A DNA stretch of 64,000 bases from Natrialba taiwanensis DSM 12281 (GTDB lineage: Archaea; Halobacteriota; Halobacteria; Halobacteriales; Natrialbaceae): contig NZ_AOIL01000042.1 of assembly GCF_000337595.1 (NCBI RefSeq), forward strand, positions 183,558 to 247,557. Direction: 5' to 3'. The position numbers and the translations under genes are program-made. Each line of letters starts with the position of its first letter. The stretch's first letter is position 1. Under the pieces are notes generated by a model. It searched no databases and was not told where the DNA came from. It saw only the letters and a program-made list of their open reading frames with translations. Below are positions 1 to 64,000 of this stretch, piece after piece.

Positions 1-67
1 TCTGTCCGTGTTCATCCAGGCTTTCGGCAATGTCGTCAAGGACTTCGGTACGCTCGAGGCCCAACCC
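1..67. other. Short genomic piece upstream of an adapter junction
   Basis: These 67 bases precede an Illumina adapter. They are open on plus frame 2 (reads LSVFIQAFGNVVKDFGTLEA, high GC3) and also on the minus strand (reads LERTEVLDDIAESLDEHG), so I cannot say which frame is coding. The plus frame is not in register with the NhaC reading frame beyond the adapter. This piece may therefore be a different locus joined by misassembly. Confidence 0.4.
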
Positions 68-92
68 TCCCTACACGACGCTCTTCCGATCT
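68..92 (+). other. Illumina TruSeq adapter contamination
   Basis: The 25 bases are identical to the 3' end of the TruSeq universal/read-1 adapter and end in GACGCTCTTCCGATCT. A match this long and exact is not natural haloarchaeal sequence. It marks an untrimmed read or a contig-edge artefact built into the assembly, so the join at 67/93 should not be trusted. Confidence 0.97.
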
Positions 93-93
93 G

Positions 94-1032
94 AGCAATA
101 TCTCTGGAGCCTACGCCGGTGACAAACAATCGCCGCTTTCGGACACGACGAACCTCGCGGCCGGCGTGACGAACACCGATCTGTACGATCACATCTACCG
201 CATGCGAACGGGAACCGCGATCGCGTTCGGCATCACGGTCGCGCTCTTCGCGCTCCTCGGGCTCCAGACGAGCGGCTCCGTTCCCGGCGGCCAGATCGCC
301 GAGATCCAGTCCGCGGTCGCGAGTTCGTATTCCCTTTCGCTGCTCGCGTTCCTTCCGCTCGTGCTCACCTTCGGCCTCGCGCTGCGGGGCTATCCCGCCC
401 TCCCGACGCTCGTCGTCGGCGCGATCGCCGGCGCGCTGACGTCGGTCGTCGTCCAGGGCCACGGCTTCGTCGCCGCCTGGGAGGTTTTCATCGGCGGTAC
501 CGAACCCGCCACGGGCTCCGAACTCGTCAACGAACTCCTCAACGTCGGCGGGCTCACGGGTTCGGCCTGGACGATCACCGTCGTCGTCGCCGCGCTCTCC
601 CTCGGCGGCCTGCTCGAGCGGACCGGCGTGCTCGCCGTGCTCGCCCATCACCTCTCGAAGGGCGTCGGCAGCTCCCGCGGTCTCATCGCCGGCACCGGAC
701 TGTCCGCCATCGCGATCAATGTTCTCACCGCCCAGCAGTACATGAGCATCGTCCTGCCGGGGATGACGCTGCGGAATCTCTACGACGAGTTCTCGCTCGA
801 CAGCGACGAACTCTCGCGCGCCGTCGAGGCCGCCGGGACGCCGACCGGCGCACTCATCCCGTGGCACGCCGGCGGGGTCTACATGGCCTCCGTGACCGGT
901 GTCGGGACGCTCGAGTACGCGCCGTTCTACCTGTTCGGACTGCTCTCGCCGGTCGTGCTCTTCCTGATGACGCTGACGGGCGTCGGCGTCCCGTCGACGA
1001 CCCGGTTCGACCAGCCCCAGCACGCGGACTGA
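94..1032 (+). CDS. Na+/H+ antiporter NhaC family, C-terminal part (5' end lost at adapter)
   Basis: The frame is open right from the adapter and reads AGDKQSPLSDTTNLAAG at once, the conserved motif of NhaC-type sodium/proton antiporters (a full protein is about 450-500 residues). Only the C-terminal ~310 residues remain, with several hydrophobic membrane helices and a short charged tail. The GTG at 166 is an internal codon, not the true start, because the family motif lies upstream of it. NhaC proteins exchange cytoplasmic Na+ for external H+, which suits a halophile. The truncation comes from the assembly artefact and is probably not biological decay. Confidence 0.85.
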   Translation, partial: SNISGAYAGDKQSPLSDTTNLAAGVTNTDLYDHIYRMRTGTAIAFGITVALFALLGLQTSGSVPGGQIAEIQSAVASSYSLSLLAFLPLVLTFGLALRGYPALPTLVVGAIAGALTSVVVQGHGFVAAWEVFIGGTEPATGSELVNELLNVGGLTGSAWTITVVVAALSLGGLLERTGVLAVLAHHLSKGVGSSRGLIAGTGLSAIAINVLTAQQYMSIVLPGMTLRNLYDEFSLDSDELSRAVEAAGTPTGALIPWHAGGVYMASVTGVGTLEYAPFYLFGLLSPVVLFLMTLTGVGVPSTTRFDQPQHAD

Positions 1033-1049
1033 GACGCGACGCTCGTCGA

Positions 1050-2156
1050 TTACTGTTCCGCCGGCGGCGGTGTCGCTGCCTCCGGATTCGAAACGGGCTC
1101 CGTCGCCTGCCCGGCCGACTCGGATTGTGTCCGTCGCTGCGGTTCCAGCGATGTCTTGTTGAAGACGTTCAGTCCCGCTTTGAACACCGCTAACAGCACG
1201 GGACCGAGGAACAGACCCATAATGCCGAGCAGGTAGATCCCGCCGATAACGCCGACGATGATGACTGCCGGATGCAATCCAGAGCCCTTGTCGACGGCGT
1301 AGGCTCGCAGGTAGTTATCGACCAGCGACAGGACCGTGAGCCCGTACAGGAGCATCGCAACGGCACGAGCCGTTCCGCTTGTCAACAGCAGGTAGCCGAC
1401 TGCGGGGGCCCAGACGAGCCAGACACCGACTGCGGGCAGAAAGGAGAGGATAACCATGATGACGGTCCAAAACGCGACGTTCGGAACGCCAAGGAGGTAG
1501 AATCCGAGTCCGCCGAGCAGTCCCTCGACGACCGCAACGAGGACGTGACTCTCGATGACCGCCCACGTGACCACGTAAATCTCGTCGAACAGTTCGTCCC
1601 GAACGCGATCCTCGAGCGGCACGACCTCGCGGAGCCAGTCGACGAGTTCGTCGCCGTCGGCGAGTAAGTAGTACAGCAGGAAGACGAACACGAGTAGGCC
1701 AACGCCCATCTCGATACCCCGGTTTATCAGGGCCGGCAGCTCTGAGAGGGCGATTTCGACGGCATTGGAGAGCGAGGCTTCGAGTTCGTCGAGGGCGGCG
1801 GTTTCGATCGATTGCACGCGCTCGGTGTCGAGACCGAACTCGTCGGTTGCGACGGTTCGGAGCCGGTCGAGCGTGGTGGCGACGTCCAGGTCGGTTGCAA
1901 ACGAGACGACGGTGTTGAGGACGGCCAGCGAGACGATCAGGAGGGGGACGATGGCCCCGACGATAGCGAGTGCCGTGAGGGCGAGAGCGGCGATGCGAGC
2001 GCCGACGTAGGGTTCGAGCCGTTCGAACGCGGGATAGAGGATGAACGCGAGGAGCGCGGCACCCATCACGTACTGGAGAAGCGGTGCGACCATCAGGGCG
2101 GCGATTGCAGCGAGGACGAGGAGGAGGAGGGCGAAGGAGGTCGTTCGAACGTCCAT
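1050..2156 (-). CDS. AI-2E family transporter (UPF0118 permease)
   Basis: This 368-residue membrane protein has the AI-2E family layout: two N-terminal helices (LLLVLAAIAALMVAPLL), a third pair, a soluble central stretch rich in D, E and L (about residues 85-140), then a block of C-terminal helices with the family-typical PAVGVWLVWAP and YLLGIMGLFLGPVLLA segments. Members export small molecules or ions, and some haloarchaeal and bacterial members act in Na+/H+ exchange; the substrate here cannot be told. An in-frame GTG lies 24 bases upstream, but the ATG at 2156 begins the usual N-terminus. The tail is polar and low-complexity. It converges with the NhaC fragment 17 bases away. Confidence 0.85.
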   Translation of the reverse strand: MDVRTTSFALLLLVLAAIAALMVAPLLQYVMGAALLAFILYPAFERLEPYVGARIAALALTALAIVGAIVPLLIVSLAVLNTVVSFATDLDVATTLDRLRTVATDEFGLDTERVQSIETAALDELEASLSNAVEIALSELPALINRGIEMGVGLLVFVFLLYYLLADGDELVDWLREVVPLEDRVRDELFDEIYVVTWAVIESHVLVAVVEGLLGGLGFYLLGVPNVAFWTVIMVILSFLPAVGVWLVWAPAVGYLLLTSGTARAVAMLLYGLTVLSLVDNYLRAYAVDKGSGLHPAVIIVGVIGGIYLLGIMGLFLGPVLLAVFKAGLNVFNKTSLEPQRRTQSESAGQATEPVSNPEAATPPPAEQ

Positions 2157-2243
2157 ACGCCTACGTGAACTGTTTGACACGTAAGTGTTGACATTCGATA
2201 CTGTCTGGAACTCGTGATTGACGGGAAAAGAGCGCTGGCCCAG

Positions 2244-2708
2244 CTATTCCGACACGGCGGCGTCTGCAGACCTGAGTTCGTCGAACAGTTCGGCGGTGAG
2301 GTCGCCGGTCTCGTCGACGATCTCCGCCCACGCGTCGTTGTCGGGTGCCATGCCGAGCAGCCGCGCGATTTTCATAATCGAGATGTGGTACACCCGCTGG
2401 CGGCCCGGTTCCTCCTCCCAGACGATCACGTTACAGGGGAACAACCCGCCGATTTTCATCGTCTCGTCGAGTGCCCGATCCGCGATCTCGGGGTTGCAGG
2501 CACCGAGCACGTAGTAGGGGTCGCGCTCGGCGTCGACTTTCTCGTTCAACAGCTCCGAGGGGGAGAACTCGGCGGGGATACCGAAGCCGGTGTCCAGACA
2601 GACCTCGCGGACGTATTCGATCGCTTCCTCGTGGTCCATCTCGAGGACGGCCTGTTTCTCGCCGAACGCTTCTGAATCGATCGCCGCGGGGTCGATCGGG
2701 AGGCTCAT
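2244..2708 (-). CDS. DUF302 domain protein
   Basis: This 154-residue soluble protein matches the DUF302 fold: an N-terminal helix with an acidic face (HEEAIEYVREVCLDTGFG), then the conserved YYVLGACNPEIADRALDE and IGGLFPCNVIVWEEE strands, which include the family cysteine pair. The C-terminal ~40 residues after ISIMKIARLLGMAPDN are a helical addition common in haloarchaea. The function is unknown; DUF302 proteins are often found near redox or metal-handling genes. It stands alone, divergent from nothing obvious. Confidence 0.75.
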   Translation of the reverse strand: MSLPIDPAAIDSEAFGEKQAVLEMDHEEAIEYVREVCLDTGFGIPAEFSPSELLNEKVDAERDPYYVLGACNPEIADRALDETMKIGGLFPCNVIVWEEEPGRQRVYHISIMKIARLLGMAPDNDAWAEIVDETGDLTAELFDELRSADAAVSE

Positions 2709-2963
2709 ACCAACCCGTTTCTCATCACGGGTCTTAATCGATGGGCATTCGGTGCTGTCGCCGAGAGCGAACTCGAACTGACAACACCGTTCTCACACCC
2801 GCTCTATCGCGTACCCGTTTCGCTGTATGTACCGTCGGCTACGCGAAAAGCGGTATCGATAGTCACACCACAAGCGCTACTCAGCGCACGTGTGTACTGA
2901 CTCAGTCTGCGAGAAAAACGAAGTCACACAGTCTCGTCTGCTGACGATCCAGTGAACTCGTCG

Positions 2964-3158
2964 TTATTCGCGAACGACGTTCGTTGCGCGAGGGCCTTTG
3001 GGGGCCTGTTCAATGTCGAATTCGATCTCGGTCCCTTCCGTCAGATCCTCGCCGCCAACGTCTTCCATGTGAAAGAACACGTCGTCGTCAGCATCTTCCG
3101 TCTCGATGAAACCGTAGCCGCCTGTGTCGTTGAAGAAATCAACCGTGCCGTTTGCCAT
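2964..3158 (-). CDS. cspA: Cold-shock domain protein (CspA family)
   Basis: This 64-residue single-domain OB-fold protein carries both nucleic-acid binding motifs: RNP1-like GGYGFIETED (about residues 13-22) and RNP2-like DVFFHMEDV (about 27-35). It begins MANGTVDFFNDTGGYGFI, as haloarchaeal Csp proteins do. It is very acidic for an RNA chaperone, which is normal in haloarchaea. A TTAA-containing stretch about 28 bases upstream of the ATG could be its TATA box, giving a nearly leaderless mRNA. Role: single-stranded nucleic acid chaperone in cold or growth-phase adaptation. Confidence 0.93.
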   Translation of the reverse strand: MANGTVDFFNDTGGYGFIETEDADDDVFFHMEDVGGEDLTEGTEIEFDIEQAPKGPRATNVVRE

Positions 3159-3731
3159 TGCAAATGAACAAAAGCCGAGTACACGGTTAAGTCTTCGGAA
3201 ACTGTTCTCGAAATATCCAACCTACTATTCAAACATACTATTTCCGGGATACATAATGAATATTCGATCACGGGAAGAACCTCCCGGAAAATCGTCGCTG
3301 GTTCGGCACAATTACGCACCACTTCTGTGGTATCCTCGCTTCTCGCGGGTTCCGAGACCGATCCGTCGTCGAAAACGGACACTCGGTGCACGCCTTTGCT
3401 GGTTTCGGCCAGTCGCCGGCCGTAAAACCCGGTAGAACTGTTCGAGCGTCATCGCACTCGGCATCGACAGCACCCCTCGGAACTCCCGACCGGCAAACGA
3501 ACCAGTTAAGAGGAAAGTCCCACTTCGGTCACGTATGTTTGAATTGTCGCGAAACGTCTCCGACCAGATGCAGCTTTCCCCGCTCCACCGCGTCCGCAGA
3601 GCATCGGGGTACAGCATCGACGAAGGATAGCGAATGAGCCACCACGCCACACCGTTCACAGCACTACCAATGACTCACTCACTCTCGATTCTCGATTCCT
3701 ACGGACAGCGACAGTGGAGGCGATCGCACCG
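3159..3731. other. Intergenic region without a convincing gene
   Basis: This holds the presumed cspA promoter at its left end and is locally AT-richer around 3180-3260. Several antisense frames are open, but none has haloarchaeal codon use or recognisable motifs. A 31-codon frame begins with ATG near 3536 ([13 protein letters not shown]...) and ends near 3630. It may be a short peptide or a relic, and I cannot support it further. Confidence 0.5.
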
Positions 3732-6050
3732 ATGAGCGCCGCCGACGAAGAACTCGCCAAGGACCTCGGCCCGCTCGCCGCGCTCACCATCGGCGTCGGG
3801 ACGATGATCGGTGCCGGCATCTTCGTTCTTCCCGGCACTGCCGTCGCTCAACTCGGCCCGCTCGCGGCGCTCGCGTTCGTTATCGGCGGCGTCGTTGCGA
3901 TATTGACCGCTCTCTCTGCCTCCGAACTGGGGACCGCGATGCCGGTCTCGGGCGGCGCGTACTACTACATCAACGAGGGACTCGGCCCGCTGTTCGGCTC
4001 GATCGCCGGCTGGGGGAACTGGATGGGACTCGCGTTCGCCTCGGCGTTCTACATGTACGGCTTTGGCGAGTACGTCAACCAGTTCGTCTCGATCTCAGGG
4101 CTGGCGGTTGGCCCGGTCGCCCTCGAACCGGCGCAGATAATTGGACTGATCGGCGCAGCGTTTTTCATCTTCGTCAATTACGTCGGCGCGAAGGAGACCG
4201 GGCTCTTGCAGAACATCATCGTCATCCTTCTCATGCTGATTCTGGCAGTCTTTACGCTATCCAACCTGTTCAACGCCGAACTCGAAACGCTCCGGCCGGT
4301 TGACCCGTTCGGCTGGTCGCAGCTGTTCCCGGTGACAGGGCTCATCTTCGTCTCCTACCTCGGCTTCGTCCAGATCACCTCCGTCGGGGAGGAGATCAAG
4401 AACCCTGGAAAGAACCTTCCGCGGGCGGTCATCGGCAGCGTTCTTATCGTCACGGTGTCCTACGCCGTTATTTTGCTGGCGATGCTGGCGGCCGTCGAGA
4501 CCGATGTGGTCGCGAACAATAAAACGGCGGTCGTCCATGTCGCGGAGCTTTTGATTGGCCCGCTCGGTGGGGGAGCGCTGCTGTTCGGCGGGCTACTCGC
4601 GACCGCGTCGTCGGCCAACGCATCGATTCTCGCCTCGTCGCGGATCAACTTCGCCATGGGTCGTGACAAACTCGTGTCGTCGAAGCTCAACGAGATCCAC
4701 CCGCGCTTTGCAACGCCGTACCGCTCGATCGCGATCACGGGTGCACTCATCCTGGTGTTTCTCACGCTTGGCGACCTCGAAGCGCTATCCAATGCGGGGA
4801 GCATTCTTCATCTCGTCGTGTACGGACTCTTGAATATCGCGCTGATCGTGTTCCGGGAGGCCGAGCCGGCGGGATACGATCCCAGCTTTCGCGTCCCGCT
4901 GTACCCGATCACGCCGATTCTGGGGGCCGTCTTCTCGTTCGCGTTAATCGTTTTTATCGATCCGAAAGTCCTCCTCCCCTCGTTGGCGTTCGTCGTCTTT
5001 GGCGCGATCTGGTACCTGGTATACGCCCGATCGAAGATCGAAACCGGCGGCGTCCTCGGGCAGTACATCCTCGACCGCTCCGAGGAGTTCCCCGACGCGG
5101 CCGTCTCGGCGACGGCCTCGGTCCAGCCGACCGGAAACGATTACCGGGTAATGGTACCCCTGGCGAATCCGTCGACCCAGAAGCACCTCATCACGCTCGG
5201 GTCGGCGATTGCCGACCAGCACGACGGCACTGTCGTCGCCGTCAATATCGAGACGGTCCCCGACCAGACCTCGCTCGCGGCTGCACGCGATCAGAACGAA
5301 CGGGAGCTGGCTGCCGATCTGCTCGAGCGGGCGCGGACCGATGCCGAAACCTACGGCGTCGACGTGGAAACGCATGCCGTGCTCTCACACCGCGGCTTCG
5401 AGGAGATGTTCGACGCGGCGACGCGATACGACGCCGACGTGTGTGTCATCGGCTGGGGGCCGGAAGCGACCGGCTCCGACGCCCGCATCGAAACGGCGAT
5501 CGACGAGTTCACCCAGTCGTTGCCGTGTGATTTCCTGGTGTTCAGGGATCGCGGGTTCGATCCGGAACGGATTCTGCTGCCGACCGCCGGCGGGCCTGAC
5601 TCCGATCTCGCGGCGGCGGTCGCCCGAACGCTGCGGGCGCAGTACGACAGCGAGTTGACGCTGCTGCACGTCGCCGAGGACCGCCGGCGGGGAGAGGCGT
5701 TCTTGCGGTCCTGGGCGGCCGAGCACGATCTCGAAGACGCGACGCGGCAGGTGGAGACCGGCGACGTACAGACCCGAATCGACGAGGCGGCTACCGACGC
5801 GACGCTGTTGATCATCGGGGCGACGGAGAAGGGCGTGCTCTCGCGACTCGTCCGGGGCTCGCTCGTGCTCGACGTGCTCGAGGAGGTCGAGTGTGCGGTT
5901 CTGCTCGCGGAGAAGAAACACACGCGAAGCATTCGCGATCGGCTGCTCGGAACGGCGGGTGGCGACGGCGAAAGCACCACCGACACGGGTGTCACGCCGG
6001 AGCCGTCGACGCCCGAGCGCGAGTCGGAATACACTCAGTCTCGTCCCTGA
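3732..6050 (+). CDS. APC-family amino-acid permease fused to two UspA domains
   Basis: 772 residues from the ATG at 3732. An upstream in-frame ATG at 3714 is possible, but [15 protein letters not shown] is the usual start. Residues ~1-420 form a 12-helix APC permease with the diagnostic [15 protein letters not shown] loop in helix 1 and the [20 protein letters not shown] segment. After about residue 450 come two soluble UspA-like domains; the second ends with the [17 protein letters not shown] nucleotide-binding pattern (GxxxxGxxxRxxxGS). The protein likely takes up an amino acid or amine and is gated by ATP or stress ligands through its UspA tail. It is followed by a close paralogue 233 bases downstream. 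Confidence 0.9.
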
Positions 6051-6283
6051 TGTCCGCGTACTGACTGTCCCGATTTCGACATCGTTTGCGAAACCTGGGT
6101 ATACTTTTTGACCGGATAATCTAAGGCCTAGAACGCCATTTGGATGGCGTACAGACGGGGTTGTTCGGAACTGAAACACGCCCGAGGATGTGTTTTGGAA
6201 TCGAAACGGCAGCGAACCGACAGCAGACACCCGATGCGATTTCGAGGTCAGTCCTGTGCGGGACGGACCAGAGACAGCCACTG

Positions 6284-8614
6284 ATGACGGATTCAACCGA
6301 CGAACTCGCCAAGGACCTCGGACTGCTCTCAGCACTTGCAGTCGGCATCGGCACGATGATCGGTGCCGGCATCTTCGTCCTCCCGGGCGTCGCCGCCCAG
6401 GAAACGGGGCCGATCGTCGTCCTCTCGTTCATCATCGGCGGCCTGATCGCGATAGTCAACGCGTTCTCCGTCAGTGAACTCGGGACGGCCATGCCCAAAG
6501 CCGGCGGCGCGTACTACTACATCAACCGCGCGCTCGGGCCGCTGTTCGGTTCCATCTCGGGGATGGGCGACTGGATGGGACTCGCCTTCGCGAGCGCGTT
6601 CTACTGCATCGGCTTCGGCGGCTACCTCGCGACGCTACTCGACGGCGTCGTCGTCCCGATCCCCACCGTCGGCGAACTCGAGCTCCTCCCGACGCTCGTT
6701 CTCGGTCCGTTCACGCTCTCCGAGATCCAAATCGGCGCCCTGCTCGCCGGCGTCGTCTTCGTCGGCATCAACTATCTCGGCGCGAAGGAAACCGGCGGTA
6801 TTCAAACCGCGATCGTGACGCTCCTCCTGGCGATCCTTACCCTCTTCGCCGTCGTCGGCTTCTTTTCTTTCGACTGGGGAACCGTCTATGTCGACGACAG
6901 CATCGCCCCGCTCGGCTACGGCGAACTCCTGCCAGGAACCGCGCTCGTGTTCGTCTCCTACCTCGGCTACGCGAAAATTGCGACCATCGGCGAAGAACTC
7001 GAGAATCCCGGCCGAAATCTGCCGATTGCTATCATCGGCAGCGTCGCGATCGTTATTGTGGTCTACGCGATCCTCGTCGGCCTGCTCGTCGGGATTATCC
7101 CCTACGATCTGCTCAGTGAGGAGACGCCGATGTCCGACGCTGCAAGCATCGTCTTCGACGGAAACCTCGGCATCGTCGGCGTCACCTCGATCACGCTCGC
7201 CGCCCTCCTCGCGACGGCATCGAGCGCGAACGCCTCGATTCTCGCCTCCGCACGGATCAACTTCGCGATGGGGCGCGACAAAATCGTCAGCGACTGGTTA
7301 AACGAGATCCACCCGCGCTTTGCAACGCCGTACCGCTCGATCGCGGTCACCGGCGCGATGATCCTCCTGTTCATCGCCGTTCTCGGCGGTCAACTCGAAG
7401 TCCTCTCGAAGGCCGCGAGCGTCCTTCACCTCATCGTCTACGCGCTCATCAACGTCGCGCTGATCGTCTTCCGAGAGACGGACGCTCCCGAGTACGATCC
7501 CGACTTCCGAGTCCCGCTGTACCCGTTCACTCCGATCCTCGGCTTCGTTCTCTCGCTCGGACTGATCTGGTTCATGAAAGCCGAAGAAATCGCGATCGGA
7601 TTGCTCCTCGTCATCATCGCGGTCGGCTGGTACGGGGTCTACGCCCGCCACGAAACCAGTCGCGACGGAATCTTGAGCACCTATATTCTCTCGCGGTCCA
7701 CGGAGATGCCGGATGTAGCGGTCTCGGCGGCAACTGCCGCAAAGCCGATCGGAACCGACGAGTTCACCGTCGTCGTACCGGTCTCAAATCCGAGAACGGA
7801 GTCGGCGCTGCTCTCCCTTGCGAGCGCGCTCGCGAAGGCGAACGGCGGGACCGTCACGGTGGTGCACATCGTCGAGGTTCCCGACCAGACGCCGCTCGAA
7901 GCGGGAGCGGAGCACGTGCAACGAATCGACGCGGAGTCACAGACGCTACTGGCGACCGTCCGCGAGCGGACGGAGACCTTCGACGTGCCGGTCGAGATCA
8001 AGACGGTGGTGTCCCACCGCTCGTTCGAGGAGATATTCAACGTCGCCAGGCGCGAGCGCGCCGATACCGTCGTCATGGGGTGGGGATCGGATCGGCCCTG
8101 GGAGGCAGGCCGGGCGGAACGCCCGATCGACGAACTCACGCACGATCTGCCGTGTGACTTTCTCGTCCTCGACGACGGCGAGTTCGATCCGGATCGGGTC
8201 CTGGTACCGACCGGCGGCGGGCCGAATTCGGATCTGAGCGCCGAGGTGGCCCGAGACCTGCGCGAGCAGGTCGGTGCCGAACTCACCCTCCTGCACGTGG
8301 TCGACGACGAATCGAGCAGGGCCGACGGCGAGGCGTTTCTCGCCGAGTGGGCGAGCGACCACGGTCTCGAAGACGCGGCGATCCGCGTCGATACGTCCGG
8401 AAACGTCGACTCCGCGATCGCGACGGCCGCCCGCGATCATTCCCTGACGATCATCGGTGCGACCGAGCGCGGCCTCCTCTCCCGACTGCTTCGCGGCTCG
8501 CTCGCCTACGATATCGCCGCCGAACTCGACCAGTCGGTCCTGCTGGCCGAGCGACCGACGTCGCGGTCGCTCCGGGATCGACTGTTCGGGCGACGGCGCG
8601 GGCGTGACGAGTAA
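6284..8614 (+). CDS. APC-family amino-acid permease fused to two UspA domains (paralogue)
   Basis: 776 residues from the ATG at 6284. The longer frame back to 6140 is rejected because MTDSTDELAKDLGLLSALAVG aligns with the upstream paralogue. Architecture is the same: APC permease with [16 protein letters not shown] and [20 protein letters not shown], then two UspA domains, the last ending IIGATERGLLSRLLRGS. Long stretches are near identical to the neighbour (for example the [15 protein letters not shown] loop), showing tandem duplication. A T-rich stretch at about 6106-6112 lies between the genes and could end the first transcript. The substrate is not predictable. Confidence 0.9.
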   Translation: MTDSTDELAKDLGLLSALAVGIGTMIGAGIFVLPGVAAQETGPIVVLSFIIGGLIAIVNAFSVSELGTAMPKAGGAYYYINRALGPLFGSISGMGDWMGLAFASAFYCIGFGGYLATLLDGVVVPIPTVGELELLPTLVLGPFTLSEIQIGALLAGVVFVGINYLGAKETGGIQTAIVTLLLAILTLFAVVGFFSFDWGTVYVDDSIAPLGYGELLPGTALVFVSYLGYAKIATIGEELENPGRNLPIAIIGSVAIVIVVYAILVGLLVGIIPYDLLSEETPMSDAASIVFDGNLGIVGVTSITLAALLATASSANASILASARINFAMGRDKIVSDWLNEIHPRFATPYRSIAVTGAMILLFIAVLGGQLEVLSKAASVLHLIVYALINVALIVFRETDAPEYDPDFRVPLYPFTPILGFVLSLGLIWFMKAEEIAIGLLLVIIAVGWYGVYARHETSRDGILSTYILSRSTEMPDVAVSAATAAKPIGTDEFTVVVPVSNPRTESALLSLASALAKANGGTVTVVHIVEVPDQTPLEAGAEHVQRIDAESQTLLATVRERTETFDVPVEIKTVVSHRSFEEIFNVARRERADTVVMGWGSDRPWEAGRAERPIDELTHDLPCDFLVLDDGEFDPDRVLVPTGGGPNSDLSAEVARDLREQVGAELTLLHVVDDESSRADGEAFLAEWASDHGLEDAAIRVDTSGNVDSAIATAARDHSLTIIGATERGLLSRLLRGSLAYDIAAELDQSVLLAERPTSRSLRDRLFGRRRGRDE

Positions 8615-8691
8615 CCAGACGCGGGCCGGGATCGTCGGCCGCGCTCACCGTTCGGGAACGCATATACGAGCCCGGTCACTACGATAGCAGT

Positions 8692-9633
8692 ATGACCGAC
8701 AGCGCCGCCCGGACCGCGGGCTGGTTCGCGGACGTCGACCCCGACGAGTTCGATGGGCTCGACGATCGCGACGCCGGCGACGCCCGCGATGCTCGAGACG
8801 GGTCCACCGTAGTCACCGCGATTCGCGAGGGACAGACCGAAACACCGCAGGACTGGCCCACCCTGGCCGTCGACGACGAGTTCGCCGACGACGAGGCAGC
8901 CTACTACGACCGGCTCCACGACGCGACGATGGCCGCCACCCGAGCCGCCGTCACAGAGCGCGAGGCCGCGGATGACCGCCAGCTCGTCCACGCCGTCCGC
9001 GCCATGGACGACTGCGAGCGAACCGCGAACGAACTCGCCGAGCGCCTCGTCGAGTGGGCCGGCACCGTCGACCCCGACGCCGGCACCGGCGTTTCGTTCG
9101 CCCGCGAACTCGCACGCGGCGACCACGAACTCGAATCCGAATCGGAGCCGATCACGTCGCTGGCCGAACGCGTCGTCGATCTCGCGGACGAGGCCGCCGA
9201 TCTTCGGGAGTTCGTCGAGCGTCAGACGCCGACTATCGCACCGAATCTGGCCGCGCTGGCCGGGCCGGTGCTCGCCGCGCGGCTGATCTCGCTGGCCGGC
9301 GGCCTCGAAGACGTAGCGAAAAAACCGAGCGGAACGATCCAGGTGCTCGGCGCGGAAGATGCGCTCTTTGCCCACCTTCGTGGCCACGCGCCCTCGCCCA
9401 AGCACGGGCTGATCTACGTCCACGACGCGGTTCGGGGCACGCACCCGGACGAACGGGGCTCGGCGGCGCGCGCCGTCGCGGGCAAACTCTCGATCGCCGC
9501 CCGCGTCGATCACTACTCCGGCGAACGCAAACCCGAACTCGACGCTGAACTCGCCGAGCGGATCGAGACGATTCAGGCGCGGACGGCCGAAGACGGCGAC
9601 CGCGGTGACAGCGGAGGCGAAACGGATGAGTGA
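8692..9633 (+). CDS. nop5: Nop5 (NOP56/58-like) C/D-box sRNP scaffold protein
   Basis: 313 residues. The C-terminal half has the Nop domain, including GTIQVLGAEDALFAHLRGHAP and GLIYVHDAVRGTHPDERGSAAR, which contact the kink-turn RNA and L7Ae. The middle holds the coiled-coil region (about residues 85-165), and the acidic N-terminus is the fibrillarin-binding part. Nop5 scaffolds fibrillarin, L7Ae and C/D guide RNA for 2'-O-methylation of rRNA and tRNA. It overlaps flpA by 8 bases, the usual archaeal operon that sets stoichiometry of the two partners. Confidence 0.93.
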   Translation: MTDSAARTAGWFADVDPDEFDGLDDRDAGDARDARDGSTVVTAIREGQTETPQDWPTLAVDDEFADDEAAYYDRLHDATMAATRAAVTEREAADDRQLVHAVRAMDDCERTANELAERLVEWAGTVDPDAGTGVSFARELARGDHELESESEPITSLAERVVDLADEAADLREFVERQTPTIAPNLAALAGPVLAARLISLAGGLEDVAKKPSGTIQVLGAEDALFAHLRGHAPSPKHGLIYVHDAVRGTHPDERGSAARAVAGKLSIAARVDHYSGERKPELDAELAERIETIQARTAEDGDRGDSGGETDE

Positions 9634-10273
9634 CGACCTCCCCGCCGGCGTCGAACGCCACCCGTTCGACGGCACGGATCGACTCGCCACCCGCGGCGAC
9701 CCCGTCTACGGCGAACCCACCGACGGCGACTGGCGCGCCTGGAACCCCACCCGCTCGAAACTCGGTGCCATGCTCGAACTCGAGATGGACACCGGACTTG
9801 AGGGCGGCGACGAGGAGACCGTCCTCTATCTCGGCGCGGCCAGCGGGACGACGGTGAGCCACGTCGCCGACTTCGCCGGCCCCACCTACGCCGTCGAGTT
9901 CGCCGCGCGACCCGCGCGGGACCTCCTCGAGACGGCCGCCTCGCGTCCCCGGCTGTTCCCGTTGCTCGCGGACGCCCGCAAGCCGGCGACCTATGCCCAC
10001 GTCGTCGAATCGAACGTCGACGCCATCGTCCAGGACGTTGCGACGCGCGGCCAGGCCCGCGTGGCGCTCGAGAACCGCCGGTTCCTCGCCGACGACGGCC
10101 GACTGCTGCTCGCCATCAAGGCACGTAGCGAGGACGTGACGCGCGACCCCGAGGACGTGTTTGCAGACGTGCGCGCTGAACTCGAGGCGGAGTACGAGAT
10201 ACTGGAGACGAGCCGGCTCGAGCAGTACCACGCGGATCATCTCGGAGTTGTGGCCCGACCGCGGTCCCAGTAG
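9626..10273 (+). CDS. flpA: Fibrillarin-like rRNA/tRNA 2'-O-methyltransferase
   Basis: 215 residues from the ATG at 9626, which overlaps the nop5 stop; the open frame upstream is only read-through. SAM-binding motif I is YLGAASGTTVSHVADF (about residues 65-80), followed by YAVEFAARPARDLLE, LLADARKPATYAHVVE and AIVQDVATRGQA, the canonical fibrillarin blocks with the catalytic Lys/Asp residues. It transfers a methyl group from SAM to the ribose 2'-OH at sites chosen by C/D guide RNAs, working with Nop5 encoded just upstream. Confidence 0.95.
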   Translation: MSDDLPAGVERHPFDGTDRLATRGDPVYGEPTDGDWRAWNPTRSKLGAMLELEMDTGLEGGDEETVLYLGAASGTTVSHVADFAGPTYAVEFAARPARDLLETAASRPRLFPLLADARKPATYAHVVESNVDAIVQDVATRGQARVALENRRFLADDGRLLLAIKARSEDVTRDPEDVFADVRAELEAEYEILETSRLEQYHADHLGVVARPRSQ

Positions 10274-10368
10274 GGCGGCAAGCAGGGTGGGAAGTAGCTG
10301 GAAGCCGTTCGACGATCCTGTTACAGAAAGACCATATATCGTGGTGACGGACAGTCGCACAGAGACGA

Positions 10369-11616
10369 ATGAACGGACCGTGCGATCGGCGAACGTTTGT
10401 GACAAGTGCAGCGACCGGCTGTCTGCTCGGCCTGGCGGGGTGTCTGTCCGGATCGAGCGAGAAGGTAAGCGTCGACGACGCGACGCCGGACGTACCGTCG
10501 CCCGATCCGGACGCGAGCGTCTCGTGGGAGACGTTCCAGTACGACGCGGCGAACACGGGCGTTGCGCCGGGTGCAGGTCCGGCCCCCGGATCGTCCGGCG
10601 AAGTCGTTTCTCGGTGGGAGTTCGAGACCGGCGGTGGCGTCTACAGCAGCCCGGCAGTCGTCGACGGGACGGTCTACGTCGGTAGCGACGACGGCTCGCT
10701 CTACGCGATTTCGGCGTCGTCGGGAACCGAGCGCTGGTCGTTCGAGACGGGCGACTCGATAACGAGCAGTCCGGCGGTGGTCGATGGGACGGTGTACGTC
10801 GGGAGCGGCGACGGCGGCGTGTACGCGATTCCGGCCGAGAGCGACGCCAGCAATGGAACCCCGACACCGAAGTGGCGCGTCGAAACTGACGGAGCGGTCG
10901 CCGGGAGTCCGGCGGTGGTCGACGGCGTGGTCTATGTCGGGAGTAACGACGACTACCTGTACGCGATCTCGGCGGCCGACGGCGAGATACTGTGGCGGTT
11001 CGAAACCGGCGGGTCGGTAATGCGCGCGCCTGCAGCCGTTGACGGGACCGTCTACGTCGCCAGTACCGACGGCTCGCTCTATGCGATCGATACCGGCTCG
11101 GAAACCGAGCGCTGGCAGTTGGAGACGGACGACCGAATCCAGAGTCGACCGACGGTCGCCGACGGGGTGGTCTACGTCGGCAGCAACGACAACACGATCT
11201 ACGCTGTCGAAGCCGACTCCGGCGAGATTCACTGGACGTTCCAAATCGAAGGTTCGGTAACGGCGAGCCCTGCTGTCACCGACCACGCGGTCTACGTCGG
11301 CGGATTCGATAACCGAGTTCATGCGCTCTCGCCTGCGGCCGGGTCCGAGTCGGCGGGTGACCAGCCGGCCGATCCAGCGAGCTATTTCTGGACCCACCGC
11401 GGCTTGAACGCCGTTCGAAGTAGTCCGGTCGTCGTCGGAGACGCGCTATATGTCGGCAACGAGGACGGCACCGTCACGTCGCTCTCGGCCGAGACGGGCG
11501 AGGAGAACTGGCAGTTCACCACGGGGAGGTGGGTTGCCGGGAGCCCCGCAGTCGTCGACGGTGTCGTCTACGTCGGAAGCGGCGATGGATCGGTGTATGC
11601 ACTCGAGGAAGCCTGA
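10369..11616 (+). CDS. Exported lipoprotein with PQQ/Pyrrolo-quinoline-like beta-propeller repeats
   Basis: 415 residues. The N-terminus has a twin-arginine motif (CDRRTFVTSAATG, RR at 7-8) and a lipobox LAGC with Cys25, so it is probably Tat-exported and lipid-anchored. The rest is repeats of ~40 residues with the signature VVDGTVYVGSDDGSLYAIS...WSFETG, about seven to eight blades, as in PQQ-enzyme-like repeats and BamB. Such repeat proteins often bind no PQQ and act as binding or assembly scaffolds outside the cell. No catalytic motif is visible. It is convergent with trkH downstream, with only 32 bases between. Confidence 0.85.
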   Translation: MNGPCDRRTFVTSAATGCLLGLAGCLSGSSEKVSVDDATPDVPSPDPDASVSWETFQYDAANTGVAPGAGPAPGSSGEVVSRWEFETGGGVYSSPAVVDGTVYVGSDDGSLYAISASSGTERWSFETGDSITSSPAVVDGTVYVGSGDGGVYAIPAESDASNGTPTPKWRVETDGAVAGSPAVVDGVVYVGSNDDYLYAISAADGEILWRFETGGSVMRAPAAVDGTVYVASTDGSLYAIDTGSETERWQLETDDRIQSRPTVADGVVYVGSNDNTIYAVEADSGEIHWTFQIEGSVTASPAVTDHAVYVGGFDNRVHALSPAAGSESAGDQPADPASYFWTHRGLNAVRSSPVVVGDALYVGNEDGTVTSLSAETGEENWQFTTGRWVAGSPAVVDGVVYVGSGDGSVYALEEA

Positions 11617-11648
11617 TCCCGGCGATTAAAACGTACTGCTGTACGTGC

Positions 11649-13169
11649 TTACGACCGCCAGTACGCCTGCGTCAAGAGTACGAGTACCGGGAATATCTCG
11701 AGTCGGCCGAGCCACATGTACAGTACCATCAGGAGTTTTGAACTCCAGGGGAAACTCGCATAGTTTTCCATCGGTCCGACGGCACCGAAGCCAGGGCCGA
11801 TGTTGCCAAGCGTCGCAATCGATGCACTGACAAGGTCGATCGTCCCGATGTTGTATCCGATCCGGGCGGTGTCGACGGCAAGCAGCAGGATACCGACGAA
11901 AAAGAGCACGAAGTACAGGAGCGTAAACGCGTAGATTCCCCGGATCGCATCCTCGTCGAGGACCGAGCCGTTCATGCGAACGGGACGGACTGCCTCCGGG
12001 TGAATCGACGTGAACACCTCTCGTCGAAGCGATTTGAGGATGACCAGCCAGCGGAGCATCTTGATCCCGCCGCCGGTCGAACCCGTACTCCCGCCGAGAA
12101 ACATGACGAACAGCAAGAGCGCCTGTGCCGGACCCGCCCAGTTGTTGAAATCGGTACTCGCGTACCCGGTCGAGTTCATCATGGAGACGATCTGGAACGC
12201 GGCATGGCGGAACGCGGATTCGATCGAGTTGGAGAACCCGGCACCCGTCGTCTCGAAGAAGAGGATGCCCGTCCCGATGAGTGTAAACAGCGTGGCCGCG
12301 CCGAGATAGAATCTGAACTCGGTGTCACGGACCAACGCCCATCGGTCGCCCGAGATCATGTGCCACCAGAGGACGAAGTTGATGCCGGCGATGAACAGGA
12401 ACGGGACGAAGAGCCACTGAACGACAGGAGAGAAGGCTGCGATACTCTCTCCTTTGGGGGAGAAGCCGCCGGTTGGAAGCGCCGTCAGCCCGTGGGCGAT
12501 GGCGTTGTACAGGGTCATTTCCGTCGCGTACCCCGTGACCTGCAGACAGTACAACAGCACGATAAAGAGGACGGTAAACCCGAGATACGCGAACCAGAGG
12601 ACGCGGGCCGTCTCCGCAATATGTGGTGTGAGCTTCGAAATTCCGGGGCCGGGCGTCTCGGCTTCCATTAACTGCGCCCCACCGACGGCAAGTTGGGACA
12701 GGATCGCGACGGCGAGGACGATGATTCCCATGCCGCCGAGCCACTGGGTCAGCTGTCGCCACATCATGATGGCGTGGGAGTGTTCCTCGACGGAAATCGT
12801 CTCCATCACGGTCGCGCCGGTCGTCGTGAACCCGCTCATGCTCTCGAAGATCGCATTGATCGGCTGTGCGATGCTGCCGGTTCCTGCAAGGATGTATGGC
12901 AGAGCTCCGAAGAGCGTCGCAAACAGCCAGGTGAACGCGACGACGAAGAACGCTTCCCGCGCGCCCGGTTTTGGATTCGGATCGAGTTCTCGAAGGACGA
13001 GTCCGAACGCGGCGGTGACAACCATCGAGACGACGAATTCCAAGAGGTCTTCTCCACCGTACCAGAGTGAGACGAGAATGGGGAGGACGAATGCGACCGA
13101 GAGTAATGCGAGGAGCGTCCCCACTAACGCCAATCCGGCCCGCACGTCGACGTAGAGCCGCCGTCCCAT
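11649..13169 (-). CDS. trkH: TrkH-family potassium uptake channel subunit (copy 1)
   Basis: 506 residues with four repeated membrane-pore-membrane units. The pore loops are visible: ESMSGFTTTGATV, LTALPTGGFSP, MMNSTGYASTD and TLGNIGPGFGAVGP, each with the selectivity-filter glycine. The C-terminal loop GGSTGSTGGGIKMLR is family-typical. It conducts K+ across the membrane under control of the cytoplasmic TrkA ring. Its start overlaps the trkA stop by one base (TGATG), so the two are cotranscribed and translationally coupled. Potassium accumulation is the main osmotic strategy in salt-in haloarchaea. Confidence 0.94.
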   Translation of the reverse strand: MGRRLYVDVRAGLALVGTLLALLSVAFVLPILVSLWYGGEDLLEFVVSMVVTAAFGLVLRELDPNPKPGAREAFFVVAFTWLFATLFGALPYILAGTGSIAQPINAIFESMSGFTTTGATVMETISVEEHSHAIMMWRQLTQWLGGMGIIVLAVAILSQLAVGGAQLMEAETPGPGISKLTPHIAETARVLWFAYLGFTVLFIVLLYCLQVTGYATEMTLYNAIAHGLTALPTGGFSPKGESIAAFSPVVQWLFVPFLFIAGINFVLWWHMISGDRWALVRDTEFRFYLGAATLFTLIGTGILFFETTGAGFSNSIESAFRHAAFQIVSMMNSTGYASTDFNNWAGPAQALLLFVMFLGGSTGSTGGGIKMLRWLVILKSLRREVFTSIHPEAVRPVRMNGSVLDEDAIRGIYAFTLLYFVLFFVGILLLAVDTARIGYNIGTIDLVSASIATLGNIGPGFGAVGPMENYASFPWSSKLLMVLYMWLGRLEIFPVLVLLTQAYWRS

Positions 13170-14503
13170 CAGATCACCTGTGAGACCGTCTCGAGTACGG
13201 CCGCATCGACGAAGACGACGACGTGGTCGCCGGGTTGGATAACCGTCGTCCCGCGAGGTGTGATGAGTTTGCCACTACGCGAAATCGCACCGATTACGAC
13301 GCCATCCGGGAGTTCGGTCGTTGCATCGGAGATCTGCCGTCCCGAGAGGATGCTGTCCCCGCCGATCTCGACCTCGATCACCTCCGCCCGGTCGTGTTCG
13401 ACCATGGCGATTTTCTCCGTCTTGTCGGTTCGGGTGAAGCGAACGATCTCCTCCGCGGTCACCTCGCGCGGATTCACGGCCACGTCGATACCGACTGTCT
13501 CGAAGAGTTCGGCGTACTCGTGGTTCTCGATGACGGCGACTGTCCGGTCGACGCCGAGACGACGGGCCAGCAGGGAGACGAGCAGGTTCTTCTCGTCGCC
13601 GTCGAGGGCCGCGACGACGATGTCCGCCTCGTCGACGTGTTCGCGCGAGAGGAACTCGGCGTCGGTCGCGTCGTTTTCCATCACCATCGTGTTCGGCAGT
13701 TTCTCGGCGCACTCGCGGGCGCGGTCGTGCTCTTGCTCGATCAGGCGCGGGTGAAAGCCGTGCTCTTCGAACTCGCGGGCGGTCTGAAAGCCGATTTCGC
13801 TGCCGCCGACGATAACGACCTCCTCGGTGCTGTTGTCGTGCGTACAGACGATGTCATCGGCGAACCCGGAAACCGAGTCGGGGCTTCCGATAACGACGAC
13901 GCAATCGCCGGCCTGAATATCGGTTTCGCCCGTCGCGACGATCATCTTCTCATCGCGGAAGATTGCGGCGAACGTCAGCGAATCGTACTGGTCCGCCTCG
14001 CTGACCGTCGAGTTGGCGACCGGACTATTCGAGCCGATTTCGAACTCGACCATGTGAACGAGTCCCCCTGCGAACATCTTGACGTCCTGTGCGGCGGGAA
14101 GCCCGGAGATACGAAAGATCGTCTGCGCGGTAAGCAAGTCCATACAGACCATGAAATCGACGCCGAACGCTTCCTGGGACCCGGTCCAGGTTTCGAGGAG
14201 TGTTCGCCGTCGCACGCGGGCGATCGTAAACGTTTCACCGGCCGCCTTCGCGGCCCCGCAGATGACGACGTTCGATTCGTCGTCGTCCGTGCAGGCGATG
14301 ACCAGTCCCGCCCGTTCGATACCGGCCTCCTGCAAGGTCCCGATTTCGGTGCCGTCTCCCTGAATCGCCAACACGTCGAGTGAGTACGTGAGTTCCTCGA
14401 CGGTGTCCCCGTCTCGGTCGACGACGACGACCTCGTGTGTCTGCTCTAGATTCGCAGCGATCGAGCGACCGACCCTGCCAGCGCCGACGACGATTACGCG
14501 CAT
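13169..14503 (-). CDS. trkA: TrkA potassium channel regulatory protein, two RCK units
   Basis: 444 residues with two tandem RCK units. Each begins with a Rossmann nucleotide-binding motif (MRVIVVGAGRVGRSIAANL at the N-terminus; VVIVGGSEIGFQTAREFEE at about residue 228) and ends in a TrkA-C domain (for example EIGSNSPVANSTVSEAD and EVEIGGDSILSGRQISDA). It binds NAD(H)/ATP and gates the partner TrkH encoded immediately downstream. Double-RCK length is normal for TrkA. Transcription probably starts near the inverted repeat about 100 bases upstream. Confidence 0.95.
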   Translation of the reverse strand: MRVIVVGAGRVGRSIAANLEQTHEVVVVDRDGDTVEELTYSLDVLAIQGDGTEIGTLQEAGIERAGLVIACTDDDESNVVICGAAKAAGETFTIARVRRRTLLETWTGSQEAFGVDFMVCMDLLTAQTIFRISGLPAAQDVKMFAGGLVHMVEFEIGSNSPVANSTVSEADQYDSLTFAAIFRDEKMIVATGETDIQAGDCVVVIGSPDSVSGFADDIVCTHDNSTEEVVIVGGSEIGFQTAREFEEHGFHPRLIEQEHDRARECAEKLPNTMVMENDATDAEFLSREHVDEADIVVAALDGDEKNLLVSLLARRLGVDRTVAVIENHEYAELFETVGIDVAVNPREVTAEEIVRFTRTDKTEKIAMVEHDRAEVIEVEIGGDSILSGRQISDATTELPDGVVIGAISRSGKLITPRGTTVIQPGDHVVVFVDAAVLETVSQVI

Positions 14504-14933
14504 TCGTCGCTCACCTCATCCATGAACGCACCGTCGTTCGCCGATACTAGTGTATGTATCGATCACCGCTCGTACCAATCAAATACGAATTCGGAAGGAA
14601 ACTTATAACTCTATTTCTGAAAGCGAAAGTAGGTAGAGTTATATTCGGCCATTAGAAATACTGTCAGCAACACACAGATGCAGTTTCCATCGCAAACCGA
14701 GCGCTATCGCTGCGCTATCCCCCGCTTTGGGGCCCTGGCTCTTCTTCGACTGCCCTGTGCCAGCCGGACCGTCCCGATATCCAACCGATTATACTTCACG
14801 CCACACTACGCATCCACACGCGTTCACGGCACCTTTCGCACTACCACAACCCCCCTCTCCGCTGTCACTGACCACGGATCACGGATCACGGGCCACTGAC
14901 TACTGACTACTGAGCACCCATCACCCATTCACC
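14504..14933. other. Divergent intergenic region between two trk loci
   Basis: This 430-bp stretch separates the minus-strand trkA-trkH pair from the plus-strand trkA-trkH set and must hold promoters for both. An AT-rich block at about 14576-14665 contains the inverted repeat listed separately. The right third (14820-14930) is low-complexity, with the short motifs GGATCACGG and TGACTACTGA each repeated in tandem. I see no gene. Confidence 0.6.
14604..14643. promoter_or_regulatory. Perfect 10-bp inverted repeat containing TATA motifs
   Basis: TATAACTCTA at 14604-14613 is mirrored exactly by TAGAGTTATA at 14634-14643, with 20 bp between. Each arm carries a TATA-like core, one per strand, which suits a divergent promoter pair or an operator overlapping both promoters. 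It lies about 100 bp upstream of the minus-strand trkA start and 290 bp from the plus-strand one. Role is inferred from position and symmetry only. Confidence 0.55.
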
Positions 14934-15605
14934 ATGTATATCGTCATCGTCGGCGCAGGCAATATCGGATCGAACCTGATCGACCTCGCAATTGCGGACG
15001 GCAACGATGTCGTCGTCATCGAGGAGGACGACGAACAGGCAAGCGTCGTTGCGTCCGAGTACGACTGCCTCGTCCTCAACGCCGATGCGACCTCCCACAG
15101 CACCCTCGAGGACGCAACTATCGACCGTGCGGACGCCGTCATCACCACCACGAACATCGACGCCGTCAACATCATGGTCATGTTGCTCGCACAGGAACAC
15201 GACGTTCCGAACCTCGTCAGCGTCGTCCACGACCCCGAAAACCTCCCTGTCTTCGAAAAGATCGGCGTCACCCTCATCGAAAACCCACAGCGGCTGATCG
15301 CCGACTACCTCTATCACTCGATTCGCTACCCGAACGTCAGCGACTTCATCGAACTCGAAGATGACACTGAACTCGTGGAGTTGACTGTCACCGAAGATGC
15401 GCCGATGAGCGGCGAACCGCTCAAAACGGCCACGAGTTCAGGCGTGCTTCCCGACGGGTGTCTCGTCGTCGCGCTCAAACGAGGCGAGGAGATCCGAGCG
15501 CCGAAAGGGGAGACGATCATCCACCCGGGTGACCAGGTCACGGTGTTTACGGACGATGTCGCACTGGCTGATGCAGTTGCAGCGTTTACGGGCGATCACC
15601 CATAG
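14934..15605 (+). CDS. trkA: TrkA-family potassium regulator, single RCK unit
   Basis: 223 residues: one RCK_N domain starting MYIVIVGAGNIGSNLIDLAI with the GxGxxG nucleotide site and acidic ribose-binding residues (VVVIEEDDEQ), then one TrkA-C domain (VELTVTEDAPMSGEPLKT, about residues 145-220). Half the length of the neighbouring two-unit TrkA, so it must assemble as a higher oligomer to form the gating ring. The stop is 2 bases before trkH, so both are in one operon. Confidence 0.94.
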   Translation: MYIVIVGAGNIGSNLIDLAIADGNDVVVIEEDDEQASVVASEYDCLVLNADATSHSTLEDATIDRADAVITTTNIDAVNIMVMLLAQEHDVPNLVSVVHDPENLPVFEKIGVTLIENPQRLIADYLYHSIRYPNVSDFIELEDDTELVELTVTEDAPMSGEPLKTATSSGVLPDGCLVVALKRGEEIRAPKGETIIHPGDQVTVFTDDVALADAVAAFTGDHP

Positions 15606-15607
15606 TA

Positions 15608-17149
15608 ATGCAGTACGAGACAGTCGGGCGGGACGTGGGCCGGATCGTGCAGGTCGTCTCGCTGATGGCGTTTCTCTCCATTCCGGTCGCACTCATCAAT
15701 GGCGAGTTCTACGCGGTGCCGGCGTTCGCGGTTTCGGGGGCCTTGATGCTGGCGATCGGGGTGGCGCTCGCTCGCACGTTCATCGATGCGCCCGATCCGG
15801 GCAAACGCCACGGGATGCTCATCGCGGCGACGGCCTGGGGAGTCATCGGCGTCCTCGGCGCACTTCCGTTCTTGCTGATCGCGTGGACGATCACCCTCGA
15901 TCCGTTTCCGGCCTGGCTGAACACGCCGGGAATTACCGAGACGACCGCTGCCTTTCGGCTGCCGCTCAACGGTATTTTCGAAAGTATGAGTGGCTTTACC
16001 GGCACCGGGTTGACGATGGCCGCGGTCGAGGAGGACCTTCCGCGGTCGCTGCACTGGTGGCGGTCGTTTATCGAGTGGGTCGGCGGCGTCGGCGTCATCG
16101 TGCTCACGGTGGCTATCCTCGCACGGCCCGGAAGCGGTTCGTTGACGCTCTACGAGAGCGAGGCCCGGTCGCAGAAGATCCATCCCAGCATCGTTTCGAC
16201 GGTCCGTGAAATCTGGAAACTCTATCTCGGATTTACGCTCGCCGGAATCGCACTGTTCGTCGTCGTCGACATGCCGATGTGGGACGCGATCAACCACGCG
16301 ATGACGGCTATCGCAACCGGCGGCTTCTCGGTCCGCGCCGCGTCGATCGGCTCCTACGGTAATCCACTGATCGAGTACGCCGTCATCCCGGTTATGGTCG
16401 CCGGCAGCATCGCGTTCCCGATCCACTACCTCATCCTCAAAGGCGAGATTCGAAACATCTACGCGGATCTCCAGACGAGATGGGTGCTCGGCTGGTTCGC
16501 CCTCGGTGGAGTCGCATTAACTGCCGTGTTGCTGCTCAACCAGCAGTACGAGGGGATCGAAGCGACGTTTCGGACCGCGCTGTTCCAATTCGTTTCTGCG
16601 ACCTCGAACGCGGGATTCGGGACGACGACGATCGGAAACGGAACGGAACGCGCCTGGACGACCGGTGCGACGTTACTCGTCTGTCTCGGCATGCTGACCG
16701 GTCCGGCGGCCGGTTCGACTGGCGGCGGTCTCAAACTCATCCGCGTCGCCACGCTGATCAAGGGAACGCTGTGGCAAATCCAGAGCGTGTTCGTCCCCGC
16801 AAGTGCGGTTCGACAGCTCGAACTCGGCGATCGAACGCTCGACGAAGAACAGATCCACCGCGAGTTCACGGAGGCCGCGATCGTCCTCATCCTCTGGCTT
16901 GCAGTTCTCGCGCTCGGGATCGCCGTTTTCCTGTGGGCGCTCGCTCCGGACTATCCGCTCGAATACATTATTTTTGAGGTGATGAGCGCACAGAGCACCG
17001 TCGGACTCGATGCGGGTATTACCGGACCGGAAATGCCGACCGTCCCGAAGACGATGCTGATCTTCAATATGTGGGTTGGTCGTCTGGAAATCATCCCCGT
17101 TGCTGTGTTGCTAAGTGCTGTCCTCCGTAATGGGACCCACTCGGCGTAG
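15608..17149 (+). CDS. trkH: TrkH-family potassium uptake channel subunit (copy 2)
   Basis: 513 residues with four pore repeats: ESMSGFTGTGLTM, MTAIATGGFSV, SATSNAGFGTTTI and SAQSTVGLDAGI. The first filter differs from copy 1 (GFTGTGLT instead of GFTTTGAT), so ion selectivity or affinity may differ. The conserved GPAAGSTGGGLKLIRV loop is present. It follows trkA by 2 bases and is followed by an Lrp/TrkA-C regulator. Function: K+ import gated by the adjacent RCK protein. Confidence 0.93.
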   Translation: MQYETVGRDVGRIVQVVSLMAFLSIPVALINGEFYAVPAFAVSGALMLAIGVALARTFIDAPDPGKRHGMLIAATAWGVIGVLGALPFLLIAWTITLDPFPAWLNTPGITETTAAFRLPLNGIFESMSGFTGTGLTMAAVEEDLPRSLHWWRSFIEWVGGVGVIVLTVAILARPGSGSLTLYESEARSQKIHPSIVSTVREIWKLYLGFTLAGIALFVVVDMPMWDAINHAMTAIATGGFSVRAASIGSYGNPLIEYAVIPVMVAGSIAFPIHYLILKGEIRNIYADLQTRWVLGWFALGGVALTAVLLLNQQYEGIEATFRTALFQFVSATSNAGFGTTTIGNGTERAWTTGATLLVCLGMLTGPAAGSTGGGLKLIRVATLIKGTLWQIQSVFVPASAVRQLELGDRTLDEEQIHREFTEAAIVLILWLAVLALGIAVFLWALAPDYPLEYIIFEVMSAQSTVGLDAGITGPEMPTVPKTMLIFNMWVGRLEIIPVAVLLSAVLRNGTHSA

Positions 17150-17253
17150 CCGAACGCCGGCTCGCCGTTTCACTTTCGTGTGACACTGACTATCCGTGCT
17201 GTTTTCGCATCGAAAATATAGCCCCCGTCGCGTATTGGATCGACGTACCGTAG

Positions 17254-17262
17254 TTATATATT
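17254..17262 (+). promoter_or_regulatory. TATA box of the Lrp/TrkA-C regulator
   Basis: TTATATATT is centred about 27 bases upstream of the ATG at 17285. That is the spacing expected when an archaeal transcript starts at or within a few bases of the start codon, so the mRNA is predicted to be leaderless. It separates this gene transcriptionally from trkH, which ends 105 bases earlier. Confidence 0.7.
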
Positions 17263-17284
17263 CTCTCGTCACACAGAAATATCC

Positions 17285-18079
17285 ATGGGACACGGGACCG
17301 ACGGTAGTTACCGACTCGATGAAATCGATCGTCGAATCATCTATTCGTTGATGACTGATGCTCGGAACACGTCGGCCCCCGCGATCGCCGAGGATGTCAG
17401 CGTCTCCGGGGCGACGATCCGAAACCGAATCTCCCAACTCGAAGACCACGACATCATCGACGGCTATCACGCAACCGTCGACTTCGAACACGCCGATGGC
17501 TCGCTGATGAATCTCTTTCTCTGTCACGCACCGTTCGGCGATGTCGAGGGGCTCGCCCGTCGAATCGGCACGATTCCGGGCGTCATCAACGTCCGCGAGC
17601 TCATGGGCGGCCGGATGAATCTCCACGTCCTCGCCGTCGGCACGAACACGAGCGACCTGCGACAGATCGGTCGTGAACTCGCGACCTTAGACGTCGAAAT
17701 CGAAGACGAGTTCCTCATGCAGAACGAACACGACTTCCCCTACGGTCCGTACGGTCCGGCTGACGATCACCGCCGCGAACCGCTGGCGGATTCCATCAGT
17801 CTGACCGGCGGTGCCGAAGTGGTCGAGGTGACCGTCCACGAGGAGGCCCCGATTGCCGGGCGCACGCTCGAGACGGCAGCGGACGACGGTATCCTCGAAG
17901 AACAGACGCTCGTCATCGCGATCGAGCGCGACGATACGGTCATCACACCACACGGCGATACCGACATTAGACCCCACGATGTCGTGACGGTGTTCTCACC
18001 GAACGGCACCGACGAACCTGCACTCACGGGCTTTCGCGGGCCGGATGGGACCACACAGACGGCGACACGACTCACCTAA
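17285..18079 (+). CDS. Lrp/AsnC-type regulator with C-terminal TrkA-C domain (Trh type)
   Basis: 264 residues. Residues ~8-65 form an AsnC-type winged helix (DEIDRRIIYSLMTDARNTSAPAIAEDV...SGATIRNRI), ~75-150 an Lrp sensor-like ferredoxin fold, and ~180-255 a TrkA-C (RCK_C) domain beginning VEVTVHEEAPIAGRTLET. This fusion is known in haloarchaea as the Trh family. The RCK_C part probably senses a small ligand or ion state, letting transcription respond to the same signal as the potassium channels. Its place directly after trkA-trkH suggests it controls one or both trk loci, perhaps through the repeat at 14604. Confidence 0.85.
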   Translation: MGHGTDGSYRLDEIDRRIIYSLMTDARNTSAPAIAEDVSVSGATIRNRISQLEDHDIIDGYHATVDFEHADGSLMNLFLCHAPFGDVEGLARRIGTIPGVINVRELMGGRMNLHVLAVGTNTSDLRQIGRELATLDVEIEDEFLMQNEHDFPYGPYGPADDHRREPLADSISLTGGAEVVEVTVHEEAPIAGRTLETAADDGILEEQTLVIAIERDDTVITPHGDTDIRPHDVVTVFSPNGTDEPALTGFRGPDGTTQTATRLT

Positions 18080-18080
18080 G

Positions 18081-18341
18081 ATGCCACTCCACAAACTCCT
18101 CCCGGAGTTCCTCCAGCGGGAGGACGAGACGGCGAACGAGCCGGACGGGCCGGTCCTTCACGAGTGTCGACACTGCGGTTCGAAGTTCGATGACGCCCCG
18201 ACGACGTGTCCGGTCTGTGGGGCGAGCGAAATTGCAACCTACGAGTTCAGTAGTGAGCCTCCCGATGACTCTTCGAACGGGAACGAAACCGATGCTGCGC
18301 CGGATGAGACGGATACTGACGGAAATTCTGGGCCCGACTAA
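18081..18341 (+). CDS. Small zinc-ribbon protein
   Basis: 86 residues from the ATG at 18081, one base after the upstream gene's stop, so very likely cotranscribed with the Lrp/TrkA-C regulator. A rubredoxin-like zinc ribbon lies at residues ~27-50: CRHCGSKF followed by CPVCGASEI. The rest is acidic and disordered, with a DETDTDGNSGPD tail. Its function is unknown. Haloarchaea encode many such short zinc-finger proteins, some affecting biofilm or stress phenotypes. Confidence 0.85.
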   Translation: MPLHKLLPEFLQREDETANEPDGPVLHECRHCGSKFDDAPTTCPVCGASEIATYEFSSEPPDDSSNGNETDAAPDETDTDGNSGPD

Positions 18342-18495
18342 CAGTATACGAGGGCAGTGGAGAACGCTTCCAGTAGCTGCAGCCAATCGACCCGCCCTGT
18401 AAGTGAGACCGTGCGAAGTGACCGGGACACGAAGCGATAGCGCAACCGCAGACACCCGAACAGCTATCCGAGCCGCCGTCGAACTACCGTGCCAT

Positions 18496-20115
18496 ATGTC
18501 ACATTATACCACAGTAGGGAAAACGCTCGAACAGACCGTCGCACGGTATCCGGACCGCGAGGCCATCGTCTATCCGCGCAAGGATCACCGCTTTACGTAC
18601 GCCGAGTTCGACGAGCGCGTCGATCGGCTGGCGAACGCGTTCGCCGACCTCGGAATCGAACGAGGTGATCGAGTCGCGACGGTATTGCACAACGGCTCCG
18701 AGTTCGTCCTCACCGTCTACGCCTGTGCGAAACTTGGGGCCGTCATCACGCCGCTGAACTTCCGGCTGGCCGCCGGCGACATCGAGTTCATCGTCTCCGA
18801 TGCTGCGGCTGAACTCGTTGTCTTCGAGGCCGCGACGCGGGAAGCCGTCACGGCCGCGAGACCTGAACTCGAGTCGGTCGAAGAGTACGTGTATATCGAC
18901 GGGGAGGGGCCGTCGTACGCCCGTGAGTTCGACGCGTTGCTTGCGTCTGGCGATGCCGAACACCCGTCGGTCGACGTTTCCGAGGACGATGCCTACGCGT
19001 TCATCTACACGTCGGGGACAACGGGCCGGCCGAAGGGAGTGGTCCACGAGCACCGGGACATGGTGGATCACAATCTGTTGTGTATCGCCGAGATGAACGT
19101 TACACGGGACGATGTCGGCCTATCGGTCATGCCGCTGTACCACTGTGCGGAGTTACACTGCAGTCTGTTCCCGCGCGTTCAACGCGGCGCGACGACGGTT
19201 ATTCTCCACGAGTTCGATCCGGCAGTCGCGCTGGACGCGATCGAGGAGTACGACGTGTCGTTCCTGTTTGCCGCGCCGACGGCTTGGAACGGACTGTCGT
19301 TGACGGCCGCCGACCGCGATGTCGACGTCTCCTCGCTGCAACTTGGACTGTACGGCGCTGCGCCGATGCCGGAACAGGTACTGGAGAACTGTCGGGAACA
19401 CCTCTGTGAGGACTACATCCAGGCGTACGGCATGACCGAGATCGGCCCCGCGGGCGTCTTTCAGCGACCGGAAGATCAGCTTTCAAAGCAAGGGTGTGCA
19501 GGACTGCCGGCGCTCAATCACGAACTCCGGATCGTCGACCCCGACGCGGACCCGGATTGGGAGGTCGCACAGGGTGAAATCGGCGAGATACTCATTGCAG
19601 GTCCGTGTACGATGCGCGAGTACTGGAATCGACCGGACGCGACCGCACGGTCGCTGCGCGAGGCCGACGGGACGACATGGTACTACACCGGCGACCTCGG
19701 CTATCGCGACGCGGACGGCTACCTCTACGTGGTCGATCGGAAGGACGATATGATCGTCTCCGGTGGCGAGAACATCTATCCGGCCGAAGTCGAGGACGTG
19801 CTGTTCTCTCACGCCGGCGTCGAAGCGGCCGCCGTCGTCGGTGAACCCGACGAAGAGTGGGGTGAGCGCGTCGTTGCCTACGTCGTCGGAGACGGGGTTA
19901 CCGCGGACGAACTGGACGCGTTCGCCCTCGAGAGCGACCAGTTGGCCGACTTCAAGCGCCCGCGAGAGTACACTTTCGTCGAGGAACTCCCCACAAACCC
20001 GAGCGGGAAGGTCCAGAAATTCAAACTTCGCGAGTCCGACGACGCGGCGCGCGACGACGCCGAGACGGAGGCTGCAAGCGGAGCCGATTCGGACGCAGAC
20101 CCCGCGGAGCCCTGA
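18496..20115 (+). CDS. Acyl-CoA synthetase (AMP-forming, fatty-acid/long-chain type)
   Basis: 539 residues from the ATG at 18496 (the 31 residues upstream in frame do not look like family sequence). Adenylate-forming motifs are present: P-loop AFIYTSGTTGRPKGV, A5-like YIQAYGMTEIGPAG, A8 GDLGYRDADGYLYVVDRKDD and the A10 lysine in NPSGKVQKFKL. It activates a carboxylic acid with ATP to acyl-AMP and then to the CoA thioester. The GGENIYPAEVE segment is typical of FadD/benzoate-type ligases, but the chain length is not predictable. A poly-acidic tail is present. It appears monocistronic. Confidence 0.9.
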   Translation: MSHYTTVGKTLEQTVARYPDREAIVYPRKDHRFTYAEFDERVDRLANAFADLGIERGDRVATVLHNGSEFVLTVYACAKLGAVITPLNFRLAAGDIEFIVSDAAAELVVFEAATREAVTAARPELESVEEYVYIDGEGPSYAREFDALLASGDAEHPSVDVSEDDAYAFIYTSGTTGRPKGVVHEHRDMVDHNLLCIAEMNVTRDDVGLSVMPLYHCAELHCSLFPRVQRGATTVILHEFDPAVALDAIEEYDVSFLFAAPTAWNGLSLTAADRDVDVSSLQLGLYGAAPMPEQVLENCREHLCEDYIQAYGMTEIGPAGVFQRPEDQLSKQGCAGLPALNHELRIVDPDADPDWEVAQGEIGEILIAGPCTMREYWNRPDATARSLREADGTTWYYTGDLGYRDADGYLYVVDRKDDMIVSGGENIYPAEVEDVLFSHAGVEAAAVVGEPDEEWGERVVAYVVGDGVTADELDAFALESDQLADFKRPREYTFVEELPTNPSGKVQKFKLRESDDAARDDAETEAASGADSDADPAEP

Positions 20116-20248
20116 GGGCCGCTAGCTGCTGCAGTCACGTCCGTATTCTGTGTCCTGAACACTCACTCAAAAATGAGGATAGTCCGCGCTGATACGTCTG
20201 CGACCAACTCCAAACCGTATTTACTGCCGCGGCTAAAAGGACTCCACG

Positions 20249-21331
20249 ATGGAACGCGGGTCGCCGGATTCGTTCACGCGTATGGGCACACTGGGGATCG
20301 AAGAGGAGTGTTTCGTCGTCGACGAGCGCGGTCGGCCCACGAGCGGCACCGACGAACTCGTCTACGAACACGACCCCCCCGAAATCCTCGCCGATCGACT
20401 CGACCACGAACTGTTCAAGTTCGTCATCGAAACCCAGACGCCGCTCATCGAGGACCCCGCAAACGCGCGGGAGGCGTTGCTCGAAATCCGCCGCGCACTC
20501 GTCGACCACGCCGAGCGCCACGGCTTCCGGATCGCCGCTGCCGGCTTGCACCCGCTTGCAAAGTGGCGCGAACTCGAGCACGCGGAAAAACCCCGCTACC
20601 GAGCCCAACTCGATCGCATCCAGTACCCACAGCACCGCAATACGACCGCCGGCGTTCACGTCCACGTCGGCGTTGATGACGCCGATAAGGCCGTCTGGAT
20701 CGCCAACGAACTGCGGTGGTACGTCCCAATCATGCTCGCGCTCTCGGCGAACTCGCCGTACTGGGACGGCTTCGACACCGGCCTCCAGTCCGCCCGCGCG
20801 AAACTCTTCGAAGGACTCCCCAACACCGGCATGCCGACCTACTTCGAGGACTTCGAGGACTTCGACCGCTTCGAACGCCGCATGCTCGCGACCGACTCGA
20901 TCAACGACCGCGGCGAACTCTGGTACGACGTCCGCCCGCACACGGAACACGGCACCGTCGAACTCCGAACACCCGACGGCCAGGCCGATCCGGATATCGT
21001 GATGGCGTTCGTCGAATACGCCCACGCCCTCGTCGAAGCGCTGGCCGAAGAGTACGAGGACGGCACCCCCAACTCCCGCCACCGTCGCGAACTCTTAGAC
21101 GAAAACAAGTGGCGCGCGCTGCGCTACGGACACGAAGCGTCGTTCATCGATCGCGAACTCGACGGCACCGTTTCCCTCGGCGACGTCGTCGACCGCGAGT
21201 GCGACCGGCTTGGCATCGACGGCATCAAACGGGTCTACGAGCGCGAAAGCGGCGCGAGCAAACAGCGTCGGCTCCTCGACACGGCGGGCCCGGACACACT
21301 CTGTGAGAGTCTGCTCCTTGAACTCGAGTGA
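20249..21331 (+). CDS. gshA: Glutamate-cysteine ligase
   Basis: 360 residues of the carboxylate-amine ligase (YbdK/GCS2) family: [19 protein letters not shown] at the start, then [61 protein letters not shown] and [22 protein letters not shown], which form the ATP and glutamate sites. In haloarchaea this enzyme makes gamma-glutamylcysteine, the principal low-molecular-weight thiol in place of glutathione, so no gshB partner is expected. The ATG at 20249 is kept because [16 protein letters not shown] matches the haloarchaeal N-terminus. Confidence 0.92.
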
Positions 21332-21567
21332 CGGACCACTTCTCTCCGGTGCGCGGTTGAACGGCCCTGTCTCGCGGATTCGATCGGTATCGGTTGTGGA
21401 TCCGATTTTCGATCAGTATCACCCGCGAAGACGTTTTTACAGGGCGTGTACGCGTCCCAATACGGCAGTCACGCCGCAATTTGAAACGAAGTAACGGCGA
21501 ATACCACCTCCGGTCGGCCGGTTAGGCGGGACGATCTCGCTTCCGAAGACGGCCTCCGCCGGCTAGG

Positions 21568-21903
21568 TTACATATCCTCGTCGCTCGTCTCGTTGTCCAT
21601 ACCGTTCTCTTCACTAGTGTCGTTCTCATCGCCCATCCCGTCCGTTTCATTTCCGTTCTCTTCACCGTCCGTTTCGTTCCCCATCCCGTTTTCTTCGCCG
21701 TTCGTCTCGTTACCCATCCCGTCTTCGTCACCTGCCCCGTTCTCATCGCCTATCCCGTTTTCGTCGCCGGTTTCGCCGTCGGTCGCCCCGTCATCCGTCT
21801 CGTTCTCCGGATCTTCTCCAGTATCGCCACAGCCTGCGAGTGCGGCCGCACATACGGTACCACTGACTGCGATCAACCGTCGCCGCGTGAATCGATCGGT
21901 CAT
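21568..21903 (-). CDS. Lipoprotein with Asp/Glu/Asn/Gly tandem repeats
   Basis: 111 residues. The N-terminus MTDRFTRRRLIAVSGTVCAAALAGC is a Tat signal with a lipobox (LAGC, Cys25). The mature part is almost wholly short tandem repeats built from GDENGIG, GNETNGEENGM and GNETDGEEN units, with no hydrophobic core. It is an acidic, disordered, lipid-anchored surface protein. Repeat number could vary by slippage. An in-frame start 39 bases upstream is less likely because it would place residues before the Tat motif. No function is assigned. Confidence 0.75.
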   Translation of the reverse strand: MTDRFTRRRLIAVSGTVCAAALAGCGDTGEDPENETDDGATDGETGDENGIGDENGAGDEDGMGNETNGEENGMGNETDGEENGNETDGMGDENDTSEENGMDNETSDEDM

Positions 21904-22471
21904 TATCGTACCCTCGCTCCATACCCGGACGCCGTTCCCCAAGAGAATGTGCTACCTATCCGGTTCACGGAGAGTGACAAACGCCATTTACGTTCTCTGA
22001 TATCCGATTCGGAATAAATATGTGATAACACGGCACTTGAACTCGTTCCGCTGAAGGTATGCATACTCTCGAAATCGCACACGGACGCCGAGTTCACATC
22101 TCTCAGATGGCAGTTACGTACGCGGTAGCCGCCCGCGGTCTGTGGACGGTCCGGGCGGTGTTTTGCCAGACTACTCGGGTGCGCTAGCAACTCGGACCCG
22201 ACATCAGCGACGAACACGAGAGAGCGTTCCGCGGTACCAGGACCCGCTCTTAGCAATGACGGTCGCGCGCCCGGTCGCGATCGGAGTTCGGTCCAAAACA
22301 CCGGCGCGGTTGGCCGATGGCTGCGAACATGATCGAGATGCCCACTAGCGTCCCGCCCGCTCTCACTCGATGACAGTCCGTTCGTACGGGCTGCTGTCAG
22401 TCAGTTCCGGCGCGCTCGCGATCCGTCCTGTGTCCTGTGAGTGCGCCAGGAAATCGGTACCGCAGACTTTC
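21904..22471. other. Intergenic region, no gene seen
   Basis: About 570 bp between the lipoprotein start and the end of gfcR. The AT-rich stretch at 21995-22030 (ATAAATATGTGATAACA) is the only promoter-like block. The remaining open frames are short, lack haloarchaeal codon bias and show no motifs. Confidence 0.5.
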
Positions 22472-23146
22472 TCAGTCGTCCTTCCCGACGCTGATGACCT
22501 GCACGAGCGAGTAGACCGGGACGCCGTCGATCTCCTCGAGCCCCTGTTTGTCGGCGAGGACGACGCAGGCAAGCGGTTCACCGCCTTCGGCACGGATCGC
22601 CTCGATCGTCTCTCGCATCGTCGTGCCGCTGGTTATGGTGTCGTCGACGATGTAACACTCGCGGTCACGGATACCGGCGAAGTTTCGAGAGAAGGTCCCG
22701 CCGAGGTCCTCGATGTCGCCTTCCTCCCACTGGTGTTTTGCCGGCGTGTAGGTGCCGAGATCGGTCTCGAGTTCACGTGCGACGAGCGTTGCGATGGGGC
22801 CGCCGGCCTTTTCGATCCCGATGGTGAGGTCGACGTCCTCGCCGTGTTTGGCCAGCAGATCGGCCATCGCGGCGGCGACGTGACTCATTCGCTTGCTGTC
22901 GCGTCCGATGGCGGCCCAGTCGACGTGGATGTCCTGTGGACGGCTCCCATTTTCCGTCGTCGCGTCCGCTCCCGTCGGCGCCGACTGTGCTGGCCCCCCT
23001 TCGGACTGGGTCGTCGCGTCGCTTCGCTCGACGAGCCAACTCGCCGTCTCCCGGGAGACGTTCAGTTCGTCCGCGATTTCGCCCTTCGAGAGGCCGCGGG
23101 CTGCGAGTTCAGCCGCGCTCTCGATGAGATCGTCGACGTTCTTCAT
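22472..23146 (-). CDS. gfcR: GfcR-type transcription regulator (HTH + phosphoribosyltransferase domain)
   Basis: 224 residues. Residues ~1-42 form a helix-turn-helix (ESAAELAARGLSKGEIADELNVSRETASWLVE), linked by a variable acidic region to a PyrE-like PRTase domain containing the PRPP-binding motif CYIVDDTITSGTT (about residues 165-177) and TIGIEKAGGPIATLVA. This architecture is GfcR, the haloarchaeal activator of glycolytic and gluconeogenic gene expression, with the PRTase domain acting as sensor and not as an enzyme. It was long annotated as orotate phosphoribosyltransferase-like. It stands alone here. Confidence 0.88.
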   Translation of the reverse strand: MKNVDDLIESAAELAARGLSKGEIADELNVSRETASWLVERSDATTQSEGGPAQSAPTGADATTENGSRPQDIHVDWAAIGRDSKRMSHVAAAMADLLAKHGEDVDLTIGIEKAGGPIATLVARELETDLGTYTPAKHQWEEGDIEDLGGTFSRNFAGIRDRECYIVDDTITSGTTMRETIEAIRAEGGEPLACVVLADKQGLEEIDGVPVYSLVQVISVGKDD

Positions 23147-23313
23147 ATGCCGTTCTTTCGGACGCGGTTTTTATAGTCGTATCGTCCGATGAGAAATGAG
23201 CCGCGACATGACGTGTCGTTGACTTTCCAATCGGCGGCTGGCCGAGTCGATCACCGTCAAGTACTGCCACAGGACGGAAAACGATTATCTCCCTGCCACT
23301 GGCTCTACGTACC

Positions 23314-24591
23314 ATGGAGCGATACGACCTCGTCTATCGGCTCTACGACGAGTACGAGACGGAGACGTTGCGAGAGTACCAGGAGTTCGTCGATGTCTTC
23401 CCCGCGGTCGACTCGCGAGTGGCACTCGAGCACTGGCAAGATGCAAGCGATGAACTCGAGGCGCGAAAGGACGAGATTCGCGGCGATTTCGCGGCCGGCG
23501 GAACGTTTGCGGAAATCGTCGCGCGGGCGACCCGTGAGCAGGCCTTTACCGCGCTCGATCTCGACGCCAAGTACGGCCGTGACGTAAACGTCCTCGTGCT
23601 GGACGTCGACGAAACGCTGCGGTCGGCGGGCGGGACGGATAACGAAATCCCCCGCGAAACGCTTCACGTGCTGACCGAGTTCCACGAGGCCGGCGTTCCC
23701 ATCGTCATCTGCACGGGCCAGACCTTAGAGAACGTCAAGGGATTTGCCATCCAGGGGCTCGGCAGCGAAATCGTTCACTCCGGAAATCTCTCGATCGTCT
23801 ACGAGGCGGGAACGGGCGTCTTCACCCCAGGCCACGGCGCGGAGACGAAGCAACTGCTCTACGAGGATCTGGATGCCGAGATCAGGGACGTGTTCGACGA
23901 CGTGCGCTCGCGCGTGCTCCCCGAGGCATCCGAAGACCTCCGGCGGGGCTGTCACTTGCAGGGCAACGAGTTCAACGTCACGATGAAGCCGAACTACGAG
24001 ACCGGGTCCTCGAACGCCCGCGAGATCATCGACGAGGCGCTGGTCTATCTGCTCGACCTGCTTGCGGACGCAGTTGCGACGATTTTCGCGTCGACGGACG
24101 CTGACGGTGACGGCGACCACGAACTCGACGAACAACCGATTACGGACTGGACGCGCACCTTTTACGCCGCTCAGGACCCCGAGATCAGGGCCGTCCTCGA
24201 GAGCGAGGGTGGCTATCCCGACCTGGAGGCCGCCGCCGTCCCGGACGAACTCGAACGGATCCTCGAGCGGATCGACGTGGCCTATTACGAGGCCGATGCG
24301 GCCGAAATCGGGAGCCTCGAACTGAACAAGGTCGTCGGCGTCGAACGCGCGCTCGACGTGCTCGACGTCACGGACCCGTTCGCGCTCGTGATGGGCGACT
24401 CGAAGAGCGACCTGCGGGTCATGCGGTGGGCCGCGGAGAACGGAACCGGAATCGCGGCCGCGCCGGAACACGCCTCCCGCGATACCATCGAGCACGTCCT
24501 CGAGACGGATGAACTCGTTTTCGATCGCGGTCGAAGCGTCGATATCCTGCGAACGGTGTACGCCCTCAACCGGTTTGCGAGACTGGGATAA
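23314..24591 (+). CDS. HAD-superfamily hydrolase, large, sugar-phosphatase-like
   Basis: 425 residues. The N-terminal ~90 residues are a charged helical extension. HAD motif I is VLVLDVDETLRS (about residues 92-103), motif II is VICTGQT, and motif IV is MGDSKSDLRVM near residue 370, with a large cap between, as in HAD-IIB (Cof/sucrose-phosphatase-like) enzymes. The motif I second aspartate is present (DVDET), so it should be catalytic. Substrate unknown. The gene is preceded by its own ~165-bp intergenic region, divergent from gfcR, so a shared control region is possible. Confidence 0.75.
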   Translation: MERYDLVYRLYDEYETETLREYQEFVDVFPAVDSRVALEHWQDASDELEARKDEIRGDFAAGGTFAEIVARATREQAFTALDLDAKYGRDVNVLVLDVDETLRSAGGTDNEIPRETLHVLTEFHEAGVPIVICTGQTLENVKGFAIQGLGSEIVHSGNLSIVYEAGTGVFTPGHGAETKQLLYEDLDAEIRDVFDDVRSRVLPEASEDLRRGCHLQGNEFNVTMKPNYETGSSNAREIIDEALVYLLDLLADAVATIFASTDADGDGDHELDEQPITDWTRTFYAAQDPEIRAVLESEGGYPDLEAAAVPDELERILERIDVAYYEADAAEIGSLELNKVVGVERALDVLDVTDPFALVMGDSKSDLRVMRWAAENGTGIAAAPEHASRDTIEHVLETDELVFDRGRSVDILRTVYALNRFARLG

Positions 24592-24803
24592 CGCGCTCGC
24601 CGCGACGCGGTGCTATCCGCAGTACTCGGTCCCTCATTTAAACCGCTGGAACACAAAGGCCGGGCCATCAACCGACAAGACGACATGTTTTCGTACTAGC
24701 GCGATCCGGCCAGGGCGATCACGAGCGAGCGTGTCGGGCCACTCACAGGCGCGTTGAGCGGTGGCCACGTATCGCACCTGCTGTCGCGATCAGAGGTCCT
24801 GAG

Positions 24804-24932
24804 ATGTTTCCCCTCAAACTCAACGTCTCCGACGACCGCGGTGTCGTTCGCCAACCGACCCGTCGGACTGTGGAGAGTATCACGCTTTCCGGCGGCAGAC
24901 CGGACGCTTCGGTCGGGGTGAGATTCCGATGA
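24804..24932 (+). CDS. Possible 42-residue peptide coupled to the downstream regulator
   Basis: An ATG at 24804 opens a 42-codon frame (MFPLKLNVSDDRGVVRQPT...) whose stop overlaps the start of the HTH-10 gene in an ATGA quartet at 24929-24932. Such overlaps are typical of translationally coupled archaeal genes. Codon use is moderately GC3-rich (about two thirds). No motif is recognised, so this may be a leader peptide, a missed small protein or chance. The rest of the 24592-24928 gap shows no gene. Confidence 0.35.
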   Translation: MFPLKLNVSDDRGVVRQPTRRTVESITLSGGRPDASVGVRFR

Positions 24933-25669
24933 CGACTATTGCCGTCATCTCCCTGCCGGTCGATGAGTTCGCGCTCGGCGAGACGGTCGACCAGTTATCG
25001 ACCGTTTCCGTTCGCGTCGAGAGCGTCATCGCCGAGGGACCCGCTCGAACGGTTCCGTTCGTCTGGTTCTCGGGCGTCGACAGGGACGAACTCGAGACGG
25101 CACTCGAGGCGGATCCAACGATCGCAGCGTACTCACGCCTGCTCGCGAGTTCGGCTGAGGATGCGGGGGCAGATGCGACGAGTGAGGTGACTGAAACGGC
25201 CGACACGGACGCTGACTCGACCGACTGGTTCTACCAACTCCGGTACGGTGAGGGAGTGCGGTCCGTCTGCAGTTCCATCTACGAGGGCGACGGAGCCGTT
25301 CTCGACGCCCAGATAACCGACAGTCGGTGGACGTTGCGGCTCCTCTTTCCCGAGCGCGAGGATCTCTCGGACGCGGTCGCTGCGATCGAATCACAGGACG
25401 AGTCCGTCCGCGTCGACGTAAAGCGACTGGTCGAGGCCGGCGACGACGAAATCGAGACCACGGCCTCGCTGACCGACCCGCAACGGGAGGCCATCGCCGA
25501 AGCCTACCGCCAGGGCTACTACGACGTTCCCCGCGAGATCTCGCTCGAAGAACTCGCGTGTGAACTCGACATTTCACACCAGGCACTCTCGGAACGGCTC
25601 CGACGGGCGAACCGCGTTCTTGCAGGCGAACAACTCGACGATCCGACGGGCGAGGTCGCAATGGAGTAG
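24929..25669 (+). CDS. HTH-10 (bacterio-opsin activator-like) transcription regulator
   Basis: 246 residues. The C-terminal ~55 residues form the HTH-10 domain: LTDPQREAIAEAYRQGYYDVPREISLEELACELDISHQALSERLRR. The N-terminal two thirds is a Bat-type sensor domain without PAS or GAF motifs that I can name. These regulators are numerous in haloarchaea; targets cannot be deduced from sequence. A four-base overlap with a small upstream frame suggests coupling. Confidence 0.88.
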   Translation: MTTIAVISLPVDEFALGETVDQLSTVSVRVESVIAEGPARTVPFVWFSGVDRDELETALEADPTIAAYSRLLASSAEDAGADATSEVTETADTDADSTDWFYQLRYGEGVRSVCSSIYEGDGAVLDAQITDSRWTLRLLFPEREDLSDAVAAIESQDESVRVDVKRLVEAGDDEIETTASLTDPQREAIAEAYRQGYYDVPREISLEELACELDISHQALSERLRRANRVLAGEQLDDPTGEVAME

Positions 25670-25719
25670 CGAGGTCACGGAGCACACAGTATATTCGTCG
25701 GCGACTCCTATCGTGGCAT

Positions 25720-26268
25720 GTGACCGCTCTGAACGGGTACGATGCGATCGTCTACGACCTCGACGGGACGCTCGTCGATCTCGACGTCGACTGGGATGCC
25801 GTCGCGTCCGACGTTCGTGCAGTGTACGACGACGCAGCCAGCGAGCCGCCCGGTGACGATCTCTGGGCGATGCTCGAGGGCGCAGCCGAGGCGGGCCTCC
25901 TCGAAGCGGTCGAGGAGACGATCGCCAGCCACGAACGAACGGGCGCACGGACCGCACCGCGACTCCCGTTCGCGGCCGACCTCGAAGCCCGGTCCGTCCC
26001 GATCGGCGTCTGCTCGCTCAACTGCGAGGCCGCCTGCCGACACGCACTCGCAAAACACGGCCTCACACGGGCAGTCGATGTCGTCGTCGGTCGCGATACG
26101 GTCGCCACCCAGAAACCCGATCCGGAACCGCTGCTCGCCGCCGTCGGTGAACTCGGTGTCGAGCCCGAGCGGGCGGTCTTCGTCGGCGACTCCGAGCGGG
26201 ACGAGCGGACGGCACGGCGAGCCGGCGTCGACTTCGAGTACGTCGGCGATGGACCGTCCGGCGTCTAA
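25720..26268 (+). CDS. HAD-family phosphatase, phosphoglycolate-phosphatase-like
   Basis: 182 residues starting with GTG. HAD motif I is IVYDLDGTLVDLDVDW (about residues 9-24), motif II is VCSLN, motif III is DTVATQKPDPEPLL and motif IV is VFVGDSERDERTARRAG. The small cap fits subfamily IA, the phosphoglycolate/pyrophosphatase-like type. It likely dephosphorylates a small metabolite; substrate unknown. It ends 55 bases from a convergent small membrane protein. Confidence 0.8.
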   Translation: MTALNGYDAIVYDLDGTLVDLDVDWDAVASDVRAVYDDAASEPPGDDLWAMLEGAAEAGLLEAVEETIASHERTGARTAPRLPFAADLEARSVPIGVCSLNCEAACRHALAKHGLTRAVDVVVGRDTVATQKPDPEPLLAAVGELGVEPERAVFVGDSERDERTARRAGVDFEYVGDGPSGV

Positions 26269-26322
26269 GTCTACGACCCACTTCGAGTTCACCGAACGGC
26301 TGAATCCAGCGTTCCGGAGCCG

Positions 26323-26556
26323 TCAGCGCTGTGCTCGCTTTGCGTAGACAAAGACACCCGCCGCAACGAACAGCCAGATGACTGCCCCGACGCGGATCGC
26401 GAACTCGGCCCGCGAGCCCCACGTCGGTAGTTCGGCGGCCGTCGAGAGGAGTGCGACGAGCGGCGAACCGGCGACGATCGTGACGACGAAGGTAACCTGC
26501 ATCACCCACCCGTAGTCGACGCCCTCGGGTGTGGTCGTTTCGACGGGTTCTGGCAC
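26323..26556 (-). CDS. Small two-helix membrane protein (DUF5822-like)
   Basis: 77 residues: a polar N-terminus (MPEPVETTTPEGVDYGWVM), then two membrane helices (QVTFVVTIVAGSPLVALLS and FAIRVGAVIWLFVAAGVFVYA) and a basic KRAQR end. This layout matches a conserved haloarchaeal family of unknown function. It lies divergent from panB, with 115 bases between the two starts. Confidence 0.7.
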   Translation of the reverse strand: MPEPVETTTPEGVDYGWVMQVTFVVTIVAGSPLVALLSTAAELPTWGSRAEFAIRVGAVIWLFVAAGVFVYAKRAQR

Positions 26557-26677
26557 GGTTCAGACTCCCGACCCAGTCCTCTTAAGCGTCGCGGGTCACT
26601 CGCTCAACCGCCGCCAGTGCGGGCGTCGGTGAAGAGAAGAACGGTGCTGTTTACTACTCGAACGCCAACACGTGACT

Positions 26678-27490
26678 ATGCCCACAGTCAGGGACCTGAC
26701 CGCGATGGCGGGTGAGAAACCGATCACGATGCTGACGGCCTACGACGCGCCGACGGCCGAACTCGTCGACGAGGCCGGTGTCGACGTTATTCTCGTCGGT
26801 GACAGCGTCGGCAACACCTCGCTCGGTCACGAGTCGACGCTGCCGGTAACCGTCGACGATATCGCGCGTCACGTCGGGGCCGTCTCGCGCGCCACCGACA
26901 ACGCCCTAGTCGTCGCCGACATGCCCTTCCTCTCCGTCGGCGTCGACGACGCCGAGAGCATCGAGAACGCCGGCCGCATGCTCAAAGAGGAAAACGCCGA
27001 GGCGGTCAAACTCGAGTGCGGGCCCCACACGGTCGATCTCACCGAGAAGATGGTCCAACTCGGCATTCCGGTGATGGCCCATCTCGGCCTGACACCCCAG
27101 CACGTCAACCACTACGGCGGCTATCCCCGACAGGGGACCGACCGGGAGGCCGCCGATCGCATCCTCGACCTCGCTCGGGAACACGAAGCCGCCGGCGCGT
27201 TCTCGCTCGTCCTCGAACACATCCCGTCGAACCTGGCGGCCGAGATCACGGCTGAACTCGACATTCCGACGATCGGCATCGGTGCCGGGCCGGCGTGTGA
27301 CGGCCAAGTGCTCGTCGTCGACGACGCGATCGGGCTCAGCGAGTGGTCGCCGTCGTTCGCCGAGCAGTTCGGTTCCGTGCGCGAGGAGATGGAATCCGCC
27401 GTCGACGACTACGTCTCCGCAGTCGAATCCGGCGCGTTCCCCGCCGACGAACACAGCCACGAGGCCGAGGACCTCGACGAACTGTACTGA
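26678..27490 (+). CDS. panB: 3-methyl-2-oxobutanoate hydroxymethyltransferase
   Basis: 270 residues from the ATG at 26678 (a GTG six bases earlier is possible). Family motifs: ITMLTAYDAPTAELVDEAGVDVILVGDSVGN (metal site), VVADMPFLS, AVKLECGPH, VMAHLGLTPQHVNHYGGY and IGIGAGPACDGQVLVVDD. It adds a hydroxymethyl group from methylene-tetrahydropterin to 2-oxoisovalerate, the first step to pantoate and CoA. No other pantothenate gene is nearby. In archaea pantoate is then used by pantoate kinase and phosphopantothenate synthetase. Confidence 0.95.
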   Translation: MPTVRDLTAMAGEKPITMLTAYDAPTAELVDEAGVDVILVGDSVGNTSLGHESTLPVTVDDIARHVGAVSRATDNALVVADMPFLSVGVDDAESIENAGRMLKEENAEAVKLECGPHTVDLTEKMVQLGIPVMAHLGLTPQHVNHYGGYPRQGTDREAADRILDLAREHEAAGAFSLVLEHIPSNLAAEITAELDIPTIGIGAGPACDGQVLVVDDAIGLSEWSPSFAEQFGSVREEMESAVDDYVSAVESGAFPADEHSHEAEDLDELY

Positions 27491-27616
27491 TCTGCTTTTC
27501 TGCGTTCCGGTCCGTTCCCGATTCCGCCTGCAATCCGCCGCAACCACTGTAACCGCACCTCGAGTATCACCCCGACACGACCGCCATTCGCCATCCGCCA
27601 CACAGAAACTCGATCG

Positions 27617-28399
27617 TCACTCCCAAATCGACTCGACAAAGCCGCTCACAGCGTCGTTGAACGCCGCCGGTCGCTCGAGCATCGACAGGTGTGCCGCGTC
27701 GTCAATCTTGACTGCTCGGGCATCGTCGATTTCGTCGACGAGGAACTCGTGATACCGCGGCGGCGTCAGCATATCGGCCTCGCCGTAGACGACGAGCGTC
27801 GGCACGTCGATCTCACCGAGTTCAGCGCGAACGTCGAACGCGTGGCAGGTCTCGAAATCCCGGCGGGTGACCGCCTGCCCGCACGCGCGCATCTGCTCCT
27901 TCGAGTGCTCGACGAGTTCAGGATCGGCATCGTGAAAGAGCCGATCGGGGCCGTGGAGGAACTCGATCGCCCGTTCGAAGTCGCTCGAGAGCCACTTGCG
28001 CAGGTCGTCAAGAACGCCGAGGCGGGCACCCGTCCCGGTCAACACGACGGCTGCCGGGCTGAACTCGTCGGCGCGTTCGAGTAGCACGTGCAAGACGAGT
28101 GCTCCGCCGAGCGAGTTCCCGACCAGGACCTGACTGTCGGTTTCCGTTGCGACGGCGATAACGTCGTCGGCGTAGGCCGAAAGTGCCGTATATCCCCCGC
28201 TCGCGTCGACGTCGTCCGAGTCGCCGTGGCCGCTCAGGTCGAGCGTGACGACCGGTGTTCGATCCGCGAGTCGGTGCTGGGACTTCCAGATGTCTTTCGT
28301 GCCGCCGCTGCCGTGGACGTAACAGACCGTTGGACCGTCACCACCTCGATCGGTGCACTCGTAGGCCGTCTGCCGGCCGTGGTGAGATATCTGCTGCAT
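27617..28399 (-). CDS. Alpha/beta-hydrolase
   Basis: 260 residues with the alpha/beta-hydrolase fold. The oxyanion motif is YVHGSGGTKDIW (about residues 27-38), the nucleophile elbow VGNSLGGALVL (Ser near residue 95), the acid is in VVYGEADMLTPP and the histidine in DDAAHLSMLERP. It resembles haloarchaeal esterase/haloperoxidase-like enzymes, substrate unknown. It is cytoplasmic, with no signal peptide. It may be followed by the NYN gene only across its upstream side; the two are codirectional but separated by about 70 bases. Confidence 0.85.
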   Translation of the reverse strand: MQQISHHGRQTAYECTDRGGDGPTVCYVHGSGGTKDIWKSQHRLADRTPVVTLDLSGHGDSDDVDASGGYTALSAYADDVIAVATETDSQVLVGNSLGGALVLHVLLERADEFSPAAVVLTGTGARLGVLDDLRKWLSSDFERAIEFLHGPDRLFHDADPELVEHSKEQMRACGQAVTRRDFETCHAFDVRAELGEIDVPTLVVYGEADMLTPPRYHEFLVDEIDDARAVKIDDAAHLSMLERPAAFNDAVSGFVESIWE

Positions 28400-28471
28400 A
28401 GGTGATGAACGACCGGGGAGCGTATAAAGACTCCATCGGAGCGGTGGGGCGGTGAGGGCTGCCTGTGCTGT

Positions 28472-28942
28472 TTAAGTCCCGAGTGTCACCGCCTCGTCCG
28501 CCGCGTTTTGAAGCGCATCGGAGCGACCGTGCGATCCCGGCGCGATTGCAATCGTTTCGATACCTCGTGTTCCGGCGTGTTCGAGAGCGGGCTTGAAGTC
28601 CGTATCTCGCGAGGCGATCGCGAGGCGGTCGATTGTCCCGTCACAGGATAGTGCGGTCGCATCGACGGCGAGTTTCACGTCGACATCGCCACTCGTAACG
28701 ATGACTTCGAAGCCGCGCGCCTCGGCCGCCTGAATGAGGCCGGGAGTTGCGTGTTCGTCCAAGTAGAGCCTGATAACGCCGACACGTCCGAGTTCACGCG
28801 CAGCCGTCCGGAGGTCGTCGAGGTCGATATCGAACTCGTCGCGGAAGACGTTCGGTCCATCGACGAGCAGCCCGACGGCTAGTTCCCGCTGTTGCTCGGG
28901 GGTAGGATCGGGGGCGAGACGGGCGCGAACGCGATCGAACAT
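28472..28942 (-). CDS. NYN-domain (PIN-like, LabA/MARF1-type) nuclease
   Basis: 156 residues from the ATG at 28942 (28 more residues upstream in frame look non-coding). The NYN acidic residues are visible: GLLVDGPNVFRDEF, TSGDVDVKLAVDATAL and ASRDTDFKPALEHAGTRG, which line a Mg2+ site in this PIN-like fold. The likely role is RNA processing or cleavage. The short N-terminal helix contains MFDRVRARLAPDPTPEQQRELAV. Distinct from the VapC PIN protein at 37.8 kb, with no antitoxin-like partner adjacent. Confidence 0.8.
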   Translation of the reverse strand: MFDRVRARLAPDPTPEQQRELAVGLLVDGPNVFRDEFDIDLDDLRTAARELGRVGVIRLYLDEHATPGLIQAAEARGFEVIVTSGDVDVKLAVDATALSCDGTIDRLAIASRDTDFKPALEHAGTRGIETIAIAPGSHGRSDALQNAADEAVTLGT

Positions 28943-29185
28943 ACCGAGCGGTAGCCGCGGGCCCGGGATAGGTGTAGCGAAACGAGTCGTGCCGGTCCCG
29001 GTATGGCGGTCGAGCTGGCGCTCCAAGCGATCTTTTGATGCGGAAACTATAGTGCTGTTTATCGATAACTCGGTGGGCTATTCGAAAAGACAATTGTCAT
29101 TGGTTATTGATTAATGATATTTGATGATAGGGAAGCTCTACATCCGCACATGTACAGTAATAAATTCTAACCTGTTTCATAACGC

Positions 29186-29192
29186 TTTAATA
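29186..29192 (+). promoter_or_regulatory. TATA box of the halolysin gene
   Basis: TTTAATA lies 28-34 bases upstream of the ATG at 29220, consistent with an almost leaderless transcript. The surrounding 29040-29219 stretch is much more AT-rich than the genes around it. Confidence 0.55.
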
Positions 29193-29219
29193 GAATGTCA
29201 GTATTTCTCATGTCGTATC

Positions 29220-30818
29220 ATGTCTCGTGATACCAAGAGAAATATCGGGCGGCGATCGGTATTGAAAGCAACCAGCGCACTGGGGGCATTCCTGGGACTT
29301 GGTGGAGTTACCAGCGCAACACCTGGACGGAGTCCGGGTCCGAAAAAGGACGAGATTGTCGTCGGAGTATCGGACTCCGTCTCGGCCAGTAAGGCGACGA
29401 TCGACTCGAAACTGCCGAGTAAGGCGACGATCGTTCACACGAACGAGACGCTCGGATACGTCGCCGTCGAGTTCCCGAGCAGGGCTTCGACGCAGGCGCG
29501 GGAGAATTTCAAGCGAAACGTCCTCGAAGCGGACGACGTCGAATACGCGGAGGACAACGCGACCTACGAGGCCATCGCAACGCCGAACGATCCACAGTAC
29601 GGCCAGCAGTACGCCCCACAGCAAGTCAACTGTGAGGCCGCCTGGGACGTCACCTACGGCGATCCCGGCGTGACGATTTCGGTCGTCGACCAGGGGATCC
29701 AGTACGACCACGAGGATCTCGAAGGGAACATGGACGGGAGCATCTCGAACTACGGCGACGACTTCGTCGACAACGACGGCGATCCGTACCCGGTCAGTGC
29801 CAGCGAAAACCACGGCACTCACGTCGGTGGAATCGCCGCCGGCGGAACGGACAACGGAACCGGTCACGCCGGAATCAGCAACTGTTCGCTCCTGTCGGCC
29901 CGCGCACTCGGCGATGGTGGCGGCGGGTCGCTTACGGACATTGCCGACGCAATCCAGTGGTCCGCCGACCAGGGTGCCGACGTGATCAACATGTCCCTCG
30001 GTGGCGGCGGCCTCAGCCAGACGCTCTCGAACGCCTGCGAGTACGCCAACAACCAGGGCTCGCTGCTGGTCGCTGCCGCCGGAAACGACTACGGCAGCAG
30101 CGTCTCCTATCCCGCGGCCTACGAGACGGTCATGGCCGTCTCCTCGCTCGACGAGGGCGAGACCCTCTCCGCGTTCTCGAACGTCGGCCCGGAGATCGAA
30201 CTCGCCGCACCCGGCGGGAACGTCCTCTCCTCGATTCCGTGGGACGACTACGACACCTTCTCCGGCACATCGATGGCCTCGCCCGTCGTCGCCGGCGTCG
30301 CCGGGCTCACGCTCTCCGCTCACCCGGAACTCTCGAACGCGGAACTGCGGAGCCACCTGCAAAACACCGCCGTCGATGTCAATCTCTCCTCGGAGGAACA
30401 GGGACACGGCCGCGTCGACGCCGGACAGGCAGTTACGACCGATCCCGGAGATGACGACAACGGCGGCGGCGACGATCCGGGTGAGGGTACCTGTGGTGAC
30501 GAGACGAATACCGAAACCGTAGAGGGCGAACTCAGCAGTAACAACCCGAGCAACTCCTCCTCCTACACGCTCGAGACGGCGAATCCGTGCAGCGCCACCG
30601 TCTCGCTGAGCGGCCCGTCGAGTGCCGACTTCGACCTCTACCTGACCCTCGACGGTCGCACGCCGACCACATCGGACTACGACCGCCGCTCGTACAACTG
30701 GGGCTCGGACGAGGAGATCACGGTCGATCTCTCCGGTAGCGAGGAACTCGGCATCCTCGTCGACCAGTACAATGGCAGTGGCTCCTACACGCTGACCATC
30801 GAAGAACTCGGCAAGTAA
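29220..30818 (+). CDS. Halolysin: Tat-exported subtilisin-like serine protease (S8)
   Basis: 532 residues from the ATG at 29220. Tat signal: [23 protein letters not shown] (twin Arg at 11-12) ending near SATPG. Then an I9-type propeptide (about residues 40-115) and a subtilase domain with the triad Asp157 ([16 protein letters not shown]), His201 ([12 protein letters not shown]) and Ser351 ([16 protein letters not shown]). The oxyanion Asn is in AAAGNDYG. After a DDDNGGGDD linker comes a C-terminal PPC-like beta domain (about 430-532), as in halolysins R4, 172P1 and Nep. It is secreted and degrades extracellular proteins at high salt. Complete; no frameshift. Confidence 0.95.
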
Positions 30819-31033
30819 CCCGGACCCTGAGTCCGAGTTCACTCACCTGCGGGCAGCGCGCTGCGCTGGAACTCGTTGCCACCTGTCCACATCCAGCAGT
30901 CGTCCCAGCGTAGCGCACGCGGTGTCGCCAGCACCGCCAGCACTCCCTGGCAGTTTCTTTTATCGGTTGTCGTCCGCTGATGGACTATCGAAATCACAAA
31001 AGACCTTACTACCCCGGGCGTGTCCTCCCGAGT

Positions 31034-32131
31034 ATGCCGCTTCAGACGCCGCCATTGCGTGGAATCCACGACGAACGGGGGGCCAAGTTTACGGAGTTTG
31101 GCGGCTGGGATATGCCGGTCGAGTTCGACTCGATCCAGGCCGAACACGAGGCCGTCCGAGACGCCGTCGGCATCTTCGACGTCTCCCACATGGGTCAGAT
31201 TCACGTCACCGGGCCGGACGCGACGACGCTGATGCAGCGGCTCACCTCGAACGACGTGACCCGCCTCGGCGTCGGTGACTCCCAGTACGCCGTCCTCACC
31301 GACGAGGAAGGCATCATCATCGACGACACGGTGATCTACCGGCTGCCGGACGAGGACGGCGACCCGACCTACCTCTTCGTCCCGAACGCCGGGACCGACG
31401 AGGAAACTCACGAACGGTGGATCAACTACCGCAACGAGTTCGACCTCGAGGCGACCGTCGACAACCGCACCGATGAGTATGCCATGTTCGCCGTCCAGGG
31501 GCCGGACGCAGCCGAACTCGTCGCAGCCGTCGCCGACGAGTCCGTCACCGATCTGAATCGATTCCAGGCGATGACGGCGACGATCGACGGCATCGAGTGC
31601 TGGACCGCTCGAACCGGCTACACCGGCGAGGACGGGTTCGAACTGATCGCTCCGTGGGAAGACGCCGAACGGATCTGGTCGCAGTTCGAGTGCCAGCCCT
31701 GCGGTCTCGGCGCGCGAGACACCCTTCGGATCGAGGCCGGACTCCTGCTCTCGGGCCAGGACTTCGACCACGAGTCGAACCCTCGAACCCCCTACGAGGC
31801 CGGTATCGGCTTTACCGTCGCGCTCGACACCGAATTCGTCGGCCGCGACGCGCTCGACCGAGCGCGCGAAGACGGAGCCGAGGAAGAACTCGTCGGCTTC
31901 CAGCTGATCGACCGCGGGGTTCCGCGCCACGGCTACGACATCACGAACACCGACGACCGCGTCATCGGGACCGTCACGAGCGGCACCATGAGTCCGACCG
32001 TCGACCAACCTATCGGACTCGGCTACGTCCCGAGCGAATACGCAGAACCCGGTACGACCCTCAACGTGGTCGTTCGCGGCCGATCGAAAAAAACGCGCGT
32101 CGAACCGACGCCGTTTATCGATACGGTATAA
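31034..32131 (+). CDS. gcvT: Glycine cleavage system aminomethyltransferase (T protein)
   Basis: 365 residues from the ATG at 31034; 18 upstream in-frame codons are rejected because MPLQTPPLRGIHDERGAKFTEFGGWDMPVEF is the family N-terminus. Folate-binding motifs follow: HMGQIHVTGPDA, FAVQGPDAAELV, RTGYTGEDGFEL and LRIEAGLLLSGQDFD. The GTVTSGTMSPTVDQPIGLGYV segment is the C-terminal barrel. It passes the aminomethyl group from GcvH-lipoate to tetrahydropterin. gcvH follows 153 bases downstream; the P-protein genes are not in this window. Confidence 0.95.
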   Translation: MPLQTPPLRGIHDERGAKFTEFGGWDMPVEFDSIQAEHEAVRDAVGIFDVSHMGQIHVTGPDATTLMQRLTSNDVTRLGVGDSQYAVLTDEEGIIIDDTVIYRLPDEDGDPTYLFVPNAGTDEETHERWINYRNEFDLEATVDNRTDEYAMFAVQGPDAAELVAAVADESVTDLNRFQAMTATIDGIECWTARTGYTGEDGFELIAPWEDAERIWSQFECQPCGLGARDTLRIEAGLLLSGQDFDHESNPRTPYEAGIGFTVALDTEFVGRDALDRAREDGAEEELVGFQLIDRGVPRHGYDITNTDDRVIGTVTSGTMSPTVDQPIGLGYVPSEYAEPGTTLNVVVRGRSKKTRVEPTPFIDTV

Positions 32132-32284
32132 GTACGGCTGTGTGTATACGGCTACGTAGCGGCACAGACTCGTACTCGTCGTCTCCCGGCATCGTCCAAG
32201 GACCGTCCAGAGACGGACGGAGACACGACCAGCGACACGAAGCGCACAGACACACGACACAGACGCAGATTCCAAGACACACCA

Positions 32285-32686
32285 ATGAGCTTCGACATCC
32301 CCGACGACCGACGATATCAGGATTCCCACGAATGGGCACTCGAAACAGAAACCGAAACCGACGCAGACGGCCGAATCCGCATCGGCATCAGCGACTTCGC
32401 ACAGGACGAACTCGGCGACGTCGTCTTCGTCGAACTCCCCGACGAAGGCGAGGATATCTCCCGCGGTTCCGAGTTCGGCGTCATCGAATCCATCAAAGCC
32501 GTCTCCGATCTCTACGCGCCGGTCAGCGGCGAGGTCGTCGCCGTCAACGACGACCTGTTCGACGCTCCTGAACTCGTCAACGACGACCCGTTCGGCGACG
32601 GCTGGATGCTCGAAGTCGACGCCGCCGACGCTGACGAACTCGACGCGTTGCTCTCGGCCAACGAGTACGAAGAGCAGGTCGCCTGA
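32285..32686 (+). CDS. gcvH: Glycine cleavage system H protein (lipoyl carrier)
   Basis: 133 residues. The lipoyl-lysine motif is [21 protein letters not shown] (Lys near residue 66), preceded by [21 protein letters not shown]. The C-terminal [28 protein letters not shown] is the standard end. A lipoylated lysine shuttles the aminomethyl group between the P, T and L proteins. It is longer than the bacterial form because of a polar [10 protein letters not shown] insertion near residue 25. It is probably cotranscribed with gcvT. Confidence 0.95.
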
Positions 32687-32719
32687 TCGCGGATCGCTCC
32701 GCGCGACAGCGCGCAGTAC

Positions 32720-33055
32720 TCAGTCCCGTTCGGCGTCCGAATTCGTTCCCGCACCGTCCTCGGTAGCTGCCAGCTTTTCTGCCCTCGTTCCAGTTTCGGT
32801 CCCATTCTCGATCTCAGTCTGGGTTTCTGGTCCCGTCCCCGTTCCCGTCTCCGCCGTAGAGACCGCCTCGTCGCTCCCGCTCGCGACCGGGACGGCTCGC
32901 GATCGATTGACCGCGAGCAACACGACACCGACGATACCGACCGCTCCGGCCGCCCAGAGGACCCAGAGAACCGGCTCGTCGATGACGAAGACAGTCGCCA
33001 GCGTCACCAGATAGCCGACTGTCAATGCGAGCGTCAGTCGCTCCGTCCACTCCAT
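32720..33055 (-). CDS. Small membrane protein with acidic C-terminal tail
   Basis: 111 residues from the ATG at 33055 (an earlier in-frame ATG at 33091 would overlap the Xre gene). Two hydrophobic helices lie at about residues 5-25 (LTLALTVGYLVTLATVFVI) and 30-50 (VLWVLWAAGAVGIVGVVLLAV), followed by a low-complexity tail of Glu/Thr/Gly. It lies 13 bases after the Xre regulator and is probably cotranscribed with it. Function unknown. Confidence 0.65.
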   Translation of the reverse strand: MEWTERLTLALTVGYLVTLATVFVIDEPVLWVLWAAGAVGIVGVVLLAVNRSRAVPVASGSDEAVSTAETGTGTGPETQTEIENGTETGTRAEKLAATEDGAGTNSDAERD

Positions 33056-33068
33056 CTGTTCGACCCTC

Positions 33069-33779
33069 TCACTCGAGACTCGCGAGTTCATCGAGTAATT
33101 CCTCGAGCGGCGTCGATGTCACGGCGAGCGAGTAGCCGTCGATCCGTGCCAGATCGGCCGCGTGCGGCCAGAGATCCGCTTCGTCGAGGCCATGCAGGAT
33201 CACAGCGTTCGGCGTCGGATTGAGGACGCGAAGCGCGACCGCCGTGGCCTCGCCGCGCGTCACGCTCGTAAACACGAGCACGCGGTTCGTGCTCTGTCCG
33301 TAGAGTCGGAAGAACTCCTCGCTCGAGAGGCGGGTGATCGCCTCGATGCTATCGATGACGGTGTGGCCGTTGATTCGGTCCGTGTTTCCGTCGACGACCT
33401 CCGTCGCGCCGACGCTGTCGTACACCTCCGAGAGGCGAACTGAACTCGGATACTCGCGAAGGTCGAGGACGACATCGCTGTCGAATCCGGCCGAGAGAAC
33501 GCGTCCGTACTGGCGAATCCGGTTGCCGCCGCGGCGTTCGTCGATTGCGAGCAGCCCATCGACGAGCCGACCGACAACGCCGATCCCGGGGCTCTCCCGC
33601 CGGCCGCTCTCATAGTCGGAGATGACCGACGAAGAGACGTCGAGTTCGGCGGCGAGGTCCGTCTGGGAGGTGTCGAAGTCGGTTCGCCACTTGCGAAGCG
33701 TCGCACCGGGGTCGTCACTCAGTGTGATTTCGCCGGCAATCTTCTCTGCGAGTTCACGTTTCGGCCCGCGTCCGCCCAT
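33069..33779 (-). CDS. Xre-type HTH transcription regulator with conserved archaeal C-terminal domain
   Basis: 236 residues from the ATG at 33779. A Cro/C1-type HTH is at about residues 26-80: LRKWRTDFDTSQTDLAAELDVSSSVISDYESGRRESPG. The C-terminal ~130 residues form a conserved archaeal domain (RLSSEEFFRLYGQSTNRVLVFTSVTRGEATAVALRVLNP and GLDEADLWPHAADLARIDGYSLAVTS) found in archaeal HTH regulators annotated as Xre-type, probably a ligand-sensing module. The target is unknown. Confidence 0.82.
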   Translation of the reverse strand: MGGRGPKRELAEKIAGEITLSDDPGATLRKWRTDFDTSQTDLAAELDVSSSVISDYESGRRESPGIGVVGRLVDGLLAIDERRGGNRIRQYGRVLSAGFDSDVVLDLREYPSSVRLSEVYDSVGATEVVDGNTDRINGHTVIDSIEAITRLSSEEFFRLYGQSTNRVLVFTSVTRGEATAVALRVLNPTPNAVILHGLDEADLWPHAADLARIDGYSLAVTSTPLEELLDELASLE

Positions 33780-33908
33780 AGTCATCTCATGGGTCGGACG
33801 GTTGGCTCAAGTAGCTACCGGACCGATCACGGCAGGGAGATCAGCTCGAAAAGTGAATGTATGGACGTTTTGCCTGCAAAATCCGATGCGGCCGCTCCCA
33901 GTCCGTTC

Positions 33909-34018
33909 ATACTGCCGGACAAAAGTCAGTGAACACTCGATCACGTCTCACGGATCGTCGCTCATGCCGACGACCGTTCGAGTGCGATCGACGTGTGAAT
34001 AGTTTTGTCCGGCAGTAT
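33909..34018. mobile_element. 110-bp MITE-like element with 16-bp terminal inverted repeats
   Basis: The left end ATACTGCCGGACAAAA (33909-33924) is mirrored exactly by TTTTGTCCGGCAGTAT (34003-34018). Inner sequence keeps partial symmetry (TGAACACTCGATCAC on the left, GTGCGATCGACGTGTGA on the right). It encodes no protein, so a transposase would have to act in trans. Both arms begin with a TA one base in, which could be a TA target duplication of IS630/Tc1 style, but the palindrome makes this ambiguous. Its right end touches the stop codon of the next gene. Confidence 0.75.
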
Positions 34019-34218
34019 CAGGCGTTGTTCATCCGCTTGCTCTCACGGTTCCCGCAGCGCTGGCACTCGCGAACGCGGTACGGTTCTCGCGAGTAGCGTG
34101 CATTGTCCCCCTCGCCGCCTTCAGTAACGAGTTGTACGGATACTTCGTGTAACGTGTCAACTTCACAAACTTCACAGGGTTCAGTCATCCCATTTGACAC
34201 CCCATCAGTCGTTGCCAT
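34018..34218 (-). CDS. Small zinc beta-ribbon protein (DUF7835-like)
   Basis: 66 residues from the ATG at 34218, set by a TATA box 24-33 bases upstream. Two CxxC pairs form a zinc ribbon: EPCEVCEVDTLHEV (about residues 13-26) and RECQRCGNRESKRMNNA (about 50-66). No function is known. Its stop codon TGA shares its last base with the terminal repeat of the MITE-like element at 33909-34018, so the element inserted exactly at, or created, the 3' end. The ordinary length and C-terminus suggest that the protein is intact. Confidence 0.75.
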   Translation of the reverse strand: MATTDGVSNGMTEPCEVCEVDTLHEVSVQLVTEGGEGDNARYSREPYRVRECQRCGNRESKRMNNA

Positions 34219-34241
34219 ACTCGTCACTCTCACCTAGAGAT

Positions 34242-34251
34242 GATATATTCC
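34242..34251 (-). promoter_or_regulatory. TATA box of the small zinc-ribbon gene
   Basis: On the minus strand this reads GGAATATATC, 24-33 bases before the ATG at 34218, predicting a leaderless transcript. A second AT-rich block with the palindrome AGTATAGATACT lies nearby at about 34318-34330 and may serve the divergent HTH gene. Confidence 0.55.
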
Positions 34252-34457
34252 GGTCAGGGACTTCTTGCACGGAGAAGGGGTATATATAGGTATTTTCACG
34301 ATCTGAGAATAGCGGCAAGTATAGATACTATATATCTGACACGACGTTGAATCGTGCCGATACAAGCTGTTTGTTGTCGGCCAATAAAAATATAATGGAG
34401 GGAGATATTCAGCTGACCCGGAAAACCTTTTTCTCTGAATCACACTACGCGTTAGAC

Positions 34458-34808
34458 ATGGAACACGAGTCCTCTATCGAAGAAATCCTCGATACTATCG
34501 GGGACGAGCACGCACGCACCGTCCTCGCCTCGATTAGTCGTGAGCCAGGATCTGCGAAAGAACTCGCAGAGCGCCTCGACCTCTCGCGGCCGACGATTTA
34601 CCGGCGTCTCGACCTCCTCAAGGAAAACGAGTTGATCAACGACCGAACGCTCGTCGCCGACGACGGCAATCACTACAAGGAGTATACGTGCAACTTCAAC
34701 AGCACCGTCATCTCACTGGAAGACGACGAGTACGACGTTCGCATCTTCCGCGAGGAGAACCTGCCTGACCGGTTTAGCCGCCTTTGGGACGAACTAGGTG
34801 CGAAGTAG
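34458..34808 (+). CDS. ArsR/winged-HTH transcription regulator
   Basis: 116 residues from the ATG at 34458, chosen because MEHESSIEEILDTIGDEHARTVLASISREP is the usual haloarchaeal start; in-frame starts at 34347 and 34395 add non-conserved residues. The winged helix is SAKELAERLDLSRPTIYRRLDLLKENELI. No metal-binding cysteines are seen. It precedes a small membrane protein, a pairing (HTH plus DUF7521-like) that recurs in haloarchaea and suggests a membrane-linked sensing pair. Confidence 0.8.
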   Translation: MEHESSIEEILDTIGDEHARTVLASISREPGSAKELAERLDLSRPTIYRRLDLLKENELINDRTLVADDGNHYKEYTCNFNSTVISLEDDEYDVRIFREENLPDRFSRLWDELGAK

Positions 34809-35013
34809 TGGCGATTGTGATGGCTGTCACGTCTCCCACTCCCGCATCGAACGCACCGCCCATTGGCGACGTTTCTTGTCTCCGAGATCTCACTCGCTCC
34901 GGTGTCGATTCCGCCGATTTTCGATCCGGACCATGCGCCCACAAAACTCATCAACGTCCCCGCTCACGGCAGTACCACCGACACCCGCCCCGTCACGCAC
35001 CGGGTGACTCGAC

Positions 35014-35298
35014 ATGGATATGATGCTCGCTGAACTCGCCGAAGCCGTTCTGATGCTGATGCAGTTGACCGTGTTCGCCCTGGCGCTCGGACTTACGCTC
35101 ATCAGCTTTCAATCGTATACGAAAAACCAATCAAAACGACTCGAGTCGGCGTTTATCGGCTTTGCCTTCCTCAGTATGGGCGTCGCTCTCACGACCATCA
35201 CGTCCCAGCTTCCCTCGGCAGCAACCGCCTTCTACATCGTCGAAACAGTCCCCTTCATCGTCGGCTTCGGGATGCTCTATCTCTCCTTGTACCGGTGA
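35014..35298 (+). CDS. Small three-helix membrane protein (DUF7521-like)
   Basis: 94 residues. Three hydrophobic helices: LMLMQLTVFALALGLTLISF, AFIGFAFLSMGVALTTI and FYIVETVPFIVGFGMLYLSLY, with the short loop QSYTKNQSKRLES between the first two. No enzymatic motif. It follows the winged-HTH gene by 205 bases and probably forms the membrane half of that two-gene unit. Confidence 0.7.
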   Translation: MDMMLAELAEAVLMLMQLTVFALALGLTLISFQSYTKNQSKRLESAFIGFAFLSMGVALTTITSQLPSAATAFYIVETVPFIVGFGMLYLSLYR

Positions 35299-35328
35299 CC
35301 GGTGACGGTCGGCCGCTGCTTCGCCCAC

Positions 35329-36078
35329 TTAGGACGACGGGGGCTCGACCGTCTCGACGCGCGCCTCGAGCCACGAAATTGCCCGCTCGACCGCCTCCGG
35401 ATCGGACCCGGAGACACGAATCCGCCCCGGCCGATCCGGGCCCCGAGGATAACTTCCCACGCTCACGCTGAACTCGTCGGTAACCGTCTCGAGGACCTCG
35501 TGTAGCGCCCCCTCCGGTGCAGGCGTAAAAATCGTCTGCGAGACAGTCTCGCCGCTGAACTCCGCGGCGACCGACTCGAACATCGCGTGCATCTCCTCGG
35601 GAATCCCCGCGAAGACGTAGACGTTCTCGATGACGCAGCCGGGGGCCCACCCCTCGTCCACGACGATTGGCGTCGCACCTTCGGGCAGGGAGGCGGCAGC
35701 CTCCAGATCGAGTTCAAGATCGTACTCCGCGACGAGGTCGGGGTTTTCCTCGCGGAACGCAGTCGCCTTCTCGCGCAATCGGTCGTACATCTCCTCGAAG
35801 ACGACGAACTCGCGATCGAGCGCGTCCGCGACGGCGGGCACCGTCACGTCGTCGGGGGTGCCGCCGATCCCGCCGGTGGCGATGATCGCATCGATCTCGG
35901 GGTCGTCCTGCCAGCGAGCCACGGTCGCCGCGATGAACTCGCGGTCGTCGCGGACCGTCAGGATGCGACGGACGGTCGCGCCGCGTTCGGTGAGTCGAGC
36001 GGCGAGCCACGAGGCGTTGGTGTTGGTCGTCTCGCCGGCGAGGAGTTCGTCGCCGACGGTGAGGAGTGCGACGTTCAT
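35329..36078 (-). CDS. Molybdopterin-binding/CinA-like protein
   Basis: 249 residues. The N-terminal ~165 residues match the MoaB/Mog/CinA-N fold: NVALLTVGDELLAGETTNTNASWLAARLTERGATV, then IDAIIATGGIGGTPDDVTVPAVADAL, the molybdopterin-binding loop. The remainder resembles the KH-like middle domain (GWAPGCVIENVYVFAGIPEEMHAMFESV) seen in stand-alone archaeal CinA-like proteins. The bacterial C-terminal NMN-deamidase domain is absent, which is normal for archaea. Role: possibly nucleotide or pterin phosphohydrolase; uncertain. Confidence 0.85.
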   Translation of the reverse strand: MNVALLTVGDELLAGETTNTNASWLAARLTERGATVRRILTVRDDREFIAATVARWQDDPEIDAIIATGGIGGTPDDVTVPAVADALDREFVVFEEMYDRLREKATAFREENPDLVAEYDLELDLEAAASLPEGATPIVVDEGWAPGCVIENVYVFAGIPEEMHAMFESVAAEFSGETVSQTIFTPAPEGALHEVLETVTDEFSVSVGSYPRGPDRPGRIRVSGSDPEAVERAISWLEARVETVEPPSS

Positions 36079-36132
36079 AGCTGCCGTTCGTGCTCGACTC
36101 AGTTAGCGTCCGCGGGTCGAGAAACGGGACGG

Positions 36133-37257
36133 TCACTCCGCGCTGGCGGTCCCACCGCCGGTAGCATCAGCACCACCGGCGGTCGTCTCGGCCTCGGCGC
36201 GAAGCCGTTCGATCCGTGCACTCAACGACGGGGTCGACGAGAACCAGTTCCGACTTGGCGTTTCTGTAACCGTAATGCCGCCTTCCACAGCGACGCGTTC
36301 GAACGCATCCGCGAGTTCAGTTGCGCCGACCGTCTCGGCAGCGCGGTCGTCGGTGTAGTATCGCAGGCGTCGAAGGGCGCTGAACTCGAGCAGTGCGAGC
36401 GCGATCGCGAGTATCGCCACGAGGAGGAACGAGAAGTCATCGATGAGGAGTCCGAGAAGAATACATTCGCCCGAGATGGTGAGCAATGCGGCTTTGAGTA
36501 GATGCGTATAGGACCGTTTCTGTTCGCGGCGGGCGACGAACAGCGCCCTCAGCGTGGCATCGTCGCAGGCGTCGACTGTAACCCGTGAAACGAACAGATA
36601 CCGAGAGAGGGGAGAATCCAATAGCCACCCATCGAGACCGTGGATATCGGAATCGATGATCCGGACGCCGTAGGTAGAGAGGTCGCTCGCATCGAGCACG
36701 GCTTCGAGTCGATCACGTTCGGTGGCGGTCGGTCGACGGACGGGGACCGTGAGCGGGAAAATAAACGGTGTAGCGACCCAGCAGAGGGAGGTGAGAACGG
36801 GAAGCATTCCGAGTCCGGCGAGTGGCTCGCGCTGAACGATCGGCAGAGCGACGACGATGATACCGAAAGCGAGAGCGAAAATACTCGTCAGATAGCGAGC
36901 GTAACGGCGGCGAACGTTCGAGGGAGATGTCGGGAACAGGGACGGATCGCTTCGGAGGACACCGGTGATCGCGGCAGTCCCGACGCCGCCAGCAGTGAGT
37001 CCGACTACGATCGCTGCGATTCCGCCGGAAACGACAGTGTGCATATCGAGTCCGGCGCGTACGAGATACCACGCGGGATAGCCGGCGACGAACCCGAATC
37101 CGATCGCACAGATGTTCGCTCCTCGGATTGCCGATTCGTCGCTCAGGTGAGGGGCGAGAAGTCCGTACAGGTAGCCGAGACAGGCGACGACGAGGGCGAC
37201 GAATCCGACCGCGAGGACGAGGAGGAACCACAGCCAGACGGCGGAGACCAGCGACAT
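36133..37257 (-). CDS. Degenerate M48-family peptidase homologue, zinc site lost
   Basis: 374 residues, with membrane helices at about 5-33, 46-68, 75-100, 123-140, 150-172 and 253-293. The framework is that of M48 (HtpX-like) peptidases: SRYLFVSRVTVDACDDATLRAL, then the active-site position, then YYTDDRAAETVGATELADAFERVA and STPSLSARIERL. But HExxH is replaced by RREQK (within VARREQK, residues 241-247) and the downstream glutamate ligand by Tyr (about residue 300). It should be proteolytically inactive and may be a regulator or binding protein. The reading frame is intact, so it is not a pseudogene. Confidence 0.7.
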   Translation of the reverse strand: MSLVSAVWLWFLLVLAVGFVALVVACLGYLYGLLAPHLSDESAIRGANICAIGFGFVAGYPAWYLVRAGLDMHTVVSGGIAAIVVGLTAGGVGTAAITGVLRSDPSLFPTSPSNVRRRYARYLTSIFALAFGIIVVALPIVQREPLAGLGMLPVLTSLCWVATPFIFPLTVPVRRPTATERDRLEAVLDASDLSTYGVRIIDSDIHGLDGWLLDSPLSRYLFVSRVTVDACDDATLRALFVARREQKRSYTHLLKAALLTISGECILLGLLIDDFSFLLVAILAIALALLEFSALRRLRYYTDDRAAETVGATELADAFERVAVEGGITVTETPSRNWFSSTPSLSARIERLRAEAETTAGGADATGGGTASAE

Positions 37258-37304
37258 ATGTGTGACTTAGAAATAATTTACAAGTGTCTTGTGATTCTCC
37301 AAGA

Positions 37305-37438
37305 ACGAGTTCACACGGTTCGATGCCGACATCTCAACTTGAAGCGAGTACTGAAGACAGTCGGCGAGGAGTGACGCTTCGCACCACTAAACGCGGCTCG
37401 CTCCAACGATTTTGGAACGAGCGACTGGACCGAGAAGT
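37305..37438 (+). pseudogene. Relic of a tandem copy: VapC 3' end plus rfcL promoter and start
   Basis: This stretch aligns with 38078-38266. ACGAGTTCACAC at 37305-37316 matches the PIN gene codons at 38078-38089. CTGAAGACAGTC...GAGTGACGCTTCGCA matches the PIN gene end and spacer. CTAAACGCGGCTC at 37387-37399 matches 38216-38228. GAGCGACTGGACCGAGAAGT at 37419-37438 is identical to 38247-38266 inside rfcL. The rfcL ATG has become ACG here, and about 56 bp of the PIN part are deleted. It is a decayed first copy of a tandem duplication with a unit near 828 bp. Confidence 0.8.
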
Positions 37439-37594
37439 CGGGAACATGTGATGTAGATTCGGTGTGCTGAGAGCGTCGAATATGCACCGTTGTTTGCTCG
37501 TGGATGCGGAGACAAGTTCCGGACCGACGCGCACAGAATGGGTAATTCCCTATGTCGGGGAACATTTTTATTTTCGCCCACCGTACCTCGGGAT

Positions 37595-37825
37595 ATGGCT
37601 GACGTAGCGCTGGACGACCGTGGTCGCCTCACGCTCCCGAAGGAGGTTCGAGAGCGATATGGAGACCGGTATCACGTCGTTCAGCTTCCCGACGGGGTCA
37701 AATTGGTCCCGGTCGCCGACGACCCGCTCGAAGCACTCAGGGACGAATTCGCAGATATCGAGAAGTCGGCCGACGAACTTCGTGAAGAAACTCGCGAAGC
37801 GGCGCTCGACGAGGCTGGACGATAG
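37595..37825 (+). CDS. AbrB/SpoVT-type antitoxin (VapB-like)
   Basis: 76 residues from the ATG at 37595. The SpoVT/AbrB swapped-hairpin DNA-binding motif is at residues ~1-45: MADVALDDRGRLTLPKEVRERYGDRYHVV. An acidic helix follows (EALRDEFADIEKSADELREETREAALDEAG), the part that normally wraps the toxin. A T-rich box at about 37564-37573, 22-31 bases before the ATG, suggests a leaderless start. Its stop codon directly abuts the ATG of the PIN toxin gene (TAGATG). Role: neutralises the toxin and autorepresses. Confidence 0.88.
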   Translation: MADVALDDRGRLTLPKEVRERYGDRYHVVQLPDGVKLVPVADDPLEALRDEFADIEKSADELREETREAALDEAGR

Positions 37826-38202
37826 ATGTATATGCAGAAACCGATTTTCTCCTCGCGCTGATTAAGGACGAAGACTGGCTCGGAGACGCCGCCGAGTCGG
37901 TGTACCGGAAACACCGAGATGAGTTGTGGACATCGCAGTTCACGCTCATCGAACTCCTGATGGTCGCCTACCGCGAGGAACGTGATACCGAACGCGTCGT
38001 CTCGAACGCTGCTAACCTCGTCGAGGTACATGGTGATGTGGAGACGGTCGTTACGGCGGCGACATACGTGGAAGACCACGAGTTCACACCGTTCGATGCA
38101 CTTCACCTCGTCGAATCGAACGGCGATACCATCGTCTCGAGCGACGAGACGTACGAGGACGTCACACCACGTTTCGACCTGAAAACGGTCGACGACGAGT
38201 AG
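37826..38202 (+). pseudogene. VapC-type PIN-domain toxin, frameshifted at codon 3
   Basis: The ATG at 37826 directly follows the antitoxin stop but reads MYMQKPIFSSR then stops. From 37828 a different frame carries a full PIN domain: YAETDFLLALIKDEDWLG, TSQFTLIELLMVAYREE, FTPFDALHL and IVSSDETYEDV, with the acidic catalytic residues all present. ATGTATATGCAGAAACC differs from the expected ATGTATGCAGAAACC by one extra AT, a two-base insertion in a TATAT run. The toxin is either inactivated, translated from the GTG at 37900 without its first Asp, or a sequencing error. Family role: ribonuclease on tRNA or rRNA. Confidence 0.8.
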
Positions 38203-38244
38203 CGCTCCGCAATCCCTAAACGCGGCTCACACCAATACCCGTCA

Positions 38245-39783
38245 ATGAGCGACTGGACCGAGAAGTACCGTCCGACGACGCTGTCGGAGGTACGCGGGAA
38301 CAACAAGGCCCGAGACAAACTCGAGGAGTGGGCCACGACCTGGGACGACCATCGGGACGCAGTGATCGTCCACGGAAGCCCCGGCGTCGGGAAAACCTCG
38401 GCGGCCCACGCGCTGGCCAACGACATGGGCTGGCCCGTGATGGAACTCAACGCCAGCGACAGCCGCGGGGCCGACGTGATCGAACGAATCGCCGGCGAGG
38501 CCGCAAAGAGCGGCACGCTCACCGGCGGCGAGTCGGGACGGCGGCTGGTAATCCTGGACGAGGCCGACAACTTCCACGGTAACGCCGACTACGGCGGCTC
38601 GCGGGAGGTCACCCGCGTCGTCAAGAGCGCGAACCAGCCGATCGTCCTCGTAGCCAACGAGTTCTATGACATGAGCCAGTCGCTTCGCAACGCCTGCGAG
38701 ACGATCGAGTTCCGCGACGTGTCGAAGCGCTCGATCGTGCCCGTCCTCCGTGATATCTGCCGGCGCGAGGATATCGAGTACGAGGAGGAGGCACTCGAGA
38801 AAATCGCCGAGACGACAAGCGGCGACCTGCGCTCGGCGGTCAACGACCTGCAGGCCGTCGCCGAGGACACCGGTCGGCTGACCGTCGATGACGTAGTCAC
38901 AAGTGAACGCGACACGACAGAGGGAATCTTCGACTTTCTCGACGCGCTCATCAAGGACGAAGACGCCGAAGGCGCGCTCAAGGCGTCCTACGACGTCGAC
39001 GAGAACCCCGACGAGATGTTAAACTGGATCGAAGATAACGTTCCGAAGGACTACCACGGCGCTGAACTCGCGGACGCCTACGAGTTCCTCGCGAACGCCG
39101 ACCGCTGGCTGGGGCGGGTTCGCTCGACGCAGAACTACTCGTTCTGGCGCTACGCCTCGGATAACATGACCGCGGGCGTCGCGGCCTCCCGCCGCGAGGA
39201 CAAGGGCGGGTGGACCCGTTACGGGCCGCCGAGTTACTGGTCGAAACTCGGCCGGACGAAGGGCTCGCGGAACACGCGCGATTCGATCGCCGAACGGATC
39301 GCCGAACGGGAGGGCACGAGCGTCGCCACGGCTCGCCGCGAGGTCATGCCCTTCCTCTCGGCGATGACCCACCATTGCAAGAACCGCGAGCTGACCGTTC
39401 GCATGGCGGCGACTTATGAACTCGACGAGAAGGAGGTGTCGTTCGTCACGGGGAGCGGCAAGGATACGAACAAGGTTCAGTCGATCGTCGAGGACGCCGA
39501 GGAGATGATCGCCGAGGAGACGATCGAGCATTCCGGTTCAGCGTTCTTCGATGCCGAGGGAGCAGCGGCGGACGAAGCCGAATCGGCAGCTGATGGCGAA
39601 CGCGGCGGTGAGGACGAGACGAACGCCGACGCCGGTACTGGCGGCTCGAACGAACAGGAAACGCTTGCAGGTGCGACCGGAACATCGAGCGGAGACGGTG
39701 GCGATGAACACGAAGCCTCGGCCACCGAAGCCGACCCAACCGAATCCAGCGACGATCAGTCCGGACTGAACGATTTCCTGTAA
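38245..39783 (+). CDS. rfcL: Replication factor C large subunit
   Basis: 512 residues. MSDWTEKYRPTTLSEVRGNNKARDKLEEW is the canonical start. Walker A is HGSPGVGKTSAAHALA (about residues 47-62) and Walker B LVILDEADNFHG (about 96-107), with sensor motifs downstream. The C-terminal third is an acidic low-complexity tail that ends in QSGLNDFL, a PIP-box that binds the PCNA clamp. It loads PCNA at primer ends together with the small subunits encoded elsewhere. Its first 22 bases are duplicated in degraded form upstream of the VapBC module. Confidence 0.96.
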   Translation: MSDWTEKYRPTTLSEVRGNNKARDKLEEWATTWDDHRDAVIVHGSPGVGKTSAAHALANDMGWPVMELNASDSRGADVIERIAGEAAKSGTLTGGESGRRLVILDEADNFHGNADYGGSREVTRVVKSANQPIVLVANEFYDMSQSLRNACETIEFRDVSKRSIVPVLRDICRREDIEYEEEALEKIAETTSGDLRSAVNDLQAVAEDTGRLTVDDVVTSERDTTEGIFDFLDALIKDEDAEGALKASYDVDENPDEMLNWIEDNVPKDYHGAELADAYEFLANADRWLGRVRSTQNYSFWRYASDNMTAGVAASRREDKGGWTRYGPPSYWSKLGRTKGSRNTRDSIAERIAEREGTSVATARREVMPFLSAMTHHCKNRELTVRMAATYELDEKEVSFVTGSGKDTNKVQSIVEDAEEMIAEETIEHSGSAFFDAEGAAADEAESAADGERGGEDETNADAGTGGSNEQETLAGATGTSSGDGGDEHEASATEADPTESSDDQSGLNDFL

Positions 39784-39922
39784 CGCGACTCCTGCGCTTT
39801 TACGGATAGTACGATCAGCTGGTCCCACGACGATGCCGACGGCGACAGCGACGAGCGGGTGGATTGTGAGAAACGAACGACAGTCAGTACGTCCGCGTCC
39901 GGACCCCGCCGGAAGCGTGCGA

Positions 39923-41143
39923 TTACAGGAGGCCTAACTCCGTGCCGACCGTTCGGAACGCCTCGAGACACGAAACGACGTCCTCGCGGCTGTGGGTTGC
40001 AATCGGCGCGACGCGGAGGCGACTCGTTTCCTCGGGTACCGCCGGCGGTCGGATCGCCGGGACGACGATCCCGCGGGCGCGAAGCCCATCCGCGAGCGTG
40101 AGAGCATCCCGCTGATCGCCGACGATGACGGGCAAGATCTGAGACTCGCCCGGAATCGAAAAGCCCATCGTCTCCAGCCCGTCCCGGAGGTGGGCGACGT
40201 TCTCCCAGAGCTGTTCGCGCGCATCGCTGTAGCGTGCGAGGTGCAACGCCTCACTCGCTGCCGCGGCCGCCGTCGGCGCGAGTCCCGTCGAGAACGCGAA
40301 CGACCGCGCATCGTTGAGCAGGCACTCGATCAACGCGTTGCTGCCGGCGACGTAGCCACCCTGACTCGCGAGCGCCTTCGAGAGCGTCCCCATCTGGATG
40401 TGTACCCGTTCTTCGAGTCCCTCCGCCTGAACGACGCCGCCGCCGTCCACGTAGAGCCCCGTCGCGTGCGCCTCGTCGACCATCACCCACGCACCGAACT
40501 CTTCGGCGAGTTCACAGATGGTCGAGAGCGGGGCCACGGTCCCGTCGACGCTGAAGACGGAGTCGGTGACGATTAGCCAGGATTCGTCGTCGTTGTCATC
40601 GTCCGCGCGGTCGGCCCGGTCCTCGAGTTCAGTGCGCAGACTCGCCGGATCGCAGTGATCGTAGACGGCCGTCTCGCAGCCGGCGAGCCGACAGCCATCG
40701 ATGAGACTCGCGTGGTTGAACTCGTCGGAGAAGATCACGTCCGGGTCGAGTGCGGTGATCGTGCCGACGTTGGCGGCGTATCCGGAGGAGAACGTCAGTG
40801 CGCGTTCGGTCCCTTTCGTCTCGGCGAGCAGTCGTTCTAAGTCGTGGTGGACCATCGTATCGCCGGTGACGACCCGGCTTGCGCCGGAGCCCGTGCCGAC
40901 GGTTGCGGCGGCCTGGCGTGCCGCATCCTGGACGCGCTGGTCGTCGGTCAGGCCGAGATAGTTGTTCGACGAGAACACGAGCGCCTCCTCGGAGTCGAGA
41001 ACCGGGAGGTCACCGCCGGCACTGTCGGCGAAGTACCCGCGCTCGGCGACCCGATCAACGGGCGACAGCGTTCGTTTCTGCTTGCGCTCCTCGAGGGTGC
41101 CGAGTCGATCCTCGAGGTCGAACCCGCGGTCGCAGTCTTCCAT
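39923..41143 (-). CDS. bioF: 8-amino-7-oxononanoate synthase
   Basis: 406 residues of the alpha-oxoamine synthase family (PLP fold type I). Motifs: FSSNNYLGLTDDQRVQDAA, GTGSGASRVVTGDTMVHHDLE, IFSDEFNHASLIDGCRLAG, VTDSVFSVDGTVAPL, MVDEAHATGL and the PLP-lysine region QMGTLSKALASQGGYVAGS. It condenses pimeloyl-CoA/ACP with alanine in biotin synthesis. It is separable from 2-amino-3-ketobutyrate-CoA ligase only by whole-family comparison, so some doubt remains. The other biotin genes are not adjacent. An acidic insertion ADRADDDNDDE is at about residue 180. Confidence 0.85.
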   Translation of the reverse strand: MEDCDRGFDLEDRLGTLEERKQKRTLSPVDRVAERGYFADSAGGDLPVLDSEEALVFSSNNYLGLTDDQRVQDAARQAAATVGTGSGASRVVTGDTMVHHDLERLLAETKGTERALTFSSGYAANVGTITALDPDVIFSDEFNHASLIDGCRLAGCETAVYDHCDPASLRTELEDRADRADDDNDDESWLIVTDSVFSVDGTVAPLSTICELAEEFGAWVMVDEAHATGLYVDGGGVVQAEGLEERVHIQMGTLSKALASQGGYVAGSNALIECLLNDARSFAFSTGLAPTAAAAASEALHLARYSDAREQLWENVAHLRDGLETMGFSIPGESQILPVIVGDQRDALTLADGLRARGIVVPAIRPPAVPEETSRLRVAPIATHSREDVVSCLEAFRTVGTELGLL

Positions 41144-41245
41144 TCGCCTGAAGGGAGTCCGCGACGTGGTTTTACTCTCACGGTTCTGTCTCGCGTCTCC
41201 CGATGCGCTGAACTCGATCGAGTGAACGAAAGTGGCGGTGGCGGG

Positions 41246-42502
41246 CTATCGCGGCGTCTCGGCACCCCATTTGTCGAGTGCGGTCGCGAGTTCGGCGTGC
41301 TCCTGGGCGTATTCGTCGAGTGATACGCCGTCGAGACTGGCCTCGACGGACTGGCGGAGGGCTTTCGCGCCGGCGTGGGTGCCGTCGGGATGGCCGTGGA
41401 TGCCGCCGCCGGCCTGGATGCAGATGTCGGTGCCGAGCGCGTCGATGAGTTGGTCGACGACGCCGGGGTGGAGTCCGCCGGAGGCGACGGGGAGGACGGG
41501 CTTGAGCCCGTGGCAGTCGCCGTGGAGCCAATCGTTGATACCCGGCGTATCCTCGTTTGCGAGTTTGCCGAGGCCGGCGGTGCCGGTGTGGATGTGGTCG
41601 ACGCCACAGAGGCGGGCGATCTGTGCGAGCACGCGCATCGAGACGCCGTGGTGGTCCAGCCGGTCGAAGGCGGCGTGCATGGCGCGGTGGGCGTGGATCG
41701 CCAGCCCGTGGTCTTCACAGCGCTCGCGGACGGACTGGACGGCCGCCCAGCCGCAGGTAATCACGTCGATCATGACGAAGCCACCGCCGTGTTCCGCCAC
41801 GAGGTCGACGCGGTCGAGCATCTCGGTCGTCTCGCCGGTGACGTTCACCAGGTAGTCTTTTCGTTCGCCGACATCCTCCTCGACGCGGTCGCGGGCGGCG
41901 AGGCTCTCCGCGAGTCGGTCCTCGAAGGGATTGAAGTCCTGATCCGTGAGGTTCTCGTCGTCTTTCAGCAGGTCGACGCCGCCGCGCCAGGCCTCCTCGC
42001 CGACGCGGGCGTGGGCGGCCGTCGAAAGCCCGACCTTGGGTTTCGGAACCGTTGCCAAGATGGGCCGCTCGCCGGCGTCGAGTTTTTCGCGCGCGACGCC
42101 GGTCCCGAACTGTGGACCGGGGAAGCCGGAGACGATCGATTCGGGCCAGTCACAGTCCTCGAGTCGGATGGATTCGACGGCTTTCATGCCCATGATATTG
42201 CCCGCGATACACGAGAGAATCTGGGGCATGCTCCCTGCTTCGAATAAGTCGGCGGGATAGGCGACGGTAATCTCGTTCTCGCTCTCATCGATTTCGCAGG
42301 CGACCGCGCCGAGATGGGTCAGTTCCGACTCGTCGACGTGCAAGGTCGCCCAGGTGCCGTTCGACGACTCGGAGGCAACCCGACTCGCTGCGGCCTCTAT
42401 CGTCATATCCTCGGCCGGTTCGATCCTGAAGGTACAGACGAGTTCAGTCGCGGCAGGGTCGTACGCACGGTCGAGAAAGTCGTCGTACTCGATACCGGTC
42501 AT
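41246..42502 (-). CDS. rbcL: Ribulose-bisphosphate carboxylase, type III
   Basis: 418 residues, archaeal form III length. Catalytic elements: TVPKPKVGLS (Lys154 and Lys156), GGVDLLKDDENL with carbamylated Lys180 and Mg2+ ligands Asp182 and Glu183, HAHRAMHAAF, HTGTAGLGK and PVASGGLHPG. All are intact, so it should be active. Form III enzymes fix CO2 onto ribulose-1,5-bisphosphate derived from nucleotides (AMP or nucleoside salvage), not in a Calvin cycle. The salvage partners are not adjacent here, so the gene acts as an orphan. It is transcribed alone from a start about 270 bp from the next divergent gene. Confidence 0.94.
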   Translation of the reverse strand: MTGIEYDDFLDRAYDPAATELVCTFRIEPAEDMTIEAAASRVASESSNGTWATLHVDESELTHLGAVACEIDESENEITVAYPADLFEAGSMPQILSCIAGNIMGMKAVESIRLEDCDWPESIVSGFPGPQFGTGVAREKLDAGERPILATVPKPKVGLSTAAHARVGEEAWRGGVDLLKDDENLTDQDFNPFEDRLAESLAARDRVEEDVGERKDYLVNVTGETTEMLDRVDLVAEHGGGFVMIDVITCGWAAVQSVRERCEDHGLAIHAHRAMHAAFDRLDHHGVSMRVLAQIARLCGVDHIHTGTAGLGKLANEDTPGINDWLHGDCHGLKPVLPVASGGLHPGVVDQLIDALGTDICIQAGGGIHGHPDGTHAGAKALRQSVEASLDGVSLDEYAQEHAELATALDKWGAETPR

Positions 42503-42775
42503 GGTATCTGCTGACGTTCACCGTGGTGGCTAATAGTGTTTGTGTCGTTTCGCACAGTGAAGCAACCCGCACCAACGGAGCGTTCGGTTCGATGAGCGAT
42601 CCGATTCCGATGGATTTGTTGGAAATTCGACGGCTAGTTTTCGTTTGGTCACATTTGCCCGCTCTGCAACCCGGAATCGGCCGACACGCTAATACGGTAC
42701 GTCTCTCAGGGCTCGTGACAGGAAAAATTGCAAAAATTAATTAGCTGGTATAATATAACAGCTACTCGGGAGTGC

Positions 42776-43606
42776 ATGACCGATACGACGATTGACGAAC
42801 ACACGGGCGATGGGGGCGTTGATGGCGGCGCGAGCGCCACCGATCTCTTCGGTGAACTCGCGGACGACACGGCCGACGAGCCGGCGGGCGAACAGGGTTC
42901 TACTACTGCGGCCGGGAGCGACGCTGAGACCGGTACCGAGACCGATACCGAGACTACCAATAGCAATAGCAATAGCAGTGGTCCCACCGGAACTACCGAC
43001 GATGCTCCCGCTGAACCGCGTGATATCGAGGATCAGACCGCCGCCTCGATCTTCGGCCAACTCAAGGGCGACGACGGAGCCGCCGTCGACGACGTTCTCG
43101 ACGACAGCCCCGAAGCGATCATCGCCAGTGCGGACGAACCGGTCGACGAACCGACCGACCTCGATGACGACCTCCTCGCGGACGACGGTGAACTCGAGGC
43201 GCTCCTGTTGACCGGGCGAACGAAAGAGCAGGAGTTCCTGTGGGTCGACACGGAGACTGAATCCGAAGTTGAGGCTGAGGCCGAGGCCGAAGCCGACTCT
43301 CAAACCGAAACCGATCCCGGTTCAGCAACCGAAACGACACCGGATTCCCCAGCAAGCGATCGTCGCTCGGAACCGGACGGTTCACAGACTGACGACACAG
43401 CGAAGCAGCAGGGACGGGACGATCACGATTCCGCCAACGAGCGGGCCAGCGACTCGAACGCGGCGACACACGTTCCGTTCGATGCCACGAGTTCTGCGTC
43501 CGAACCCGAATCCGAAACCGAGTCAGCACAGGACGCTGTCGCAGCTGACAATGAATCGGACGGCGTCCTGAGCCGCCTTCGGTCGACGCTGACTGACCTC
43601 CTCTAG
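42776..43606 (+). CDS. Acidic, mostly disordered haloarchaeal protein
   Basis: 276 residues from the ATG at 42776. Most of it is low-complexity Asp/Glu/Thr/Ser sequence, including alternating E and T runs (ETGTETDTETTNSNSNSS, EVEAEAEAEADSQTE). Ordered islands are two related motifs, ATDLFGELADD (about residue 21) and AASIFGQLKGDD (about 87), the segment LLLTGRTKEQEFLWVDTE (about 140-157) and the C-terminal LSRLRSTLTDLL helix. The repeated LFGEL/IFGQL islands look like short binding motifs for a partner. Function unknown; strictly haloarchaeal composition. Confidence 0.65.
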   Translation: MTDTTIDEHTGDGGVDGGASATDLFGELADDTADEPAGEQGSTTAAGSDAETGTETDTETTNSNSNSSGPTGTTDDAPAEPRDIEDQTAASIFGQLKGDDGAAVDDVLDDSPEAIIASADEPVDEPTDLDDDLLADDGELEALLLTGRTKEQEFLWVDTETESEVEAEAEAEADSQTETDPGSATETTPDSPASDRRSEPDGSQTDDTAKQQGRDDHDSANERASDSNAATHVPFDATSSASEPESETESAQDAVAADNESDGVLSRLRSTLTDLL

Positions 43607-43880
43607 ACGCCGGTCTGCACTCGTTTCTTCCCAGTAGTTAGTACTGTAATTCGTTATCCCGTACGAGGAGTGAATGAATCGGACGGCTCGTTACGCGCGG
43701 ATATGAAGTAACCGCTGTGGAACGCCCCAGCGCCTGCGAGCGAAACTGTTCTGCCTCTCCCAGTCCGATCACGCACAGCGGCTGTCTTCTCGTAGTCGAT
43801 TCCCGCGGCTTCTGTCGGTAGTACTCTCGACGTGTCGACGTGATATCGACCACACGACACACCACGCCCTCAGACCGCGT

Positions 43881-44033
43881 TCACGGTGGATGCCAGCCGA
43901 GTTCAGTTCGCCGAACCGTATACGACTCGCCGCCGCAGTTCGGACAGACCGTCCGACTGAACTCGGGGTCGAACGTGCGGTCGGGAATTGTGTGTGCACA
44001 GCCACACGCATCACACTCGATGTGGACGGACAC
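43881..44033 (-). CDS. Small CPxCG-type zinc-finger protein
   Basis: 50 residues with a GTG start at 44033. The peptide reads VHIECDACGCAHTIPDRTFDP then VCPNCGGESYTVRRTELGWHP, two CxxC zinc-ligand pairs spaced as in haloarchaeal CPxCG mini-proteins. It is shorter than most ORF finders report. The zinc-ribbon pattern and strand agreement support it. The 43607-43880 stretch beyond its stop holds no convincing gene. Confidence 0.65.
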   Translation of the reverse strand: MSVHIECDACGCAHTIPDRTFDPEFSRTVCPNCGGESYTVRRTELGWHPP

Positions 44034-44176
44034 AGGCTATACTGGACGTGACCGTTCGTCAGTGTGGTGCCGGTGAGTGTCGGGGATGGCGACCGTCCAC
44101 TCGCGTAACGACAATCAGTTCATATCTAGCCCGATCACCGGATACACCTTTAGGACTCTGAGTGGTCACTGTTACC

Positions 44177-44455
44177 ATGGGAACACAGTACCGAACAAGC
44201 CCTGACCCGCCCGAAGAACCGACGGAACGAGGTGCCGAGGATGCGGCTGAGACGGCGACAGCGATGCGCCGCGGCGCGCTTGTCGCGACTTCGTCGGTGT
44301 TTGGCCTTGCATTTCTCGTCGTCGCTCTGATGCAGGTGACGCGTGTCCTGGCTACCTCCTCGCCCTACAGTGCCCTGAGCGTCGTCGATGGGGTCGTGAT
44401 CGCGATCGTCGCGCTTGCGTTCGTCGCTGGACTCGTCATCGGCCGTCAACGGTAG
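44177..44455 (+). CDS. Small two-helix membrane protein
   Basis: 92 residues from the ATG at 44177. A polar N-terminus (TSPDPPEEPTERGAEDAAETATAMRRG, to about residue 33) precedes two hydrophobic helices, ALVATSSVFGLAFLVVALMQV and VVDGVVIAIVALAFVAGLVIG, with a basic RQR end. Function unknown; the charge bias (basic end inside) suggests that both termini are cytoplasmic. It converges on sucD. Confidence 0.65.
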   Translation: MGTQYRTSPDPPEEPTERGAEDAAETATAMRRGALVATSSVFGLAFLVVALMQVTRVLATSSPYSALSVVDGVVIAIVALAFVAGLVIGRQR

Positions 44456-44517
44456 CAAAAAGGCGTCCGGACGGCGGCCACGGCAGTGCCCCGTCCCTGC
44501 GAGCGATACTGAACTCG

Positions 44518-45390
44518 TTACTCGAGGAACGATTCGATGTTGTCGGCGACTTCTTCGGGCGTGTCGCCAACGGGGACACCGGCATCGTTCAGCGCGTTGA
44601 TCTTGCTCTCTGCGGTACCGGTTCCGGAACCGGAAACGATTGCGCCGGCGTGGCCCATGCGCTTGCCCGGTGGGGCTGTGCGGCCGGCGATGAAGCCGGC
44701 GACGGGCGTGTCGACGTGCTCGTCGATGTAGGCTGCGGCTTCTTCCTCGTCTTCGCCGCCGATTTCACCGCACATGACGATGGCTTCGGTTTCGTCGTCG
44801 TTCTCGAAGAGTTCGAGTGCGTCGACGAAGTCGGTGCCGATGATTGGGTCGCCGCCGATGCCGATGGCGGTGGTCTGGCCGATACCGCGATTGGTGAGGC
44901 TGTCGACGACCTGGTAGGTTAGCGTCCCCGAGCGGGAGACGAGACCGACGTTGCCGTCCGCGAAGATGTTTCCGGGGAGGATGCCGAGTTTGGCCTCGCC
45001 GGGGGTGATGAGGCCGGGGCAGTTCGGTCCGACGAGTCGGGTGTCGGTTTCGGTCAGGCGCTTGTTGACCTTCGCCATGTCTTGGGTCGGGATGCCCTCC
45101 GTGATCGCGACGGCGAGGTCGAGGTCGGTGTCGAGGGCTTCGAAGACGGCGTCGCCCGCGAACGCCGGCGGGACGAAGATAACCGAGGTGTCGGCGTCTT
45201 CCTCGGCGACGGCCTCGTGGACCGTGTCAAAGACGGGGACGCCGTTGACCTCCTGGCCGCCCTTGCCGGGGACGGCACCGGCGACGACGTTGGTGCCGTA
45301 CTCCATCATCTGTTCGGCGTGGAACTTGCCCTCCCCGCCGGTGATGCCCTGTACCACGACGCGCGTGTCGTCGTCGACTAGAACGCTCAT
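44518..45390 (-). CDS. sucD: Succinyl-CoA synthetase alpha subunit
   Basis: 290 residues. CoA-binding Rossmann start: [28 protein letters not shown], then [22 protein letters not shown]. The phosphohistidine loop is [16 protein letters not shown], and [22 protein letters not shown] is the nucleotide grip. Together with SucC it interconverts succinyl-CoA and succinate with substrate-level phosphorylation in the citric acid cycle. It overlaps the sucC stop by four bases (ATGA), a coupled operon. Confidence 0.96.
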
Positions 45391-46541
45391 TGTTCGTTCA
45401 CCTCCTCGGCGTACGCGACGGTACGCTCGACTGCGTCCTCGAGGGTCTGTTCGACCGTCACGAGGTCCTCGTTCAGAATCTCCATACCTTCCTCCCAGTT
45501 GGTGCCGGCGAGGCGGACGACGACCGGCTTGGGGATTTCGTCGAACTGCTCGAGCGCCTCGTTGATGCCGCGGGCGACCTCGTCGCCGCGGGTGATGCCG
45601 CCGAAGATGTTGAAGACGACGCTGTCGACGTTGTCGTCGGAGAAGACCATATCCAGCGCGTTCGCGATGCGTTCGGCTTTCGCGCCACCGCCCACGTCGA
45701 GGAAGTTGGCGGGTTCGCCGCCGTAGTAGTCGACGAGGTCGAGCGTGGTCATGACGAGGCCGGCACCGTTGCCGATGATGCCGACGTTGCCCTCGAGTCG
45801 GACGTAGTCGAAGCCGTACTCGTCGGCCTTCTGTTCGAGTTCATCGCCGCCGCTTGCGGCTTCTTCCTCCATCTCGGCGAGTTCAGGCTGGCGGAATAAC
45901 GCGTCCTCGTCGATGTTCATCACGGCGTCGGCCGCGATGACATCGTCGTCCGCGGTGACCATCAGCGGGTTGATTTCGGCGTCGGAGCCGTCGCGGCTCT
46001 CCCAGAGATCGTAGAGCGTGGTGAGAACGCTTGCAACGTCGTTGGCGACGGACTTGTCGACACCGGCGTCGTAGACGGCCTTGCGTGCCTGGAAGGGGTG
46101 CATGCCGAACGCGGGGTCGATGTGTTCGCGGGCGATGGCGTCGGGGTCCTCTTCGGCGACCTCCTCGATATTGACGCCGCCCTTGGTCGAGACCATCGCG
46201 ACCGGTTTGCCCTCGCCGCGGTCCATCGTGATCCCGACGTAGAGTTCGTTCGTAAAGTCGACCGCTTCCTCGACGAGGACGCGCTCGACGCGGTAGCCCT
46301 TGAGGTCCATGCCGAGGATCGACTCGGCCGCCTCGCGGGCCTCGTCTTCGTCCTCGGCGAGTTTGATCCCGCCGGCCTTGCCGCGGCCGCCGACCTGTAC
46401 CTGCGCCTTGACTGCGACTGGATACCCGATCTCCTCGGCCGCGGTCAGTACACCGTCGACGTCGGAGGCGAGTTGGGACGACGGCGTTGGAACGCCGGCG
46501 TCGGCGAAGACGTCCTTCGCCTGGTACTCGTGCAGTTTCAT
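45387..46541 (-). CDS. sucC: Succinyl-CoA synthetase beta subunit
   Basis: 384 residues from the ATG at 46541 ([22 protein letters not shown]); an ATG two codons upstream is also possible. ATP-grasp motifs: [67 protein letters not shown] and [15 protein letters not shown]. It binds the nucleotide and succinate and partners with SucD downstream. The gene order sucC-sucD with coupled translation is standard. Confidence 0.96.
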
Positions 46542-46842
46542 AACCATTCGAACGGGCGTTCTGACCTTGCTTAAATCCTGTTAGTTCCACTCGTACCGGG
46601 GATTCAGTGTCGGGTAGATGGCAGGTATATCGGCTATCGGCGGAGGATTACGCACAGGGGCTTCCATCGGCGGATACCGTGGTGACAGGGAGCACGGACC
46701 GAAGGGTTTGACCCGCGACGGTTCCAATCTCGACGCACGTGTCCCCCCGAGTTCAGCTGACGGGCACCGGTGACGCCACACCGGTCACAGAGAGACGTTC
46801 GCTGCCCGCTCGCTCGCGGGCCAGTGCCGGAGTTGTCTCCGA
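46542..46842. other. Divergent intergenic region, no gene seen
   Basis: About 300 bp between the sucC start and the UbiA gene. The part next to sucC is AT-richer (TTGCTTAAATCCTGTTAG at about 46567) and should hold the sucCD promoter, with the TTTAAG-like box on the minus strand about 30 bases upstream of the ATG. The open frames in the rest lack support. Confidence 0.5.
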
Positions 46843-47715
46843 ATGACGACATCGGTCCCGGCGAACGGTATCGAGCGGTGGCGGTCGTCAGTCGCGCGTG
46901 CGCTTGAGTTGCTGGTCCACAGCAACCTCTTTATCTCGCTGGCGACGATGAGCGTCGTCCTCACGACGATGCTGTTGGCCGGGTTGCCGGTCGACCCGCT
47001 GCCGCTCTTTTTCGTCTTCGCGGTCACGATGTTCGTCTACACGATCAACCGGCTCACCGATCTCGCGGAGGACGAGACGAACGTCCCACGGCGGGCGGCG
47101 CTGACGAGGCAATACGGCCACCTCTGGTTGGCGGCGGGCACCTGTCTGTACCTCATTGCAATCGCCATCGCCGTTTTCCTCGGTGTTCCGGGTGCCGGCT
47201 ACATGCTCATCCCGCTCGTCGTGGCGTTGTTGTACTCTACAGTCGGCATCAAGCAACTCTTTCTCGTGAAAAACTGTTTCGTTGGCCTCGCCTGGGGATT
47301 GCTCCCCGCGGGTGCGGGCTACTACTATCGCGAACTCTGGACGACCGACGTCCTGTTTCTGGCCGGCTACGTCGCGGCGATGATCACCATCGCGGCGGTG
47401 ATATTCGACATCAAAGATATCGAGGGCGACCGCGAAGAAGGGATCGCGACGGTTCCCAACGTCTTCGGCCCGCGACGGACCCGGATTGTCACGCAGAGCG
47501 CGAACGCGGTCGTCGCCGTCGCCGTCATCGCACTCGTCGCAAGCGGTGTCCTCTCATCGGCGTTTCTCGCCGTCCTCGCGATGAACGGCTACGTCGCCCT
47601 CTATATCCCGTTCGCAAAACCGGAGTACGGGCCGCTGTACTACGGGTTCGTCGTCGACGGCGAGCACGTGTTTCTCGCCGCCGTCGTCTGCGCGCTGGAA
47701 CTGTTCGTCTGGTAA
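46843..47715 (+). CDS. UbiA-family prenyltransferase
   Basis: 290 residues with about nine membrane helices. The two prenyl-diphosphate motifs of UbiA are visible as TINRLTDLAEDETNVPRR (Asp-rich motif 1, about residues 64-81) and DIKDIEGDREEGIATVPNVFG (motif 2, about 188-208). The first is a variant of NxxxDxxxD. It attaches an isoprenoid chain to a small acceptor (lipid, quinone or carotenoid precursor); the acceptor is unknown. It is not closely similar to the UbiA in the cluster at 59.9 kb, whose motifs differ. Confidence 0.85.
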   Translation: MTTSVPANGIERWRSSVARALELLVHSNLFISLATMSVVLTTMLLAGLPVDPLPLFFVFAVTMFVYTINRLTDLAEDETNVPRRAALTRQYGHLWLAAGTCLYLIAIAIAVFLGVPGAGYMLIPLVVALLYSTVGIKQLFLVKNCFVGLAWGLLPAGAGYYYRELWTTDVLFLAGYVAAMITIAAVIFDIKDIEGDREEGIATVPNVFGPRRTRIVTQSANAVVAVAVIALVASGVLSSAFLAVLAMNGYVALYIPFAKPEYGPLYYGFVVDGEHVFLAAVVCALELFVW

Positions 47716-47738
47716 CTGTTAGTGCTCTCGGCGGCCGG

Positions 47739-47969
47739 TCACTCTCGGTCCGTCTCCGCCCAGTCGCAGTCCTGGCACTTGCGGCCGGTGACGAACTCGG
47801 TGACCGACGGCATGTACCCCACTTCGAGGACGTTGCCGCCGCACTCGGGACAGTCCGCGTCCGCCTCTGCGATCGACTCGGCCTCCATCACCGACTCTCC
47901 CTCGATCAGTTCCGCAAGTCTCGTTGCCGTAACCATTCGCCCCTGAACGACGCGATTCTCGCTCACACT
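47739..47969 (-). CDS. Zinc-ribbon protein (DUF5795-like)
   Basis: 76 residues with a GTG start at 47969, chosen because SENRVVQGRMVTATRLAELIEGESVMEAE is the conserved start; the in-frame ATG 18 bases upstream adds only MALAYT. A zinc ribbon is formed by CPECGGNVLEVGYM (about residues 41-54) and KCQDCDWAETDRE (about 64-76). The function is unknown. It converges with the UbiA gene 24 bases away. Confidence 0.75.
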   Translation of the reverse strand, partial: SVSENRVVQGRMVTATRLAELIEGESVMEAESIAEADADCPECGGNVLEVGYMPSVTEFVTGRKCQDCDWAETDRE

Positions 47970-48105
47970 CGTGTATGCGAGTGCCACCCCCTAAGCCTTT
48001 TCAGGTCGCTCGGGGCTATCGGGCGATCGAACACGTTCGGTGTGTAACAGGTCGGCTCGGAGAAGGATTGAAGTCGTTCGAGCACATTGTGTGTCGTACA
48101 GTACC

Positions 48106-48333
48106 ATGGGTGTAGATATCACGATTGAGCGAGTCGAGAACGTCCCCGCCGATTCCCGCGTCTGTCACTACGACGAGCTCGGCGAGGACGCCAAAGCAGC
48201 GCTCGCCCACCTCACGGACAGCCACGAGGACACCGTCGATGCCGCCGATGTCCTCGACGCCACAGCCACGACCGGCTTTCACGACTGTGAACTCGTCAAG
48301 TACACCGACTACTACGAGATTTCGGTTCACTGA
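48106..48333 (+). CDS. Small conserved haloarchaeal protein, unknown function
   Basis: 75 residues from the ATG at 48106. It has no membrane segment, signal or recognisable motif: MGVDITIERVENVPADSRVCHYDELGEDAKAAL, then HLTDSHEDTVDAADVLDA and a C-terminal YTDYYEISVH strand. Codon use is haloarchaeal. It resembles short cytoplasmic proteins of the class found in many Natrialbales, but I assign no role. Confidence 0.55.
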   Translation: MGVDITIERVENVPADSRVCHYDELGEDAKAALAHLTDSHEDTVDAADVLDATATTGFHDCELVKYTDYYEISVH

Positions 48334-48722
48334 ACCGCGATTCACCACCGTTTCTGTCCCCCACCGGACAGCCACAGTCGAGTTCTAGAAACCAGACAGC
48401 TCTTCGCATGACGAGCGTCGTTCAACGCCTGCAGTAACAATGGTTTGCTCGGACTGACACAGACGCTTGTCGCTCCGTCTATTGTCGCGGCGAATCCGGC
48501 CAGAGTAGCAGTTTTCCGCGGAGGGAACACTTCATTACCGATCGCTAAATTTTCTTTTCGTCGGCGACTCTTCAGGACGGCAGGGCCAAGGAGAGATTAG
48601 CAGGGGAACGATCGCTCCGGTTTATTGTCCGAGGAGGACACGTCGCTATTCGACACAGAGTGTGTCGACAGCGCGATACGATCGGCGACCAAGCGAACCA
48701 CATTCGGAGACACTCACACACT
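48334..48722. other. Intergenic region before the sugar dehydrogenase
   Basis: About 390 bp. The CATTACCGATCGCTAAATTTTC stretch near 48530 and a TTTATT at about 48620 are the AT-rich blocks; the latter lies about 100 bases before the ATG at 48723, so the transcript probably has a leader. The antisense frame at 48342-48530 lacks family support. I see no gene. Confidence 0.45.
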
Positions 48723-51110
48723 ATGACAACACATCACCCTGACTCGAAAACGCTCTCCAGACGACTCCTGTTGCAAGCGACTGCACTGGCTTCCGCCTCG
48801 GGCTTTGCAACGACCGCACTCGCCCAGGACGACGGCTTCGGAAACGAAATCGAACTCGGCGGCAGAACCAGCGGCTGGGTCGGCCAATCACCCGAACAGA
48901 TCGCGGACGAAGACAATCCGACACTCGAGTTAGTTCCGGGCGAATCGTATACGCTCACCTGGGAGAACTTAGACGGTGCCGGCCACAACTTCGCCATCGA
49001 AGGCGCAGACGGCGAGGAGAACTTCGTCGAAACCGAAATCGTCTCCGGGGTGGGCGAGACCCAGGAAGTCGAGTTCACCGCCGAGGAGGGAATGGCGGAG
49101 TACTACTGCCAGCCCCATCCGACGAGCATGCGCGGTGAGATCGAACTGGCCGGCGAGGGCGGGAACGGCGACGAGGAAATGGAAGCCGAGGACGAATCGC
49201 AGACGATCATCGGCGAGGGACCGACGATCGGTCTCGAGACGATCGCCGACGGGCTGACGGCCCCGCTCAACTTGCAAGTAGCCGACGAAGCGCAGGACCG
49301 CCAGTTCGTCGTCGACCAGGCCGGCGAGATCTGGATCCTCGACGACGACGGCCTCGCGGACGAACCCTTCCTCGACGTGACGGATCGCATGGTCGAACTC
49401 GAGGGCGATTTCGACGAACGCGGACTGCTCGGCCTTGCTTTCCACCCGGACTTCGAGGAGAACGGTCGGTTCTTCGTCCGGTACAGCGCGCCGCCAACCG
49501 ACGAGGTTCCCGACGGCTGGGACCACACGTTCGTGCTCGCGGAGTTCGAAACGGCCGACGACGAGAACTCGCAGGCGGACCCTGACTCCGAGCAGCGGAT
49601 TCTCGAAATTCCGGAACCGCAGTTCAACCACAACTCTGGAGCAATCGCCTTCGGGCCAGACGGTTGTCTGTACGTGGCAACAGGCGACGGCGGTGGCGCG
49701 AACGACGCCGGCGAGGGCCACGTCGAAGACTGGTACGACGAGAACGAGGGCGGCAACGGCCAGGACACCGCCGAAAACCTGCTCGGCGGAATACTCCGGA
49801 TCGATATCAATAGCGAGGGCGAGGACGGCCAGCCCTACGCGATTCCGGCGGACAACCCGCTCGTCGACATGGAAGGTGAACTCGACGAGTACTGGGCCTG
49901 GGGCCTGCGCAACCCCTGGGGGATCTCGTTCACCGACGACGGCGAACTACTCGTCGCCGATGTCGGCCAGGCGCTGTTCGAAACCGTCAACCACGTCGAG
50001 GCTGGCGGCAACTACGGCTGGAACGTCTGGGAGGGGACCCACTGCTTCAGCACGGAGTCACCGGACGACCCGCCTGAAGACTGCCCCGCCGAAACGCCAT
50101 CGGACGTCCGCGGCGGCGAACCGCTCCGCGGCCCCGTCATCGAATACCCGCACCAGGCCGACATGGGTCGCTACGGAGACGGCACCGCCCAGAACGGTGA
50201 CACTGAGAACGGTGATGACGGCGGCAATGGCAACGAAACCGATGCTGATGCCGATACCGCAAACGACACCAGCAACGGAAACGGCAACGGCGAGGACACC
50301 AACGCAACTGAGGACACGGAAGAGACGAGCGACGACACCGGCGACATCGAACAGATCGGCGTCTCCATCACCGGCGGCTACATGTACGAAGGCGGGTCCG
50401 TTTCCGAACTCGAGGGGACGTACGTCTTCGGCGACTGGAGTCGCGACGGCGAGGGACCGGGTCGTCTCTTCCTCGCGCGGCCGCCGGAGGGGTGGCCTAA
50501 CGGAGAGACGGGCGGTGACGACGGCGCGGACGAGACGACCGACGAGAACGGAACCGACACTGACACGGACACTGAGAACGGCGGTGACGACCTCCACGCA
50601 CCCGAGGAGGACACCGGAAACAACACCGAAGAGGACACTGAGAACGAAAGCGGACCGGACTTCGAACCGATCGATCCCGAGGGCGAGGGCAACGGCGAGA
50701 GTACCGACGAAAGCGACGGAGCGGCGGCCGACCAGAACACGTACTCCCCGCCCAACGAGGTCGACCTCTGGCCGATCGAAGAACTCGGCGTCGAGTCCGA
50801 GGACGACGTCGGCAGCGACGGCTCGTTGAACCACCTCGTCTACGGCTTCGGTCGCGACGCGAACGGCGAGATGTACGTTCTCTCCTCCGATACCCCGACG
50901 CTCGACGGAGAGGGTTACGTGAGCCGAATCGTCACGGCGGACGAAAGCGACACCGCCGAAGACGACGGAACGGAAGACGAGGACGCGGACACCGAAACGG
51001 AGTCGGAAACCGACACCGGTTCGAACGAGACCGAGACCGACACTGACACCGAGACCGGGACGGACGCCGCCGAGAACGAGTCAACCGCAAACGAATCGAC
51101 CGACGCCTGA
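48723..51110 (+). CDS. Tat-exported cupredoxin fused to PQQ-type glucose/sorbosone dehydrogenase
   Basis: 795 residues from the ATG at 48723. The Tat signal TLSRRLLLQATALASASG (twin Arg at 13-14) is followed by a blue-copper domain (about residues 55-145) whose ligands are visible: His88 (GHNF), Cys129, His132 and Met136 in YYCQPHPTSM. Then a GSDH six-blade propeller (TIADGLTAPLNLQV, ERGLLGLAFHPDFEENGRFFV, WAWGLRNPWGISF). The propeller is interrupted by two long acidic low-complexity inserts (about 490-545 and 600-680) before the last blades. The fusion would oxidise an aldose or aldehyde outside the cell and pass electrons to its own copper site. Confidence 0.88.
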   Translation: MTTHHPDSKTLSRRLLLQATALASASGFATTALAQDDGFGNEIELGGRTSGWVGQSPEQIADEDNPTLELVPGESYTLTWENLDGAGHNFAIEGADGEENFVETEIVSGVGETQEVEFTAEEGMAEYYCQPHPTSMRGEIELAGEGGNGDEEMEAEDESQTIIGEGPTIGLETIADGLTAPLNLQVADEAQDRQFVVDQAGEIWILDDDGLADEPFLDVTDRMVELEGDFDERGLLGLAFHPDFEENGRFFVRYSAPPTDEVPDGWDHTFVLAEFETADDENSQADPDSEQRILEIPEPQFNHNSGAIAFGPDGCLYVATGDGGGANDAGEGHVEDWYDENEGGNGQDTAENLLGGILRIDINSEGEDGQPYAIPADNPLVDMEGELDEYWAWGLRNPWGISFTDDGELLVADVGQALFETVNHVEAGGNYGWNVWEGTHCFSTESPDDPPEDCPAETPSDVRGGEPLRGPVIEYPHQADMGRYGDGTAQNGDTENGDDGGNGNETDADADTANDTSNGNGNGEDTNATEDTEETSDDTGDIEQIGVSITGGYMYEGGSVSELEGTYVFGDWSRDGEGPGRLFLARPPEGWPNGETGGDDGADETTDENGTDTDTDTENGGDDLHAPEEDTGNNTEEDTENESGPDFEPIDPEGEGNGESTDESDGAAADQNTYSPPNEVDLWPIEELGVESEDDVGSDGSLNHLVYGFGRDANGEMYVLSSDTPTLDGEGYVSRIVTADESDTAEDDGTEDEDADTETESETDTGSNETETDTDTETGTDAAENESTANESTDA

Positions 51111-51227
51111 CGAGTTCAGCGGCGTCGGTCGCAATCGAGTTGGAAGTCGGTTAGAGCGTCACCTGAATCGCTTTTCATGGCACGAGATTTCATCCGTCGT
51201 CTGCCGTCCGTTGTCCGTCGTCCACCG

Positions 51228-51431
51228 TCATGGCCGTCTGCTCAGATGCACCGCATACGCGAACAGGACGGCGGAGACAGCGAACCACACGACTGCTGGG
51301 ATTTGGTACTCGATGATGTCGGCCAGTGATGCCATACCGAACACGATACCAGCCAGTCCGAGCCCGAGTTGCAAACCGACTCGGATTCGGTCAAGCGTGC
51401 AATCTTCTGAATCTACTGTATCAGTCGGCAT
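51228..51431 (-). CDS. Small two-helix membrane protein
   Basis: 67 residues. A polar start (MPTDTVDSEDCTLDRIRVG) leads into VGLQLGLGLAGIVFGMASLADI and AVVWFAVSAVLFAYAVHL helices and a basic SRRP end. It is like the other tiny membrane proteins in the window and of unknown function. It sits between two redox enzymes but has its own spacing on both sides. Confidence 0.6.
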   Translation of the reverse strand: MPTDTVDSEDCTLDRIRVGLQLGLGLAGIVFGMASLADIIEYQIPAVVWFAVSAVLFAYAVHLSRRP

Positions 51432-51580
51432 GGCTTGACACTGATTGTTTCAGGATATAGGTGTTACGTACAAATGGGGTAATCGAACGCCGGTCGCCCG
51501 AACTCGCGCCGTCGACCGTCACCGGTCCAGGAGTAAAGCGGCGATCGATGCCGTCGATCATCCGGGGGTTTCGACCGTCG

Positions 51581-53590
51581 TCACTCCTGGAGTGAGAAGA
51601 CGGCCACCGTGTTCCCTTCCTCCTCGACTTGATTGCCGCCGCCGCCGGGGATCGCGACGTACTGTTTCTCCTCGTGTGGATCGTACCAGCTTATTGGCGC
51701 GCCATCGACGCCGTGGTCGCCGACCTCGTGCGTCGCGAGTTCTTCGCCGGTTTCGGTGTCGAGTGCGTGGAGGAGCCCAGTTGGTCCGCCCGCGAACGTG
51801 ACACCAGTTGCCGTGGTCAACGAGCCACCCCAGGGTGGGCCGGCCTCCCAGCTAAACCAGTGTTGCCATTTGATATCGCCGGTCAGCGGATCGAGACCGG
51901 CAATAACGCCCGCATTCTGGTTCCACTCCGGAACCGGTTCTGCGATGAGGTTTTCCTGCTCGCCGTTGCCGTCGTCCTCTTCGTCTTCTCCTCCGTCTTC
52001 GTCGCCGTTTTCCGCCTCCGCTTCCTCCTCTTTCGCAGCACCCTCGTCGCCTCCGTCGGCGTCCTCCTCCGGTGCGTGGAGTTCGTCGCCGCCGTTGCCA
52101 TTGCCATTGTCGCCTGCCGTTTCGTTTGCCGGCGTTTCATCGCTCTCTCGCTGTTCTCCCTCTTCGACCTCTTCGGCGTCGGCCGGCACGTCCTCTTCCG
52201 GCTGATCGCCCTCGTCCGGTTCCGTCGGCTCCGTCTTCCGGACCGTGTCCATGCCGATGTATCGCTGGCCGGGTTCGTACTCCACCTCGAACCACGAGAA
52301 CTTCATCGGGTAGTTGGTCCCCTTGACGACTAGCGTCCGCGATTCCGGATCGAACGCGCTCGGCTGCGGGTTCGTCCCCCCGATCAAGTCCGGCATGATC
52401 CAGGGTGACCGTTCGAGGTCGTCGTACGGCGGCAGGTTGAACGTGTTGAGGTGCTGGACGTACTCGTCGCTGCGCTGGTGGAGCTGGCCGGTCTCCATAT
52501 CGACCGTGTACACCCAGCCCGTCTTCCCCGGCCAGGTCGCAAACTTCCGAGACTCGCCCTCGTGTTCCGCCTCGAAGACGACCGGCGGACTCGGCGAGTC
52601 GTAGTCCCACCAGTCGTGCGGCGAGTCCTGGTGGTGCCACTGGTACTCGCCCGACTCGATGTCGACGGCGACTTTCCCGCACGAGTAGGGGTTGTAGCCC
52701 GGTCGAACGGTGCCATACCACGGTCCCGGGTTCGCCGACGGAATCACGACCGTTCCCGAGTCGGGTTCGACCGCACCCGCCGCCCAGGCGGTCGCGCCGC
52801 CGTGCATCCAGGAATCGCCGACCCACTCGTGTCCCGGCGTCATATTGACCCGCCACTGCGGATTCCCTTCGAGGTCGATACAGTCGAAGAAGCCGCTGAC
52901 GCCGAACTCGCCGCCGAAACTCCCCTTCATGATCCGCCCGTTGTAGATCAGCGGCGGGAACGACGAGGTCGTCCCGCGGGAGCGCTCCCAACTGAGTTCT
53001 TCGTGCGTGAGTTCGTCCGCGACCTGACCGCGGTAGAACGCTGCGCCATTGTAGTACCAGCGTTCCTCGCCCGTGTAACGATCGATCGCGAGCACGCCGA
53101 GATCGAGTGTGCTCTTGTAGACCGTATCACCGAGAACGGCCGCCCCGCGTTCGGCAGGCGGGGTCTGTTCCGACGCCCCGTCGCTGTTCTCGTAGAAGTG
53201 CGTCCAGAGGATATCCCCCGTTCGAGCGTTGAGCGCGTACAGCATGTCCGGCCCGACCGTGGTGTACATGATCGGCGGATCGCCGTCGACGACAATCGGT
53301 GATCCCTGGAAGTCGTTCGGATCTTCCGCAATTTCGAGTCGATACTCGAGTTCGAGATCGCCGACGTTCTCCGGCGTGATGACCTCGGCCGTCGTGTGTC
53401 GGTGGCCCTCGTAGCCGCCGCCGGCGATCAGCCAGTTCGTCTCGTCGGTCTGCGTCTCCGCGAGATCGGACTCGGTAACGTCTCGTTCGGGAATCTGGTC
53501 CGTATCTCCCTGTTCGACGATGGACTCGCCCGGTTTCTCGTGCCACGGTGCGTCTTCCGGCAGGTCACTGAGGTGTGATTCGTAGGTCAT
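51581..53590 (-). CDS. PQQ-dependent alcohol-dehydrogenase-like protein without signal peptide
   Basis: 669 residues of the quinoprotein eight-blade propeller: WLIAGGGYEGHRHTTAEVITPENV, LYALNARTGDILWTHFYEN, VLAIDRYTGEERWYYNG, PHDWWDYDSPSPPVVFEAE, WPGKTGWVYTVDMETGQL and ITGDIKWQH-like W-motifs. The PHDWWDYD tripeptide region matches the PQQ/calcium site of methanol and ethanol dehydrogenases; the adjacent-cysteine disulfide is absent. An acidic insert of ~110 residues (about 460-570) splits blade 7. It has no N-terminal export signal, but the gene 6 bases upstream encodes a Tat-signal protein, so export by hitchhiking is likely. Confidence 0.85.
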   Translation of the reverse strand: MTYESHLSDLPEDAPWHEKPGESIVEQGDTDQIPERDVTESDLAETQTDETNWLIAGGGYEGHRHTTAEVITPENVGDLELEYRLEIAEDPNDFQGSPIVVDGDPPIMYTTVGPDMLYALNARTGDILWTHFYENSDGASEQTPPAERGAAVLGDTVYKSTLDLGVLAIDRYTGEERWYYNGAAFYRGQVADELTHEELSWERSRGTTSSFPPLIYNGRIMKGSFGGEFGVSGFFDCIDLEGNPQWRVNMTPGHEWVGDSWMHGGATAWAAGAVEPDSGTVVIPSANPGPWYGTVRPGYNPYSCGKVAVDIESGEYQWHHQDSPHDWWDYDSPSPPVVFEAEHEGESRKFATWPGKTGWVYTVDMETGQLHQRSDEYVQHLNTFNLPPYDDLERSPWIMPDLIGGTNPQPSAFDPESRTLVVKGTNYPMKFSWFEVEYEPGQRYIGMDTVRKTEPTEPDEGDQPEEDVPADAEEVEEGEQRESDETPANETAGDNGNGNGGDELHAPEEDADGGDEGAAKEEEAEAENGDEDGGEDEEDDGNGEQENLIAEPVPEWNQNAGVIAGLDPLTGDIKWQHWFSWEAGPPWGGSLTTATGVTFAGGPTGLLHALDTETGEELATHEVGDHGVDGAPISWYDPHEEKQYVAIPGGGGNQVEEEGNTVAVFSLQE

Positions 53591-53596
53591 GGTCCG

Positions 53597-54535
53597 CTAG
53601 TTCGATACTGCGCTCCGCGGCGCGCGTTTATCGTCTGTAATCCGGATCACGTCCGTGATCAGGAACTCTTGGCTGATGATCATGAGTGCGGTACTGGCGG
53701 TCGTCAGCGTCGTCAGGTGGTCGTCTGCGATCTCCTCGGCCGCGAGGTCGCGCGCGGCGGAGCCGAGCAGGTAGTACCCGCCGAGCATGGACTTGACGTC
53801 CCAGAGGCCGCGGTCGATCATCTCGCCGGTGACCAGCGGCTCGCGCTGCCAGAGGTAGTGATCGAGTCCGTCGATCCACAGCAGCGACCCTTCCGCGGCC
53901 CGCTGGTGGAGCGGCGCGACGTACTCGTAGACGACGCCGTCGTCGACCGCATCTGCGGGCGGATAGTCCGGCGTCGCCATCCACCACGAAAGCTGTTCTC
54001 TCGCGTTAACGATGTTGACGACGAGCGCCGTCTGCTCGCGCTCCGCGAAGCCGACCTCCGAAAGCGTCGCCGGTAACCCATCGATGTGAACCAACTGTCG
54101 CGTCGTCGTCTCGATGTGGTCGGGCGTAAACGCCGGGAGCGTCTCCTCCGCACTCGCGAAAAAGCCGACTTCCGCGAGGTGGTCGTTGATTTCCCACGCC
54201 GGTGTCGTCAACGACTGATACGCCTCCGCTCCCGCGTCCGGAACCCCCATCGCCTCGAGTTCAGGCAGGGACTCGACTGACTCCGTCAGCGCCGCGAGTT
54301 GCTCGCTCAACAGCGCCGCATCGAGCGTCCCCGTCAACCCATCCTGCAGCGCGGTCCCCATTTCCGCCAGGCCGCTCGTTGTTTCGGTCGAAACGTTCTG
54401 TCTGAGGTCGGCAAGCGTTGCCCCCGCAACGCTGCCGCCTGCGATTACCCCGAGCGCTTTCAAGAACTCGCGGCGATCGCTGTCGCTGACCTCGCCGTAA
54501 CTGTATCGGTCTCTTGGATCGGTACCGTATGCCAT
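53597..54535 (-). CDS. Tat-signal helical protein, probable export partner of the dehydrogenase
   Basis: 312 residues. The N-terminus SDSDRREFLKALGVIAGGSVAGATLADL is a clear Tat signal (DRREFLKALG, twin Arg at about 21-22). The rest is alpha-helical and soluble (SEQLAALTESVESLPELEAMG, TRQLVHIDGLPATLSEVGFAEREQTALV). No known catalytic motif. It ends 6 bases before the dehydrogenase start on the same strand, so the two form an operon. This resembles small Tat-bearing subunits of periplasmic sugar-acid dehydrogenases that carry a signal-less catalytic subunit; I infer the same here. Confidence 0.7.
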   Translation of the reverse strand: MAYGTDPRDRYSYGEVSDSDRREFLKALGVIAGGSVAGATLADLRQNVSTETTSGLAEMGTALQDGLTGTLDAALLSEQLAALTESVESLPELEAMGVPDAGAEAYQSLTTPAWEINDHLAEVGFFASAEETLPAFTPDHIETTTRQLVHIDGLPATLSEVGFAEREQTALVVNIVNAREQLSWWMATPDYPPADAVDDGVVYEYVAPLHQRAAEGSLLWIDGLDHYLWQREPLVTGEMIDRGLWDVKSMLGGYYLLGSAARDLAAEEIADDHLTTLTTASTALMIISQEFLITDVIRITDDKRAPRSAVSN

Positions 54536-54884
54536 GGCACACTTTGGCAGGTGATGGGCCAGCCATTAGCTGTTTCCACAGTTTCGGCCGCTGGTTGATA
54601 TTTCTCCGCGAAGAATTCTCCCCGTATTTGCTTCCGACAACGATGGATCGTTGTCACGTTAGTAATCCCGTTTTGACCGACGGCTTCGGCCGTCTCAATC
54701 ACCGATTTTGTGTGGAGAGAGCCGCCAGAGGTACTGTACGTGTTCCAAAAGCTGCTAACGCTCGATTGGAGCCGCCTATGGGGAGATTACAGCAGCCACT
54801 CCGTCGCTACGCTGACGGTCAACACGGACACGGAGCGGTCCGACGGTCGCTTCCGCTCTGTGCGAGGTTGACCGCCCAGAAGAA
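54536..54884. other. Intergenic region, no gene seen
   Basis: About 350 bp upstream of the Tat-signal gene and next to the tRNA remnants. It is AT-richer than the coding DNA around it (for example TTGATATTTCTCCGCGAAG at about 54595) and should hold the operon promoter. Open frames on both strands lack haloarchaeal codon bias. Confidence 0.5.
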
Positions 54885-54907
54885 TGCTCCGTCTGGGATT
54901 TGAACCC
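54885..54907 (-). repeat. Partial copy of the tRNA-Glu 3' end
   Basis: These 23 bases are identical to the last 23 bases of tRNA-Glu (54995-55017), covering the T-arm 3' side, acceptor 3' strand and discriminator. The copies are 110 bp apart. A 3'-tRNA direct repeat is the usual trace of site-specific integration at a tRNA gene (an att site), or of a decayed tandem tRNA. Only ~87 bp lie between, so any element is gone. Confidence 0.75.
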
Positions 54908-54994
54908 GCTGCAAATTCTCGCTCCGCTCGAATTTCCGTGCTTCAAATCCTATCCGTGCGCGCTTCGCACCCTCGTAAAACTCGGCCGCTATAG

Positions 54995-55069
54995 TGCTCC
55001 GTCTGGGATTTGAACCCAGGTCATCGGCTCGAAAGGCCGAAATGATTGGCCGGACTACACCAACGGAGC
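54995..55069 (-). tRNA. tRNA-Glu (anticodon TTC)
   Basis: 75 nt on the minus strand. The acceptor arms GCTCCGT and ACGGAGC pair, followed by discriminator A. The anticodon stem-loop is TCGGC CTTTCGA GCCGA, giving anticodon TTC (Glu). The T-arm is CTGGG TTCAAAT CCCAG. No CCA is encoded and no intron is seen. A run of TTTTTTATTAA on the minus strand near 55160 is a possible TATA box about 90 bases upstream. Confidence 0.95.
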
Positions 55070-55113
55070 GCATACACTGCGCTACTCCGAGCTTTGACGG
55101 ACACCGTCCGTCT

Positions 55114-55128
55114 CACCAACGGAGCGCA
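55114..55128 (-). repeat. Partial copy of the tRNA-Glu 5' end
   Basis: The 15 bases CACCAACGGAGCGCA repeat exactly those at 55058-55072, covering the first part of tRNA-Glu on the minus strand and three flanking bases. With the 3'-end copy at 54885, the intact tRNA has partial copies on both sides. This favours decay of a former tandem tRNA-Glu array or nested recombination. Confidence 0.65.
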
Positions 55129-55281
55129 CCTCGTACGCACTCACTGCTTGCCGAGGGTTAATAAAAAACGTTCCGTTCCGAGCCGATAGTGTGACGCACT
55201 GACGTGCACGTGGGTTCCGTTCCGAACGCTCCGCTTCACAGTGCCGTTCTGGCAGTCAACTCCTCGCGCAGCGCCGCCGGC

Positions 55282-56691
55282 TCACCTGATGTCGAGTAAC
55301 GCCTCGATCGTCGGCGTGACGGCCGTCGCGTCGACCGTCCCCTCGAGTTCGGGTGCGAGTTCAGCTGCGGCCGGGCCGCCGAGTCCATAGCAGCCGACGG
55401 CCGACTCGTCCACGCGGCCGTGGGAACCGCTGACGGTTGTCGCGTCGAGCGACACGAGGCCGTCGTCGCCGAAGAACAGCTCACAGGGGTCAAAGCCGGG
55501 CTTGTCGTGGATGTCCATGTCGGTCGCGTACGGCGGCGCGTTCGCGTGGTCGGTCCACCAGTAGTACTGGAACCAGGCATCGCGGTCGGCGACGAGGATG
55601 AACTCGCCCGCGTTCGGGTGGTCGATCCCCCACTCGGACTTCTCGGCGTCGTCGATGATGGTATCGACGCCGTCGAGTTCACCGAGCAGTTCCCGAGCCG
55701 TCTCTAGCGCACCGTCGTCGGCGTAGACGTGCGCGATCTGGTGGTCGACCATGGCGAACGCCTCGGAGTTCGGGATATCGGCGTCGCCCGACGCATCGGT
55801 CTCGAGCAGCCCGGCGTCTCGGAGGACACGATTTGGGAACAGCGGCCGCTCCACGTCGTGGAAGCCGTATTCGCTGACGAGGTTGACGACGGTTTCGTCC
55901 CAGCGCTCGGTTTCGGAGAGGAACGAGAGGAAGTCCCCGAGCAGGTCGTCGACGGTCTCGAGTTCAGTTTGAAACGCCGCGGAACTGGGGCCGTCGCTCT
56001 GGCCGACGTAGTCGAGGTGGGGGACGTATACCCACAGCAGGTCGGGATCGAACCGGTCGACCGCCTCCTTCGCTGCGGCGAGAATCCACTGGCTGCCCTC
56101 CTCGTTCGCCCCCGGCCCCCAGTAGTTGTGCAGCGGGAAGTGGGCGTATTCCGCCTGCAAGTCGTCGTAGAACTCGTCGGGGTTCGTCCAGCAGTTCATC
56201 TCGAGGAGGGTGTTGTCCTCGTCCTCGATGGGCGAGGGCGTCACCGCGATGTCGGCGGTCGTCCCGATCAGGTGCTGGAAGAACAGGGCACCGGTCGTCA
56301 GGCCGGCCTCGCTCGCGGTCTCCCAGATCCGGTTTCGATCGCCGCGGTCGCGCTCCCAGAACTCGGCGACTTCGCGCTCGCGGTCGAACTCGCCGCTCGA
56401 GACATCGCCGTGCTCCTCCGGACCGGTTCCGGTCGCGAGCGTCGTCTGGACCGGCACCGTCACTGCCGGAAACGGCGGCCGGAGATCGGCGACGCGCTCG
56501 GCGGGGAACATCGAGTGCAGCGTTGGCGTTCGTTCGGCACCGATGTGTTGCGGTTGTAACCCGACCACGTCGAGGACGATGACGCGTTCCGTCGCGTCGG
56601 TCGCTTCCGCGCTGAACGCGAGCGGTGCGGTCGCGGCTTCTCCGTCGGTGTTGTGCGGGGTAGCAGTCGAAGTGTCTGTCTCGTCAGTCAT
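55282..56691 (-). CDS. Type I phosphodiesterase/nucleotide pyrophosphatase, EboF-like
   Basis: 469 residues of the alkaline-phosphatase superfamily. Motifs: VIVLDVVGLQPQHIGAERTPTLHSMFP, PPFPAVTVPVQTTLATGTGPEEHG (the Thr nucleophile near residue 80 in VTVPVQTTL), VYVPHLDYVGQSDGP and the C-terminal GSHGRVDES; metal-binding Asp/His residues are present. No signal peptide. It probably hydrolyses a phosphodiester or a prenyl/nucleotide diphosphate. It overlaps the inositol-3-phosphate synthase stop by four bases (ATGA), so it is the second gene of a two-gene operon. Nucleotide pyrophosphatase is the EboF component of the bacterial Ebo operon. Confidence 0.85.
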   Translation of the reverse strand: MTDETDTSTATPHNTDGEAATAPLAFSAEATDATERVIVLDVVGLQPQHIGAERTPTLHSMFPAERVADLRPPFPAVTVPVQTTLATGTGPEEHGDVSSGEFDREREVAEFWERDRGDRNRIWETASEAGLTTGALFFQHLIGTTADIAVTPSPIEDEDNTLLEMNCWTNPDEFYDDLQAEYAHFPLHNYWGPGANEEGSQWILAAAKEAVDRFDPDLLWVYVPHLDYVGQSDGPSSAAFQTELETVDDLLGDFLSFLSETERWDETVVNLVSEYGFHDVERPLFPNRVLRDAGLLETDASGDADIPNSEAFAMVDHQIAHVYADDGALETARELLGELDGVDTIIDDAEKSEWGIDHPNAGEFILVADRDAWFQYYWWTDHANAPPYATDMDIHDKPGFDPCELFFGDDGLVSLDATTVSGSHGRVDESAVGCYGLGGPAAAELAPELEGTVDATAVTPTIEALLDIR

Positions 56692-57929
56692 GCATCACTG
56701 TGGCGAGCGGCGTAATCGTACAGCCAGTGCAGTTGCGCCGAGAAGTCGTGTTCGTCGACGCCGATCGGGGCCTTGAAGAACGACGCCAGGTGCGGCTGGA
56801 AGCCGCCCTCGCCGAACTCGTCGGCGTGGACGATCAGTCGGACCAGATCGAGCACGAGCGGCGCGGCCAGGGCCGAATCCGAGCCCTCCCAGGTGAACTG
56901 CATCGTCATTTCGGTGTTCAGGAACCCCTCGAAATGGATGTAGTCCCAGGCGGTCTTCCAGTCCGCGAGCGAAGGCGTGTAGTCGATCCGGACGCGGTTG
57001 TGGCCGATATCGGGTAGGATGGATTCGAGCACGTCGCCCTTGCTCGAGAGTTTGCCGGCGGCGTTCGCCTCGTCCTCCAGCACGAGGCCGTCCTTGTTGC
57101 CGAGGATGTTGTGGCCCTCCCAGGACAGGACGTTCAGATTACGGCCGGCGAACATCGGCGCGAGCGCGGACTTGACCAGCGTCTCGCCGGTCTTGGCGTC
57201 ACGGCCCACGTGTGGCACCCCACGGTCGACAGCGAGTTCTCGAATCCCGCCGAGGGCGTTGCCCGTGCTCGGCGTGAAGTTGATGAAGGGGTGGCCGGCG
57301 TCGATCGCGGCGTAGGCGTAGAGGACGCTCGCGGGCAGGTCCCGGTCGTCCGAATCGATGGCGTCCTCGAGCGCTTCGCGGGTATCGTATCGTTCCGGCG
57401 AGGCGAGTTCGGGTTCGGTGGAGGCAACGTTGACGACGACGAGTCGATCGATCTCGTGGGCGGTCCGGAAGGACTCGTAGTCGTCGCGGATCTGGTCGAC
57501 GACGGTTCGTATCGCGAGTTCGCGATCGAGGTGGTCACTGTCGTCCGTGACGGCGGCCCCGCAGTTTACCGCCGTGCCGACTTCGATGCGCTCGTCCACG
57601 GCGGCGAGGTCGTCGCGGACGCTTGCGAGCGTCTCCTCGTCGGGGACGCCGTTTCGCTCGCACTGGCGCTCGGCCTGGTCGACGAGCGAGGTCGGATCGA
57701 TGTCGTGGCCGCCGAAGACGAACGCCGAAACGGGCGGCAGCTCGAGGCTCGAGACGGGTTCGCGCTCGGTGACCATCCCAGTCGTCTCGGCGCGACCGGT
57801 CGCGATCGCCCGAGCGCCGACGATCGACATGGTTGCGACGTTTCCACGCGCACCGACGAGCCAGACGCCGATTCGCTCCGCGTTCGTCAGCTGGGCCGGC
57901 TCGTCCCGGGACGGTGACTCAGCGGTCAT
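56688..57929 (-). CDS. Inositol-3-phosphate synthase
   Basis: 413 residues from the ATG at 57929; 90 residues of open frame upstream are not conserved and are rejected. MIPS signatures: IGVWLVGARGNVATMSIVGARAI (NAD-binding), INFTPSTGNALGGIREL, GRDAKTGETLVKSALAPMF, NVLSWEGHNILGNKDGLVLEDEANAAGKLSSKGDVLES and HFEGFLNTEMTMQFTWEGSDSALAAPLVLDLVRL. It converts glucose-6-phosphate to 1L-myo-inositol-1-phosphate with NAD+. Placed first in the minus operon of the Ebo-like cluster, where it may take the place of EboD, a different sugar-phosphate cyclase. Confidence 0.92.
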   Translation of the reverse strand: MTAESPSRDEPAQLTNAERIGVWLVGARGNVATMSIVGARAIATGRAETTGMVTEREPVSSLELPPVSAFVFGGHDIDPTSLVDQAERQCERNGVPDEETLASVRDDLAAVDERIEVGTAVNCGAAVTDDSDHLDRELAIRTVVDQIRDDYESFRTAHEIDRLVVVNVASTEPELASPERYDTREALEDAIDSDDRDLPASVLYAYAAIDAGHPFINFTPSTGNALGGIRELAVDRGVPHVGRDAKTGETLVKSALAPMFAGRNLNVLSWEGHNILGNKDGLVLEDEANAAGKLSSKGDVLESILPDIGHNRVRIDYTPSLADWKTAWDYIHFEGFLNTEMTMQFTWEGSDSALAAPLVLDLVRLIVHADEFGEGGFQPHLASFFKAPIGVDEHDFSAQLHWLYDYAARHSDA

Positions 57930-58230
57930 TTGGCCCCGCGGACGTTCGACGGACGGGCACGATTCGTTCTGTCGAGTTCTCCAGCGGTCCGTGGCGACCA
58001 TCGCGCGATCGGTCGTGAGTTCGTCGACAGCGGCCGGGAGTGGTCGGTCATCCGGAAGCAATCCGTTCGGCACGGGTTTTGTTATGCCCGGCGTAGCACG
58101 CGTAAACCTGTATTGAGCGTTCGTAACACGATATTCCCCGCGAGTCGCGCCACCGTCATTCAGGGACAACAGGAGGTTGCTTGTGTGAACGACCGACATT
58201 CCAAAAGCGAGTCATCGCCGTACTGCGGTT
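57930..58230. promoter_or_regulatory. Divergent promoter region of the Ebo-like cluster
   Basis: 301 bp separate the minus operon (inositol-phosphate synthase and phosphodiesterase) from the plus operon (TatD-like, isomerase, UbiA). The AT-rich stretch GCGTAAACCTGTATTGAG at about 58098-58115 lies centrally and could carry promoters for both. No gene fits here. Confidence 0.5.
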
Positions 58231-59031
58231 ATGCGCATTATCGACCCGCACATGCACATGGTGTCACGCGCCGCGGACGACTACAAACGGGCGCGGCGCG
58301 CCGGCATCGAGTGCTGTATCGAGCCGGCGTTCTGGAGCGGGCAGGACAAGCATCACGCGGGTGCGTTCTTCGATTACTTCGAACAGATCATCGACCACGA
58401 GACCGATCGCGCCGAGCGGACGGCGAACGTGGACCACTACGTCACGATCGGACTCGAACCGAAGGAGGCGAACTATCGGGACATGGCCGAGGAGGTCCTC
58501 GAGCGCATCCCCGAGTACCTGGACCGCGACCCCGTCGTCGGCGTCGGCGAGATCGGCTTCGACCAGGTGACCGACGACGAGGAGTGGGCCCTCCGCGAGC
58601 AACTGGCGATCGCCGAGGACCGCGACCTCCCGGTCATCATCCACACACCCCACACCGACAAGCCGGCCGGCACCGAGCGCATCGTCGAGATCATCGAGGA
58701 GATGGGCGTCACCCAGGACCGGATCATCATCGACCACAACACGGAGAACACGATCGACATCTCCGCGCGGACCGACTGCTGGATCGGCTTTACCCTCTAC
58801 CCCGGCAAGATCGAGGCCGACGCGGCGATCGACCTCCTGGAGGAGTACGGCACCGACAACATGATCTTCAACAGCGCCGCCGACTGGGACCCCTCCGACC
58901 CGCTCGCGGTTCCCAAGGCCCGCGACGAGATGATAGATCGCGGCTGGGATCGCAAAGAGGTCCACAAAGTCGTTTTCGAGAACCCCTACGAGTTCTTCGA
59001 GCAGTCGCCGAACTTCGAGTACGAGGCCTGA
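58231..59031 (+). CDS. TatD-like metal-dependent hydrolase, EboB-like
   Basis: 266 residues, a TIM-barrel amidohydrolase. Metal ligands are visible: DPHMHM (HxH, residues 5-10), EIGFD (near residue 110), IIHTPHTDK (about 130-138), IDHNTEN (about 165) and the late Asp in NSAADWDPSDP (about 220). The ATG at 58231 starts MRIIDPHMHM directly. Most TatD enzymes act on DNA, but EboB-type members sit in secondary-metabolite clusters and probably open or trim a small-molecule intermediate. It ends 3 bases before the next gene. Confidence 0.88.
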   Translation: MRIIDPHMHMVSRAADDYKRARRAGIECCIEPAFWSGQDKHHAGAFFDYFEQIIDHETDRAERTANVDHYVTIGLEPKEANYRDMAEEVLERIPEYLDRDPVVGVGEIGFDQVTDDEEWALREQLAIAEDRDLPVIIHTPHTDKPAGTERIVEIIEEMGVTQDRIIIDHNTENTIDISARTDCWIGFTLYPGKIEADAAIDLLEEYGTDNMIFNSAADWDPSDPLAVPKARDEMIDRGWDRKEVHKVVFENPYEFFEQSPNFEYEA

Positions 59032-59034
59032 CCC

Positions 59035-59865
59035 ATGCAGTTTGGCTTTTCCACCAACGCCTTCAGGGAGTACCAACTCGAGGACGCGATCGAAGAACTC
59101 GCCGACGCGGGCTACGATGGCGTCGAAATCTTACTCGACGAACCGCACCTCTACCCGCCGAACGCGACCGAGGACGACATCGCGCGCGTCCGCACCGTCC
59201 TCGACGACAACGACATCGCAATCAGCAACGCGAACGCGTTCATGCTGACGGCGATCGAGGACTTCCACCATCCGTCGTTCATCGAACCCGACGAAGACTA
59301 CCGCCGCGAGCGGATCGACTACACCCTCGCGGCGCTCGATACCGCCGCCGAACTCGGCGCGCCACACATTTCGATCGAACCCGGCGGCCCGATTCCCGAG
59401 GAGAAATCCCGCGAGTGGGCCACGGACACGTTCGTCGACGGCCTCCGCGAGGTCACAGATCGCGCCGAGGCTGTCGGCGTCGACGTCATGGTCGAACCCG
59501 AACCCGACCTCCTGATCGAAACGTCCGACGAGTTCGTCGACCTGGTAGCGCGCATCGACTCGGAGCGCGTCCGGTGTAACTTCGACGCCGGGCACCTCTA
59601 CTGCGTCGGCGAGGACCCCACCGCGCTGGTCGCGGACCTCGACGAGTTCACGACTCACTACCACCTAGAGGACATTCCCGCGGATCGCCGGCACGAACAC
59701 ACCCAACTCGGCGAGGGGTCGATGGACATCGACGGGTTCCTCAGCGAACTCGACGACCGCGGCTACAACGGCTTCATCACGATCGAACTCTATCCCTACG
59801 AGGAGACGCCGGTCGAGACCGCCCGCGGGGCGATGGCGTACCTCGAGGAACACGGGTGGGCATAG
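59035..59865 (+). CDS. Xylose-isomerase-fold sugar isomerase/epimerase, EboE-like (1)
   Basis: 276 residues of the AP-endonuclease-2/xylose isomerase TIM barrel. Motifs: QFGFSTNAFREYQLEDAIEELADAGYDGVEILLDEPHL, ISIEPGGPIPEEKSREW, VMVEPEPDLLIET, CNFDAGHLYCVG and YHLEDIPADRRHEHTQLGEGSMDIDGF, with metal-binding Glu, Asp and His. The YHLEDI...HTQLGEG motif is the typical sugar-isomerase loop. The gene fills the gap between the TatD-like and UbiA genes with 3 and 1 bases, so it is cotranscribed. EboE-type function: isomerisation of a cyclitol or sugar intermediate. Confidence 0.88.
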   Translation: MQFGFSTNAFREYQLEDAIEELADAGYDGVEILLDEPHLYPPNATEDDIARVRTVLDDNDIAISNANAFMLTAIEDFHHPSFIEPDEDYRRERIDYTLAALDTAAELGAPHISIEPGGPIPEEKSREWATDTFVDGLREVTDRAEAVGVDVMVEPEPDLLIETSDEFVDLVARIDSERVRCNFDAGHLYCVGEDPTALVADLDEFTTHYHLEDIPADRRHEHTQLGEGSMDIDGFLSELDDRGYNGFITIELYPYEETPVETARGAMAYLEEHGWA

Positions 59866-59866
59866 G

Positions 59867-60832
59867 GTGGCCGGCGGCGGTGTCGATTGTAGCGACGATG
59901 CGCGCGACCGCTCGCTCCGTCCGACCCTCGCCGATATCGCCGAACTGGTTCGCGTTCCAAACCTCTTTACCGCTCCGCCCGATGTCGTCCTCGGCGCGGC
60001 ACTCGCCGCTATCGCCGGCGCTGAACTCGCAATCCCGACCGGCGCGGGCCTCGCCGTCGTCTCCGTCCTGCTCTACGCCGCCGGGACGACGCTCAACGAT
60101 GCGTTCGACGCGCCGATCGACGCCCGCGAGCGACCCGAGCGCCCGATCCCGTCCGGCCGCATCTCCCGCCGGAGCGCGTTCGGATTCGGTGCCGGACTCC
60201 TGGTCGTGGCCGTCGCCGTCGCGTTCGGCGTCGCCGGGGCCACGGCCGCGGCCGTCGCCGCTGCGCTCGCCAGTACGATCGTTCTCTACGACGGCGCGCT
60301 CAAGGGCACGGCTGCGGGCTTTCTCGCGATGGGAACGACTCGCGGGCTGAACGTCCTCCTCGGCGTCACCGGAGCGACCGCTGGGGCGGGCGACCCAGTC
60401 CTGACTGAACTCGGGCCGACGCTGCTCGCCGTCCCGGCGGTCGTCGTCGCCTACATCGCCGCCGTGACGTTCATGGCGGCGCGTGAGGCCGAGGGTGGGA
60501 ACAGGGACGCGGTCGTCGTCGCCGCCGCAGGCGCGCTCGTAGCGCTCGTCGCTCTCGTCCGACTTCTCGTCGCCGTTCGGCCGCCACCGCCCGAAACCGC
60601 GGCGGCCGTCGCCTTCGCCGTCGCCTTCTGCTGGTGGGTCGGCCGCCCGCTTCGCGCCGCCTACGCGGATCCCGTTCCGGCAACCGTCGGCCCCGCGGTC
60701 GGTGCCTGCGTGCTCGGGCTCGTTCTCCTCGATGCGGCATTCGCCTCGGTGGCCGGACTCGGTTGGGGACTTCTCACCGGCGCGTTCCTCGTCCCGGCGG
60801 TCGGCCTCGCGCGCCTGTTCGATGTCACGTAA
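59867..60832 (+). CDS. UbiA-family prenyltransferase, EboC-like
   Basis: 321 residues starting with GTG one base after the isomerase stop. About nine membrane helices. Motif 1 is TLNDAFDAPIDARERPERPIP (NDxxD...D, Asn77-Asp85) and motif 2 is YDGALKGTAAGFLAMGTTRG (Tyr141-Asp142 onward), followed by LNVLLG. The MGxxRGLNVLLG segment is typical of EboC-type UbiA enzymes. It transfers a polyprenyl or geranylgeranyl chain to an acceptor at the membrane, and its operon position makes the cluster's cyclitol or sugar product the likely acceptor. Confidence 0.88.
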   Translation: MAGGGVDCSDDARDRSLRPTLADIAELVRVPNLFTAPPDVVLGAALAAIAGAELAIPTGAGLAVVSVLLYAAGTTLNDAFDAPIDARERPERPIPSGRISRRSAFGFGAGLLVVAVAVAFGVAGATAAAVAAALASTIVLYDGALKGTAAGFLAMGTTRGLNVLLGVTGATAGAGDPVLTELGPTLLAVPAVVVAYIAAVTFMAAREAEGGNRDAVVVAAAGALVALVALVRLLVAVRPPPPETAAAVAFAVAFCWWVGRPLRAAYADPVPATVGPAVGACVLGLVLLDAAFASVAGLGWGLLTGAFLVPAVGLARLFDVT

Positions 60833-60870
60833 TCTCGCGAGACCGTCACGTAATACTGTGATACCGTAAT
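60824..60870. repeat. Tandem operator-like repeat GTCACGTAAT
   Basis: GTCACGTAAT occurs at 60824-60833 (overlapping the UbiA stop codon) and again at 60845-60854, exactly 21 bp apart, two helical turns. A third weaker match, ACCGTAAT, follows at about 60863-60870. They lie upstream of the second isomerase gene (ATG at 60983). Same-face spacing suits a dimeric regulator, perhaps the HTH-10 protein at 61930. Role inferred. Confidence 0.45.
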
Positions 60871-60982
60871 TCCGCGATCGCCGGGATCGGAGTCGTCGAA
60901 CCCTGGTTTCGAACCTTCCCCGTCATACCATCCCTGCACACCCCGTACAAACCCCTTAGTAACCCATCGGTGTACCCCGTCC

Positions 60983-61831
60983 ATGGTCGACCTCGCCTTC
61001 TCGACGAACGCCTACACGCGCTACTCGCTGTCCGACGCGGTCCGCCACATCGCAAACCACGGCTACGCCGGCGTCGAACTCCTCGGCGACGAACCCCACG
61101 CGTACTTCCCCGAGTTCAGCGACGCAGCCCGGACCGACCTCCGTGATGCACTCGACGAAACTGAACTCGCGGTGTCGAACATCAACGCGAACACGGCGAC
61201 GGGGTACTACGACGATGCCCCGCCATCATCGTTCTTCGAACCGAGCGTCATCCGTGCCGACGCGGACGCTCGCGAGTGGCGCATCGACTACACGAAGCGC
61301 GCCATCGACCTGGCCGACGCGGTCGACGCGCCTGCGGTCTGTCTCGCGACCGGACGACCGCTTCCGGGAACCCTGCCCGACGACGCCCGTGAGTACCTTC
61401 ACGAGTCGCTGCACGACATCCTCGACTACGCCGAACCGATGGGAATCGGCGTGGGCATCGAGTTCGAGCCCGAACTCTTGATCGAGAACACCGACGAAAC
61501 TCTCGCGCTGATCGACGACCTCGACCGCGATGGGCTCGGCGTCAACCTCGACCTCGGCCACGCCGCCGTCTATGGCGAGGACGTGACCGAAAGCATCCGC
61601 CGCAGCGCCGGCGCGATCACCGGCATCCACCTCGAGGACATCGTCGGCGGCCGCCGCGGCAAACACTATCACCGAATTCCGGGCGAGGGCGACCTCGACT
61701 TTCGCGCCATCTTCGACGCACTCGACGATATCGGCTACGACGGCTTCGCGACGCTCGAACTCTACACCCATCCCGACGACCCCGACCGGGCCGCCCGCGA
61801 GGCCCACGCTGAACTCGCTGCGTACGTGTGA
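60983..61831 (+). CDS. Xylose-isomerase-fold sugar isomerase/epimerase, EboE-like (2)
   Basis: 282 residues, paralogous to the gene at 59035: DLAFSTNAYTRYSLSDAVRHIANHGYAGVELLGDEPHAYFP, VCLATGRPLPGTLPDD, GIGVGIEFEPELLIENTDE, VNLDLGHAAVYG and GIHLEDIVGGRRGKHYHRIPGEGDLDF carry the metal and substrate residues of the TIM barrel. The ATG at 60983 is preceded by 150 bp with operator-like repeats, so it may have its own promoter. Having two such isomerases in one cluster suggests sequential or alternative epimerisation steps. Confidence 0.88.
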   Translation: MVDLAFSTNAYTRYSLSDAVRHIANHGYAGVELLGDEPHAYFPEFSDAARTDLRDALDETELAVSNINANTATGYYDDAPPSSFFEPSVIRADADAREWRIDYTKRAIDLADAVDAPAVCLATGRPLPGTLPDDAREYLHESLHDILDYAEPMGIGVGIEFEPELLIENTDETLALIDDLDRDGLGVNLDLGHAAVYGEDVTESIRRSAGAITGIHLEDIVGGRRGKHYHRIPGEGDLDFRAIFDALDDIGYDGFATLELYTHPDDPDRAAREAHAELAAYV

Positions 61832-61929
61832 GCGGGAGCAGTAGTTGATAATATGACTTCTTTATTCAAAGTTCCAGCCGTATCGAGGCGGATGTGTTGA
61901 GATGACTGTCTCGTTGACCGAGATCGGTG

Positions 61930-62571
61930 TCAAACGAGTTCCGTAATCACTTTCGTTTCGATTTTCCGGAGATGCTCGCCGACCGTTCCCGGGGAGATAC
62001 TCTCTCGATCCGCAAGGTCGCGGAGGGTCGCACGCCGCGGCATCTCGTAATAGCCCTCATCGATCGCTAGTTCCAACAGTTCTTGCTGGCGTTCCGTTAG
62101 CAGCGACGCGAGCCGGCGCATATCCGAGTAATACTCGCCGATCCCTTCGAGCGTAATCTGGATTCCGTCGGGGATTTCTGCGATCGCCTCTCGGATCTTT
62201 TCGTCCTCTCCAAGCATAGTTATCCGAAGTCCGCCTTGGTTGGTGTATTCCATCGGCCAGTCCACAACGATCTCATTCTGTCGGAATATACTGAGGAGGT
62301 CGGTCATGAGAGCAGTTGCTCGAAAATGGAGGTAGACAAGCCCTTCCGACGCCTCGGACGTTTCGCAAGCCAGCACGTCTGGACTCGCCTCCAATACTTC
62401 CGCGTTCCGTTCGAAGTCACCACGGAGTTGGTACAGTCCGACGCCGGTTCCGTCATCCAAGAGGTTGATGTAGTGAATCGCGTCACCCGTTACTGCGTGA
62501 TCAGGTGCGCGATCGCCGTTAGAACAGCGTTCATCGTCGATCCGATGAATGACGATCGTAATATATCTCAT
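61930..62571 (-). CDS. HTH-10 (bacterio-opsin activator-like) transcription regulator
   Basis: 213 residues. The C-terminal HTH-10 domain is LTERQQELLELAIDEGYYEMPRRATLRDLADRESISPGTVGEHLRKIE (about residues 155-205). The N-terminal part holds a regulator-type sensor region (NLLDDGTGVGLYQLRGDFERNAEVL), with no PAS or GAF motif that I recognise. It converges on the Ebo-like plus operon, so it is a candidate local regulator, but no direct evidence exists. Confidence 0.88.
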   Translation of the reverse strand: MRYITIVIHRIDDERCSNGDRAPDHAVTGDAIHYINLLDDGTGVGLYQLRGDFERNAEVLEASPDVLACETSEASEGLVYLHFRATALMTDLLSIFRQNEIVVDWPMEYTNQGGLRITMLGEDEKIREAIAEIPDGIQITLEGIGEYYSDMRRLASLLTERQQELLELAIDEGYYEMPRRATLRDLADRESISPGTVGEHLRKIETKVITELV

Positions 62572-62768
62572 ACCATCGATCCGTTCGTTGTGGCCAGCGT
62601 GCTCAGGACAACCCTGTTCAGTCGCTCTGTCGAGTAACGGGTCGATCGGGCTTCGTCTGTCGCAGCCAGTGCCGCATCAAAAAAGAGTACGCAGTGTACA
62701 TACTTAAACCCGCCTCAGATGTACGGCGCTATTCGCATGTGTCGGTGGGCCGTCTCTACCATCAACGC

Positions 62769-63488
62769 ATGCCGAGCAGAACAGCTGAAAAACCCGACAC
62801 GGACCGGGCGGAATCGAAACCGCCAACTCCCGGTCATCCGATCGACGCCGCGCTCTCCGAGCGGTTTGACCTTGCCGAGCATCGGCGGTATCTCGCGCGT
62901 GAACTCGACGGGGTGATACTGGATCTCGGCGCGGGGGGCGGTGCAATGGTCCCGTACCTGCAAACGGCAGTCCAGCGTGAGCCAGCACTCCGCCTGCACG
63001 CAATCGAACCGGATCCCAACAGACGGAGGCAGGCGAAGCAAACAGCTACCACCCACAATCTGGACATACACCTGCAATCAGGACGGGCTGAATCCCTCCC
63101 CTATGCGGACGATACGTTCGACGTGGTCATCGCCTCCGCGGTGTTTTGTACGGTACAGGACCCGTTGTTGGCCCTCGAGGAAGTCCACCGCGTCGTGAAG
63201 CCGAATGGCGAGTTCCGCTTTCTCGAACACGTCCGGTCGGACGGGCTGCGCGGCTACGTCCAGGACGTGGTGACACCGCTCTGGAAACGGATCGACAACG
63301 GCTGCCATCTCAACCGTCGAACGGACGACTGGATCGCAGCGGGCCCCTTCGCTCTCGACGAAATCGAAACGCTGCGTCTCGGTGTGAGTCCGTCCAGGCC
63401 CTTCGTGCGCGGAACTGCCACGCCGGTGAGCCATACCGAGACTGACAGCCGAATCTCAGATGATGATGGATTTCAAGAGTTACACTGA
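62769..63488 (+). CDS. SAM-dependent methyltransferase
   Basis: 239 residues from the ATG at 62769 (25 residues upstream in frame lack family similarity). Class I Rossmann methyltransferase: motif I VILDLGAGGGAMVPYL, acidic loop LHAIEPDPNRRRQA, then LDIHLQSGRAESLPYADDTFDVVIASAVFCTVQDP and VKPNGEFRFLEHVRS. This resembles UbiE/arsenite-type small-molecule methyltransferases. A TATA-like TACTTAAAC at about 62700 lies 70 bases upstream. Possibly a late step for the neighbouring cluster's product, though it is separate from it. Confidence 0.82.
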   Translation: MPSRTAEKPDTDRAESKPPTPGHPIDAALSERFDLAEHRRYLARELDGVILDLGAGGGAMVPYLQTAVQREPALRLHAIEPDPNRRRQAKQTATTHNLDIHLQSGRAESLPYADDTFDVVIASAVFCTVQDPLLALEEVHRVVKPNGEFRFLEHVRSDGLRGYVQDVVTPLWKRIDNGCHLNRRTDDWIAAGPFALDEIETLRLGVSPSRPFVRGTATPVSHTETDSRISDDDGFQELH

Positions 63489-63491
63489 ACC

Positions 63492-63719
63492 ATGAACGCG
63501 AAAGCGACTGTACTGACGATCGTCGGCGTTACCTTGGCGCTTCTCGGGACGTTATGGGTCGTTCAAGGCCTCGGAATCGTCCAGATAGGTCCTATTTTGT
63601 GCGTCGCAGACTGCGAACCGATCGCTGGAAGATCAGTGCAGTGGGCGGTCACCGGCGCGATAGCCCTGTTCGTGGGGATCGTCACTGTCCGGGCGGGGCT
63701 GAAACGCGTACATCGATAG
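63492..63719 (+). CDS. Small two-helix membrane protein
   Basis: 75 residues starting 3 bases after the methyltransferase stop, so they are cotranscribed. Helices AKATVLTIVGVTLALLGTLWVV and AVTGAIALFVGIVTVRAGL flank a CVADCEP loop with a CxxxC pair, perhaps a disulfide or metal site outside the membrane. Function unknown. The following 213 bp to the next gene show no coding evidence; an antisense frame there is rejected. Confidence 0.7.
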   Translation: MNAKATVLTIVGVTLALLGTLWVVQGLGIVQIGPILCVADCEPIAGRSVQWAVTGAIALFVGIVTVRAGLKRVHR

Positions 63720-63932
63720 TGGATTCCCTTCGAGTTCACACCGCGATCACGCCCAGTTTCGAAAATTCATCCGCTGACGAACCGATTCGCTGAATGTAAC
63801 CGCCGTATTCTGCACGCAATTTTCGCAGGCGGTTCTGAATACCGAAACCGTGCTCTTGTCTACCGATAGACACGGTTGCGAGCCCCGCCGCCACCTCAAC
63901 GTTTTTGCCCCGCCGAGATAACCCCTCGGCCA

Positions 63933-64000
63933 TGAAATACGTCCGATTCCGCGACCCGGCCGGTGCAGTCCGACGCGGCGAGTTCGAGAGCGGCCACGTT
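63933..64000 (+). CDS. Fumarylacetoacetase-family hydrolase, cut by window end
   Basis: The frame opens at the ATG 63933 and reads MKYVRFRDPAGAVRRGEFESG, the usual N-terminus of haloarchaeal fumarylacetoacetate hydrolase-family proteins, which cleave acylpyruvates in aromatic breakdown. Only 22 codons are in the window. A short stem CCGAG-ATAACCC-CTCGG lies immediately upstream of the ATG. Confidence 0.7.

Follow-up and report, generated by a model that had tools for sequence, protein, structure and literature searches.

A haloarchaeal relative of the bacterial Ebo gene cluster in which inositol-3-phosphate synthase occupies the place of EboD

Results

Organization of the gene cluster

The window analysed here is a 64,000-nucleotide stretch of the Natrialba taiwanensis DSM 12281 genome (contig NZ_AOIL01000042.1, positions 183,558 to 247,557 of the forward strand). 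Between its positions 55282 and 61831 lie six genes in a divergent arrangement, with the NPP and IPS genes on the minus strand and the TatD, XI1, UbiA and XI2 genes on the plus strand:

55282-56691, minus strand: EboF orthologue, type I phosphodiesterase/nucleotide pyrophosphatase (NPP) of the alkaline-phosphatase superfamily (PF01663, 5.6e-50)
56688-57929, minus strand: inositol-3-phosphate synthase (IPS), the EboD substitute (PF07994 and PF01658, 1.3e-44 and 1.7e-32)
57930-58230, no strand: divergent intergenic (promoter) region separating the IPS-NPP pair from the EboB operon, placed by start-codon comparison
58231-59031, plus strand: EboB orthologue, TatD-like metal-dependent hydrolase (PF01026, 1.1e-18)
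59035-59865, plus strand: XI1, xylose-isomerase-fold enzyme (PF01261, 9.5e-45)
59867-60832, plus strand: UbiA prenyltransferase of the EboC family, GTG start (PF01040, 2.2e-16)
60983-61831, plus strand: XI2, xylose-isomerase-fold enzyme (PF01261, 2.1e-41)

The NPP and IPS genes overlap by 4 bp (56688-56691), and the plus-strand spacers measure 3 bp (TatD-XI1), 1 bp (XI1-UbiA) and 150 bp (UbiA-XI2). For all six genes, the coordinates given in a preliminary description of the locus are correct and the families named there each have a matching Pfam family; the overlap and the two short core gaps were remeasured with the same result. Genes for a quinoprotein (51581-53590), an HTH_10 regulator (61930-62571) and a methyltransferase (62694-63488) were considered as further members of the cluster and dropped, as they lack conservation alongside the six-gene unit.

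The IPS open reading frame reaches position 58199 and would encode 503 amino acids, compared to approximately 400 in homologues, and a same-genus relative carries stop codons within the region matching the upstream part of this frame. Based on these comparisons, the 503-amino-acid frame is likely over-extended, with a start near 57929 that would give a protein of 413 amino acids and leave a divergent promoter region of 301 bp. The corresponding spacing in Halobaculum is about 300 bp. The protein scores 285 bits against the Archaeoglobus fulgidus myo-inositol-1-phosphate synthase (1u1i) and keeps all residues aligned to N255, K274, K278, K306, D332 and K367 of that enzyme, which we take to be its catalytic residues. 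The two proteins belong to the same family and have these active-site residues in common; the A. fulgidus enzyme serves osmolyte synthesis in the di-inositol-phosphate pathway, whereas the haloarchaeal IPS is tied to EboB, EboC and EboF.

Relationship to EboB, EboC and EboF

We compared the proteins with profiles for EboB, EboC, EboE and EboF built from bacterial EboD-type clusters alone, without archaeal members. The TatD protein reached 329 bits against the EboB profile, with about 43% identity over the full length, and in a rooted tree it is nested in bacterial EboB and lies outside the AF1765-like TatD family of archaea. The NPP scored 331 bits against the EboF profile, compared to at most 42 bits for other NPPs of the same genome. 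For UbiA, the score against the EboC profile was 148 bits, that of the next UbiA protein of the genome 52 bits, and the scores against NF035940 (EboC; 195.6 bits) and NF045897 (SCO3242; 171.6 bits) fell under the respective cut-offs of 250 and 260. In the tree, UbiA forms its own clade in the EboC/SCO3242 family (family support 92/85), outside the SCO clade. The proposed kinship of this archaeal cluster with Ebo is thus borne out through the orthology of EboB, EboC and EboF, as established with bacteria-only profiles and trees in which the TatD and UbiA proteins branch within EboB and the EboC/SCO3242 family, respectively, and not with unrelated enzymes.

Typical UbiA enzymes have a second Asp-rich motif, which is missing from this UbiA protein and from all EboC proteins compared, so that the prenyl-diphosphate chemistry of UbiA is not assured. 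Its best solved relative is digeranylgeranylglyceryl phosphate synthase, an enzyme that prenylates a polyol phosphate. We found no relatives of the UbiA protein among viral contigs.

Xylose-isomerase-fold proteins and absent Ebo genes

Of the two isomerases, neither XI1 (29 bits) nor XI2 (20 bits) approaches the EboE model cut-off of 250, neither matches the bacterial EboE profile, and both branch separately from EboE in a tree; EboE is thus missing too. Both proteins resemble IolI/IolE/IolO models. XI1 keeps the aligned Glu, Asp, His and Glu residues and is a possible functional stand-in for EboE, though not its orthologue. XI2 forms a clade with the bacterial XI2 proteins of loci L112 and L092, and is found alongside IPS in haloarchaea and a deltaproteobacterial metagenome-assembled genome (MAG), but in no EboD locus.

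EboA, already noted as not seen, is indeed not recovered by a search of 145 haloarchaeal genomes with NF035938, which gave three matches with a best score of 19 bits against a cut-off of 50. No EboD/DHQ_synthase was detected in the window or in the same 145 genomes, and the EboG profile had no match in the haloarchaeal loci.

Conservation across haloarchaea

The six-gene cluster, whose conservation had been proposed as a check, is kept as a unit across haloarchaea: EboB, XI1 and UbiA are present in 27 of 27 loci compared, and no further recurrent neighbour gene was broadly shared among these loci. This recurrence, with no other neighbour so widely shared, indicates that the cluster is not a product of chance. 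Some plasmid copies adjoin Gfo/Idh/MocA oxidoreductases and sugar transporters.

Among 145 haloarchaeal genomes, UbiA, IPS and EboB are confined to an identical set of 14. In a set of 392, IPS and EboB occur together in 50 genomes, IPS alone in 2, EboB alone in 5 and neither in 335 (Fisher p 7.7e-55); the paired genes lie less than 5 kb apart in 45 of the 50 genomes and are unlinked in the other 5. IPS fragments remain at the cluster in two of the five genomes without intact IPS. The persistence of the cluster in these five genomes suggests either that IPS is not strictly needed or that inositol is taken up.

Exchange of EboD and IPS

A set of 113 EboB loci, 80 of them bacterial and chosen as best matches to Gemmatirosa EboB rather than as a census, contained EboD in 47 loci, IPS in 23 and both in none. 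An extra xylose-isomerase-fold enzyme (XI2 or XIs) accompanied IPS in all 23 IPS loci and was present in 0 of the 47 EboD loci. This mutual exclusion, together with the constant presence of the isomerase, suggests that IPS, together with an isomerase, can take over from EboD.

IPS together with EboB and EboC is present also in Streptomyces, Nonomuraea, Gemmatirosa and the deltaproteobacterial MAG, and the Streptomyces IPS-type clusters with EboA, EboB, EboC, EboE and EboF are already annotated in RefSeq. On the EboB tree the IPS types fall in three places, corresponding to at least three EboD-IPS switches; a single IPS clade, and with it one swap as the ancestor of all IPS-type clusters, was rejected (AU p 2.8e-38). 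A single clade of the isomerases from all IPS clusters was likewise rejected (AU p 7e-5, in a tree with long branches), giving no sign of one ancient IPS-isomerase cassette. The preliminary description had regarded IPS as an archaeal replacement of EboD. Here we observed that IPS does occupy the place of EboD; the direction implied by "replaced" is unproven, since switch counts are unrooted, and the exchange is not particular to archaea, given the clusters in Streptomyces, Gemmatirosa and the deltaproteobacterial MAG.

Discussion

EboA and EboE are present in most Ebo operons, and EboD is a sedoheptulose-phosphate cyclase with a DHQS fold. Like the EboD-type bacterial operon, the haloarchaeal cluster combines a compact EboB/EboC/EboF set with one cyclitol-forming enzyme; it differs in having IPS for EboD and XI1/XI2 for EboE, in lacking EboA and EboG, in its divergent two-operon layout and in its archaeal host. 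The bacterial Ebo (Edb) operon was described as eboABCDEF with an eboG variant (Yurchenko et al. 2016, PMC5133447).

Among IPS-type clusters, the actinobacterial SCO3242/SCO3243 type has IPS, an EboC-family UbiA, EboB, EboF and an extra xylose-isomerase-fold protein in common with the haloarchaeal cluster, but retains EboA and EboE; a plasmid of Streptomyces sp. NBC_00376, for example, carries IPS, an SCO3242-family UbiA, an isomerase, EboA, TatD, EboE and a phosphatase. Its EboB and isomerase come from other clades, indicating that the swap there was independent. The groundwater MAG L112 (JACREV010000085.1) contains IPS-XI2-EboB-UbiA, with an EboB that is sister to the haloarchaeal one (99/96) and with related XI2 and IPS. 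Like the haloarchaeal cluster, this set lacks EboD, EboE and EboA; unlike it, the set also lacks EboF and a second isomerase, and its genes are ordered on a single strand.

We are confident of the kinship of the cluster with Ebo and of the equivalence of EboD and IPS in gene content. Our main reading, to which we assign a probability of roughly 0.6, is that the locus represents, in haloarchaea, an inositol-type Ebo variant in which IPS and XI2 stand in for EboD beside an EboB/EboC/EboF core and the outcome would be a prenylated cyclitol or a membrane factor. IPS very probably converts glucose-6-phosphate to myo-inositol-3-phosphate, to judge from its conserved active site. From their fold and co-occurrence, XI2 and XI1 may epimerize or isomerize the cyclitol or its keto form, and the membrane UbiA protein, going by its family, would add a prenyl chain. 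EboF may remove phosphate or diphosphate, and EboB may carry out a hydrolytic step. EboF occurs in both types of cluster, although an EboD-type cyclase should release phosphate by itself, which argues against EboF being simply an inositol phosphatase. The end product could be a cyclitol lipid carrying a prenyl chain, or else a membrane factor acting like bacterial EboA-F. As judged from sequence, a prenylated cyclitol is the best reading of the product, at about even odds. The repeated swap of IPS for EboD supports the idea of a cyclitol-building pathway. More tentatively, at slightly less than even odds, EboD alone and IPS plus isomerase may be interchangeable modules feeding the EboB-EboC-EboF core, the whole Ebo family may be a prenyl-cyclitol pathway, and haloarchaeal inositol synthesis may serve it almost solely.

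If IPS instead supplied membrane lipid headgroups (archaetidylinositol), its Ebo-like neighbours would be incidental or regulatory. Such a role has been proposed for HVO_B0213 of Haloferax volcanii, which is listed under polar-lipid headgroup synthesis (Pfeiffer and Dyall-Smith 2021, PMC8305020), and H. volcanii is positive for PF07994. This role is improbable, however, for an enzyme found in just 52 of the 392 haloarchaeal genomes, 50 of which have the EboB cluster even when the genes are unlinked, and whose link with EboB and EboC is seen again in Streptomyces and Gemmatirosa. We consider a sugar or inositol catabolic cluster joined by a UbiA gene by chance to be very improbable: the likeness of the isomerases to IolI/IolE/IolO models and the oxidoreductases and transporters beside some plasmid copies fit catabolism, but IPS is an anabolic enzyme, no dehydrogenase or transporter is broadly recurrent with the six genes among the 27 loci, and EboB, EboC and EboF are orthologous to Ebo proteins.

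Published experiments on ebo favour metabolite export and not a defined prenylated product (PMC6282210). Instead of making a prenylated cyclitol, the cluster could encode machinery for export or "metabolite traffic", as has been proposed for EboA-F of cyanobacteria; the cyclitol would then serve as a ligand or cofactor. A ScyD/ScyE family protein directly upstream of the IPS-type cluster of Streptomyces sp. NBC_00019 is in line with this possibility, as is the incomplete Asp-rich motif set of UbiA. We nevertheless think it unlikely, because most of the six proteins resemble soluble enzymes with their catalytic residues kept. Trafficking would also fit a lipid carrier made by the cluster, and is hence not a full alternative to synthesis.

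In conclusion, the haloarchaeal cluster adds to a family of operons known from algal plastids and from many phyla of bacteria, for which, to our knowledge, no substrate or product is known. The repeated and mutually exclusive exchange of EboD and IPS amounts to a natural experiment that points to a need of the Ebo core for a cyclitol. With IPS, a known and assayable enzyme, a first Ebo substrate becomes testable. Ebo-type biochemistry is extended to archaea, among them the haloarchaea with their genetically tractable members. The findings also cast doubt on the view that haloarchaeal IPS serves membrane lipid headgroups.

Cluster layout and conservation

All six open reading frames of a preliminary description are present where it placed them, and all six proteins have Pfam folds matching the families it named:

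55282-56691, minus strand, phosphodiesterase/nucleotide pyrophosphatase (NPP)
56688-57929, minus strand, inositol-3-phosphate synthase (IPS)
58231-59031, plus strand, TatD-like protein
59035-59865, plus strand, xylose-isomerase-fold protein XI1
59867-60832, plus strand, UbiA prenyltransferase
60983-61831, plus strand, xylose-isomerase-fold protein XI2

NPP and IPS overlap by 4 bp, and gaps of 3, 1 and 150 bp separate the successive plus-strand genes. The IPS reading frame is most likely over-extended, with its start near 57929, because its upstream part is interrupted by stops in a same-genus relative (L020) and homologues are about 400 amino acids long; this start would leave roughly 300 bp between IPS and TatD as a putative divergent promoter region.

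Conservation as a unit in other haloarchaea, the check proposed at the outset, was observed: among the first 16 haloarchaeal loci inspected, 15 contain five or six of the genes as a group, mostly arranged NPP-IPS / TatD-XI1-UbiA-XI2. Carriers include Halobaculum and Halocatena plasmids. When all reading frames of 27 haloarchaeal loci were clustered, broad recurrence was limited to these six genes. A Tat-signal protein without a Pfam match, followed by a PQQ-type beta-propeller dehydrogenase whose sequence contains a low-complexity acidic insert (window 51581-54535), is not conserved with the cluster. A Halomarina sp. BND7 plasmid (L039 9031-11496) carries a haloarchaeal-type IPS amid glycosyltransferases, with no Ebo-like genes nearby.

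Relationship to Ebo

Using profiles made solely from EboD-type bacterial clusters, the proposed kinship with Ebo was borne out for TatD (329 bits to EboB), NPP (331 bits to EboF; best own-genome paralogue 42 bits) and UbiA (148 bits to EboC; best paralogue, a digeranylgeranylglyceryl-phosphate-synthase-like protein, 52 bits). No window protein matched the EboA, EboD or EboE profile. With the archaeal AF1765-like TatD family as the root, haloarchaeal TatD proteins are nested within bacterial EboB (support 100/100), with a deltaproteobacterial metagenome-assembled genome (MAG) as sister (97/93); this nesting makes it probable that haloarchaea obtained the gene from bacteria. The AF1765-like family itself (L252-L267), which comes from non-haloarchaeal members of the same phylum, is sister to EboB at about 160 bits and has one solved, uncharacterized structure, 3guw.

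Haloarchaeal UbiA proteins form a single clade (100/99) of unsettled sister in the EboC/SCO3242 family (92/85), and nine other UbiA proteins of this genome, where UbiA-family matches total ten, lie outside that family; one non-EboC gene lies about 12 kb upstream (window 46951-47604; G000:C42:230508-231161). In the aligned EboC/SCO3242 members, haloarchaeal ones included, the first Asp-rich motif is present (NDxxDxxxD, apart from a few exceptions) and the second is missing; at the position of the second, the digeranylgeranylglyceryl-phosphate-synthase-like protein of the same genome has DVEDVEGD.

The cluster is real and conserved, and it is a relative of Ebo whose cyclitol module differs. Because only three of the six EboA-F features were found (EboA, EboD and EboE are lacking), we regard it as a new Ebo-like variant rather than a canonical Ebo operon.

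Co-occurrence of IPS and EboB

Among 145 haloarchaeal genomes, the UbiA, any PF07994 IPS and the EboB-like TatD each occur in 14, and these are the identical 14. Among 392, IPS and EboB occur together in 50, IPS alone in 2 (G208, G384), EboB alone in 5 (G298, G315, G324, G359, G369) and neither in 335 (Fisher p 7.7e-55, which overstates independence because the species are related). Even so, the matches are distributed over 19 genera, and among the rows listed some genera (g2 and g3, for example) include both carriers and non-carriers of the cluster and are concordant for the two genes. In 45 of the 50 genomes at most 5 kb separates IPS from EboB; the remaining five retain IPS at an unlinked site (at a distance of about 240 kb in G020 and 965 kb in G249, and on other contigs in three). 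IPS fragments were found at two IPS-less clusters (L216, L218). Neither EboD-type enzymes (DHQ_synthase) nor EboA was found in the haloarchaeal class sample, which extends the earlier remark that EboA was not seen.

Repeated exchange of EboD and IPS

The replacement of EboD by IPS, described as archaeal, holds for the haloarchaeal cluster, which has IPS and no EboD, but is not limited to archaea. Streptomyces plasmids carry one operon, its genes already annotated in RefSeq, of IPS, SCO3242-family UbiA, isomerase, EboA, TatD, EboE and NPP; Gemmatirosa has EboE, TatD, NPP, UbiA, IPS and isomerase; and the deltaproteobacterial MAG (L112) has IPS-XI2-TatD-UbiA. Counted from match lists, IPS is present in 29 of 31 EboB-bearing plasmid records of actinobacteria and Gemmatirosa. 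A study of S. coelicolor (PMC3610822) describes SCO3242 as a transferase and SCO3243 as a myo-inositol phosphate synthase. In the open-licence literature searched, we found no link between IPS and ebo; the word inositol does not occur in Yurchenko et al. In Streptomyces sp. NBC_00019, the gene annotated immediately upstream of the IPS-type cluster encodes a ScyD/ScyE family protein (L034 4079-5278), recalling the ebo-scytonemin gene link of cyanobacteria.

Profile scoring of 113 EboB loci gave EboD in 47, IPS in 23, both in none and, within the stretch examined, neither in 43, many of these being split clusters or on short contigs. All 23 IPS loci, and 0 of the 47 EboD loci, contain an additional protein of xylose-isomerase fold (XI2 or another kind, XIs). 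IPS types occupy three positions on the EboB tree: those of actinobacteria lie among EboA-type clusters, that of Gemmatirosa lies among EboG-type clusters, and those of haloarchaea join the deltaproteobacterium. A single clade of all IPS types was rejected (AU p 2.8e-38), as were single clades omitting Gemmatirosa (p 0.011) or actinobacteria (p 2e-63). On this tree, at least three changes between EboD and IPS, in either direction, are needed.

The isomerases of actinobacteria and Gemmatirosa form a group (100/100) with those of Methylobacterium and of Hymenobacter; in Hymenobacter the IPS cluster includes YcaO and Gfo/Idh genes and is of a different kind from Ebo clusters. This grouping suggests a general partnership between this isomerase and IPS. 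Plasmids of Hymenobacter (L229 5941-12567) and Roseomonas (L230 5977-13152) carry IPS with a Gfo/Idh/MocA oxidoreductase, a YcaO-like protein and a xylose-isomerase-fold protein. In Ketogulonicigenium, the genes flanking an EboD-type cluster (L044 533-9896) encode a sugar phosphate isomerase and two oxidoreductases of the Gfo/Idh/MocA type. In MAGs of Verrucomicrobiota, Kiritimatiellota and Lentisphaerota (L108, L111, L115), EboB stands beside an EboC-family UbiA as a minimal pair, with neither EboD nor IPS found.

Possible pathway

In alignments, the window IPS retains the full active site of the A. fulgidus enzyme mIPS, and XI1 and XI2 keep the Glu, Asp, His and Glu expected of metal-dependent isomerases. 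IPS would form inositol-3-phosphate, which XI2, perhaps with XI1, would convert to the cyclitol otherwise supplied by EboD. EboC would prenylate this cyclitol, and EboB and EboF would serve in finishing or recycling. EboD-type cyclases release the substrate phosphate themselves; because EboF is nevertheless present in both types, it is probably not simply an inositol phosphate phosphatase. Sedoheptulose-7-phosphate has been proposed as the source for EboD (Yurchenko et al., PMC5133447). The product may be a lipid carrier for export, the role suggested by experiments in Nostoc (PMC6282210), or a secreted protectant.
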